Shown here piece after piece: positions 1 through 42,904 of a stretch of DNA of 42,904 bases (position 1 is its first letter; each line of letters starts with the position of its first letter). Source of the DNA: Nitrospirota bacterium (GTDB lineage: Bacteria; Nitrospirota; Thermodesulfovibrionia; UBA6902); the NCBI GenBank assembly GCA_016215115.1, contig JACRLN010000007.1, positions 1-42,904 on the forward strand. The letters run 5' to 3'. The translations under genes and the position numbers were made by a program. Under the pieces are notes generated by a model. The model was given only the letters and a program-made list of their open reading frames with translations. It searched no databases and was not told the origin of the DNA.

Positions 1-141
1 GAGATGGTGATGCCCGGAGACAATATAACAATGGAGATAGAGCTGATAACGCCGATAGCGATGGAGAAGGAGTTGAGGTTTGCAGTGAGAGAAGGAGGAA
101 GGACCGTAGGAGCCGGCGTTGTTACGGAGGTTGTTGAGTAA
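1..141 (+). CDS. tuf: Elongation factor Tu, C-terminal part (cut by window edge)
   Basis: Frame 1 is open from the first base and ends in TAA at 139-141. The 46 visible residues are the EF-Tu C-terminal barrel: MVMPGDN, then [17 protein letters not shown] and [10 protein letters not shown]-Tu delivers aminoacyl-tRNA to the ribosome as a GTP complex. The gene order tuf-rpmG-trnW-secE-nusG is a standard bacterial arrangement. A repeat of the AGCTGATAGC type begins immediately after the stop codon. Only the 5' end is missing, because of the window boundary. Confidence 0.97.
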
Positions 142-172
142 CTGAAAGCTTACAGCTATTAGCTATCAGCCT
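142..172. repeat. Family C short repeat (AGCTGATAGC words)
   Basis: This low-complexity stretch carries the words CTGAAAGCTTACAGC and TTAGCTATCAGC and starts right behind the tuf stop codon. The same word set recurs at 14381-14413 and at 35869-35902, where it provides or touches stop codons. No function is evident. Confidence 0.6.
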
Positions 173-237
173 CAAGAAGATGAATAAAAGATTAAATTTG
201 AATATATAGGCAAGATGAAAAAGGAGAACGACGAAAA

Positions 238-390
238 ATGCAGGACATAATACTTTTACAATGTACGAGCTGCAAAAATAAAAACTATTCGACTACAAAG
301 AACAAAAAGAATACAACAGAAAAGCTTGCTCTGAAGAAATATTGTAAACATTGTCGAAAGCATGTTGAACATAAAGAGACAAAGGCGTAG
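238..390 (+). CDS. rpmG: 50S ribosomal protein L33
   Basis: This 50-residue protein is too short for many gene finders. It starts [17 protein letters not shown] and contains two CxxC pairs (CTSC and CKHC), the zinc-binding form of L33 in the large ribosomal subunit. An AAGGAG Shine-Dalgarno lies about 10 bases before the ATG. The length fits the family (about 49-55 residues). The TAG stop at 388-390 overlaps the first two bases of the tRNA-Trp gene, so the tRNA must be cut from an mRNA that includes the L33 stop codon. Confidence 0.95.
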
Positions 391-462
391 GCCAGTAGCT
401 CTAACGGCTAGAGCGTCGGACTCCAAATCCGAGGGTTGGGGGTTCGAATCCCTCCTGGCCTG
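389..462 (+). tRNA. trnW: tRNA-Trp (anticodon CCA)
   Basis: A 74-base cloverleaf is visible. The acceptor stem AGGCCAG pairs with CTGGCCT, with discriminator G at 462. The D stem is GCTC/GAGC, the anticodon stem TCGGA/TCCGA holds loop CTCCAAA with anticodon CCA, and the T loop is TTCGAAT on a GGGGG/CCCTC stem. No CCA end is encoded (CTA follows), so CCA must be added after transcription. The first two bases lie in the rpmG stop codon. tRNA-Trp between rpmG and secE is a common synteny. Confidence 0.96.
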
Positions 463-544
463 CTATTGTCGAAGGATATAATTTAAAACGTGTGACATTG
501 CCGGAGTTTGTTAAACGGGATTTTAAAAATATGAGGAAGAAAAA

Positions 545-730
545 ATGTTTGAAAGAATAAAGAACTTTTTCAGAGAAGTAAAGATAGAAATAAAAAAAGT
601 AGTATTCCCTTCGATGGAAGAAGTAAAAGGCTCTACTAAGGTAGTGGTTGTAATGGTTTTTATCATAGCAATATTCCTGGGATTAATTGATTTACTGCTT
701 TCCAAGCTTGTAGGAATGGTAGTAAAGTAG
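545..730 (+). CDS. secE: Preprotein translocase subunit SecE
   Basis: This is a 61-residue protein, the short single-span form of SecE. The N-terminal amphipathic part (FERIKNFFREVKIEIKKVVFPS) ends in the conserved VxFPS motif. It is followed by a transmembrane helix at about residues 34-56 (VVVVMVFIIAIFLGLIDLLL). SecE clamps SecY in the inner-membrane protein channel. An AGGAAG ribosome site precedes the ATG, and nusG follows after 8 bases, so the two are probably co-transcribed. Confidence 0.96.
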   Translation: MFERIKNFFREVKIEIKKVVFPSMEEVKGSTKVVVVMVFIIAIFLGLIDLLLSKLVGMVVK

Positions 731-738
731 GAGAAATT

Positions 739-1263
739 ATGACAAAGCAATGGTACGTAGTACATACTTATTCAGGGTTTGAGGAAAAAGTTAAACTTAG
801 TATAAATGATAGCGCACAGAGAAGGGGGATGGCAGATAAAATTACCCAAATCATGATTCCGACTGAAAAGGTTATTGAACTGAAAGCAGGCAAGAAAAAA
901 GAAAAAGCAAAGAAATTTTATCCCGGGTATATCCTTATTGAGATGGATCTTGATGATGAGACCTGGCACCTTGTCAGCAGTACCCCGCGGGTTACCGGAT
1001 TTGTCGGAGGGGAAAGACCCACTCCTTTACATCCGGAAGAAATAGATGTTATTGTTCAGCAAATAGAAAAAGGCCCTACAACTCAGGTTAGAACCCAGTT
1101 TGAAAGAGGGGATTCAGTGAGAATTATTGATGGCGCTTTTGCCAACTTTAACGGTTTTGTTGATGAGGTTGATAATGTCCATAACAAACTGAAAGTAATG
1201 GTAACTATTTTTGGCAGGCAAACTCCTGTAGAGACAAACTACGTACAGGTTGAGAAAACGTAA
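739..1263 (+). CDS. nusG: Transcription termination/antitermination factor NusG
   Basis: The 174 residues match the usual NusG length. The N-terminal NGN domain begins KQWYVVHTYSGFEEKVK and contains FYPGYILIEM. The C-terminal KOW domain starts near residue 122 with GDSVRIIDGAFANFNGFV. NusG binds RNA polymerase and couples it to Rho or to the ribosome. It sits 8 bases behind secE, and a heptamer-repeat spacer separates it from rplK. Confidence 0.97.
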   Translation: MTKQWYVVHTYSGFEEKVKLSINDSAQRRGMADKITQIMIPTEKVIELKAGKKKEKAKKFYPGYILIEMDLDDETWHLVSSTPRVTGFVGGERPTPLHPEEIDVIVQQIEKGPTTQVRTQFERGDSVRIIDGAFANFNGFVDEVDNVHNKLKVMVTIFGRQTPVETNYVQVEKT

Positions 1264-1272
1264 TAATAAATT

Positions 1273-1342
1273 AAGTGAGAAGTGAGAAGTGAGAAGTGAG
1301 AAGTTTTACTTCCCAACTCCTATTTCCTCTTCCTACTTTCAA
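1273..1342. repeat. Family A heptamer repeat and complementary tract
   Basis: The unit AAGTGAG occurs four times in tandem and ends in AAGT (1273-1304). A pyrimidine-rich tract built of ACTTC and CTTCC words follows and can fold back on it. The element fills most of the nusG-rplK spacer. Similar purine-then-pyrimidine spacers lie at 2528-2600, 2696-2775, 3810-3893, 7897-7966 and 12152-12250. Confidence 0.75.
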
Positions 1343-1354
1343 TTGGAGGTTTAG

Positions 1355-1783
1355 ATGGCTAAGAAGGAAATAACAGCACAGGTAAAACTTCAGATTCCAT
1401 CAGGAAAGGCAAATCCTGCTCCGCCAATAGGGCCGGCATTGGGGCCTCATGGTATTAATATAATGGATTTTTGCAAGGCATTTAATGCTCAGACGCAAGC
1501 GATGGGAGACACGATTATACCGGTTGTTCTTACGGTTTATAAAGACCGATCCTTTACATTTATTCTGAAAACCCCTCCTGCATCTGAATTGATCAAAAAA
1601 GCAGCAGGTATAGTAAAAGGTTCCAACACGCCCAATAAAGAAAAAGTTGGAAAGCTTACCATGGATCAGGTTAGGGAAATTGCAAAAACAAAGATGCCCG
1701 ATTTAAATGCAAATGATGTTGAGAAAGCAATTAATACCATTAAAGGAACGGCAAGAAGTATGGGAGTTGACATAGTAAATTAG
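1355..1783 (+). CDS. rplK: 50S ribosomal protein L11
   Basis: The 142 residues are full length. The N-terminal domain carries [21 protein letters not shown] and [12 protein letters not shown]. The C-terminal RNA-binding domain carries the proline-rich FILKTPP and the helix [25 protein letters not shown]11 forms the GTPase-associated centre with 23S rRNA. A GGAGG site at 1346-1350 precedes the ATG. It is the first gene of the rplKAJL block. Confidence 0.98.
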
Positions 1784-1837
1784 TTGTTAGTTTTTAGACT
1801 AAAAACGAAAAACTTTATATAATTTTGCGAGGTAGAA

Positions 1838-2527
1838 ATGAATAAAAAACATATTAACGCTAACGAGAAAATAGATAAAACAAAACAGTATGATTTGAAA
1901 GAGGCAGTTGATCTCGTTAAGCAACTTGCTCATACAAAATTTAATGAAACAGTTGATTTGGCTATGAATCTTGGAGTTGATCCAAAAAAGTCAGACCAGA
2001 TGCTGAGAGGAAGCGTTGTGTTACCTCATGGACTCGGTAAAAAAATAAGGGTGCTTGCTTTTGTAAAGGGAGAGAAAGCCGTAGAAGCAAAGAATGCCGG
2101 CGCTGACTATGTGGGCGCTGAGGATCTTGTAGATAAAATTAACGGAGGATGGCTTGACTTTGACAAAGTAGTTGCAACACCGGATATTATGGGGTTGGTC
2201 GGCAAGCTCGGAAAAATTCTCGGACCAAGGGGGCTTATGCCAAATCCAAAGTCGGGGACCGTTACCTTTGATGTTGGTAAAGCCGTAAAAGATATAACCG
2301 CTGGAAAAGCTGATTACAAGACCGAGAAAGCCGGTGTTGTACATGTATCGATTGGAAAGGTATCGTTTGACAGCGACCAACTTGTAGAAAATGCAAAAAC
2401 GGTAATACGCGCTATTGAAAAGGCAAAGCCCGCATCGAGTAAAGGGAAATATCTTAAGAAGATTTCTATTTCATCTACTATGGGAGTTGGAATTCCAATA
2501 AATGTTGCCAATGTGGCAACGGTTTAA
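1838..2527 (+). CDS. rplA: 50S ribosomal protein L1
   Basis: The 229 residues equal the usual length. Conserved segments include [22 protein letters not shown] near residue 40 and [16 protein letters not shown] near residue 130. L1 forms the mobile L1 stalk that helps release deacylated tRNA and is often an autogenous translational repressor. A GCGAGG ribosome site is just upstream. The gene ends in a repeat-filled spacer ahead of the L10 leader. Confidence 0.98.
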
Positions 2528-2600
2528 AATAAGAACTAAGAAATAGGAACTAAGAAGTTAAGAATCAATTATTTCTCATTTCTCAGTTCCTAGTTTTGAG
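2528..2600. repeat. Family A inverted low-complexity repeat
   Basis: Words of the type AGAACTAAGAAATAGGAACTAAG are followed by ATTTCTCATTTCTCAGTTCC and can form a long imperfect hairpin. It lies between the rplA stop and the L10 leader. Confidence 0.6.
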
Positions 2601-2610
2601 TTTAAAAAAT

Positions 2611-2800
2611 AGGTCAGAGACCGCAGGCGCTGATCCCGGAAAACCGGGACAGTTTAATTGAAAAAAGTGTTCAACCTGCACAGACCGGAAGAAAAGTTGA
2701 AAGTTAAAAGTGAGGAGTTGAAAGTTAAAGAATGTTTTTTAACTCATAACTCACAACTCATAACTCTTAACTCTTTAGGCCTCTGGGGTTTCTGATGTAA
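2611..2800 (+). promoter_or_regulatory. Ribosomal protein L10 leader
   Basis: The region has the features of the known L10(L12)4-binding leader: AGAGACCGCAGG at 2617-2628 pairs through GCAGG with CCTGCACAGACC at 2675-2686, and a CCCGG/CCGGG hairpin lies at 2635-2647. A distal CCTCTGGGG tract at 2780-2788 can close the structure with CAGAG at 2615-2619. In other bacteria this leader lets free L10-L7/L12 complex repress its own mRNA. A Family A repeat (2696-2775) is inserted in the middle, between the core stem and the distal strand. The identification rests on position and pairing, not on a covariance search. Confidence 0.75.
2696..2775. repeat. Family A repeat inside the L10 leader
   Basis: GTTGAAAGTTAAAAGTGAGG words are followed by ACTCATAACTCACAACTC and TAACTCTTAACTC words, forming a long imperfect hairpin between the two halves of the L10 leader. 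It may act simply as a tolerated extension of a leader helix. Confidence 0.6.
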
Positions 2801-2808
2801 AGAAGGGG

Positions 2809-3336
2809 GTGAGAAAGCTGAACAAGGAAGAGAAAATAAAGGTAGTTTCAGAACTCCAGGGTAAATTTCAAAAGGCAAAGGGAGTTATTTTTACTGATTA
2901 CAGGGGGCTCAATGTTGAAGAGATTACAGGTTTGAGAAATAACCTGAGGTCCGCCTCACTGGAATATAAGGTTGTTAAAAACACACTTGCCAAAATTGCT
3001 GCGGAAGGCACTCCTGTAAGTACTGCAAAGGATAGTTTTTCAGGACCTGTCGGGATCGCCATCGGTTATGACGATCCTGTGCTTCTTGTAAAAAAAGTTC
3101 TTGAATACAGCAAGACAAATGAGAAACTCCAGATTAGAGGCGGTGTTATTGAAGGTAGCGCTTGTACTCTCGATGCGTTGAAGACTATCTCGGGATTACC
3201 GTCGAGAGAAGTCCTTTTGTCTATGCTTGCCGGGGTAATGCAATCGCCTATGAGCACATTTGCCAGGTTGTTGAATGCTACGCTTGCACGGTTTGTTTAT
3301 GCAATAGAAGCGCTGAAACAGAAACGAGGAGAGTAA
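2809..3336 (+). CDS. rplJ: 50S ribosomal protein L10
   Basis: The 175-residue reading begins at GTG 2809. A 172-residue form begins at CTG 2818 and starts NKEEKIKVVSEL. Conserved segments are GVIFTDYRGLNVEEITGLR and YKVVKNTLAKIA. L10 anchors the L7/L12 stalk dimers on 23S rRNA. The GTG codon lies inside AAGGGGGTGA, a near-perfect Shine-Dalgarno, which places CTG 2818 at ideal spacing, whereas GTG itself would have its ribosome site almost touching it. Both starts give plausible L10 N-termini, so the start is unsettled. The stop is followed by a small GTCATTCC-type palindrome. Confidence 0.95.
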   Translation: MRKLNKEEKIKVVSELQGKFQKAKGVIFTDYRGLNVEEITGLRNNLRSASLEYKVVKNTLAKIAAEGTPVSTAKDSFSGPVGIAIGYDDPVLLVKKVLEYSKTNEKLQIRGGVIEGSACTLDALKTISGLPSREVLLSMLAGVMQSPMSTFARLLNATLARFVYAIEALKQKRGE

Positions 3337-3345
3337 GGAGTTTCA

Positions 3346-3373
3346 GTCATTCCTGCTTCCGTGGGAATGACGA
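3346..3373. repeat. Family F palindrome (GTCATTCC type)
   Basis: AGTCATTCCTGCTTCCGTGG and GGAATGACG form a short imperfect hairpin just after the rplJ stop. Longer members lie at 19738-19763, 19829-19853, 22618-22693 and 37099-37202. This palindrome type is widespread in bacterial genomes. Confidence 0.65.
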
Positions 3374-3421
3374 CAAAAGCAAATAAAGATAAAATTTAAA
3401 AATAATATATTAGGAGGAACA

Positions 3422-3805
3422 ATGTCTGCAACAAAAGATCAGGTTTTTGAATTTATTGATAAGATGACAATTCTGGAAATGTCAGAATTTATAAAAGATT
3501 TTGAAACGCGCTATGGAGTGTCAGCAGCCGCACCGGTTGCAATGGCTGCCGTAGCAGGTCCGGCAGCGGCAGCGGGTCCTGCAGCAGAAGAGAAAACGAG
3601 TTTTGATGTGGTACTGTCTGCTGCCGGCGATAAAAAGATTCAGGTCATTAAAGTAGTGAGAGAGCTTACAAGTCTCGGCCTTAAAGAGGCTAAAGAACTT
3701 GTTGACAGCGCGCCCAAACCGGTAAAAACCGGGATCTCCAAGGAAGAGGCAGACGCCATCAAGGCAAAGCTCGAGGAACAGGGAGCAACTGTAGAATTAA
3801 AATAA
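3422..3805 (+). CDS. rplL: 50S ribosomal protein L7/L12
   Basis: The 127 residues fit the family. The N-terminal dimerisation domain ([21 protein letters not shown]) is joined by an Ala/Pro/Gly-rich hinge (residues about 38-55) to the C-terminal factor-binding domain, which has [22 protein letters not shown] and [18 protein letters not shown]7/L12 recruits translation GTPases. A TAGGAGG site precedes the ATG. Confidence 0.98.
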
Positions 3806-3809
3806 AACA

Positions 3810-3893
3810 AGTGAAAAGTAGGAAATAGGAAGTGGGAAGTTAAGTTTTTTTACTTCTCACTTTTCACTTCTCACTTTTAACTTTTCAAAAAGG
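3810..3893. repeat. Family A inverted low-complexity repeat
   Basis: AAGTGAAAAGTAGG words are followed by ACTTCTCACTTTTCACTTC words, giving a long imperfect hairpin between rplL and rpoB. It could act as a processing or attenuation point between the ribosomal and polymerase parts of the operon; that is conjecture. Confidence 0.65.
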
Positions 3894-3899
3894 AGAATT

Positions 3900-6800
3900 A
3901 TGGCAGAGGCTTTAAGGGTCAGAAAAAACTTCGGGAAAATACCCGAGATACTTGCAATCCCGAATCTTATCGAAATCCAGAAGCGTTCATTTGAACGTTT
4001 CCTGCAGGAGAAAACTCCAGCCGATAAAAGAGAAGATAGTGGATTACAGGCTGCATTTAATAGTGTATTCCCCATTACTGATTACAATGAAACCGCTTCT
4101 ATTGAATTTATGGAATACATAGTCGGCAATCATAAATACGATATAAGGGAGAGTCTTGAAAAAAGCATTAATTACGCCGCTCCTCTCAAGATAAGAGTCA
4201 AGCTGAACCTTTGGGAAAAAGGAGAGGCAGGACAAAAGAGATTAAAGGAATCGAGAGAGCAGGAGGTTTATCTTGGAGAGCTTCCGTTAATGACCGATAC
4301 AGGCACATTTATAATTAACGGTGTTGAAAGAGTTATCGTGAGTCAGCTTCACCGGTCCCCCGGCATATTTTTCAGCCATGATAAAGGCAAATCACCAATA
4401 GGCAGCAAGGTGCTCTTTTCTGCAAGGATAATACCTGCAAGAGGATCCTGGTTTGATTTTGAATTCGATACAAAGGACACACTCTTTGTGCGGATTGACA
4501 GAAGGAAAAAACTGCATGCCACAATTATACTTAAGGCCCTTGGTTATACAGAAGAACAAATACTGAGAATATATTATCCGATAGAGGAAATTAAAATAAA
4601 AAATGGTGTGGCGACACGTAATGTAAGTGACGTGCTTGCCGGATTAAAAGCCTTTAAGAATATTTATGACACTAAAACAAAGGAAGTAATTGTCAAGGAA
4701 GGCGGAAGGATAACAAGGTCCGCTATTAAAAGGATGGAGGCTGCACATATAAAAGAGATCCCCATCCTTAAAGAAGAACTGCTTGGCAGGGTAACATTGA
4801 CTGATATCATTGACCCTGAAACAGGCGAAGTAATCTTAGAAAGCAACGAAGAGATTAAAGACCCTGTTATAGAAAAAATTATGTCTTTAAAGGTCGTTTC
4901 GCTCCACCTGCTGTACATTGATGGTATACGTTATCTGTCATCCCTCAGAGATACTCTTCTGCTGGATAAAGTTAACACTACCAACGAGGCCTTGATTGAG
5001 ATTTACAAAAAACTCAGGCCGGGCGAACCGCCTTCAATTAATGATGCAAAAGTGCTTTTTGAGGGATTGTTTTTTGATCCCAAGAGATATGACCTTTCTG
5101 AAGTAGGAAGGCTCAAGCTTAATAAACGGCTCGGGATTGATATCCCTCTGGAAAACAGGGTCTTAACAGATAAGGACATAATAGAAATACTGCGGTATCT
5201 TTTTGATCTCAGGGCCGGCAAGGGCGAGGTAGACGACATTGATCATCTCGGAAACAGGAGAGTGAGGGCGGTTGGGGAACTCCTTGAAAACCAGTTCAGG
5301 ATCGGTCTTGTAAGAATGGAGCGTGCGATTAAGGAAAAAATGACTCTTACAGAACTCGAGACCGCAATGCCGCATGACATTATCAATGCAAAACCTGTCA
5401 TTGCTGTTATAAAAGAATTTTTTGGTTCAAGCCAGCTGAGTCAGTTTATGGATCAGACAAATCCTTTATCCGAAATAACCCATAAAAGAAGATTGAGCGC
5501 TCTGGGTCCGGGAGGCCTGACAAGAGAGAGGGCAGGGTTCGAAGTGAGAGATGTGCATCCAACGCACTATGGCCGTATTTGCCCTGTTGAGACACCGGAA
5601 GGACCTAATATCGGGCTTATCACTTCCCTTGCTTCGTATGCGAGGGTAAATGATTATGGCTTTATTGTTTCACCTTACAGAAAGATAAAACATGGCAAGG
5701 CAACGGATGAGGTTGAATATCTTTCCGCAATAGATGGTGAGAAGCATGTCATTGCACAGGCAACATCACCAATGGATGAAAAAGGCAACCTTATCGGCCC
5801 GACAGTGTCGGCGAGGGTTGGTGGAGATTTCAGGCTGGTGACAACAGAAGAAGTTCAATACATGGATGTTTCTCCAAAGCAGATAGTGAGCGTATCTGCT
5901 TCTTTGATACCTTTTCTCGAGAATGATGACGCCAACAGGGCGCTGATGGGTTCCAATATGCAGAGGCAGGCCGTTCCCCTGCTTCAGACAGATGCTCCAA
6001 GGGTAGGCACAGGAGTAGAAGCAGTGGCAGCCAGAGACTCCGGTGTTATTGTTACAGCGAAAAGACCCGGCATAGTAGAAACAGTTGATGCCTCGAGGAT
6101 AATCATAAGATGTGACAACGGCGGAGCGGATGTATATAGTCTGATCAAATTCTACAGGTCTAACCAGGCCACCTGCGTCAATCAGAAACCGATTGTTAAA
6201 ACCGGGCAGAGAGTCAAAAAAAACCAGGTAATTGCTGACGGCCCGGCAACAGACAAAGGGGAACTGGCCCTCGGTAAAAATGTCCTTGTGGCCTTTATGC
6301 CCTGGGGAGGGTATAACTTTGAAGATGCGATTATTATAAGCGAACGTCTTGTAAGGGATGATACTTTTACCTCAATACATATTGAGGAATTTATGATAGA
6401 GGCAAGAGAGACCAAGCTCGGACCTGAAGAAATAACAAGAGATATTCCGAATATCGGCGAAGAAGCACTGAAAGACCTTGATGAAAGCGGGATTATCAGA
6501 ATCGGGGCCCCGGTAAAACCCGGGGACGTCCTTGTCGGAAAGGTTACTCCGAAAAGCGAAACACAATTAACGCCCGAAGAGAAACTGCTAAGGGCCATTT
6601 TTGGAGAAAAGGCTGAAGAGGTAAGGGAAAATTGCCTTTATGTTCCGCCGGGAATTGAAGGGACGGTCCTTGATGTTAAGGTATTTACGAGAAAAGGCGC
6701 TTCAAAAGACAAACGTACAAAGAGTATTGACGAAGAAAAAACAGCACATTTACAGCGGAACCTTGAAGATGAAGCAAGAATTCTCAAAGAGAACAGTTAT

Positions 6801-7892
6801 GTAAAAATGAGAGCGTTGATGCTTAATGAAAAAGTGGCAGAGGATTTTAAGATTCCCGGTGTCAAAGAGGTCATATGCGAAAGCGGTAAAAGACTTACAG
6901 AAAAAATTCTTGATGAAATACCTGATAAATCTTTGCGCAAAATAAAACTGCATAATCCTGAAAAAAGAGAAATACTTAAACAAATTGAAGAAGAAATTTC
7001 AGGACAGGTAAAATTGCTTGAAAGCGAATATGAGAAAAAAATAGAGCAGTTTAAAAAGGGAGATGAACTCCCGCCCGGGGTTCTTAAGATTGTAAAAGTT
7101 TATATTGCCATGAAAAGGAAAATACAGGTTGGAGACAAGATGGCAGGAAGGCACGGGAACAAGGGTGTTATTTCTATTGTAGTTCCGGAAGAAGACATGC
7201 CTTACCTTCCTGATGGAACCCCTATTGATGTAATTCTCAATCCCCTTGGCGTTCCTTCCAGAATGAATGTAGGCCAGGTGCTTGAAACTCATCTGGGATG
7301 GGCCGCAAAGACGCTGGATATCTATGTCGCTACGCCTGTATTCGAGGGAGCAAGCGAACTTGAAATCAAGAATCTTTTGAAGGAGGCAAATCTGCCGACG
7401 AGCGGCCAGGTTACCTTGTATGATGGGAAAACCGGTCTGTCTTTGCAGAAACCCATTACAGTAGGGCATATGTATATTATGAAACTCCATCATCTTGTTG
7501 AGGACAAAATACATGCGCGTTCAATTGGACCTTATTCACTTGTTACCCAACAGCCGCTGGGGGGCAAGGCACAGTTTGGAGGACAGAGACTTGGGGAAAT
7601 GGAGGTGTGGGCGCTTGAGGCTTATGGCGCTGCGTACACGCTTCAGGAATTTTTAACTGTCAAGAGTGATGATGTTGCAGGCAGGGCCAGGGTATATGAG
7701 GCGATTGTGAAAGGTGATGTTAACCTTGAACCGGGAGTGCCCGAGTCGTTCCATGTTTTAATAAAGGAACTCCAGAGCCTGGCCCTTGACGTGGACCTGC
7801 TGGAGGAGAAGATTTTGCCGGAAAAAGGCAAAAACGGCGGCAGCGAGAAGGGTGAAAAACGCAAAGCGCTTGCCGGAGGAAAGAAGAAGTAA
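3900..7892 (+). CDS. rpoB: DNA-directed RNA polymerase subunit beta
   Basis: The 1330-residue protein is full length. The rifampicin-region and fork segments ([20 protein letters not shown], then [20 protein letters not shown]) lie near residues 515-560. The active-site segment [13 protein letters not shown] lies near 1078, and the clamp segment [20 protein letters not shown] near 1220. RpoB forms one pincer of core RNA polymerase and contributes to the catalytic site. An AAAGGAG site precedes the ATG. rpoC follows after a 68-base AT-rich palindromic spacer (86 bases when counted to the GTG start). No frameshift is seen. Confidence 0.99.
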
Positions 7893-7896
7893 GACA

Positions 7897-7966
7897 ATTG
7901 CAAATGGAAGTTAATTTTTAAAATTTAAAATTTTCAAATTTCAAATCTAAAATTTGAAATTTGAAA
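7897..7966. repeat. AT-rich inverted repeat between rpoB and rpoC
   Basis: Words TTAAAATTTAAAATTTTC, AAATTTCAAATC and AAAATTTGAAATTTG make a strong AT-only fold-back. It is analogous in layout to the Family A spacers but differs in words. Confidence 0.6.
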
Positions 7967-7978
7967 AGGGGGATTTAC

Positions 7979-10900
7979 GTGGAAGATATTTATTCAATAT
8001 TTGAAAAGCCGAAAAACCCAACGGAATTTGAGGCCATAAAAATAAAGCTGGCTTCTCCTGAAAAAATAAGGGCGTGGTCTTATGGCGAAGTTAAAAAACC
8101 CGAGACCATAAATTACCGTACATTTAAGCCTGAAAGAGACGGGCTTTTCTGTGCAAAGATCTTTGGGCCTGTAAAAGACTGGGAGTGCATCTGCGGCAAA
8201 TACAAGAGGATGAAACACAGAGGGGTGGTCTGCGACAAGTGCGGAGTTGAGGTCATACAGGCCAAGGCAAGGCGTGAAAGGCTGGGTCATATAGAACTTG
8301 CAACGCCCGTTGCGCATATATGGTTTTTAAAAGGAATACCATCAAGGATAGGCACTCTGCTTGACATGACAATGCGTCAGCTCGAAAAAGTGCTTTACTT
8401 CGAGAGTTATGTTGTGGTTGACTCCGGTGATACAAAGTTGAAGGATAAAGACCTGCTCAGCGATGAAGAATATAGAAAGAACGTGCAGGAGTCTGGCGAC
8501 AAGTTTAAAGCCGGAATCGGCGCAGAAGCAGTAAAAGAGCTTCTCAGAAACATAAACCTCGATGAACTTGCAAAAAGCCTGAGAACAAAGATGCATGCCA
8601 CAACTTCTCTCGGCATAAAGAGGAAACTTACAAAGCGTTTGAGGGTGGTTGAGGCCTTCAGAAAATCAGGCAACAAGCCCGAGTGGATGATAATGGATGT
8701 TATTCCAGTTCTTCCTCCGGACCTCCGTCCGCTGGTTCCTCTTGAAGGCGGAAGGTTCGCCACTTCAGACCTCAACGATCTTTACAGGAGGGTAATAAAC
8801 CGGAATAACAGACTGAAGAGATTGATGGAGCTGAATGCCCCGAGTGTTATTATCCGTAATGAAAAAAGAATGCTGCAAGAGGCGGTTGATGCACTCTTTG
8901 ACAATGGCAGGAGAAGCAGGGTTCTGAAAGCCACAACAAAGAGACCGCTTAAATCCCTCAGTGATATGATAAAAGGCAAGCAGGGACGTTTCAGACAGAA
9001 TCTGCTTGGTAAGAGAGTTGATTATTCAGGCCGTTCAGTTGTCGTGGTAGGGCCGGAACTTAAACTCCACCAATGCGGACTCCCCAAGACAATGGCTCTT
9101 GAATTGTTTAAACCGTTTATATTCAGCAAGCTTGAGGAAAAAGGCGCTGTTACAACAATTAAAGCAGCAAAAAAACTGGTTGAAAGAGGCGAAGATATTA
9201 TATGGGATTGTCTTGATGAAGTGATCAGTGAACATCCCGTACTGCTTAACAGGGCGCCGACCCTTCACCGTCTGGGTATGCAGGCCTTTGATCCTGTGCT
9301 TGTAGAAGGGAAAGCCATAAAACTTCATCCTCTTGTATGCACTGCGTTCAATGCAGACTTTGACGGGGACCAGATGGCAGTACATGTGCCGCTTTCGATA
9401 GAAGCACAGATTGAGGCAAGGGTCCTGATGATGTCTGTCAATAATATCCTTAGTCCCGCAAACGGCAAACCGATTGCAACTCCTACGCAGGATATGGTTC
9501 TCGGTATCTATTACCTTACAAAAGAGAGGACAGGGGCCAGGGGCGAAGGGAAAAAATTTACCAGCCCGGAAGAAGTAAGGATTGTATATGATGCAGGTAT
9601 CGCGAGAAGCGGAAGAAGGAAGGGGAAGAATATCGCTGAAGATGACGCTGAAATAATTGATATACATGCAAAGATCCAGGTAAGAATGAACGGTTCCTTT
9701 GTTGATACAACAGCCGGGCGTATTATTCTCAACGAGATATTGCCACAGGGAGTTTCATTCTCAATGATCAACAAGGAAATGACAAAGAAGGAAGTAGGGA
9801 GACTTGTAGAATTTTGTTATAAGAGACTCGGGAAAAAGGCAACAGTTGTCTTTCTTGATAATGTTGAAAAGCTCGGATTCCAGTATGCAACCATATCAGG
9901 AAGCTCAATCTGTATTGATGACATGCACATTCCAAGCAGAAAGACTGAATTAATAAAACATGCTGAACATGAAGTGCTTGATGTCCAGAAACAGTATGCC
10001 GACGGTCTTATCACAAACGGCGAGCGCTACAATAAAGTTATAGACGTATGGGCCGAGGTCACGGAAAAGATTGCCGATGAAATGATGACGGAATTGGGAG
10101 TTGAAAGCGGTGAAGATATCAGTAAGTTATCGGAAAAAGATCTCAAGGAAAGGCGGTCCTTCAACAGTATTTTCATGATGGCTGATTCAGGGGCCAGAGG
10201 CTCTGCTGCCCAGTTAAGACAGCTTGCAGGGATGAGAGGTCTGATGGCAAAACCTTCAGGAGAAATTATCGAGACACCGATTACGGCGAATTTCAGAGAG
10301 GGCCTGACGCCTCTCCAATACTTTATCTCAACACATGGCGCAAGGAAAGGTCTTGCAGATACGGCCTTGAAGACAGCCAATTCAGGATACCTTACCAGAA
10401 GGCTTGTTGATGTTGCGCAGGACGTGATAATAATGGAGGACGACTGCGGCACACATAACGGCATATATCTGACAAGCCTGATTGAAGGTGGTGAAATCAT
10501 TGAGGCGCTTGAGGAGAGGCTATACGGCCGGACCGCGGCTGAAGATATAAAAGATGCGGACAAGGTGAAGATCGCATCTTACAATAAGGAAATAGATGAC
10601 GACCTGGCAAAGAAAATTACTGAAGCAGGAATTGACCGTGTAATGATAAGATCGGTCCTTACCTGTGAAGCCAGTTACGGTGTATGCAAAAAGTGCTATG
10701 GACGGGACCTCGGCAGGGGTGAAGTAGTTGAGATGGGCGAAGCAGTTGGAATCATTGCCGCACAGTCCATCGGAGAGCCGGGAACACAGCTTACGATGAG
10801 AACCTTCCATATCGGCGGAACTGCTACAAGGCTGGTGGAGCAGACTGTTCTTGATGCAAAAAACGGCGGCACGGTAAAATTTATTGATCTTGCAACTGTT

Positions 10901-12118
10901 AAAAACAGGGAGGGCTCTCTGGTTGTTATGAACCGGAATGGCAGCATATCAATTATTGACTCAAAAGGAAGAGAGAGAGAGAAATATTCTGTTGTATACG
11001 GCGCCAGACTGAAAGTTAAAAACGGTCAAAAAGTAGATGGCGGACAACGGCTCGTTGAATGGGATCCTTATTCAATTCCGATTATTACAGAGGTTGGCGG
11101 AAAAATCGCGCTCGGAGACATAGTTGAAGGCGTGTCAGTCAAGGAAGAGGTCGACGAGGTTACAGGACTTCACCATAAAGTGATTATAGAATATCCTGCC
11201 CACATGAGACCAAGGATCTCACTAAAAGATGAACAGGGGAAAGCGACTTTAAAGATCCCCGGCACCAACAACATAGCCCGCTATCTGCTGCCTTCAGGCG
11301 CCCATGTCCTTGTTGACAAGGGAACTATTGTTCACCCCGGTGACGTCATAGCAAAGATACCGAGGGAGACGACGAAGACAAAGGACATAACAGGAGGTCT
11401 GCCGAGGGTCGCGGAACTGTTCGAGGCCAGAAAGCCCAAGGAACAGGCGATTGTGAGCGAGATAGACGGAGTTGTTGAGTTTAAAGGCTTCCATAAAGGC
11501 ATGAGAATTGTTGTCGTTAAAGGCGGAGTGGATTCAAGAGAGTATTTTATTCCGAAAGGCAAACACCTGAGCGTACATGAAGGCGACTGGGTAAAGGCCG
11601 GAGAGGCGTTAATGGACGGCTCAATCAATCCGCACAACATACTTGAGATTCTCGGACCCAATGAACTCCAGAGATATCTTGTTGATGAAGTGCAAAAGGT
11701 CTACAGGCTTCAGGGTGTTTCCATCAATGACAAGCACATAGAAGTTGTTGTAAGGCAGATGATGAAAAAGATAAGGATTGAAGATTCAGGCAATACGGAC
11801 TTCCTTGTAGGCGAGCAGGTAGATAAAGCTGTATTTGAAGCAGAAAACAAGAGAGTATTGAAAGATAAAGGCAAAGCTGCGCAGGGGAAACCTCTTCTCC
11901 TGGGTATTACCAAGGCGTCTCTGTCTACAGACAGCTTTATCTCTGCTGCATCCTTCCAGGAAACCACAAGGGTCCTTACAGAAGCTGCCATCAATGGAAT
12001 GCTGGACGACCTGAGAGGGTTGAAAGAGAATATTATTATGGGAAGACTTATTCCTGCCGGTACAGGTACGGAGATGTACAAAGAGACGTTTGTAGAAGCT
12101 ACTGCGGAGGAAGTTTAG
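7979..12118 (+). CDS. rpoC: DNA-directed RNA polymerase subunit beta'
   Basis: From GTG 7979 the protein has 1379 residues. I chose this start because AAAAGGGGG (7964-7972) is well spaced before it and the protein then begins [11 protein letters not shown]; an upstream in-frame TTG at 7961 overlaps the ribosome site. The N-terminal zinc cluster (CICGKY, CDKCG) is near residue 70. The catalytic NADFDGD loop is near 458. The second zinc site ([11 protein letters not shown]) is near 897, and [13 protein letters not shown] follows. RpoC carries the Mg ions of the polymerase active centre. A family-A-like spacer follows. Confidence 0.99.
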
Positions 12119-12151
12119 CCGCGGATTTCGCAGATTAACACAGATATAAAA

Positions 12152-12250
12152 AAAGAAGCTGAGAAGATAAGAAGTTATGAAGTTGAGAAAAGGCATGAAA
12201 TGTTTTCTCCCATCTTCTTAACTTCCCAACTTCCCATCTTCTTTTTCTTT
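12152..12250. repeat. Family A inverted repeat downstream of rpoC
   Basis: GAAGCTGAGAAGATAAGAAG words are followed by CCCATCTTCTTAACTTCC words, giving a long imperfect hairpin. It could terminate or stabilise the long rpo transcript, although no classical U tract ends it cleanly. Confidence 0.6.
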
Positions 12251-12268
12251 CTATGATCTGTGGCTAAT

Positions 12269-12742
12269 ATGAAATTCATCGCCGATTCAATGCTGGGACG
12301 TCTTGCGCGATGGCTGAGACTGCTCGGCTGCGACACCATTTATTATCCCCATATTGAAGACAGGCGGCTGATAAGGATTGCAAGTGAAGAAGACAGGGTC
12401 CTTATTACCAGAGACACACGGCTTGTAAAAATGAGGGGATTAAAACATTTTCTGTTATTGCATGAGAATGATCCATTTGAACAACTGAAAAAAGTAATAA
12501 TAACTTTTAATCTGAATCCATTTGAACTGCATAAGGGCGGGTTTGAAACCCGCCCCTACAGCAGATGTTCCCTCTGCAATACCCCGCTCAAAAGTATCCC
12601 CAAAGAACAGGCAGAGCCGCATGTACCGGAATATGTCTATCAGACTTCAGAGATGTTTAAGCAATGCCCGACGTGCGGGAAGTTTTACTGGAAAGGAACG
12701 CATCCTGAGAAGCTCAGGAAGAAGTTGATGGAGATTTTGTAA
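12269..12742 (+). CDS. Mut7-C RNase-domain protein with zinc ribbon
   Basis: From ATG 12269 the protein has 157 residues; GTG 12260 is an alternative start. No clear ribosome site is seen. The N-terminal PIN-like Mut7-C core reads KFIADSMLGRLARWLRLLG, with a later ITRDTRL. The C-terminal ribbon has CSLC and CPTCG followed by KFYWKGTH. This family is predicted to be a ribonuclease. A palindromic GGGCGGGTTT repeat is embedded in the coding sequence at 12534-12559 and encodes HKGGFETRPYS just before the first Cys pair, where relatives normally have a short linker. The frame stays open through it. Confidence 0.85.
   Translation: MKFIADSMLGRLARWLRLLGCDTIYYPHIEDRRLIRIASEEDRVLITRDTRLVKMRGLKHFLLLHENDPFEQLKKVIITFNLNPFELHKGGFETRPYSRCSLCNTPLKSIPKEQAEPHVPEYVYQTSEMFKQCPTCGKFYWKGTHPEKLRKKLMEIL
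12534..12559. repeat. Family D palindrome inside the Mut7-C gene
   Basis: AGGGCGGGTTT followed by GAAACCCGCCC is an almost perfect inverted repeat ending in CTAC. The same sequence, complete at 29 bases, stands in the sat-aprB spacer at 26184-26212. Here it is translated in frame. Confidence 0.85.
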
Positions 12743-12768
12743 TTTTCCCTTCTGAATGTTTGACTTAT

Positions 12769-12799
12769 CACATAATTATGTGGTACACATAATTATGTG
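12769..12799. promoter_or_regulatory. Tandem palindromic operators of the RHH/PIN module
   Basis: The perfect palindrome CACATAATTATGTG occurs twice, at 12769-12782 and 12786-12799, separated by GTA. Centre-to-centre spacing is 17 bases. It lies 21 bases before the antitoxin start and follows a possible -35 box TTGACT at 12760-12765. Ribbon-helix-helix antitoxins usually bind such tandem palindromes as dimers to repress their own operon, so autoregulation is the natural reading. Confidence 0.85.
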
Positions 12800-12819
12800 A
12801 ATATCGGAAGGAGGTGTGT

Positions 12820-13065
12820 ATGGAGAGACAAAATGTAACGTTATCGCTCCCGAGGTCCCTGATAAGAAAAGCTAAGGCGTTGGCTGTGAAGAGGGATAGT
12901 TCGTTAAGCGAGTTGATGCGCAAGGCACTTGAAGAAAAGGTAAAAGATGAGTCGGGGTATCAGAGTGCCAGGAACAAGCAGATTGCGCTTATGGAAAAGG
13001 GCCTCAACCTTGGATCAAGAGGGAAAATTACTACGTTAAGGGACGAGCTCCATGAAAGACGGTAA
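12820..13065 (+). CDS. Ribbon-helix-helix (CopG/VapB-like) antitoxin
   Basis: The 81-residue protein starts at ATG 12820 behind a perfect AAGGAGG. The N-terminal part (RQNVTLSLPRSLIRKAKALAVKRDSSLSELMRKALEE) has the beta strand and two helices of an RHH DNA-binding domain. The C-terminal part, rich in charged residues (KGLNLGSRGKITTLRDELHERR), would wrap the toxin. It overlaps the PIN gene by 14 bases, so translation is coupled. Two tandem palindromes upstream are its likely operator. Confidence 0.88.
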   Translation: MERQNVTLSLPRSLIRKAKALAVKRDSSLSELMRKALEEKVKDESGYQSARNKQIALMEKGLNLGSRGKITTLRDELHERR

Positions 13066-13489
13066 GGTATTTGTAGATACTAATATTATTATTTATGCTT
13101 ATGATGTTTCTGCAGGAGAGAAACACGATAGGTCTCTGGAAATAATGAAAGACCTTTGGAATACTGGCAGGGGTGTCATAAGCACTCAGGTTCTGCAGGA
13201 ATTCTTTGTTAATGTAACAAGGAAAATAGCCAGGCCTGTTAATGCAGCTACAGCGAAAGAGATAGTAAAGGATTTCCTGAAGTGGAAAACGGTGGTTATT
13301 GACGGAGAGCTGATATTGGATGCTATTGATATTCACAGCGCGCATAAATATTCATTCTGGGATTCTATGATTATCGCATCGGCTATTGCAGGCAATGTTG
13401 AGATGCTTCTTTCCGAGGATCTTTCGGACAGACATGTTATAAAAGGAATTACGGTTAAGAATCCGTTTAACGGCAAAAAGTTAAAGTGA
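13052..13489 (+). CDS. PIN-domain toxin (VapC-like RNase)
   Basis: The 145 residues have PIN-domain acidic positions: VFVDTNIIIYAYD (Asp9), the Glu of QVLQEFF, the Asp of FWDSMIIASA, and the Asp of LSEDLSD near the end. VapC toxins cleave tRNA or rRNA when not held by the antitoxin. The gene overlaps its antitoxin. The final KNPF is common in this subfamily. The target RNA cannot be read from the sequence. Confidence 0.9.
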   Translation: MKDGKVFVDTNIIIYAYDVSAGEKHDRSLEIMKDLWNTGRGVISTQVLQEFFVNVTRKIARPVNAATAKEIVKDFLKWKTVVIDGELILDAIDIHSAHKYSFWDSMIIASAIAGNVEMLLSEDLSDRHVIKGITVKNPFNGKKLK

Positions 13490-13496
13490 GTTTGAG

Positions 13497-13580
13497 AATT
13501 CAACTTTCCGCACTTCTGCTTTCCCCTCTATCAAGAGGGGATAAAGGGGTGTGTTTTCATCTTCTGCACTTCCGCGCAAT
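13497..13580. repeat. Mixed repeat patch: family B words around a family G palindrome
   Basis: Family B words (TTCAACTTTCCGCACTTCTG and CTTCTGCACTTCCGCGC) flank the family G palindrome CCCCTCTATCAAGAGGGG and AAAGGGGTGTG at 13523-13553. Family G recurs at 14311-14372 (disrupted) and 33664-33686 (reverse orientation). This patch separates the convergent PIN and nucleotidyltransferase genes. Confidence 0.65.
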
Positions 13581-13587
13581 TAATGTT

Positions 13588-14124
13588 TCACCAAACAGAT
13601 TCAAGTTTTGACAGAAGATAATATTTTTGAGCCAGAGTTTTGAGCTTATTCTTATCCGCTTTTTTTAAAAGCGCCGTAATATCGAGAATATCCTGATTGC
13701 TTAACGGCAGGAGTTTTAGCAGAATTAAATATTCCGGAGTAACGACCTTGACGTTTATTCCAAAAACATCTGCTATAACTGCATCTTTGATTGCAGCATC
13801 GGCTAATCGAAATCCCCTGGTACTGATAACATCAACTTCTATTTGCCCTGAGACAAAAGAAAAATTTTCCTTAATGTTGGTCCGTTGGGTTCCTTTATGT
13901 ATAGCCACCCTCTTATGCAGTCTTGTTTCGACAATTGAAATCAGGTCAGCCCACTTTATTCTTTCCGAAACTGTGACTGCCAAATCTATATCCTGTGTGG
14001 TACGGGGCCTTATCCATGCAGAGAGCGCAAGCCCGCCAATCAACGCATAATCTTCAATAACACCTTCGCTTTTAATCTCATCAAAAAAAATAATGGTTTT
14101 TTTGAATGACTCAATGATGGACAT
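13588..14124 (-). CDS. AbiEii-like nucleotidyltransferase
   Basis: This 178-residue minus-strand protein has the nucleotidyltransferase signature IGGLALSAW followed by RTTQDIDLAV, with the two Asp of DID. A third acidic position is likely in GQIEVDVIS. Related proteins are toxins of type IV (AbiE) or tRNA-modifying toxin systems, or orphan nucleotidyltransferases. Its ATG overlaps the TAA of a 38-residue ORF (TAATG), so the two are translationally coupled. The assignment as a toxin is inferred from the family and from the surrounding toxin-antitoxin genes. Confidence 0.75.
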   Translation of the reverse strand: MSIIESFKKTIIFFDEIKSEGVIEDYALIGGLALSAWIRPRTTQDIDLAVTVSERIKWADLISIVETRLHKRVAIHKGTQRTNIKENFSFVSGQIEVDVISTRGFRLADAAIKDAVIADVFGINVKVVTPEYLILLKLLPLSNQDILDITALLKKADKNKLKTLAQKYYLLSKLESVW

Positions 14125-14240
14125 TATTTTTTCTTTAGAGCTTTTTTGACAGATTGTTTAAGGAGCAGGGAGAGTTCAAGGAGTTCGAGGGAGATTTCAA
14201 TATTCTTGCCATTGGGTTTAGGGGGATATTTTTTCTTCAT
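14124..14240 (-). CDS. Small 38-residue ORF coupled to the nucleotidyltransferase
   Basis: The ORF reads MKKKYPPKPNGKNIEISLE and continues with LLELSLLLKQSVKKALKKK. It is strongly basic, with a leucine-rich amphipathic helix. A GGAGAAG site lies just upstream, and the stop TAA shares bases with the ATG of the next gene. That coupling and the codon pattern argue that it is real. I do not recognise a family. It may be the antitoxin or a chaperone-like partner of the nucleotidyltransferase, but nothing in the sequence proves this. Confidence 0.55.
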   Translation of the reverse strand: MKKKYPPKPNGKNIEISLELLELSLLLKQSVKKALKKK

Positions 14241-14310
14241 CTCTTCTCCGTTGGTTTATATTGAGACATTATACAACGAAGACCGCGTGAAGATAAACTG
14301 CAAAGGATCT

Positions 14311-14372
14311 CCCCTCTATCAAGAGGCCTATGGCTCGTGAGCCACGGCTCATAGAGGGACAAAGGGGTGTGT
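14311..14372. repeat. Family G repeat disrupted by a second palindrome
   Basis: CCCCTCTATCAAGAG at the left and GGGACAAAGGGGTGTG at the right match the compact copy at 13523. Between them is a foreign block containing the palindrome GGCTCGTGAGCC, so a palindrome appears to have inserted into a palindrome. Confidence 0.6.
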
Positions 14373-14380
14373 TCTTTCAA

Positions 14381-14413
14381 AAGCTGATAGCTGACCGCTG
14401 AATGCTAATAGCT
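14381..14413. repeat. Family C repeat at the 3' end of the methyltransferase fragment
   Basis: The words AGCTGATAGCTGACCGC and AATGCTAATAGCTGC match those behind tuf and hppA. On the minus strand this repeat supplies the last residues and stop codon of the truncated methyltransferase copy. Confidence 0.6.
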
Positions 14414-14640
14414 GCTTTTCTGAAACACAAACACATGCTCATGCATTATCAAAAGGAAATTGTAGAGCTTCGACTTCTTGACCCAGAACCCCGTCGCCTT
14501 GCAGTTGTGCTGGACTTTAATAATGTCCTCCCGCAAAACAAATCCCGCCTTTAAAAACCGATCCATGACTTTGAATGAAAGGGGAATATAGAACTTCTTC
14601 CTCCTCGTATCGCCGATGAGGATGGCGAAGGCGTTAATCA
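14405..14640 (-). pseudogene. 3' fragment of a DNA methyltransferase gene (duplicate of 15526-16269)
   Basis: The minus-strand translation AILIGDTRRKKFYIPLSFKV, then RFLKAGFVLREDIIKVQHNC, is nearly identical to the last ~70 residues of the intact methyltransferase about 1.1 kb further on. The DNA match (roughly 90% by eye) runs from about 14412 to 14627 and stops abruptly at GATGAGGATGGCG. The AdoMet and catalytic motifs are absent, so it cannot be active. It stands on the far side of the DUF3800 gene from the intact copy. An 86-residue reading frame is open but starts outside the homologous part. Confidence 0.88.
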
Positions 14641-14704
14641 CATTGAAATTATCTCGTGAAACCATTAGTATGTTTGCAGTATAAAGTCAGTAAATGAGGG
14701 GAAT

Positions 14705-15340
14705 ATGGCTTATATCTTTATGGACGAATCAGGGGATTTGGGTTTTGATTTCAGAAAAAAGAGAACAACCTCATATTTTTTAATTGCTTTTCTCTTCAGT
14801 AAAAATAAAAGGACAATTGAAAAATGCGTCAAACAGGTACATTCTTCTTTAAGAAAAAAGTACAGGAAGGTTAATGTTCTCCATGCATTCAAAGAAGAAC
14901 CTGCAACAAAAAAGCGAATGCTCTCCCTGCTTGCACAAAAGGATTGTAAGATAATGACAGTACTTTTAAACAAAAAGAAAGTTTACACAAAACTGAAAAG
15001 CGAAAAACCTGTGCTTTATAATTATGTTGTCAACATTCTTCTTGATCGTATATTTTCAAAAAGGCTGCTTCAGTCTGATGATTTCATCGAAATTATAGCC
15101 TCTCGTAAGGAAACAAATAAATTTCTGAATCAGAATTTTAAATCTTATCTGAAAGCACAACTGGCAGAGAATCACAATATGAAGGTATCTATTTCAATCA
15201 GGACACCGGCAGAAGAAAAGGCATTGCAGGCAGCAGATTTTGTTAGCTGGGCTATCTTCAGGAAATACGAATACAATGACGATACGTATTACAATTTCAT
15301 CCGGAAGAATATCATCGAAGAAAATCCGTTATTTCCCTGA
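14705..15340 (+). CDS. DUF3800 domain protein
   Basis: The 211-residue protein begins AYIFMDESGDLGFD, the hallmark DES-G motif of DUF3800, a predicted RNase H-like fold. The later acidic and AADFVSW segment (QAADFVSWAIFRKYE, residues ~178-192) is the typical second motif. DUF3800 genes are common in phages, mobile elements and defence islands, and are known to neighbour conserved RNA structures. Here a strong hairpin follows 8 bases after the stop. A GAGGGG site precedes the ATG. The biological role of the family is unsettled. Confidence 0.88.
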   Translation: MAYIFMDESGDLGFDFRKKRTTSYFLIAFLFSKNKRTIEKCVKQVHSSLRKKYRKVNVLHAFKEEPATKKRMLSLLAQKDCKIMTVLLNKKKVYTKLKSEKPVLYNYVVNILLDRIFSKRLLQSDDFIEIIASRKETNKFLNQNFKSYLKAQLAENHNMKVSISIRTPAEEKALQAADFVSWAIFRKYEYNDDTYYNFIRKNIIEENPLFP

Positions 15341-15342
15341 AA

Positions 15343-15411
15343 ACAACAAAGCCCCGTTCGCTATTTGCGAGGAGCCCTGCGGTACCCCACGAACGAGGAC
15401 TTACTTGTTTA
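15343..15411 (+). ncRNA. Structured RNA candidate downstream of DUF3800
   Basis: Directly after the DUF3800 stop, AAACAA (15341-15346) can pair with TTGTTT (15405-15410). Inside it, AAGCCCCGTTCG pairs with CGAACGAGGACTT as 3, 2 and 6 base pairs separated by two C-A mismatches. The apical part, CTATTTGCGAGG to GGTACCCCA, contains further short complementary runs. There is no U tract, so it is not a simple terminator. RNA motifs named DUF3800-I and onward are known next to such genes; whether this belongs to one of those classes needs a covariance search. Confidence 0.6.
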
Positions 15412-15467
15412 TATAATCATAAGAGAAATTGAACCTGGATGTCAAGAATTAAGCCGTATTTAAAAGA

Positions 15468-15525
15468 CGTCCAACTCAACTTTCGCTCCCTGACTTCCGT
15501 ACTTTCTCGCTTCCGCGCTTCCCCG
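15468..15525. repeat. Family B pyrimidine repeat (CTTCCGCG words)
   Basis: The tract is made of ACTTTCGCTCC, ACTTCCGTACTTTC, TCGCTTCCGCGC and TTCCCC words. It abuts the stop codon of the intact methyltransferase. The same words occur in reverse complement at 18001-18075, 18870-18915 and 32440-32475, and in the same sense inside aspS at 22119-22156. Confidence 0.65.
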
Positions 15526-16269
15526 CTATTTTTGTAACACAAAAATGTGCTCATGCATTATCAAAAGGAAATTGTAGAGCTTCGATTTCTTCACCCAAAA
15601 ACCCGTTGCCCTGCAGTTGTGCTGGACTTTAATAATGTCCTCCCGTAAAACAAATCCCGCCTTTAAAAACCTTTCCATAACCTTGAATGCAAGGGGAATA
15701 TAGAACTTCTTCCTCCTCGTATCGCCGATGAGGATGGCGCAGAATTTATCGGGTTTTAAAACACGGAAGCATTCCTTTGCAACAAGTTCTATTTCATCGC
15801 AGAATGAATCAATGGAATGAATATTCGATAGGTCTCCGTTAATCTTTCCTTCAGAATATTTGATAATGTCTGTATAGGGTGGATGAGTTAATATTAAATC
15901 AATTGATTCATCTCCAATGGCTTCAAGAGTCCTTGCATCGCCAACATAGCATTCCTGCGGTTGCGAATAAAGATAATCAAAATTTAATCTCTCTTTTGTA
16001 ATTTTTAGCGCATCCGGATTTATGTCAATCCCTATCCCTCTTCTTCCTGTCAACTTACATTCAATCAATGTCGTCCCTCCGCCAACCATTGGATCGAGGA
16101 GGATATCTCCTTCATTTGAATAGCGAAGGATTAAGTTGCGGACAACCTGCGGCGACCAGTTCCCTCTGTAGTCGGATCTGTGGGTTGCCCAGTTGCCTCT
16201 TTTCGGAAAAGACCAAACTGTGGTGCATTCAAGGTCTAAGCTTTCAGGTTGAAGCCTTTTTACACCCAC
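15526..16269 (-). CDS. Site-specific DNA methyltransferase (N4-C/N6-A type)
   Basis: The 247-residue minus-strand protein starts at GTG 16269 behind AAGAAGG. Motif X-like YRGNWSPQVVRNLI is near residue 35, AdoMet motif I LLDPMVGGGTT near 57-67, and GIDINPDA follows. The catalytic motif IV is LTHPPYTDI near 131, with His in place of the usual Asp/Asn/Ser before PPY. The order X-I-IV is seen. It lies head to head with a DpnI-like endonuclease gene. Its last 70 residues are duplicated at 14405-14640. The recognition site cannot be read from the sequence; if the neighbour cuts methyl-GATC, this enzyme must modify something else. Confidence 0.88.
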   Translation of the reverse strand: MGVKRLQPESLDLECTTVWSFPKRGNWATHRSDYRGNWSPQVVRNLILRYSNEGDILLDPMVGGGTTLIECKLTGRRGIGIDINPDALKITKERLNFDYLYSQPQECYVGDARTLEAIGDESIDLILTHPPYTDIIKYSEGKINGDLSNIHSIDSFCDEIELVAKECFRVLKPDKFCAILIGDTRRKKFYIPLAFKVMERFLKAGFVLREDIIKVQHNCRATGFWVKKSKLYNFLLIMHEHIFVLQK

Positions 16270-16294
16270 CGCCGCCTTCTTAAAATTCTATTCA

Positions 16295-16393
16295 GGCTCT
16301 CAAGGCGATCCTCGATCGTATGAATTGATGTAAGACATTATTTGCAATAAATGAAGACCGCCTGAGAGCCCCTCTTTTGATCGATCATTGATC
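16295..16393. promoter_or_regulatory. Divergent control region with large inverted repeat and GATC cluster
   Basis: GGCTCTCAAGGCGATC (16295-16310) and GACCGCCTGAGAGCC (16356-16370) form an inverted repeat around the methyltransferase 5' side. Five GATC sites lie within 87 bases, at 16307, 16314, 16379, 16383 and 16390. The region lies between the divergent methyltransferase and DpnI-like genes and probably contains both promoters. Confidence 0.6.
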
Positions 16394-16476
16394 GAATCGG
16401 CAGGAAATGTCAACAGACTATAAGTAACATTGAAAAAAAGTGTAAAATAGCTTCAAATTATCTTTTGGGGGATTGC

Positions 16477-17244
16477 ATGGAGCTTTGTTTTGATGTTGAT
16501 AAAGCAAGGAATTATAAAAGCCATTCTCAGATAGCGAGAGTTTTAACAGAAGACTGGGCAGTAAAGAATTTGTTCTGCATATCATGTAATCAATCACGAC
16601 TGCAAGCTGCCCGTGATAATACAAAAGTGATTGATTTCATATGCGATAAGTGTTCTGAAACTTACCAGCTAAAAAGTCAGAGTAAAACTTTAGGAGACAA
16701 AATCGTTGACGCCGCATATGAACCCATGATTGATTCGATCAAAAGAAATCGAACACCAAACTTATTCCTGCTGCATTACAATTCGACCAACTATTGCGCT
16801 GAAAACCTCTTGATTGTCCCCCGGTATTTTCTAACACTTTCCTGTATAGAAGCTCGCAAACCTCTCTCGCAAAATGCCCGCCGTGCCGGATGGATCGGCT
16901 GCAACATTGTTTTAAAGGAAATCCCTCTCGACGGGAAGATAACGATTATTAAAGAGAGAGAAATTATAAGTCCTGAATCAGTCAGGGCGAATTATGACAG
17001 GTTCAGGTTTTTATCAGAAAAGAAATTTGATTCAAGAGGCTGGACAGCCGATGTTTTAAAAGTAGTTAGAGACCTCGGCAAGGCAGATTTTACTTTGGAG
17101 GAGCTATATGCCTACGACGAACAACTTCAAAAACTCCATCCCGATAACAAACACATCCGCCCCAAAATCCGTCAGCAGTTGCAAATCCTCCGCGACAAGG
17201 GGATTGTAGAATTTAAGGGAAGCGGAACATACAGGATTGTTTAA
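16477..17244 (+). CDS. DpnI-like restriction endonuclease
   Basis: From ATG 16477, behind TGGGGGA, the protein has 255 residues, close to DpnI itself. It begins MELCFDVDKARNYKSHSQ and has ARVLTEDW, the four zinc Cys (34, 37, 56, 59), and the PD-(D/E)XK-like site Asp53 with Q64-L-K66. The C-terminal winged helix carries RRAGWIGCNI, DSRGWTADVL and KIRQQLQILRDKGIVEFKG. DpnI cuts only methylated GATC. The catalytic Glu expected at 64 (from memory of DpnI) is Gln here, so activity is uncertain. An in-frame TTG at 16465 is a less likely start. The 3' end of this gene is duplicated twice downstream. Confidence 0.93.
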   Translation: MELCFDVDKARNYKSHSQIARVLTEDWAVKNLFCISCNQSRLQAARDNTKVIDFICDKCSETYQLKSQSKTLGDKIVDAAYEPMIDSIKRNRTPNLFLLHYNSTNYCAENLLIVPRYFLTLSCIEARKPLSQNARRAGWIGCNIVLKEIPLDGKITIIKEREIISPESVRANYDRFRFLSEKKFDSRGWTADVLKVVRDLGKADFTLEELYAYDEQLQKLHPDNKHIRPKIRQQLQILRDKGIVEFKGSGTYRIV

Positions 17245-17271
17245 TGGATAGGGGCGAGTGACCGTTCTATC

Positions 17272-17598
17272 CTACTTCAAAATCTTCTTAATCTGTTTCC
17301 TAAGCTCAGGAATTTCAACAGTTATAATATCCCAGACAATATCATAATCAATGCCGAAGTAATCATGGATTAATTTGTCTCTGGTTCCTGCCATTGCTCT
17401 CCAGTCAACAGCGCCATGATTTTTTCTGAAATCATCCGGAAGTTTCTTAACTGCTTCTCCGATTATTTCAACGCTGCGGACAAATGCCCTTTTGAGCGTT
17501 TCATCTTTAAGAAAATTTTTCTTGCTGAGTCCTTCTGATTTGCCGATTATATAGTCCGCTTCATCAAGGATATGTCTGAGGTATTCCTTATAGGACAT
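17272..17598 (-). CDS. hepT: HepT-like HEPN toxin (DUF86)
   Basis: The 108-residue, helix-rich protein contains the HEPN RNase motif RDKLIHDYF (Rx4HxY) near residue 73. Upstream segments such as RAFVRSVEIIGEAVKKLP are typical of the family. HepT cleaves RNA and is neutralised by the nucleotidyltransferase MntA, which adds AMP to the Tyr of this motif in studied systems. It overlaps the mntA-like gene by 11 bases on the same strand, with mntA first. Confidence 0.92.
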   Translation of the reverse strand: MSYKEYLRHILDEADYIIGKSEGLSKKNFLKDETLKRAFVRSVEIIGEAVKKLPDDFRKNHGAVDWRAMAGTRDKLIHDYFGIDYDIVWDIITVEIPELRKQIKKILK

Positions 17599-17893
17599 AT
17601 TCGATTTCTTTGAGGATATGAGGTTTCAGATACGGGCTCAGGCTTTCAGGTGTTATAAGCTCAACTTTACGATGAAGCAGGTCTTCAAGAAGATAGGCAA
17701 GGTGAATGAAGTTTTTAAAATTTTTCTTTCCGCGCATAAACTCCACAATCAGGTCAACATCACTTTCTTTTTTCTGTTTCCCTTTAACGAAGGAACCGAA
17801 AAGACCAATCCGTTTTACCCCGAGATTCTCTATCTCCTGTCTGTGAGAGGAAAGAATACTTGAAACATCTTTTCTTGTCTGTACCGTTTTCAT
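17588..17893 (-). CDS. mntA: MntA-like nucleotidyltransferase antitoxin
   Basis: The 101 residues start at ATG 17893, with an AGAGG ribosome site; the longer open frame upstream overlaps a broken DpnI fragment and is rejected. The motif GSFVKGKQKKESDVD fits GSx10DxD, the active site of MntA antitoxins that AMPylate HepT. The C-terminus reads ELITPESLSPYLKPHILKE. With hepT it forms a type VII toxin-antitoxin pair inserted between the intact DpnI-like gene and its duplicated 3' end. Confidence 0.92.
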   Translation of the reverse strand: MKTVQTRKDVSSILSSHRQEIENLGVKRIGLFGSFVKGKQKKESDVDLIVEFMRGKKNFKNFIHLAYLLEDLLHRKVELITPESLSPYLKPHILKEIEYVL

Positions 17894-17950
17894 AATTGCT
17901 AACCTCTGAACAATTATACCAAAACCCTGACAAAAGATACATTTCTCCGG

Positions 17951-18134
17951 CTTCAAAGACTCCACCCGAAAATAGAAACATCCACCCCAAAATCCGCCAG
18001 CAACAAAACAGTGCAAAAGCACAAAAGAGCAAAAGAGCAGAAGTGCGGAAGCGGGAAAGTGAGAAAGTGAAGAAAAGCAAAAGTGACAAAGGGGTTGTGG
18101 AGTTTAGGGGGAAAGGGAGATATGGGGTTGTAAA
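17951..18134 (+). pseudogene. Decayed 3' fragment of the DpnI-like gene with repeat insertion
   Basis: CTTCAAAGACTCCACCC and CCCCAAAATCCGCCAGCA mirror the intact gene's CTTCAAAAACTCCATCCC and CCCCAAAATCCGTCAGCA (17126-17176). After KIRQQ comes about 80 bases of family B repeat. The homology then resumes with DKGVVEFRGKGRYGVV, equivalent to DKGIVEFKGSGTYRIV. Small deletions in the first part break the frame. It lies directly upstream of the minus-strand mntA-like gene. The fragment lacks the catalytic domain. Confidence 0.82.
18001..18080. repeat. Family B repeat tract inside the DpnI 3' fragment
   Basis: The tract is a chain of 7-10 base words such as GTGCAAAAGC, ACAAAAGAGC, AGAAGTGCGG and AAGCGGGAAAG. 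It interrupts the winged-helix homology right after the codons for KIRQQ. Confidence 0.7.
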
Positions 18135-18147
18135 GTTAAGGTATTTA

Positions 18148-18570
18148 TTATGCTTTCAAAATCTTCAACAGTTTTGCAGTTGTAAAAACCTCAATGCCTG
18201 CATGTTGAAAATCTCTGTCATTGCTCCAGACAGGAACTTTCAGTTTCATTGCAAGTGCAAGCAATTCTATATCGTCTTCATCCCTGCCTGAAAATTTCTT
18301 GGACGCCTTTTGAATTAAATCTTCGTAAGAATGCCGGGGATAAATTTTAAGGGGAAGGAGTTTGAGTTGGGACTCAAGAATTTCTTCGCTGATTTTATAC
18401 CGCTCCGCGATAACATCAAGGTATTCTCTGACTTCATCAATATTAAACTGTGTTGTTACGATATCAATATCTTCTTCCAGAAATACGCGGAGCGCCGCCT
18501 TGCCTGCAACTGCGGAAAGGATAACGTTAGCGTCTGCGGCGAGTTTTTTTAAAGGTGTTAAAATCTGCAA
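18148..18570 (-). CDS. PIN-domain toxin paired with Phd
   Basis: The 140-residue protein has PIN-domain acidic residues: Asp13 in LAADANVILSAV, the Glu of NIDEVREYL, the Asp residues of GRDEDDIELLALA, and the Asp of WSNDRDF. The family degrades RNA. Its start overlaps the end of the Phd-like antitoxin gene by 44 bases. The antitoxin is upstream on the same strand, as expected for such operons. Confidence 0.85.
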   Translation of the reverse strand: MQILTPLKKLAADANVILSAVAGKAALRVFLEEDIDIVTTQFNIDEVREYLDVIAERYKISEEILESQLKLLPLKIYPRHSYEDLIQKASKKFSGRDEDDIELLALAMKLKVPVWSNDRDFQHAGIEVFTTAKLLKILKA

Positions 18571-18793
18571 GTAGTTTCCCCTCTGTTATTCCCTTTTTCT
18601 CAAGTGAACGGCCCACGAATTCACCAAGACGGACCAGCAGTTCTTTTCTGAGTTCCAAAGGAAAGCTCTCCGGATGGTCGATTGGCAGATAAAGTCCTGC
18701 TACTTTGCCATGCCTTGTAACAAGAACAGGTTCATCAGCCTTAAAATAACTTGTAGCTTTATCCCTGAATTCTCTGACTGTAGCCACCTTCAT
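18527..18793 (-). CDS. Phd/YefM-family antitoxin
   Basis: The 88-residue protein starts MKVATVREFRDKATSYFK and continues DEPVLVTRHGKVAGLYLP, the DNA-binding fold of Phd/YefM antitoxins. The C-terminal half (ELLVRLGEFVGRSLEKKGIT) is the part expected to bind the toxin. A GGAGGC site precedes the ATG. It is the first gene of a two-gene operon with the PIN toxin. Confidence 0.87.
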   Translation of the reverse strand: MKVATVREFRDKATSYFKADEPVLVTRHGKVAGLYLPIDHPESFPLELRKELLVRLGEFVGRSLEKKGITEGKLLADFNTFKKTRRRR

Positions 18794-18849
18794 ATTGCCT
18801 CCTGCAATAAGTATAGCAGGTAAATTTTGATTGTGTCAACAATTGTGAC

Positions 18850-18953
18850 CACATCTGTCAGCAACAGAACAGTGCAAAAGTGCGGAAGAGCGGAAGCGCA
18901 AAAGTCAAAGAGCCAAAGCGCCAAAAAAGGCATACTGGAATCTAAGGTGTAAG
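18850..18953 (+). pseudogene. Second decayed DpnI 3' fragment with repeat insertion
   Basis: CATCTGTCAGCAACAGAACA, then GTGCAAAAG, closely matches the first fragment (AATCCGCCAGCAACAAAACA, GTGCAAAAG). A family B tract follows, and then GGCATACTGGAATCTAAGG, which resembles the intact GGGATTGTAGAATTTAAGG. The shared join after CAGCAACA shows that the repeat entered one copy before that copy was duplicated. The homology is short, so confidence is moderate. The rest of the 18794-19040 gap shows no gene. Confidence 0.55.
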
Positions 18954-19044
18954 GGCGGACAATTTATCCTTCATAAAAATTTCACATTTATTATGTATAA
19001 AATAGCCAAAAAGTATAAATTGAAAAGGGGGTGAATATTACCAC

Positions 19045-19073
19045 TTGCACTGGCAAGGGAAAAGTGCTATATA
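19045..19073 (+). promoter_or_regulatory. Probable sigma-70 promoter of the lipoprotein gene
   Basis: TTGCAC at 19045-19050 and TATATA at 19068-19073 are separated by 17 bases. The inverted repeat CTTGC-ACTG-GCAAG overlaps the -35 box and could be an operator. The start codon is about 100 bases downstream, behind an AT-rich hairpin. Confidence 0.5.
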
Positions 19074-19084
19074 AAATAATGAAC

Positions 19085-19152
19085 AATGCATAATGAGTAA
19101 TTAACAATGAAAGAAGCTTCCTTAATTAATAATTACTCATTGATAATTTCTA
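19085..19152. repeat. AT-rich inverted repeat in the lipoprotein leader
   Basis: AATGAGTAATTA (19092-19103) is perfectly repeated in inverted form as TAATTACTCATT (19130-19141). Looser pairing continues outside. It resembles the family A spacers in layout. Confidence 0.65.
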
Positions 19153-19174
19153 ATTAATCTTAAGGGAGGTTGGC

Positions 19175-19591
19175 ATGAAAACATTTATTTCATTAATGAT
19201 GGTGATGGCGTTGCTGGTGTTGGCAGCCGGCTGTACACAATATCATGCCCAGGGTGTAGGGGCAGGCGGAGCTATCGGTGGTATAGCAGGCGCGCTTCTT
19301 GACAGACACAACCCCTGGAGAGGCGGAGTTGTCGGGGCAGTGCTTGGCGCAATTGTAGGTGCAACACTTACTGATATCTCTATGAGGGCGTCAGAGGAAG
19401 CAGTACAACAGAACAGACCTGTTCAATACAGAACAACCGACGGCCGCGGTGTTTATGAGGCATATCCGTTGGATTATAATGAACAAACAAAATGCCACAA
19501 AGTTCAGGAAAGGGTCTGGGAAGACGGGAGGCTGATTAAGGACCAGATAAAGGAAGTTTGTGAAGGGCAAAAGACTGAGAAAAGATATTAA
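19175..19591 (+). CDS. Glycine-zipper outer-membrane lipoprotein
   Basis: The 138-residue protein has a lipoprotein signal peptide (residues 1-19, lipobox LAAGC with Cys20). A glycine-zipper hairpin follows (GVGAGGAIGGIAGALLD, GGVVGAVLGAIVGATL; residues ~27-65). The C-terminal domain is polar and has two Cys residues (TKCHKVQ, KEVCEGQ). Such proteins (Rick_17kDa/SlyB-like) sit in the outer membrane and affect envelope integrity; the exact role is unknown. A GGGAGG site precedes the ATG, and a terminator follows. Confidence 0.87.
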   Translation: MKTFISLMMVMALLVLAAGCTQYHAQGVGAGGAIGGIAGALLDRHNPWRGGVVGAVLGAIVGATLTDISMRASEEAVQQNRPVQYRTTDGRGVYEAYPLDYNEQTKCHKVQERVWEDGRLIKDQIKEVCEGQKTEKRY

Positions 19592-19628
19592 CTGCTATAA
19601 AATTAAAAAATAAGAGAGCACTAATTAA

Positions 19629-19658
19629 AGGGCTGCAGAGTTGCAGCCCTTTTTGTTT
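19629..19658 (+). terminator. Rho-independent terminator
   Basis: AGGGCTGCA pairs with TGCAGCCCT around a GAGT loop and is followed by TTTTTGTTTTT. It closes the lipoprotein transcript. Confidence 0.9.
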
Positions 19659-19737
19659 TTCAGGGTTTGTGATAATATTAGAAATTTCAGAGTTGATTCG
19701 TGGATGGATTGAAGTCTGTTCATAAATTAACGAAAAC

Positions 19738-19853
19738 GTCATTCCCGTGAAAACGGGAATCCAGAAATGTAGGGGCAGTGCCTTGTGCCTGCCCTGATAA
19801 AGGGCAACCACAAGGGTTGCCCCTACAAGATTCCGGACAAGCCGGAATGACGT
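19738..19853. repeat. Composite repeat: family E core in a split family F palindrome
   Basis: The outer parts are GTCATTCCCGTGAAAACGGG (from 19739) and GATTCCGGACAAGCCGGAAT followed by GACG (to 19853). The inner 58-base family E core at 19769-19826 begins GTAGGGGCAGTGCCTTGTG and ends GGGTTGCCCCTAC. A second core copy is at 20613-20669. The element occupies almost all of the space before the RluB gene, leaving no visible Shine-Dalgarno for that gene. Confidence 0.8.
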
Positions 19854-19890
19854 CTAAACTGAGTTTAGAAACAAACTCCAATTAATTTAT

Positions 19891-20616
19891 ATGGAAGAAA
19901 GACTTCAAAAAATATTGGCCAAGTGCGGTATCGCCTCAAGGAGACAGGCGGAGGGGATGATATTGGAAGGGTTGGTAACAGTTAATGGAGCGCCTGCAGT
20001 GCTTGGCATGAAGGCGGACCTTGATAGAGACCATATAAAAGTAAGAGGCAAGCTTATCCACACGGTCGAATCAAAGGTTTATATGATTTTCAACAAGCCG
20101 GAAAAATGTCTTACAACGATGTCCGATTCCGAAGGGCGGACGACGGTTAAAAACTTTTTAAAAGGGGTGAAGGCGAAAGTATTTCCTGTTGGCAGGCTTG
20201 ATTATAATTCAGAGGGACTTCTTATTTTGACGAATGACGGGGATATGGCCAATGCGATACTTCATCCAGGCAAAAAGATACCAAAGACATATCTTCTGAA
20301 GGCTGACGGATTTCTTGAAGATAAGGATATTGAAAGACTGGAAAAAGGGATTAAACTTGAAGACGGCATGACCGCGCCTGCAAAGGTAAAGAAGTTAAAA
20401 TATACAAAGGCAAATTCATGGCTTGAGATAACAATTCATGAAGGCAAAAAAAGGCAGGTCAGGAGGATGATGGAAAGGGTGGGGCATTCAGTTATCAAGC
20501 TCAAAAGGGTCAGGATTAACGGTATCTCGCTCGGCAGGTTGGAACCGGGCTTATTTAGGTATATGACGCCGGAGGAGATTAAAAGACTGAAAAAAGAAGT
20601 TGGGAGTATGCAGTAG
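19891..20616 (+). CDS. rluB: Pseudouridine synthase of the RluB/RsuA family
   Basis: The 241-residue protein has an N-terminal S4 RNA-binding domain (RLQKILAKCGIASRRQAEGMI). The RsuA-type catalytic domain contains FPVGRLDYNSEGLLILTNDG, with the catalytic Asp in GRLDY near residue 107, and EGKKRQVRRMME. RluB modifies 23S rRNA helix 89. Members of the family are hard to tell apart, so RsuA-like is possible. The stop codon TAG is part of the first bases (GTAGGGGC) of a family E repeat, so the repeat set the C-terminus. Confidence 0.88.
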   Translation: MEERLQKILAKCGIASRRQAEGMILEGLVTVNGAPAVLGMKADLDRDHIKVRGKLIHTVESKVYMIFNKPEKCLTTMSDSEGRTTVKNFLKGVKAKVFPVGRLDYNSEGLLILTNDGDMANAILHPGKKIPKTYLLKADGFLEDKDIERLEKGIKLEDGMTAPAKVKKLKYTKANSWLEITIHEGKKRQVRRMMERVGHSVIKLKRVRINGISLGRLEPGLFRYMTPEEIKRLKKEVGSMQ

Positions 20617-20695
20617 GGGCAGGCCTTGTGCCTGCCCTGATAAAGGGCAACCACAAGGGTTGCCCCTACAAGATTCCGCATTAAGCGCGGAATTA
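20613..20695. repeat. Family E repeat supplying the RluB stop codon
   Basis: It begins GTAGGGGCAGGCCTTGTG, ends GGTTGCCCCTAC at 20669, and continues with AAGATTCCGCATTAAGCGCG, the equivalent of the family F half behind the first copy. The two copies differ at only a few positions in the core and flank the rluB gene in direct orientation 0.8 kb apart. Confidence 0.85.
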
Positions 20696-20723
20696 CATAA
20701 AAGATGATACAAGGTAAACTACT

Positions 20724-22520
20724 ATGCTGCGTGACAAATATTGTGCTGAAATAAGCGAAAAAGATATTGGATTAAATCTGAATATTGCCGGCTGGGCCAA
20801 CAAATGGCGGGACCACGGCGGCGTTGTTTTTATCGACCTTCGTGACAGAACCGGTATAGTTCAGGTGGTATTTAATCCTGAAATCAATCAGGATATTCAT
20901 CAACTTGCGCATAAGATAAGAAGCGAGTACGTTCTCCAAATAAAAGGCGAAGTGAGGAAAAGGCCTGACGGCACCGAAAATCTTTCAATTCCTTCAGGAC
21001 AGATCGAAGTTATTGCAAAAGAATTAAAAATACTTAATGACTGCAAACCCCTGCCATTTATAATTGAGGACGAAACCGATGCCTCGGAATCCCTGCGCTA
21101 CAAACACAGATATCTCGACCTCAGAAGGCCGGTTATACAGAGAAATCTCGTAATAAGACATAAAGCCGTAAAGGGCATACGTGAGTATCTCGATTCACAG
21201 GGATTTATAGAAATAGAAACACCTGTTCTGACAAAGAGCACACCCGAAGGCGCGCGTGATTATCTTGTACCGAGCAGGACAAATCCCGGCCATTTCTTTG
21301 CTCTTCCCCAGTCGCCTCAGATATTCAAACAGATACTGATGGTGGCAGGGCTTGAGAAATATTATCAGATTGTCAGATGTTTCCGTGACGAGGACTTAAG
21401 GGCGGACCGGCAGCCGGAATTCACACAGGTTGATATGGAGATGTCTTTCATTAACAGGGAAGATATTATCGCAGTTATTGAGGGTATGATAAAAAAGGTA
21501 TTCATAGAGACGGTCGGGGTGGAATTGCAAATGCCTTTTCAAAGACTGACCTATCACGAAGCTATGGAGAGATTCGGCTGCGACAAACCGGATTTGAGGT
21601 TCTCGCTTGAACTGAAGAATGTAAGCGATATTGTAAAAGGATCATCTTTCAAGGTATTTCTTGACACCCTTTCAAAAGGCGGAATTGTAAAAGGCATTAA
21701 CGCAAAAGGTCTTGCCGGCTATTCAAGAAAGGAACTCGAGGACCTCACAAAGGAGGTTCAGGGTTATGGCGCAAAGGGTCTTGCATGGATAAAGATCAAA
21801 AACGGCTTTGAATCACCTATAGCAAAGTTTTTCCCCGAACAATCATTAAAAGAGCTTGCTGAAAGGCTTGAAGCAGAGGAAGGGGATCTCCTTCTTTTTG
21901 TTGCAGACAATGAGAAGGTTGCCAATGATTGTCTGTCCCGTTTGCGTAATGAGCTTGGCAGGAAACTCGGTCTTATAATGGAAGGAGTTTACGCGTTTGT
22001 ATGGATAACGGACTTCCCCCTCTTTGAATGGAATGAAGATGAAAAAAGATTTGAAGCAATGCACCATCCGTTCACAAGCCCGAGGGAAGAGGATATGGTC
22101 AGGTTTATGTCAGTTGAAACTTCCGCGCTTTCGAACTTCCGCGCTTCCGAACTTTCTTCACTAAGGGCGCAGGCTTACGACATTGTACTGAACGGCTACG
22201 AAATCGGCGGGGGGAGCATACGTATACATAAAAAAGATGTGCAGGACAGGATGTTTCAACTCCTGAATATCAGTCCTGAAGATGCAAATGCCAAATTCGG
22301 CTTTTTACTTGAGGCGCTGGAATACGGTGCCCCGCCTCATGGAGGTATTGCACTTGGACTTGACAGGCTTATCATGATTATCACAGGCGCTCAATCAATA
22401 AGAGACGTTATTGCATTCCCAAAAACCCAGAAAGCCATCTGCCCTCTCAGTAATGCCCCTTCTACGGTTGATCCAAAGCAGTTGAAGGAGTTGAGTATCA
22501 AATTGGATATTGTGGAATAA
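20724..22520 (+). CDS. aspS: Aspartyl-tRNA synthetase
   Basis: The 598 residues fit the bacterial type. The OB-fold anticodon domain ([20 protein letters not shown]) is followed by class II motif 2 ([18 protein letters not shown]), a GAD insertion domain, and motif 3 ([13 protein letters not shown]). Between [11 protein letters not shown] and [14 protein letters not shown] the protein carries about 12 more residues than typical relatives; this stretch (T466 to S479) is encoded by a family B repeat. The insertion is in frame, and all catalytic motifs are intact, so the enzyme is probably functional. No strong ribosome site is seen before the ATG. Confidence 0.97.
22119..22156. repeat. Family B repeat inside the aspS coding sequence
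   Basis: ACTTCCGCGCTTTCGAACTT and CCGCGCTTCCGAACTTTC are the same words as the intergenic tracts at 15468-15525 and 32440-32515. It adds about 12 codons in frame in a loop just before RAQAYD. Confidence 0.8.
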
Positions 22521-22550
22521 CGTGTCTTATTGTCTTTCTTCTATCCCCTC

Positions 22551-22578
22551 TTAATATTTCTTTTTTAAAAAATATTAA
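22551..22578 (+). terminator. AT-rich hairpin behind aspS
   Basis: TTAATATT and AATATTAA surround CTTTTTT. The stem is only A-T pairs, so termination would be weak; it could equally be a chance AT-rich palindrome. Confidence 0.3.
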
Positions 22579-22588
22579 TAATTAGATT

Positions 22589-22724
22589 CTGTCCATAAAT
22601 TGCCATTTTTTATTTTTGTCATGCCCGAAGTCTGTAATCGGGCATCCAGAACTTATTGAAAAGACTGGGTTCCCGCCTTCGCGGGAATGACGACTTTTTC
22701 CCCGGCGCCATAGTTTATGGACAG
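22589..22724. repeat. Family F palindrome inside an 11-base inverted repeat
   Basis: The outer arms CTGTCCATAAA (22589-22599) and TTTATGGACAG (22714-22724) are perfect. Inside is GTCATGCCCGAAGTCTGTAA with TCGGGCATCC, then GGTTCCCGCCTTCGCGGGAA followed by TGACGAC. The phrase TCTGTYCATAAATT also precedes the composite repeat at 19738, so the two insertions share a context. Confidence 0.75.
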
Positions 22725-22756
22725 GCTCAAAATCAATTTGTGCCAGGAAACACAAG

Positions 22757-22773
22757 TGTGACATCATGTCACA
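22757..22773. promoter_or_regulatory. Palindrome upstream of the sigma-54 promoter
   Basis: TGTGACATCATGTCACA is a perfect 7-3-7 inverted repeat centred about 65 bases before the -24 element. Its position suits an enhancer site for a sigma-54 activator such as the PrsR type linked to PEP-CTERM genes. A Crp/Fnr-like site is an alternative reading. Confidence 0.6.
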
Positions 22774-22827
22774 GTGCAAGAAGGGGAACACTGGTCATAT
22801 TTATTATATAAATCAGCAAGTTAAAAG

Positions 22828-22844
22828 TTGGCATATCTTTTGCA
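22828..22844 (+). promoter_or_regulatory. Sigma-54 (-24/-12) promoter
   Basis: TTGGCATATCTTTTGCA fits the consensus TGGCAC-N5-TTGCA with a single change. The invariant GG (22830-22831) and GC (22842-22843) are exactly 10 bases apart. The gene starts about 75 bases downstream. Confidence 0.85.
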
Positions 22845-22917
22845 ATAAACAGCAGTATTCCTATTAGGCGGACATATATCCTACATACTTTTAAATCAAT
22901 TGCAAGGAGATAAACAA

Positions 22918-23760
22918 ATGGAATTAAAAACTGTAACTACAAGAAGAATCTCTGTCAACTCTAAAATATACGGGTTGACTTTATGTGCACATCTTTTTTA
23001 TCTTGTTTTTTTTGTTATGAGCATTCTGGTTTCACCAGCCCAGGCAAATGTTATAACTGTCAGTGATGACTTTAAAGGTAGCACTATAAATGCAGCGTGG
23101 GATATATCCTTTATGGGTATGAAGGAAACAGACTGGAAGTATTCTTTATCCAATCCTAATTTAGTTGTGACTAATATTGTTGATAGAGGTGTTAATAAGA
23201 ACGGGTCTATTGTTAAACTCAGTCAGAGTTTCGCTCCACTTACCGAATTTAATGTTGATCTTACTTTCTCATGGGATCTAAAGCAGCAGAAAAAGAAAAT
23301 ACAGAATGCCGTACAAAATTTTTATGTCAATCTCTATGATACGGATAATAACCTGATATCTTCAGTTGGTTATAAGGATACCTTAATAACTAAAACCGGC
23401 AATAAAATTGCAAATATAGCAGATAAGAGCTACACCAGCAAAGTAAGCGGCTCGAATGGCAAGGAATCTATCAATCTCTTAAGGCAGGATGATACATTAA
23501 GTGTGCTCTGGAATGATAAAAATATATTATCCGGAACTTCTACCGGTAATCTTGGAAGAGTTGATGTATTATTTTCCTATTCCAGGAAAAATAACATTAA
23601 TGGTTCTTCGTACTTCGGTAAGGAGGCTGTTGAGTTCGTTAAAATAGAAGGATCTCCTTCCATTGCACTTGCACCTGAACCGATAAGTACTGTTCTTTTT
23701 ATTTCTGGCGGAGGTATTTTAGCGGGCAGATGTTATTTTAAGAAAAAAAGAAACTTGTAA
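22918..23760 (+). CDS. PEP-CTERM-anchored exported protein
   Basis: From ATG 22918, behind AAGGAGA, the protein has 280 residues; a TTG at 22900 is less likely. A long signal peptide ends near AQA at residue 42. The body is beta-rich and begins NVITVSDDFKGSTINAAWD, resembling a concanavalin-like carbohydrate-binding fold. The C-terminus has APEP (252-255), a hydrophobic helix and the basic tail FKKKRNL, which is the exosortase sorting signal of PEP-CTERM proteins. The gene is alone behind a sigma-54 promoter. The ligand is unknown. Confidence 0.85.
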   Translation: MELKTVTTRRISVNSKIYGLTLCAHLFYLVFFVMSILVSPAQANVITVSDDFKGSTINAAWDISFMGMKETDWKYSLSNPNLVVTNIVDRGVNKNGSIVKLSQSFAPLTEFNVDLTFSWDLKQQKKKIQNAVQNFYVNLYDTDNNLISSVGYKDTLITKTGNKIANIADKSYTSKVSGSNGKESINLLRQDDTLSVLWNDKNILSGTSTGNLGRVDVLFSYSRKNNINGSSYFGKEAVEFVKIEGSPSIALAPEPISTVLFISGGGILAGRCYFKKKRNL

Positions 23761-24103
23761 GAAAATGTTTTGTATTAATCCTGAGTAAAACCCGGCACGA
23801 ATCATTCCTCACGATGAAATCATCAATACAGTTTCAGGTATACCAGGGTTCCAGCCATTTGGCAGATTGTAAAGATAATTTACAGTTTAATTGCCGTCGT
23901 GATATCTCATTTGTTGCACCGAAACTAATTGTAAATCCGCGGGGTTACCACCAATTTCAGTAGAATCAGTAAAATCGACATCAGGACTGAGAAGCACAAA
24001 TAGTATTTATAAAGACTTGCTTATTTTAAAGAGGATATTGAGTGTTTGCGTCTGCTGTTTGGTATTGATAAGCAAAAATTATAAATTAATTTAAATTTTT
24101 ATA
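23761..24103. other. Gene-poor stretch before adk
   Basis: No convincing gene or repeat is visible. A 49-codon open frame from ATG 23814 to TAG 23963 (MKSSIQFQVYQGSSHLADCK...) has no ribosome site and no recognised family, so it is not called. The DNA becomes very AT-rich toward the adk promoter. Confidence 0.5.
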
Positions 24104-24133
24104 TTGACTCTCATGTGATTTCTAAAATATTAT
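24104..24133 (+). promoter_or_regulatory. Probable sigma-70 promoter of adk-sat
   Basis: TTGACT at 24104-24109 and TATTAT at 24128-24133 are 18 bases apart, in an AT-rich tract about 125 bases before the adk start. It could drive adk and read through into sat. Confidence 0.55.
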
Positions 24134-24256
24134 ATTTACTCGTTATCTTTCTTCTAATAATTTTTACGGATTAAGACCCTTTAAATAAATATTCTTCGTA
24201 AATTTCTCCGAAGAAAGACAAATATTTTATCCTTCATTAAATAAAAGGAGATATAG

Positions 24257-24904
24257 ATGAGACTTGTATTGTTAGGAGCACCAGGCGCAGGCAAAGGCAC
24301 GCAGGCAAAAAAGCTTATTGAAAAGTATCGCATCCCGCAGATTTCTACCGGCGATATCCTCAGAAAAGCCGTGACAGACCGCACCCCCCTTGGGAAAGAA
24401 GCAAAATCTTATATGGACAAGGGCGAGCTTGTCCCGGATTCTGTAGTTATCGGGCTTGTCAAAGAAAGACTCGCAAAGGATGACTGCAAAGAAGGATTTA
24501 TTCTGGATGGATTTCCAAGAAACACTTCCCAGGCACAAACCCTTGACGGTGTGCTCGCTATGATGAATACGCCACTCACGGTGGCTCTCAGTGTTGATGT
24601 AGACAAGGACGATCTCATGAAAAGACTCACCGGCAGACGTACTTGCAGGGGTTGCCAGCAGATGTATAATGTTTATTTTTCAACACCAAAGAAGGACGGG
24701 ATATGCGATAAATGCGGCGGAGAACTTTTTCAAAGAGACGATGATAAGGAAGCAACTATAAAGAACAGGCTCGATGTATATGAGAAATCAACTGCGCCGC
24801 TGATAGATCATTACAAAAAGAAAGGCATTCTTAAATCTGTTATGGGTGTAGGAAGCATTGATGAAATATTTAATAAGGTTTGCGCTGTATTAGATAAAAA
24901 GTAA
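24257..24904 (+). CDS. adk: Adenylate kinase (zinc-type LID)
   Basis: The 215 residues form a long-type adenylate kinase. The P-loop GAPGAGKGTQA is at residues 7-17, ISTGDILRKA and LDGFPRN follow, and the LID has a four-Cys zinc site (CRGC, CDKC). It converts AMP and ATP to two ADP. Its place just ahead of sat and aprBA suggests recycling of the AMP released when APS is reduced. A strong AAAAGGAG site precedes the ATG. sat follows after 56 bases. Confidence 0.97.
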   Translation: MRLVLLGAPGAGKGTQAKKLIEKYRIPQISTGDILRKAVTDRTPLGKEAKSYMDKGELVPDSVVIGLVKERLAKDDCKEGFILDGFPRNTSQAQTLDGVLAMMNTPLTVALSVDVDKDDLMKRLTGRRTCRGCQQMYNVYFSTPKKDGICDKCGGELFQRDDDKEATIKNRLDVYEKSTAPLIDHYKKKGILKSVMGVGSIDEIFNKVCAVLDKK

Positions 24905-24960
24905 ACTGGTCAATCAGTAAATAACTTTTTGACTAAATAAAATAATAAACAGGAGGAAAA

Positions 24961-26175
24961 ATGGCACTTGTAAGTCCGCATGGAAAACAAAAGAAATTAA
25001 TGCCGCTGCTTTTAACAGGGCATGCATTGGAAGAGGAAAAGAAAAAGGCTAAAACCCTTACGCAGGTACGCATAGCTTCAAGGGAAGCGGGCGACCTGAT
25101 AATGATGGGAATAGGCGGCTTTACCCCGCTTACGGGGTTTATGGGATATGACGACTGGAAGGGCGTTTGTGATGTATTCAAGATGGCGGACGGCACTTTC
25201 TGGCCGATACCGGTAACTGTTTCTACATCAGAAGGACAGGCAAACAGCATTAAAAAGGGAGAGGAAATAGCGCTTGTAGATGAAGAGTCCGGTGAAATAA
25301 TGGCTACGATGAAGGTTGAAGACAAATACAAAATTGACAAAATGCATGAATGCAAGCAGGTATTTAAAACAACAGATATGGAGCATCCCGGAGTCGCTAA
25401 AGTGATGGCCCAGGAAGAAGTCAATCTCGCAGGTCCGGTGAAGGTTTTAAGCGAAGGCTCATTCCCGAGAGAATATGCCGGTGTTTACATGAGACCCGCA
25501 GAGACAAGAAGGATGTTTGAGGAAAAAGGCTGGAGCACGGTCGCATGTCTGCAGTTAAGAAATCCGATGCACAGATCCCATGAATATCTTGCAAAAATTG
25601 CTATAGAGACTTGTGACGGAGTGCTTATTCATCAGCTTCTCGGAAAGCTGAAAGCAGGCGATATACCGGCAGATGTCCGGGTCAGAGCGATCAACAAACT
25701 CACCGAGCTTTATTTTGTAAAAGACACCAGTATCCAAGCGGGTTATCCGCTCGATATGAGATATGCCGGACCGCGTGAAGCATTATTACACGCACTGTTC
25801 AGACAGAACTATGGGTGCAGTCACCAGATTATCGGCCGTGACCATGCGGGTGTTGGCGAATACTACGGGCCCTTTGATGCACAGAAGATCTTTGATGAGA
25901 TTCCTAAAGACGCTCTCGAAACAAAACCGCTCAAGATTGACTGGACCTTCTATTGCACTAAATGCGACGGCATGGCATCAATGAGGACCTGTTGTCACGG
26001 CAAGGAAGACAGGATGCTTCTCAGCGGAACAAAATTAAGAAAGATGCTTTCGGAGAATGAGCAGGTCCCGGATCACTTCAGCCGTCCGGAAGTTTTGGAG
26101 ATACTGAGGGAATACTACTCAGGCTTAACAGAAAAAGTTCAGATAAAAACTCATAAATATTCTGAAGGGGTATAA
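24961..26175 (+). CDS. sat: ATP sulfurylase (sulfate adenylyltransferase)
   Basis: The 404-residue homomeric type activates sulfate to APS and PPi. Motifs are [14 protein letters not shown] (the QxRNPxHxxHE signature, near residue 198) and [12 protein letters not shown] near 298. A CTKCDG...TCCHGK Cys cluster near residue 330 fits the zinc-containing dissimilatory form. There is no APS-kinase domain, which fits dissimilatory use. It lies between adk and aprBA. A family D palindrome fills part of the spacer behind it. Confidence 0.97.
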
Positions 26176-26183
26176 TCGATTTC

Positions 26184-26212
26184 GTAGGGGCGGGTTTGAA
26201 ACCCGCCCCTAC
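26184..26212. repeat. Family D perfect palindrome in the sat-aprB spacer
   Basis: GTAGGGGCGGGTTT and GAAACCCGCCCCTAC form a perfect 14-base inverted repeat with one central base. A closely similar copy is embedded in the Mut7-C gene. It could form a strong mRNA hairpin between sat and aprB. Confidence 0.9.
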
Positions 26213-26308
26213 TCTAAGAATGAGAGGGGGTGAAGACTTACAGGAACAAAAAATGGGGCTTTAAGTATTAAAGCCATTTCTTAAATTAATTTTAAAAGGA
26301 GGTTTAAA

Positions 26309-26728
26309 ATGCCAAGTTTTGTAATCACAGAAAAATGTGACGGTTGTAAAGCACAAGATAAGACAGCATGTCAGTACATCTGCCCTAATGACCTCATGGC
26401 CCTTAACAGGGATCTCATGAAGGCCTACAATCAGGAGCCTGACCAGTGCTGGGAGTGCTACAACTGTGTAAAGATTTGCCCTCAGCAGGCAATTGAAGTA
26501 AGGGGTTATCAGGATTTTAACCCGATTGGAGCCAATGTTATTCCGCTGAGAGGAACAGACTCCATCATGTGGACAGTAAAATTCAGAAACGGAATACTGA
26601 AGAGATTCAAATTCCCCATCAGGACCACAACTGAAGGGTCTATTGATCCTTATACAGGCAAACCGGAAGCTGATTTCTCAAAAATAAAATCAATTGGCTT
26701 TTTCAATTACGAAGCCAGGAAAGAATAA
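26309..26728 (+). CDS. aprB: Adenylylsulfate reductase subunit beta
   Basis: The 139-residue iron-sulfur protein has CDGCKAQDKTACQYICPND and CWECYNCVKICPQ, binding two [4Fe-4S] clusters in a ferredoxin fold. A C-terminal tail (GFFNYEARKE) wraps the alpha subunit. It passes electrons to the FAD of AprA for reduction of APS to sulfite and AMP. An AAAAGGAGG site precedes the ATG, and aprA follows after 17 bases. Confidence 0.97.
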   Translation: MPSFVITEKCDGCKAQDKTACQYICPNDLMALNRDLMKAYNQEPDQCWECYNCVKICPQQAIEVRGYQDFNPIGANVIPLRGTDSIMWTVKFRNGILKRFKFPIRTTTEGSIDPYTGKPEADFSKIKSIGFFNYEARKE

Positions 26729-26745
26729 ATAAAGGAGGGATAACA

Positions 26746-28752
26746 ATGGAAAAAGAAACTTGTACTTTTTCGTACTGTACAAAGCCAGAAATTGTTGAAG
26801 TTGAAACAGACCTTCTCCTTATCGGCGGCGGTATGGCCTGCTGCGGCGCTGCGTATGAAGCAGCCAGATGGGCTACACCGAAAGGCATGAAGGTTACAAT
26901 GGTTGACAAGGCTGCAACAGACAGAAGCGGCGCAGTCGCGATGGGCCTGTCTGCTATCAATACATATATTGGTGAGAATAAAGTTGAAGATTATGTAAGG
27001 TACGTAAGAGGAGACCTGATGGGCATAATAAGGGAAGACCTTGTTTATGACCTTGGAAGACACGTTGATGACAGCGTTCATCTTTTCGAGGAATGGGGTC
27101 TCCCGGTCTGGAAGAAAGGTGACGATGGTTTTTCATTAGACGGCTTCCAGGCAAAGGAAGAAGGAAAGAAATCATTAAAAGACGGCGGCGCACCAGTCAG
27201 ATCCGGTAAATGGCAGATCATGATAAATGGCGAGTCGTACAAGGCGATCGTGGCAGAGGCTGCAAAGAAAGCCCTTGAATACAACAGAAACGCAACCGGC
27301 GGCGCGCAGAACCATTTCGAGAGAGTTTTTATTGTAAGGCTTCTGAGAGACGCCAATGATCCCAAGAGGATTGCAGCAGCAGCAGGTTTCAGCGTCAGAG
27401 AAAACAAGATGTACATCTTTAAAGCCAAGGCAATGGTATTGGCTGCCGGTGGAGCTGTGAATTGCTTCAGACCGAGATCAACAAAAGAAGGACAGGGAAG
27501 GGCCTGGTATCCAATATGGAACTCAGGTTCAGGTTACGCCCTCGGCATGCAGGCCGGCGCTGAGCTGACCCTGATGGAAAACAGATTCGTGCCCGCAAGA
27601 TTTAAAGACGGATACGGACCTGTCGGAGCATGGTTCCTGTTCTTTAAGGCAAAGGCAACCAACAGCCTTGGTGAAGACTATTGCGAAAATCCGGAATACC
27701 TTGCAGAAGCAAAGGCAAAATACGGCGCTTATGTTGACAAGATGGGAACAGCCATCAGAAACCACTTGATGATGAAGGATATGAAGGCCGGCAAAGGCCC
27801 CATCATCATGAGAACCCATGAAGCAATGGATGCCATCAACAAGACATTCATTGAAAAACTCGGCGAAAAAGAAGGCAAGAAGAAGGTTAAACACCTCGAA
27901 GCCGAGGCTTGGGAAGACTTCCTCGACATGTGTATCGGACAGGCGGGACTCTGGGCCTCAAAGAATATTGAGCCCGATAAAGAGCCTTCCGAAATTATGC
28001 CGACAGAACCGTACATACTCGGTTCACACGCAGGCTGCGCAGGCTTCTGGTGCAGCGGCCCCGGCGATATACCGGGCACACCGGCAGACTGGAACCTGGG
28101 GTACAACAGGATGTCCACAGTACCGGGCCTCTTTATGGCAGGCGACATCTGCGGAGCATCCGGCCACAAATTCTCTTCAGGTTCTCATGCTGAAGGAAGA
28201 ATTGCAGCAAAGGCTGCAATGGCTTTTATACTCGACAATCCCAATTACAAGCCTCAGGCCAGAAAGACTGCTGATGAGGTAGCGGCAGAGCTTTATTTGC
28301 CATATGAGGTTTATGAGAAAAATAAGACCTATTCAACGGATCCTGAGATAAATCCGTTCTACATCAAACCGAACCTGCTCCAGACAAGACTGCAGAAGAT
28401 CGCAGACGAGTACATCGGCGGTATTTCAACATGGTACATGACGTCTAAGACCATGCTTGATGAAGGCTTGAAACAGCTAAAACTGTTGAAAGAAGACTCC
28501 GCAAAGATGGCAGCAAGCAATCTACATGAGCTTATGAGATGCTGGGAGAACTACCACAGGATACTCTCACTTGAGGCACATGCGCGCCACATACTTTACA
28601 GAGAAGAGAGCAGATACCCTGGTTACTACTACAGAGGCGACCACGACTTTATTGATGATAAGAACTGGAAGCTCTTCACCTGCTCTACGTACAACATGGA
28701 AACCGGCGAGTTCGCAATGTCCAAGAGGGATTACAAACAGATTATCAGCTAA
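26746..28752 (+). CDS. aprA: Adenylylsulfate reductase subunit alpha
   Basis: The 668 residues match AprA. The FAD-binding start is ETDLLLIGGGMACCGAAYEAA (residues ~17-37), with DRSGAVAMGLSAINTY following. The core has NRFVPARFKDGYGPVGAW, and the C-terminal region has GDICGASGHKFSSGSHAEGR. It is a cytoplasmic flavoprotein of the fumarate reductase type that reduces APS. It forms a heterodimer with AprB and receives electrons from QmoABC, encoded next. A strong hairpin follows the stop. Confidence 0.98.
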   Translation: MEKETCTFSYCTKPEIVEVETDLLLIGGGMACCGAAYEAARWATPKGMKVTMVDKAATDRSGAVAMGLSAINTYIGENKVEDYVRYVRGDLMGIIREDLVYDLGRHVDDSVHLFEEWGLPVWKKGDDGFSLDGFQAKEEGKKSLKDGGAPVRSGKWQIMINGESYKAIVAEAAKKALEYNRNATGGAQNHFERVFIVRLLRDANDPKRIAAAAGFSVRENKMYIFKAKAMVLAAGGAVNCFRPRSTKEGQGRAWYPIWNSGSGYALGMQAGAELTLMENRFVPARFKDGYGPVGAWFLFFKAKATNSLGEDYCENPEYLAEAKAKYGAYVDKMGTAIRNHLMMKDMKAGKGPIIMRTHEAMDAINKTFIEKLGEKEGKKKVKHLEAEAWEDFLDMCIGQAGLWASKNIEPDKEPSEIMPTEPYILGSHAGCAGFWCSGPGDIPGTPADWNLGYNRMSTVPGLFMAGDICGASGHKFSSGSHAEGRIAAKAAMAFILDNPNYKPQARKTADEVAAELYLPYEVYEKNKTYSTDPEINPFYIKPNLLQTRLQKIADEYIGGISTWYMTSKTMLDEGLKQLKLLKEDSAKMAASNLHELMRCWENYHRILSLEAHARHILYREESRYPGYYYRGDHDFIDDKNWKLFTCSTYNMETGEFAMSKRDYKQIIS

Positions 28753-28774
28753 ACTGGCAGATCTCAAATAATAT

Positions 28775-28803
28775 TCTCCGGGCGCTTACACAGCGCCCGG
28801 AGA
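28775..28803 (+). terminator. Strong GC hairpin behind aprA
   Basis: TCTCCGGGCGC pairs with GCGCCCGGAGA (11 pairs, loop TTACACA). Only GTTATTT follows, so termination may be partial. The hairpin may instead protect the aprBA mRNA end, letting aprBA be more abundant than qmo. Confidence 0.6.
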
Positions 28804-28930
28804 GTTATTTAAGTTATCAAGTCATTAGAATTATTAATGAAATACCCCGAAGAAAAATATTGTCAGACGTTACTGGTTTGTAGTAAAGTATATCCCGCTT
28901 AACTCTGGACTTGATAATTTAAATAACTCT
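28801..28930. mobile_element. MITE-like element with 23-base inverted ends
   Basis: The left arm at 28801-28823 begins AGAGTTATTTAAGTTATC. The right arm at 28908-28930 is its reverse complement with one mismatch (22 of 23). The 84-base centre has no gene. No target duplication is evident, and no partner transposase is in the window. It fills almost the whole aprA-qmoA gap and ends 19 bases before qmoA. A large regulatory hairpin is an alternative explanation. Confidence 0.55.
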
Positions 28931-28949
28931 GTTGAAATGGAGGATTAAG

Positions 28950-30212
28950 ATGTCAGAGCAACAAAAGACAGTTTTAGTAGTCGGAGGTGGTTTTAGCGGA
29001 CTTACAGCAGCAGTTGAAACCGCTGAGGCCGGCTTTAACGTAGTTATCATAGAAAAGACGCCGTTTTTAGGCGGCAGGGTAACACAGCTTAATAAATATT
29101 TCCCGAAATTGTGTCCGCCGAACTGCGGACTCGAGATAAATTTCAAAAGGATTAAGAATAGCGGCGATATCTCTTTCTATACTCTTGCAGAGGTTGAGAA
29201 GATATCAGGGCAGGAAGGCAACTACGATGTCACGATAAAACAGAACCCCAGGTTCGTAAATGACAAATGCGTTGGATGCAATGCCTGTAACGAGGCATGC
29301 CCTGTTGAGATGCCGAATGAATTCAACTTCGGTCTGGATAAGACAAAGGCTGCATATATTACACACAACCAGGCCTTCCCGTTTAAATATGTCCTCGACA
29401 GCAAAAACTGTAAAGGCAAGTCATGTGCAAAATGCGTTGAGGCATGCAAGTACGATGCGATCAATCTTGACATGAAGCCGGAAGCAGTCAATCTCAAGGT
29501 TGGAGCAATTGTGTTTGCAACAGGGTGGGATTTGTATGACGTAACAAAATTGGACCTCCTTGGCGGCGGGAAGATTAAAAATGTAATTACAAACATGCAG
29601 ATGGAAAGGCTTGCGTCTCCTAATGGGCCCACATCAGGTAAAATTCTCAGGCCTTCCGATAATAAGGAAGTCAATAACATAGCCTTCGTCCAATGTGCCG
29701 GGAGCAGGGATGAAAACCACCTTCCTTACTGTTCTTACATCTGCTGCATGGCTTCTTTAAAACAGGCTACATATTTAAGAGAGCAGTACCCCGATTCAAA
29801 AGTGCAGATCTTTTATATAGACATCAGGACCCCCGGGCGATATGAGCAGTTTTACTGGAAGGTGAAGGAGGACCCGAACGTAACGCTTACTAAAGGCAAG
29901 GTTGCAAAGGTTGAAGAAGATCCAGCCACAGGCGATGTCCTTTTGACGGTAGAGGATGTGCTTTTAGGTAAAAAGATTACAGCTAAATTCGATATGGTGG
30001 TGCTTGCAGCCGGCATGGTTCCTTCAACAAGGACTTCAAAGATACCCACCGATATTTCGTACACAAATGATGGTTTTGTCGTGCCCGCTTCCTTAAAGAA
30101 GGGCATGTTTGCTGTTGGGACCCTAAAGAGTCCTGTTGATGTTTCACGGTCCGTCCAGGATGCAACAGGAGTAGCAATAAAAAGTATTCAGAGCGTTAGG
30201 AGGTCTATATAG
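28950..30212 (+). CDS. qmoA: Quinone-interacting oxidoreductase subunit A
   Basis: From ATG 28950, behind GGAGGA, the protein has 420 residues. The N-terminal FAD fold is VLVVGGGFSGLTAAVETAE. A [4Fe-4S] segment (CVGCNACNEACP, then CKGKSCAKCVEACKYDA) lies at residues ~107-172. The middle part carries the HdrA-like FVQCAGSRDENHLPYCSYICC. QmoA with QmoB forms the soluble part of the Qmo complex that gives electrons to AprBA. It is directly followed by qmoB with no spacer. Confidence 0.95.
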   Translation: MSEQQKTVLVVGGGFSGLTAAVETAEAGFNVVIIEKTPFLGGRVTQLNKYFPKLCPPNCGLEINFKRIKNSGDISFYTLAEVEKISGQEGNYDVTIKQNPRFVNDKCVGCNACNEACPVEMPNEFNFGLDKTKAAYITHNQAFPFKYVLDSKNCKGKSCAKCVEACKYDAINLDMKPEAVNLKVGAIVFATGWDLYDVTKLDLLGGGKIKNVITNMQMERLASPNGPTSGKILRPSDNKEVNNIAFVQCAGSRDENHLPYCSYICCMASLKQATYLREQYPDSKVQIFYIDIRTPGRYEQFYWKVKEDPNVTLTKGKVAKVEEDPATGDVLLTVEDVLLGKKITAKFDMVVLAAGMVPSTRTSKIPTDISYTNDGFVVPASLKKGMFAVGTLKSPVDVSRSVQDATGVAIKSIQSVRRSI

Positions 30213-32438
30213 ATGGAAAAGAAATTCGGGGTATATATCTGCACAGGATGCGGCATCGGAGAGACCGTTAATATAGAGAAACTGAAAAAGAAATCTGCAC
30301 GCGTCTCGAAAATAGAGGCAGACAATATCAGGGTACACCAGATCTTATGCAGTCCTGAAGGACTGGAAGTTATAAAGAATGATATAAAGGAAGGCGTAAA
30401 TACAATTATCATCGGCGCATGCTCCCCGCGCGTAAAATTTGAGGAATTTGATTTCCCCGGCGCAATTGTAGAGAGAGTCAACCTGAGGGAGTTCGTTGCC
30501 TGGACCCAGGAGCCGATGACCGACGACACGCAGAGTCTTGCAGATGATTATATGATGATGGGGATAATCAAGACCCAGAAAGGCAGTCTGCCTGAGCCTA
30601 ACATACTTCAGGATTTGAGCAATACAATACTTGTTATCGGCGGCGGGATGGCTGGGCTGTCCGCATCTCTTGAAGCTGCTAAAGCGGGCTATCAGGTGGT
30701 ACTTGTTGAAAAAGAGGCAGAGCTCGGCGGCATGGCGGCAAAGCTTTACAAAGAGACCCCGAGACAGTACCCATATGACCAATTAGAAGAGCCGAGGATT
30801 TTTAACATAATTAAAGAAGTTGAATCTAATCCGAATATAAAGGTTTTAAAATCTTCAATGATAGAGAAGACAGATGGACAGCCCGGTCTTCTTGATGTGA
30901 CCATCAGGAACAACGGCAATAGTGAAACAATGAGGGTCGGCGCAGTCATTATGGCAGCAGGGTGGAAACCTTACGATGCCTCAAAGCTTGGACATCTGGG
31001 ATATGGCAAACCAAATGTTATTACCAGCGTTCAGATGGAAGAGATGGCAAAGAAGGGAAAGATAACCCGTCCGTCCGACGGCAAAGAGGCAAAGAAAGTC
31101 GCCTTTATCCAGTGCGCGGGATCAAGGGATTCGAACCACCTTCCGTACTGTTCATCATTCTGCTGCGGTACCTCGCTCAAGCAGGCAAAATATGTAAGAG
31201 AGAAAAACGAAGATGCGATAGCGATGATCTTCTATAAAGATATCAGGACCCCGGGGCAGACAGAACTTTTCTACAAGAACATGCAGAACGACGCTGGTGT
31301 ATTATTGACAAAGGCTGAAGTAACAGGAGTCAATGACGCAGGAAACGACAACCTTTACATTGAGGCAGAGAATACACTCCTTGGAGAAAAGATAAAAGTT
31401 GAGGCAGACCTTGTGGTTCTGGCTACAGGTATAGTGCCTGCGACGCGCGCTTCACAGGAGTATCTTGACGGACTTACAGAAGCGCAGAAGAAAGGCGACG
31501 ATGCAAAGAAGGCATACATAGAATCAACACCGAAACCGGAGTTTATTTTAAATCTTACATACAGGCAGGGTCCCGAACTCCCATCGCTTGAAGGCGCATA
31601 TGGTTTTGCGGATTCAAACTTCATCTGCTTCCAGTACGAGACAAGAAGGACCGGCATTTATGCCGCGGGCTGTGTAAGACAGCCCATGACTATGTCCGAT
31701 GCTGCAGAAGATGCTGCAGGCGCAGCGCTGAAGGCAATCCAGTGCGTTGAACATGTTGCAAAAGGCATAGCGGTTCACCCGAGGGCCTGGGACGCGACAT
31801 TCCCTGATCCCCTGATGATTAAGTGCACTTCCTGTAAGAGATGTACAGAGGAATGCCCTTTTGGAGCAATAGATGAAGATGAAAAAGGCACCCCGTTTTA
31901 CAGGATTAACCGTTGCCGCAGATGTGGTACATGTATGGGTGCATGCCCTGAAAGGATCGTGTCCTTCAAGGATTTCAGCGTGGATATTGTCGGCTCCATG
32001 ATAAAGTCCATTGAATCGGAAGAGGATGAATTCAGGATAATAGTGCTCGCCTGTGAAAATGACGCGTATCCGGCAATAGACAGCGCAGCTATCAAACGCC
32101 AGAGATTGAATCCGAAGGCAAGGATTATCCCGGTCAGGTGTCTTGGTTCAACCAATCTGGTCTGGGTTACCGATGCATTTTCAAAGGGAATCGACGGTCT
32201 GATGCTGCTTGGATGCAAGTATGGTGAAAATTACCAGTGTCACTTTGTAAAGGGCAGTGAACTTGCAAACTACCGCTTCAGCAAGGTTAAGGAAACACTC
32301 GACAAGCTCCAGCTTGAATCCGAGAGATGCCAGCTTGTACAGGTCGCAATATCAGAGTATGACCAGATTCCAAAGATGATCAATGACTTTGTTGAGAGGG
32401 TAGAAGAAATAGGACCGAACCCGTTTAAAGGAATGTAA
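30213..32438 (+). CDS. qmoB: Quinone-interacting oxidoreductase subunit B
   Basis: The 741 residues match QmoB. An N-terminal HdrA-like part (YICTGCGIGETVN) is followed by an FAD fold (ILVIGGGMAGLSASLEAAKAG, residue ~138). Two ferredoxin clusters follow (CTSCKRCTEECP and CRRCGTCMGACP, residues ~537-575). A C-terminal MvhD-like domain follows (IPVRCLGSTN, LLGCKYGENYQC). The ATG directly follows the qmoA stop, with AGGAGG inside the qmoA end, so translation is coupled. The FAD and MvhD parts have suggested electron confurcation in this family. Confidence 0.95.
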   Translation: MEKKFGVYICTGCGIGETVNIEKLKKKSARVSKIEADNIRVHQILCSPEGLEVIKNDIKEGVNTIIIGACSPRVKFEEFDFPGAIVERVNLREFVAWTQEPMTDDTQSLADDYMMMGIIKTQKGSLPEPNILQDLSNTILVIGGGMAGLSASLEAAKAGYQVVLVEKEAELGGMAAKLYKETPRQYPYDQLEEPRIFNIIKEVESNPNIKVLKSSMIEKTDGQPGLLDVTIRNNGNSETMRVGAVIMAAGWKPYDASKLGHLGYGKPNVITSVQMEEMAKKGKITRPSDGKEAKKVAFIQCAGSRDSNHLPYCSSFCCGTSLKQAKYVREKNEDAIAMIFYKDIRTPGQTELFYKNMQNDAGVLLTKAEVTGVNDAGNDNLYIEAENTLLGEKIKVEADLVVLATGIVPATRASQEYLDGLTEAQKKGDDAKKAYIESTPKPEFILNLTYRQGPELPSLEGAYGFADSNFICFQYETRRTGIYAAGCVRQPMTMSDAAEDAAGAALKAIQCVEHVAKGIAVHPRAWDATFPDPLMIKCTSCKRCTEECPFGAIDEDEKGTPFYRINRCRRCGTCMGACPERIVSFKDFSVDIVGSMIKSIESEEDEFRIIVLACENDAYPAIDSAAIKRQRLNPKARIIPVRCLGSTNLVWVTDAFSKGIDGLMLLGCKYGENYQCHFVKGSELANYRFSKVKETLDKLQLESERCQLVQVAISEYDQIPKMINDFVERVEEIGPNPFKGM

Positions 32439-32439
32439 A

Positions 32440-32517
32440 AAGCGCGGAAGCACGAAAGCGTGGAAGCGCGGAAGTTAAAAACTTCCGAACTTTCGAGCTT
32501 ACGAACTTCCTTACTTG
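32440..32517. repeat. Family B inverted tract between qmoB and qmoC
   Basis: GCGCGGAAGCACGAAAGCG and TGGAAGCGCGGAAG are followed by ACTTCCGAACTTTCGAGC and ACGAACTTCCTTACTTG, a long imperfect hairpin. It abuts the qmoB stop codon (TAAAAAGCGCGG). Confidence 0.7.
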
Positions 32518-32533
32518 TTAATAGGAGGAATAG

Positions 32534-33652
32534 ATGGCAGAAGCAACAGTAATAAAACCTGATCTGGATTTTGTAAAAGGGGTTATCGAGGGAGGAGGGG
32601 ATTCTCTCAAGAAGTGTTACCAGTGTGCTACCTGCACGGTTGTCTGTAATGTAACTCCTGAGGACCATCCATTTCCAAGAAAAGAGATGGTCTGGGCGCA
32701 ATGGGGTCTAAAGGAAAAATTTGCCGGCAATCCTGATGTATGGCTCTGTCATCAATGCAATGACTGCACGGCGCATTGTCCCAGAGGAGCAAAGCCAGGT
32801 GAAGTTTTAGGCGCTATCAGGAAACAAACAATCAAACAGTACTCATCACCGTCTTTTCTGGCAAATCTTGTAAGCAGCAAGGGTCTTGTCTGGCTTGTCT
32901 TCCTGATCCCTGCCCTGCTTCTCGGGGCCATACTTTCAGTTGACGGTACTTTTATACCAAATGAAGAAGAGATAAAGTTTTCATACTTTGCCCCTACACT
33001 TACTATACAGGCCGTTTTTGTCCCTGCCCTGACATTTGGTCTTCTTGTAGGTGTTCTGGGCCTTATGAAATTCTGGGCTGATATGAAGAAGGCAGCCGGA
33101 GTCACTTCAGGGGACCTGGGCGGAAGCATTTCAGCAACAGCAAAAGAGATCTTAAGCCATGTCAAATTCAAAAGCTGCGGGGTGAGTGCGGACAGGTTTA
33201 CCTCGCACTTCCTGGTATTTTACAGCTTTGTCATGCTCGGCATTGCCACCGCTTTGGGAGTTCTCTATATTGACATTATGCATATGGAGTCGCCGTTCAG
33301 ATTCGGCTATGGCACTCCTGTAAAAATCTTTGGACTGATTGGCGCCATCGGACTTCTTGCAGGCGTTTTTCTTATGATCAGCAACAGATTTAAAAATGCT
33401 GAAAAAGTCGGCATCGGAAGCTATTTTGACTGGCTCCTGATAACAATTGTCGGAGTTATTATGGCGTCGGGTATCCTGTCCTGGGTGATGAGGGTTGCGG
33501 GCATTGCAGGTGTCGCTTACACGGTCTATTTTATCCATCTTGTTTTCGTGCTCTCTCTATTTCTTTATCTTCCTTATTCCAAACTTGCGCATATGTTTTA
33601 CAGATCGGCAGCGATATGTTTTTTGAAATATTCAGGAAGAGAGAAGAAATAA
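32534..33652 (+). CDS. qmoC: Quinone-interacting membrane subunit C
   Basis: The 372 residues match QmoC. The N-terminal HdrC-like part has two [4Fe-4S] motifs (CYQCATCTVVCNV and CHQCNDCTAHCPRG, residues ~23-88). The C-terminal part has about six membrane helices and resembles HdrE/NarI cytochrome b. It anchors Qmo in the membrane and oxidises menaquinol. The spacer from qmoB holds a family B repeat, but an AATAGGAGG site is kept before the ATG. Confidence 0.95.
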   Translation: MAEATVIKPDLDFVKGVIEGGGDSLKKCYQCATCTVVCNVTPEDHPFPRKEMVWAQWGLKEKFAGNPDVWLCHQCNDCTAHCPRGAKPGEVLGAIRKQTIKQYSSPSFLANLVSSKGLVWLVFLIPALLLGAILSVDGTFIPNEEEIKFSYFAPTLTIQAVFVPALTFGLLVGVLGLMKFWADMKKAAGVTSGDLGGSISATAKEILSHVKFKSCGVSADRFTSHFLVFYSFVMLGIATALGVLYIDIMHMESPFRFGYGTPVKIFGLIGAIGLLAGVFLMISNRFKNAEKVGIGSYFDWLLITIVGVIMASGILSWVMRVAGIAGVAYTVYFIHLVFVLSLFLYLPYSKLAHMFYRSAAICFLKYSGREKK

Positions 33653-33663
33653 GGTGATGTATT

Positions 33664-33686
33664 TTCCCCTCTTGATAGAGGGGAAG
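33664..33686. repeat. Family G palindrome
   Basis: TCCCCTCTTGATAGAGGGGA is the reverse complement of the CCCCTCTATCAAGAGGGG copy at 13523. It lies between qmoC and hppA. Confidence 0.7.
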
Positions 33687-33762
33687 AAACAAAGAATCGT
33701 TCAATTAAATTTATATTAAATTTGACTCGTAAAAACAAAACTCAAAAAAAGGAGGTAGCAAT

Positions 33763-35871
33763 ATGAGCAGTACAATTTTATTTGCGCTTTTTTGCGGCGC
33801 GCTGGGCGTTATATACGCTCTGTTTACAGCAGTCTGGGTATCAAAACAGAATGCAGGTAATACTAAGATGCAGGAGATTTCGAATGCGGTGAAAGAGGGA
33901 GCATATGCGTTCCTTGCACGTGAATATAAAACTGTTGCTATGGTTGCCATTGTTCTGGTGATTGCCATTGCAGCGATACCGCAACTCGGCATGTGGCCGG
34001 CTATCGGTTTCATAATTGGAACGGTTGGTTCGGCGCTTGCAGGATTCGTGGGTATGTGGGTTACCGTCAGGGCCAACGTACGTACCACACAGGCTGCGAG
34101 CAGGGGGCTTCAGGCTGCACTCGGACTTGCCTTTAAGGGCGGTTCGGTGACGGGCGTTATGGTCGTTGGTCTTGGCATCATAGGCCTTGCGGGTTTTTAT
34201 TTTATAGCACAGCAGGCAAATCCCGGCAATCCTGAGACGGCATTCCGTGCACTTATCGGACTTGGCTTCGGCTGCTCCCTGATGAGCGTATTTGCTCGTA
34301 TCGCAGGCGGTATCTACACAAAGGCCGCAGACGTAGGCGCTGACCTTGTTGGTAAGGTCGAGGCAGGTATTCCTGAGGATGACCCAAGAAACCCTGCAGT
34401 TATCGCAGACAACGTCGGCGATAATGTAGGCGACTGCGCAGGTATGGCAGCAGACCTTTATGAGACATATACGGTCACGCTCGTTGCAGCTATGCTTCTT
34501 GCAAAGACTGTTTTTGGCTCTGAGAGCCCATGGGTGGAATTCCCGATGCTCCTCGGCGGGATATCGATCATCGCATCCATTATCGGAACCTTTGCTGTAA
34601 AACTCGGCAAGAACCAGTACATCATGGGCGCCCTCTATAAGGGGCTTGCTGTTGCAGGCGTGCTTGCGGCAATAGTATTTTATATTGTTACAGGTGAGTT
34701 CCTGAAAGACCCGTCAGCACAGGCGTCATTAGTTGCTCATCCTTCATTTACACAGATGAACGTTTTCCTTATGTCTCTCATTGGCCTTGCATTGACCGGG
34801 TTGATCGTGGTTATAACAGAGTACTTCACCGCAAAGGAATATGGCCCGGTGAAGCACATTGCAAAGGCCAGCCTGACCGGTCACGGCACAAACGTGATCG
34901 CCGGTCTCGCGGTCAGCATGAAGTCAACCGGTGCGCCTGTTGTAGTTATCGTCGCCTCAATCCTCGGCGCCTATCATTTAGGCGGTGGCTTTGCCGGTGA
35001 TATGGCGGGCGGTCTTTTTGCTATTGCCCTGTCAGCGGTTTCTATGCTTTCAATGACAGGAATTGTTGTTGCGATTGACTCGTATGGACCGATAACAGAC
35101 AATGCAGGCGGTATCGCAGAAATGTCAGGACTGCCTGAAGAGATCCGTAACATCACAGACCCATTGGATGCAGTCGGAAACACAACAAAGGCTGTTACAA
35201 AGGGGTATGCTATAGGTTCAGCAGGTCTTGCAGCGCTTGTGCTGTTTGCAGAATATTCAAGATCGTTTATAGATCCTGTAACTAAAGCAGTTATCAACAT
35301 GAAGTTTGACCTCTCGAACCCTATGGTTCTGGCCGGCCTTTTCATCGGCGGGCTGCTCCCTTATTATTACGGCTCACTCCTTATGGAGGCTGTTGGAAAG
35401 GCAGCAGGCAGTATTGTTGAGGAAGTCAGAAGACAGTTCAGGGAGATCCCCGGCATTATGGAATATAAGGCAAAGCCGGAATACGGTAAGTGCGTTGACA
35501 TTGTCACAAAAGGAGCTATCAAGCAGATGATGGTTCCTGCGCTTATCCCGGTGGTGGTTCCTATCGCAGTAGGTCTTCTCCTCGGCAGGGAAGCACTCGG
35601 TGGAGTTCTTATCGGAAGTATCTTAACCGGACTCTTCCAGGCCATCGCCATGACAAGCGGCGGCGGCGCATGGGACAACGCCAAGAAATCCTTTGAAGAT
35701 GGCGTTACAGACGACAAAGGCGTCGTTCACAAGAAGGGGAGCGATGGACATAAAGCATCTGTCACAGGCGACACAGTCGGCGATCCTTACAAGGACACAG
35801 CAGGCCCGGCGATTAACCCGATGATCAAGGTTATCAATATCGTTGCACTGCTGATTGTTCCGCTTATATAG
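33763..35871 (+). CDS. hppA: Membrane H+-translocating pyrophosphatase, K+-independent type
   Basis: The 702 residues and about 16 membrane helices match the family. The substrate site is [20 protein letters not shown] followed by [19 protein letters not shown] (residues ~187-230). The motif GNTTKA has Lys476, the residue that replaces K+ in K+-independent enzymes, where K+-dependent ones have Ala. It couples PPi hydrolysis to proton pumping. Its position behind qmoABC and sat suggests it removes the PPi made by Sat and saves part of its energy. An AAAAAAGGAGG site precedes the ATG. The TAG stop merges with a family C repeat. Confidence 0.95.
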
Positions 35872-35902
35872 CTGAAAGCTGATAGCTGTCAGCTTACAGC
35901 TT
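35869..35902. repeat. Family C repeat including the hppA stop codon
   Basis: TAGCTGAAAGCTGATAGC and TGTCAGCTTACAGCTTA begin with the stop codon of hppA itself. These words are shared with the sequence behind tuf (142-172) and behind the methyltransferase fragment. Confidence 0.65.
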
Positions 35903-35972
35903 AATAATTGTCTCTCTTTAATAGAAGGAGGGATTGGGGCGAGGGAATACCCCGCCCCTTAAAAGAAAATTC

Positions 35973-36015
35973 AAGGGCTGTTCCCGAAGGTTAGGGATCA
36001 GCCCTTTTTGTTTTT
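35973..36015 (+). terminator. Rho-independent terminator behind hppA
   Basis: AAGGGCTGTTCCC pairs with GGGATCAGCCCTT with one bulge, then TTTTTGTTTTT follows. It closes the sulfate-activation cluster. Confidence 0.88.
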
Positions 36016-36035
36016 AAAAATCTTGTCCCTGCCCT

Positions 36036-36064
36036 TTGCCAGGATTAGAAAAATAAATTATAAT
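36036..36064 (+). promoter_or_regulatory. Sigma-70 promoter of the aldolase-like gene
   Basis: TTGCCA (36036-36041) and a perfect TATAAT (36059-36064) are separated by 17 bases. The ATG is 46 bases further on, behind AAAGGAG. Confidence 0.75.
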
Positions 36065-36109
36065 AGTCATTCCAGACAATACTTACTAAATTTTTAAAGG
36101 AGATGAAAA

Positions 36110-37060
36110 ATGTTCAGACCTGAAATCAAGGTTATAGACTGCTCCGTGCGTGACGGCGGATTAATGAACAAGTGGCAGTTTGACGACGCCTTTGTCTGCA
36201 AGGTTTATACGGCTTGTACAGAGGCAGGCGTTGATTATATGGAAATCGGCTATCTAAGTTCGGAGTCCGCTTTTTCACGGAATGAGGTAGGGCCGTGGAA
36301 ATTTTGTGCTGAACCGGATATTCAGCGCATTATCGGTAAGAGTGAAAAAAAGATTAAACTTTCCGCAATGGCCGACATCGGCCGTATTGATTATGACGAC
36401 ATACCGCATAAATCCGAAAGTTCCCTTGACATGATACGGGTCGCATGTTATGCCCATCAAACCGATGCTGCCATAGACCTGGCGCACCATTGCATTGATA
36501 AAGGTTATGAGACAACCATTAATCTTATGGCGGTCTCCACCGTGGGGCTGCGGGAGCTGGATGAAGCGCTTGACGATCTCTCTAAGAGCAGAGTGCCAAT
36601 CGTTTATGTAGTGGACAGCTTCGGCGCTTTCTATTCCGAAGATATAGAGTTGCTCGCAAAGAAATATATGGAGCGCCTGCCTGGCAAGACGATAGGAATT
36701 CATTGCCACAACAATCAGCAACTTGCCTTTGCAAACACCATATCCGCTATTATTTGCGGCATCAATTACCTCGACGCCAGTTTATATGGCATTGGACGCG
36801 GAGCCGGTAACTGCCCGCTGGAACTTCTTATTGCATTCCTTAAGAATCCCAAGTTTAAAGTGCGTCCGCTTATCGAGGCCATAGAGGCTGAGATCCTTCC
36901 ATGGACAGAAAGAATCGATTGGGGGTACTATATTCCTTACATGGTCACGGGCGTCCTGAACCAGCACCCGCGTACCGCTATGGCACATATGGAATCAGAC
37001 AAAAAGAATAAAGTTACACAATTCTTTGATCAGATGACAAACGTCACCGAGCTGGAATAA
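36110..37060 (+). CDS. DRE-TIM metallolyase/aldolase-like protein
   Basis: The 316 residues form a HMG-CoA lyase-like TIM barrel. Metal and catalytic features are VIDCSVRDGGL near residue 8 (the DRE-type loop as D-x-S-x-R-D-G-G), EIGYLSS, VVDSFGAF and HCHNNQQLAFAN near residue 199, the metal-binding H-x-H. Relatives act on 2-oxo acids, such as 4-hydroxy-2-oxovalerate aldolase and isopropylmalate synthase, but no specific match is clear. It stands alone between two terminators with its own promoter. The substrate is unknown. Confidence 0.8.
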   Translation: MFRPEIKVIDCSVRDGGLMNKWQFDDAFVCKVYTACTEAGVDYMEIGYLSSESAFSRNEVGPWKFCAEPDIQRIIGKSEKKIKLSAMADIGRIDYDDIPHKSESSLDMIRVACYAHQTDAAIDLAHHCIDKGYETTINLMAVSTVGLRELDEALDDLSKSRVPIVYVVDSFGAFYSEDIELLAKKYMERLPGKTIGIHCHNNQQLAFANTISAIICGINYLDASLYGIGRGAGNCPLELLIAFLKNPKFKVRPLIEAIEAEILPWTERIDWGYYIPYMVTGVLNQHPRTAMAHMESDKKNKVTQFFDQMTNVTELE

Positions 37061-37098
37061 GAGTGTTGAAAGCTCGATCCGGAATCCGGACGCTAACT

Positions 37099-37202
37099 GT
37101 CATGCCCGGAGCCTGCCCCCGCAGGTTGTTAGCGGGGGTTTTTTAATCGGGCATCCAGTGCCTTTAATCTGGATTCCCGCTTAAGGACTGCGGGAATGAC
37201 GG
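37099..37202. repeat. Family F repeat carrying a nested terminator
   Basis: The repeat starts GTCATGCCCGGAGCC, resumes as ATCGGGCATCC after an inserted hairpin, and ends GGATTCCCGC then GCGGGAATGACG. The insert at 37116-37144 is a complete terminator that interrupts the first palindrome. Confidence 0.75.
37116..37144 (+). terminator. Rho-independent terminator nested in a repeat
   Basis: CCCCCGC pairs with GCGGGGG around AGGTTGTTA, followed by TTTTTT. It would end the aldolase-like transcript. Confidence 0.85.
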
Positions 37203-37262
37203 CGTGGCAGCATGGAATGAAGTTCGACATGAACAATTCGAGACAGGGAAAAAGGAGTAATT

Positions 37263-38003
37263 ATGACTAACGGTCAAACACAAAAATTAGCGGTATTGAT
37301 TGACGCAGACAATGCCCAGCCCTCAATCATAGAGGCTTTATTAGCGGAAATAGCGAAGTACGGAACGTCGAATGTGAAGAGAATTTATGGAGACTGGACC
37401 GGATATCACCTGAAAGGATGGAAGGAAGTATTACTGCTGCATTCAATTCAGCCGATACAGCAATTCCGCTATACAATAGGGAAAAACGCTACGGACGCCG
37501 CCATGATAATTGATGCGATGGATCTGCTCTATACAAATAAATTTGATGGTTTCTGTATAGTCTCAAGCGACAGCGATTTTACCAAGTTGGCTTCAAGAAT
37601 AAGAGAAGCCGGTCTTGTTGTATATGGGTTTGGAGAGAAAAAAACACCGGAACCTTTTGTCTCCGCCTGTGACAAATTTATTTATACAGAGGTTTTGGTA
37701 TCCAAAGCAGATGAAAGTATGTCTATAAAGCGAAAATCCGCTAATGACCTGAAGCAGGATACGAAGCTTGTCAATCTTTTAAGGAACGCCGTAGAGGCAT
37801 CGTCAGACGAAAGCGGATGGGCTCATCTCGCCACAGTGGGAAGCAATATTGCCAAGCAGGCTCCGGATTTCGATCCGCGAAACTACGGCTACAACAAACT
37901 CGGTGAACTGGTTGCCGCAACAAAACTCTTTGAAATAGAAGAACGTGTCGTAGGAGAAGGGCATTCAAAAGCGATTTACATAAGGGATAAACGCAATAAG
38001 TAA
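37263..38003 (+). CDS. NYN-domain protein with C-terminal LOTUS (OST-HTH) domain
   Basis: The 246-residue protein has an N-terminal NYN nuclease-like domain with acidic motifs: VLIDADNAQP near residue 11, KNATDAAMIIDAMD near 76, and SSDSDFTKL near 100. The C-terminal part (residues ~165-240, LLRNAVEASSDESGWAHLAT, GYNKLGELV) fits an OST-HTH/LOTUS RNA-binding domain. This LabA/DUF88 family is predicted to act on RNA. An AAAAAGGAG site precedes the ATG. The gene is monocistronic. Confidence 0.87.
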   Translation: MTNGQTQKLAVLIDADNAQPSIIEALLAEIAKYGTSNVKRIYGDWTGYHLKGWKEVLLLHSIQPIQQFRYTIGKNATDAAMIIDAMDLLYTNKFDGFCIVSSDSDFTKLASRIREAGLVVYGFGEKKTPEPFVSACDKFIYTEVLVSKADESMSIKRKSANDLKQDTKLVNLLRNAVEASSDESGWAHLATVGSNIAKQAPDFDPRNYGYNKLGELVAATKLFEIEERVVGEGHSKAIYIRDKRNK

Positions 38004-38101
38004 AACTGCTATTTAATCAACGGAAGTTAAACCTCTCTATTGCATGTGCATTTGTAAACGATCCAATCGGTACTACCCGATTCCGAAAATAAAAAAAGAG
38101 G

Positions 38102-38153
38102 AGCCCCCACCCCTCCTTGTAAAGGACTGGCTTCTGCCTTCAATGGAGGGTTT
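38102..38153. repeat. Imperfect CCCTCC hairpin repeat
   Basis: CCCTCCTTGTAAAGG and CCTTCAATGGAGGG form an imperfect hairpin around ACTGGCTTCTG in the NYN-kup spacer. It looks like one more short palindromic repeat rather than a riboswitch. Confidence 0.5.
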
Positions 38154-38165
38154 CTGAGATAGTTA

Positions 38166-38195
38166 TTGCTTAAACAAATATCCCTGACGTATGAT
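38166..38195 (+). promoter_or_regulatory. Possible sigma-70 promoter of kup
   Basis: TTGCTT (38166-38171) and TATGAT (38190-38195) are 18 bases apart, about 54 bases before the kup start. Confidence 0.45.
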
Positions 38196-38248
38196 ATATA
38201 GTTTTTAATTATTGAGAATAGTTGTAAAATCTTACTCAGGTAAATGCG

Positions 38249-40042
38249 ATGAAAGGCATTATAAAAGCGCTGGGGCTTGTATTCGGAGACATCGGCACAA
38301 GTCCTATTTATACTGTAACTGTAGTTTTTCTCCTTCTTCAACCTACTGTTGCTAATATCCTGGGCGTTATGTCGCTGATTGTATGGACGCTCGTGATCCT
38401 TGTCTTCCTTCAATACAACTGGCTTGCCATGGGGTTGAGTATCAGAGGTGAAGGCGGAACCATTGTGCTTAAAGAGATACTCGCTCCGCTTGTCAGCGAT
38501 AAAAAGAAGACTGTTTTCATAACGATGCTCTCGTTTGTCGGCATATCGCTTCTCATAGGCGACGGTGTTATTACCCCGGCCATCAGTATCCTCAGCGCGG
38601 TTGAAGGAGCTGTTTTGATACCGGGATTGGAAGACATCTCGCGGGGGACGATAGTATTCATTGCAATATTGATTGCCGTGCTGTTGTTCGTCTTTCAAAG
38701 TAAGGGCACGGAAAAGGTTACCGGTGTATTTGGTCCTGTTACGGTCGTTTGGTTTTTGTCGCTCCTTTCAGTCGGAATAACATCCTTATCCGAATCGCCA
38801 CAGATACTCAAAGCGCTTAATCCGCTCTATGGAATAAATTTTCTTCTTGAGAACGGCTGGAAAGGATATATCGCTCTTGGAGAAATTATACTTTGTGCGA
38901 CAGGCGGAGAGGCGCTTTATGCGGACATGGGGCATCTGGGCGCGAAACCCATAAGGCAGGCATGGGCCGGTGTCTTTATCGCGCTTGTTGTGAATTATTT
39001 AGGACAGGGCGCGTTTCTGCTGAAACATCCTGAGGCCAGGAACATCCTTTTTGAAATGGTATTTCATTATGCCGAAATTTTATATATCCCCTTCCTTCTG
39101 CTCAGCATCACAGCTACTGTAATCGCCTCACAGGCAATGATCAGCGGCATGTTTTCAATTATTTATCAGGCAATGACGACAAGGATCATGCCCCTGTTTA
39201 AAGTTGACTATACGTCAATTGAGAGGAAATCACAGATATATATCGCTTCTGTGAACTGGTTTTTGCTTGCTGCCGTCATTTTCATTATGCTGCAATTCGG
39301 AGAATCAAGCCGCCTCGCCGCAGCGTACGGGCTTGCTGTCACCGGTACAATGACAATCACGGGCATTATGATGACATGGATTTTTTATTTGCGTGGAAAG
39401 GCCGTGTATTCTCTTCTGTCATTTTTCATCACATGTGTTGATTTGCTGTACTTTTCCGCCAACTTCTATAAAATTCCTCACGGTGGTTACTGGTCTATAA
39501 TACTGGCTATGATTCCTCTTTCCATGATATTCCTTTATACGCAGGGACAGAGGAGGCTTTACAGGGCAATGAATTTTATGTCCTTTCAGGAATTCATCCC
39601 GAAATTCAAGGAGGCGTATGCAACCTCTCCAAAAATAAAAGGCACCGCTCTTTTTCTCATACGCGATGTCAGAAACATCCCTTCTTATATCACCCAGACC
39701 ATGTTTTCTCACGGCATCATCTATGAAGATAATGTCTTTGTCTCTATAACCGGCAGGAACGATCCATTCGGGATTACTGGTTTTTACAGGGAGGATATGG
39801 CATTCGGCATCAGGTCCTTCGAAATACAGTCCGGGTACATGGAGGTCATAACAGCAGATGACATTCTCAGGGAAGCGGGGATAGATGAGAGGGCGGTTTA
39901 TTATGGTCTCGAGGATATTTCCGCCAAAAATATTTTCTGGAAGCTCTTTGCGTTGATAAAAAGGGTTTCGCCCACGTTTATAAAGTTCTACGAGTTCCCG
40001 CCTGAGAAACTTCACGGCGTAATTACAAAGGTAATGATGTAG
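38249..40042 (+). CDS. kup: Potassium uptake protein of the KUP/HAK/KT family
   Basis: The 597-residue protein has the family signature at its start (ALGLVFGDIGTSPIYTVTV), about 12 membrane helices to residue ~430, and a cytoplasmic C-terminal domain. GDGVITPAISILSAVEG near residue 104 and GGEALYADMGHLG near 216 are conserved family motifs. It imports K+ together with H+. The stop TAG at 40040-40042 is followed directly by the complement of the gspE stop codon, so the two genes converge with no spacer. Confidence 0.94.
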   Translation: MKGIIKALGLVFGDIGTSPIYTVTVVFLLLQPTVANILGVMSLIVWTLVILVFLQYNWLAMGLSIRGEGGTIVLKEILAPLVSDKKKTVFITMLSFVGISLLIGDGVITPAISILSAVEGAVLIPGLEDISRGTIVFIAILIAVLLFVFQSKGTEKVTGVFGPVTVVWFLSLLSVGITSLSESPQILKALNPLYGINFLLENGWKGYIALGEIILCATGGEALYADMGHLGAKPIRQAWAGVFIALVVNYLGQGAFLLKHPEARNILFEMVFHYAEILYIPFLLLSITATVIASQAMISGMFSIIYQAMTTRIMPLFKVDYTSIERKSQIYIASVNWFLLAAVIFIMLQFGESSRLAAAYGLAVTGTMTITGIMMTWIFYLRGKAVYSLLSFFITCVDLLYFSANFYKIPHGGYWSIILAMIPLSMIFLYTQGQRRLYRAMNFMSFQEFIPKFKEAYATSPKIKGTALFLIRDVRNIPSYITQTMFSHGIIYEDNVFVSITGRNDPFGITGFYREDMAFGIRSFEIQSGYMEVITADDILREAGIDERAVYYGLEDISAKNIFWKLFALIKRVSPTFIKFYEFPPEKLHGVITKVMM

Positions 40043-41818
40043 TTATTGCAGGTTGTCCGCCCCTGCAAGGATTTCACTATTATTCTTTTGTTTTTTCTCT
40101 TTTCTCATTTCACTCAGAAAAAGTGGATAAGGAATTTTTGACAGTACCTCTTCCACAGTAGTTATGCCTTCTCCCACTTTGGCCCAGGCATCTTCAAAAA
40201 GTGACTTTGTGCCTGTTTCACGTGCGACATCCCAAAGCTCATCAACAGTGAAATGTTTTGAAATAAGCCGTTTCAGTTTTGTTTCCATTTTCAACAGCTC
40301 ATAAATCCCTATCCTGCCTTTATACCCGGAATTGTTACACTTATCACAGCCTTCCCCTTTATAATAGGTTTTAAAATGCGTGACTTCAAACCTGACCAGT
40401 TCTTCAGGCGCCGGCGCTTCAACCTTGCAGTTAGTACAAATTTTTCTGATAAGCCTTTGTGCGATTATGCCGCTGACAGCCGCAGTCACGAGGAAGGGTT
40501 GCAACCCTATATCAACCAAGCGGTTAATTGTAGAAACCGTGTCATTCGTATGCAGGGTGCTTAATACGAAATGTCCTGTCAACGCAGCTCTTGCACCGAT
40601 CTCTGCTGTTTCCATGTCCCTGATCTCTCCTACCATGACAATATCCGGGTCCTGTCTTAGTACGGATCGGAGCGCATTTGCAAAGGTAAAACCAATAGCT
40701 TCGTTTATATGCACCTGTGTTATTTCCCCAAGTTTATATTCCACAGGGTCTTCGAGGGTAATAATATTTTTTGTCTCGGTGCGAAGCTGCTGCAGGACGG
40801 AATACAATGTCGTCGTTTTCCCGCTTCCTGTCGGGCCTGTAACAAGGAGCATTCCCTGCGGTTGTGTAAAGATTTCAATAAGCGGTTTAAGGATGTTATC
40901 AGCTATACCAAGACGACTGAGAGGGATCAGTCCTGTTGAGGCGTCAAGCAACCGTATTACAACGGTCTCTCCGTAAACTGACGGCAGTGTCGATATCCTG
41001 AGGTCCACGTTCTTGCTTTCAAGACGTAATGCGCTCCTGCCGTCCTGTGGAAACCTCCTGTTGGTGATATCGAGATTCGATATTATTTTTATTCTCGAGG
41101 CGACAGCCTCCTGGATCTGTTTGGGATAAATCTGTATGTTCTTCAGATTACCGTCTATCCTGTATCTAACCTGGACATTTTTTTCTCTGGGCTCTATATG
41201 AATGTCGCTTGCTCCTGATTTCACGGCGTCTGCAATGACCATAGTCACAAGTCTGACGATGGGAGGGGCTTCGCTGTCCTGGTATACTGACTGAACAACT
41301 GATGTCTGTTTCTCGTCGTCAACTGACTCCTTGATAAATTCTACCCCGTCATATGACGGCAATTCCTTGAGGACATTCCATGTTTCATCGGAAGAGCCAT
41401 AGTATTTTTCTATTGCGTTCAATATATTGTTTTCTGATGAGATAGCGACGGTCAGCTTAAGTCCTGTTTCAAATGAGATATCCTCTATGGTTTCCCATTC
41501 GAGAGGATTCGCCATGGCGATCAAGAGGTTTTTATTTTTCAGTTCAAGCGGTAATACGAGTTTGCTCTCTGCAATTTCTTTTGGAACAAGAGATAATACT
41601 TCTTGTGAAGGGTTATAATTTTTGCAATCAACCATATGAAGTGAGAGTTGTCTTGTCAGCGCTTCCGCTACCTGCATGTCGTTTATGTAGCCCAGCTCTA
41701 TGAGGACCTTCCCGAGCTTTTTATTTTTTCCTTTTTGAATAGTGAGGGCGGTTTCGAGCTGTTCGTCTGTAATTAGACCTTCTTCTAAAAGTATTTCACC
41801 TAATTTCTTTCTCTTCAT
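40043..41818 (-). CDS. GspE/PilB-type secretion or pilus assembly ATPase
   Basis: The 591-residue protein has an N-terminal MshEN-like part (LGEILLEEGLITDEQLETAL, then VLIELGYINDMQVAEALTRQ) that can bind cyclic di-GMP in relatives. The ATPase core has Walker A GPTGSGKTTTLY near residue 330, LRQDPDIVMVGEIRD, and the zinc CxxC pairs CTNC and CDKC near residues 459-490. It powers type II secretion or type IV pilus extension. The next gene upstream on the same strand encodes a GGDEF enzyme that could make the cyclic di-GMP. No other pilus genes are in the window. Confidence 0.93.
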   Translation of the reverse strand: MKRKKLGEILLEEGLITDEQLETALTIQKGKNKKLGKVLIELGYINDMQVAEALTRQLSLHMVDCKNYNPSQEVLSLVPKEIAESKLVLPLELKNKNLLIAMANPLEWETIEDISFETGLKLTVAISSENNILNAIEKYYGSSDETWNVLKELPSYDGVEFIKESVDDEKQTSVVQSVYQDSEAPPIVRLVTMVIADAVKSGASDIHIEPREKNVQVRYRIDGNLKNIQIYPKQIQEAVASRIKIISNLDITNRRFPQDGRSALRLESKNVDLRISTLPSVYGETVVIRLLDASTGLIPLSRLGIADNILKPLIEIFTQPQGMLLVTGPTGSGKTTTLYSVLQQLRTETKNIITLEDPVEYKLGEITQVHINEAIGFTFANALRSVLRQDPDIVMVGEIRDMETAEIGARAALTGHFVLSTLHTNDTVSTINRLVDIGLQPFLVTAAVSGIIAQRLIRKICTNCKVEAPAPEELVRFEVTHFKTYYKGEGCDKCNNSGYKGRIGIYELLKMETKLKRLISKHFTVDELWDVARETGTKSLFEDAWAKVGEGITTVEEVLSKIPYPLFLSEMRKEKKQKNNSEILAGADNLQ

Positions 41819-41951
41819 ATTGTGGTCCCTTTAAGTTATTTTAAAAAAGCGTACTATTCCTCTATCTATATAATCGGTTTAAACTTGTATTAACTTAAAT
41901 GAGGGAGGTGAGATTGACTGGAAGCTGTTTCCCGATTTTATTGCTATTAAA

Positions 41952-42806
41952 TTAAGGAGTTGTATCTTTTCCGGATTTTTTTTGTTTTTTGTCCTCATAC
42001 ATCAGGGCATCAGCCTTTACCAGGAGTTCATCTATGGAAGATGGATATTTCGGGTCAAAATGTGCAAACCCCATACTGACGGACAGGTTGTACTCACGTT
42101 TCATTTCTTCATTGTGTATTTTGAGCCTGTTCTGAATCTTTTTATTAATGATTTTTTCAATATCAGGGTATTGGGGGGCTATTATAAGTACTGTAAATTC
42201 ATCTCCTCCAATACGGGCAATAATGTCAGACGACCTGAAAGTGTTCTTGAGTAAATCAGTAATATCAAGAAGCGCCTGATCTCCTGCCTTGTGTCCAAGG
42301 TTGTCATTAATTTTTTTCAACTCGTTTATGTCCAGGAAAAGAATCGAGAGGTTTCTCTTGCTGCGTTTGGCAAGCTCGATCTGTTTTTCGGTAAAATTAA
42401 AAAACCCCCTGCGGTTCATAAGGCCTGTTAAAGGATCCGTTATCGAGGCCGTAAGCAGGCTTTCTTCCATTTTCTTGCGCTCTGTAATGTCGCGTATTGC
42501 TCCTGCAGAATACCACTGCCCGTTTAATTGAAAGGAAGATATGGAAAGTTCCACAGGGAATCTCGTGCCGTCTTTTCTTGTAGCAGTCACTTCAAGGATT
42601 TTTCCGACAACCTGGCATTGTCCTGTTTTTTCGAAATCAGGGAGTCTTTGATAATATTTTTTTCTGGCGTTTTCAGAAACAAGAAAGTTGTGGAGTTCTT
42701 TGCCAACGGCTTCTTCTGCTTTGTAACCAAATATCTTCTCGGCAGCATGATTAAAATATGTAATTACGTAACCATTCAGTGACGGGGGGTAATTGTAACC
42801 ATTCCA
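41952..42806 (-). CDS. PAS-GGDEF diguanylate cyclase (5' end uncertain, possibly broken)
   Basis: The open minus-strand frame runs from 42806 and encodes a PAS domain (YVITYFNHAAEKIFGYKAEE, then FPVELSISSF) and a GGDEF domain (TDPLTGLMNRRGFF, RIGGDEF), with an RSSD inhibitory site five residues before GGDEF. The catalytic motif is intact, so cyclic di-GMP synthesis is possible. No ATG or GTG lies before the PAS core: the first GTG (42590) would cut the PAS domain, and an in-frame TAA stands at 42807-42809. A run of six G at 42784-42789 and a direct repeat of AATGGTTAC suggest a frameshift or local duplication. Confidence 0.8.
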   Translation of the reverse strand, partial: WNGYNYPPSLNGYVITYFNHAAEKIFGYKAEEAVGKELHNFLVSENARKKYYQRLPDFEKTGQCQVVGKILEVTATRKDGTRFPVELSISSFQLNGQWYSAGAIRDITERKKMEESLLTASITDPLTGLMNRRGFFNFTEKQIELAKRSKRNLSILFLDINELKKINDNLGHKAGDQALLDITDLLKNTFRSSDIIARIGGDEFTVLIIAPQYPDIEKIINKKIQNRLKIHNEEMKREYNLSVSMGFAHFDPKYPSSIDELLVKADALMYEDKKQKKSGKDTTP

Positions 42807-42904
42807 TTAAATAAATAGCCGCAAAGTTTGCTTATCTCTGCTTAAATTCCATTTAATCTTCCGAATCAATTAGTTGTTTTCATTTATCGTGTTTTTTATC
42901 TTGA

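Follow-up and report, generated by a model that had tools for sequence, protein, structure and literature searches.

A small structured RNA convergent with a DUF3800 gene in a Nitrospirota defence island, a possible silencer of a predicted RNase H-fold nuclease found in restriction-modification loci

Organization of the DUF3800 locus

The window analyzed here is the stretch of 42,904 nucleotides from contig JACRLN010000007.1 of a Nitrospirota bacterium (NCBI GenBank assembly GCA_016215115.1). An island located between rpoC (7961-12118) and housekeeping genes further on contains a gene for a DUF3800 protein that is followed, on the opposite strand, by a conserved small RNA. The unit formed by these two components and its immediate surroundings comprise the following features:

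14417..14627, minus strand: 3'-end relic of a second methyltransferase copy, located across the DUF3800 unit from the intact methyltransferase, to which it is 92% identical
14705..15340, plus strand: DUF3800 gene, 211 aa (PF12686, E 5.1e-14), predicted RNase HII-like nuclease
15338..15410, minus strand: conserved small RNA of approximately 73 nt, transcribed towards the DUF3800 gene, matching covariance model R1 with 82.6 bits
15526..16269, minus strand: N6/N4 DNA methyltransferase, type II (PF01555, E 2.2e-27; PADLOC MTase_II, E 1.3e-84)
16465..17244, plus strand: DpnI-like methyl-directed restriction enzyme (PF06044, E 4.4e-66; PADLOC mREase_II)

The island (12260-18570) is packed with small toxin-antitoxin or defence genes and includes, in addition to the methyltransferase and the DpnI-like enzyme, a Mut7-C RNase, an RHH/PIN pair, an AbiEii-like and another NTase, and PIN_2. 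The 211 bp methyltransferase relic (14417-14627) corresponds to 15526-15739 of the intact copy and lies at the opposite flank of the DUF3800 unit; at two other loci (L062 and L063; loci are numbered with an L throughout), the methyltransferase is accompanied by neither a DUF3800 unit nor a relic, and the homology stops at the methyltransferase stop codon. A dispersed repeat of approximately 31 bases (..cttccgtactttctcgcttccgcgcttccc..), found in the window at about 15490-15533, is present in 2 other places in the same genome and in several related genomes.

Strand, structure and promoter of the small RNA

The RNA and its promoter can be dissected into the following elements, all on the minus strand and given in the direction of transcription:

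15440..15445, minus strand: -35 box of the RNA promoter, TTGACA
15416..15421, minus strand: -10 box, TATGAT, after an 18-nt spacer; start expected near 15409
15404..15410, minus strand: 5' arm of the closing stem P1, pairing with 15350-15344; the outermost pair is unformed in the window
15399..15404, minus strand: GUAANU element in the interval between P1 and P2, near-invariant by column counts
15389..15398, minus strand: 5' arm of stem P2, pairing with 15361-15352; 7 of its 10 pairs show both-sided changes among relatives
15369..15388, minus strand: apical hairpin P3 with a 2x2 internal loop and a 4-nt loop; a G-C pair switches to C-G in relatives
15362..15368, minus strand: unpaired linker GCAAATA, replaced in some relatives by an extra hairpin, P4
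15352..15361, minus strand: 3' arm of P2
15344..15350, minus strand: 3' arm of P1
15339..15343, minus strand: short, terminator-like T-rich tract past P1 (TTTTC, 15343-15339), abutting the DUF3800 stop codon

A sequence-only reading of this region had described a hairpin directly behind the DUF3800 stop codon, taken in the direction of the gene. The hairpin is real, conserved and subject to strong selection on its structure, but it had been placed on the wrong strand: the 85-base stretch folds with -29.8 kcal/mol on the minus strand (z -3.5, with 0 shuffles as good) and with -20.4 kcal/mol on the plus strand (z -2.3). The C-A oppositions of the plus strand, including the two mismatches of that reading, are G-U wobbles on the minus strand (pairs 7-61, 15-57, 22-50 and 24-41 of the window RNA), and among the minus-strand pairs 93 G-U cells face 3 A-C cells, or 29 versus 1 when the pairs that are mostly G-U are left out. 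Because a G-U pair on one strand appears as a C-A opposition on the other, it is the minus-strand RNA that forms the pairs. The U tract that had been reported missing is present on this strand, in a short form (TTTTC); it is long in two other loci (L005 and L007).

A sigma-70 promoter, TTGACA-18-TATGAT (15445-15416), lies upstream of the RNA on the minus strand. Across 14 loci, a promoter at fixed distance from the RNA attains a summed best score of 140 versus 101.5 for shuffles (sd 3.4, max 110); in most of the loci that were added later and found without using the promoter, the -10 box ends 5 bases before P1, and one of the loci (L076) has a perfect TTGACA-17-TATAAT promoter. The position of the promoter and the T-rich tract after P1 together delineate an RNA of approximately 73-80 nt that is convergent with the gene, that is, judging from these signals, a separate transcript rather than a tail of the DUF3800 mRNA. 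It is hardly conceivable that the hairpin acts as a plus-strand element in the 3' UTR of that mRNA: the plus strand folds too, but more weakly, the strand asymmetry of 93 to 3 runs against it, and both the promoter and the T-tract occur on the minus strand only.

Conservation and covariation

Covariance model R1, built from 14 of the loci with the element behind a DUF3800 gene, recovered 25 copies of the RNA, 24 of them distinct, from several phyla in a search of the collected loci. In the alignment of the 24 distinct rows (A4), standard pairs account for 95.6% of the paired cells versus 79.4% in column shuffles, falling to 59% or less in slid controls, and both-sided changes are found in 16 of the 23 pairs (97 such cells versus 30.7 in shuffles). 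This alignment was fitted to R1; a MAFFT alignment that was not fitted to the model (A3) yields the same outcome, with 94.7% standard pairs and both-sided changes in 14 pairs (54 cells versus 18.7 in shuffles). Thus, comparison of homologous loci, which the sequence-only reading had suggested as a check, revealed strong covariation along with conservation, the opposite of what it had named as grounds for abandoning the link between the hairpin and the gene. The unpaired positions of the RNA are conserved or class-specific as well, and column counts show no hypervariable stretch.

The RNA is tightly linked to the gene. Among the close DUF3800 relatives that were examined, all intact genes have an RNA homologue immediately behind them, and no intact gene lacking the RNA was seen. 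Given the sequence comparisons, we consider it virtually certain that a conserved RNA belonging with the DUF3800 gene exists on the minus strand. The reverse situation, an intact RNA with the DUF3800 gene deleted, truncated or interrupted, was observed at five loci (L071, L079, L086, L009 and L010). Survival of the RNA without the gene would be expected of an antidote; it is, however, weak evidence for such a role because the gene is about 9 times longer and decays faster. A further solo copy (L077, 1501-1571), decayed and weakly matching (35 bits), has no DUF3800 gene that we could find nearby.

The convergent arrangement also accommodates a more modest explanation, that is, that the RNA regulates the gene it faces, as an antisense or terminator device that sets the DUF3800 level, or is processed by the protein as its substrate. 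In favour of such a device, the 3' end of the RNA coincides with the stop codon of DUF3800, and transcription from its promoter is directed towards the gene; but covariation maintains the structure and the unpaired nucleotides far beyond the needs of a terminator, and the RNA is retained where the gene has been lost, so we regard this possibility as rather improbable.

Relationship with the DUF3800 RNAs of Rfam

DUF3800-associated RNAs are known motifs, with a function that is not established in the literature we searched. In the loose sense of a conserved structured RNA that is consistently located beside DUF3800 genes, the window RNA belongs to this group, and the connection drawn in the sequence-only reading was right in kind, homologues being found beside the relatives; by score, however, the RNA falls outside all of the Rfam DUF3800 families. 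A search with the Rfam DUF3800 models, another check suggested there, returned no match to the window RNA above the gathering score, and there were no relevant Rfam matches even at an E-value of 10 for the window RNA or at 5 for its relatives. The hits obtained at relaxed thresholds were to models of eukaryotic microRNAs, snoRNAs and the like, and were taken as chance.

Sister DUF3800 genes in the same phylum carry RNAs of the Rfam families DUF3800-V, -VII or -IX, and all Rfam-class RNAs that abut DUF3800 genes in the phylum are located on the opposite strand, just behind the gene. Model R1 weakly matches two DUF3800-V RNAs at the expected position (L021, E 0.002; L046, E 0.006). DUF3800-V (RF02964) and the window RNA share the position on the minus strand, where they adjoin a DUF3800 gene and converge with it, and the architecture of a long closing stem, a UAA-containing 5' internal element and a GC-rich apical hairpin; the window RNA differs in being shorter and in having another apical part and a linker or P4. 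The DUF3800-VII and -IX RNAs (RF02967, RF02968) resemble it in their convergent position behind DUF3800 genes, but differ in sequence and architecture and do not score on the window RNA. On these comparisons and within the scope of Rfam 15, the window RNA represents a class of DUF3800 RNAs not described before, weakly related to DUF3800-V as a distant sister. One contig (L025) carries, in addition to a DUF3800-V unit, a second DUF3800 RNA of the DUF3800-IX family (3516-3579), at a distance of about 2 kb.

Predicted fold of the DUF3800 protein

The DUF3800 protein belongs to PF12686 (53.6 bits versus the curated cut-off of 21), and its close relatives, with 48-61% identity (alignment A2, 10 rows), come from Patescibacteria, Elusimicrobia and other genomes of the phylum of the window. 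The protein has no name in NCBIfam and no model in PADLOC, and a sequence search found no solved structure (best E 0.26). The AlphaFold2 model (pLDDT 83.7, pTM 0.86) has RNase HII/H2 as its best PDB matches (Foldseek E 1.1e-5); structure comparison with 1eke gives Z 11.1 over 166 residues, with an rmsd of 3.3, compared to Z of about 7-8 for other groups, and the RNase H domains of Argonaute/PIWI and Cas proteins are also near this fold, at lower Z. The protein is thus predicted to share the RNase HII/H2 fold.

The active site is less clear-cut. D7-E8 (14723-14728) and D178 (15236-15238) are invariant in alignment A2, and the N-terminal DESG motif with D7-E8 occupies the position of the DEAG catalytic pair of RNase HII. 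When the protein is compared with the DEDD pattern of four catalytic carboxylates, the strand due to bear the third Asp ends in S133, and D178 is placed in a helix by the model and the alignment. Given that the third and fourth carboxylates of RNase HII are absent from their usual places, nuclease activity of the DUF3800 protein is not assured from the model. A catalytic rearrangement within an RNase H fold has been noted for DUF3800 (PMC10910872), in agreement with our model, and DUF3800 with this fold is an accessory component of Cas12a2 and VI-F systems (PMC10910872, PMC12669027).

Association with restriction-modification systems

DUF3800-RNA units of the class found in the window, and units of related classes, are located in diverse restriction and defence neighbourhoods. 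Units lie between mod and res at L015 (type III) and L082, and between hsdM and hsdS at L008 and L065, with the RNA alone at L081. Others adjoin a type IIG methylase and an SNF2-like helicase (L064), hsdM (L006) or Cas3 (L004), and units with DUF3800-V or -IX RNAs adjoin HsdM (L021, L022), MmeI (L023), HsdS (L037) or a ResIII protein (L041). Several of the units in restriction operons start 6 to 11 bases past the upstream stop codon. A methyltransferase adjoins 6 of the 13 RNA loci versus 1.2% expected (p ~4e-9), or 5 of 12 when the window locus is left out (p 1.6e-7), the expectation being an approximate one that comes from 173 methyltransferase domains in 29.7 Mb of 11 genomes under the assumption of one gene per kb. 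About half of the loci are away from defence genes, next to EF-G/DnaJ, tRNAs, FTHFS and others, so that the carriage in restriction operons, which recalls PrrC, is not universal. We found no description of the enrichment of DUF3800-RNA units beside restriction systems in the open literature that was searched.

In a tree of 18 DUF3800 proteins, the defence-neighbour label needs 5 changes, 2 of which are forced by well-supported branches. These multiple changes suggest that the adjacency to defence genes reflects more than one gain or loss rather than a single inherited accident, although the exact numbers are uncertain. The unit between the type III mod and res genes (L015/L016; contig C17, 40485-41191) is a second copy in the genome of the window. 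It was probably acquired separately, being closer to a locus from another genome (L017) than to the window copy.

The variety of sites invites an explanation in terms of a selfish or homing element, with the DUF3800 nuclease and the RNA copying themselves into new sites, for which restriction operons are merely permissive. Such an element would account for locations that include tRNA clusters, a viral contig (L046) and Acinetobacter phages, for the presence of the sister proteins of L016 and L017 in different restriction systems, and for the methyltransferase 3' relic that flanks the window unit and is absent in relatives. However, inspection of the upstream sequences by eye revealed neither common termini nor a target-site duplication, and starts so close to the upstream stop codon resemble operon membership; we therefore consider this scenario unlikely.

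The plasmid and phage collections contain only distant DUF3800 genes, and none of the 4 annotated neighbourhoods that were inspected (one of them consisting of 'hypothetical protein' entries throughout) includes a named restriction gene. The viral contigs yielded one distant DUF3800 locus. Phage genomes with DUF3800 genes include this viral contig (L046), where a DUF3800-V RNA neighbours a terminase gene, and an Acinetobacter phage (L091).

Possible functions of the DUF3800-RNA module

The sequence and structure comparisons outline a two-part module that consists of a putative RNase HII-like DUF3800 nuclease and a convergent, separately transcribed RNA. The sequence-only reading had considered a protein-RNA toxin-antitoxin or defence unit conceivable, a hypothesis that receives indirect support from the predicted RNase HII-like fold and from the repeated placement of units in restriction-modification operons. 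The restriction context leads us to favour, tentatively and at somewhat less than even confidence, the possibility that the protein is a toxin or abortive-infection nuclease that is held inactive by its cognate RNA and functions as a guard or addiction partner of restriction systems. Under this scenario, the RNA, expressed from its own near-consensus promoter, would bind the DUF3800 protein via its fixed three-helix shape together with the conserved GUAANU and apical nucleotides and would block its nuclease activity. A phage that takes over the cell, or loss of the adjacent restriction-modification system, for instance, would deplete or displace the RNA; the nuclease thus released would attack nucleic acid and growth would stop. 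Being carried in mod/res, hsdM/hsdS and type II loci, the module would serve these systems as a guard or addiction partner, much like PrrC with its type I restriction enzyme, but with an RNA in the role of inhibitor.

The main rival is an opposite role of the RNA, as an activating cofactor or scaffold of a DUF3800-RNA ribonucleoprotein that attacks invading nucleic acid or aids the restriction or CRISPR machinery. The constant pairing of protein and RNA and the defence context fit this alternative, and it gains from the published association with Cas12a2 and VI-F (PMC10910872, PMC12669027) and from the proximity, albeit at lower Z, of the fold to the RNase H domains of Argonaute/PIWI and Cas proteins. 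Weighing against it, the RNA has no variable stretch that would be able to guide, and the occurrence of intact RNA without the gene at several loci is less expected of a mere cofactor; we view this alternative as possible but doubtful. An RNA-guided nuclease of the CRISPR or OMEGA kind was rejected as there is no variable guide segment in the RNA.

The proposal of an RNA-silenced nuclease can be extended to a speculative generalization, in which we place limited confidence, namely, that DUF3800 and its RNA constitute a new RNA-inhibited guard with an RNase H fold in restriction-modification operons, one that responds to the defeat or loss of restriction by killing or stalling the cell, and that the Rfam DUF3800 RNAs, together with the new one, are all antitoxin-like partners in this one kind of system. 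If confirmed, restriction systems would gain a guard that is controlled by an RNA. With a new RNA class, a settled strand, a mapped promoter, a predicted nuclease partner and the enrichment beside restriction systems, the function of such modules becomes directly testable.

Several known systems bear partial resemblance to the module. The TPR-DUF3800 accessory protein of Cas12a2 (PMC10910872, PMC12669027) likewise is an RNase H-fold DUF3800 protein encoded in a defence locus; the window unit, by contrast, contains neither a TPR part nor a CRISPR array and has its own small RNA. Type III toxin-antitoxin systems (ToxIN-like) also pair a structured RNA with a nuclease, a predicted one in our case; but the window RNA is a single-copy one, located downstream on the opposite strand under its own promoter, and the fold predicted for its partner is RNase HII-like. 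Membership in type III was rejected on layout, given that it requires a co-transcribed tandem-repeat RNA upstream of the toxin gene, as opposed to the single, convergent, downstream RNA observed here.

The anticodon nucleases PrrC and RloC are similar in that these nucleases are encoded inside or beside hsd genes (PMC2610378). PrrC is silenced by its type I restriction enzyme until restriction is challenged, and an rloC gene has been found beside an hsdR relic (PMC2610378). These proteins are unrelated to DUF3800, and the silencer there is the restriction enzyme, whereas an RNA is proposed here. Another kind of nuclease, YhcG/DUF1016, is encoded directly upstream of a DUF3800 gene with a DUF3800-VII RNA at one of the loci (L034).
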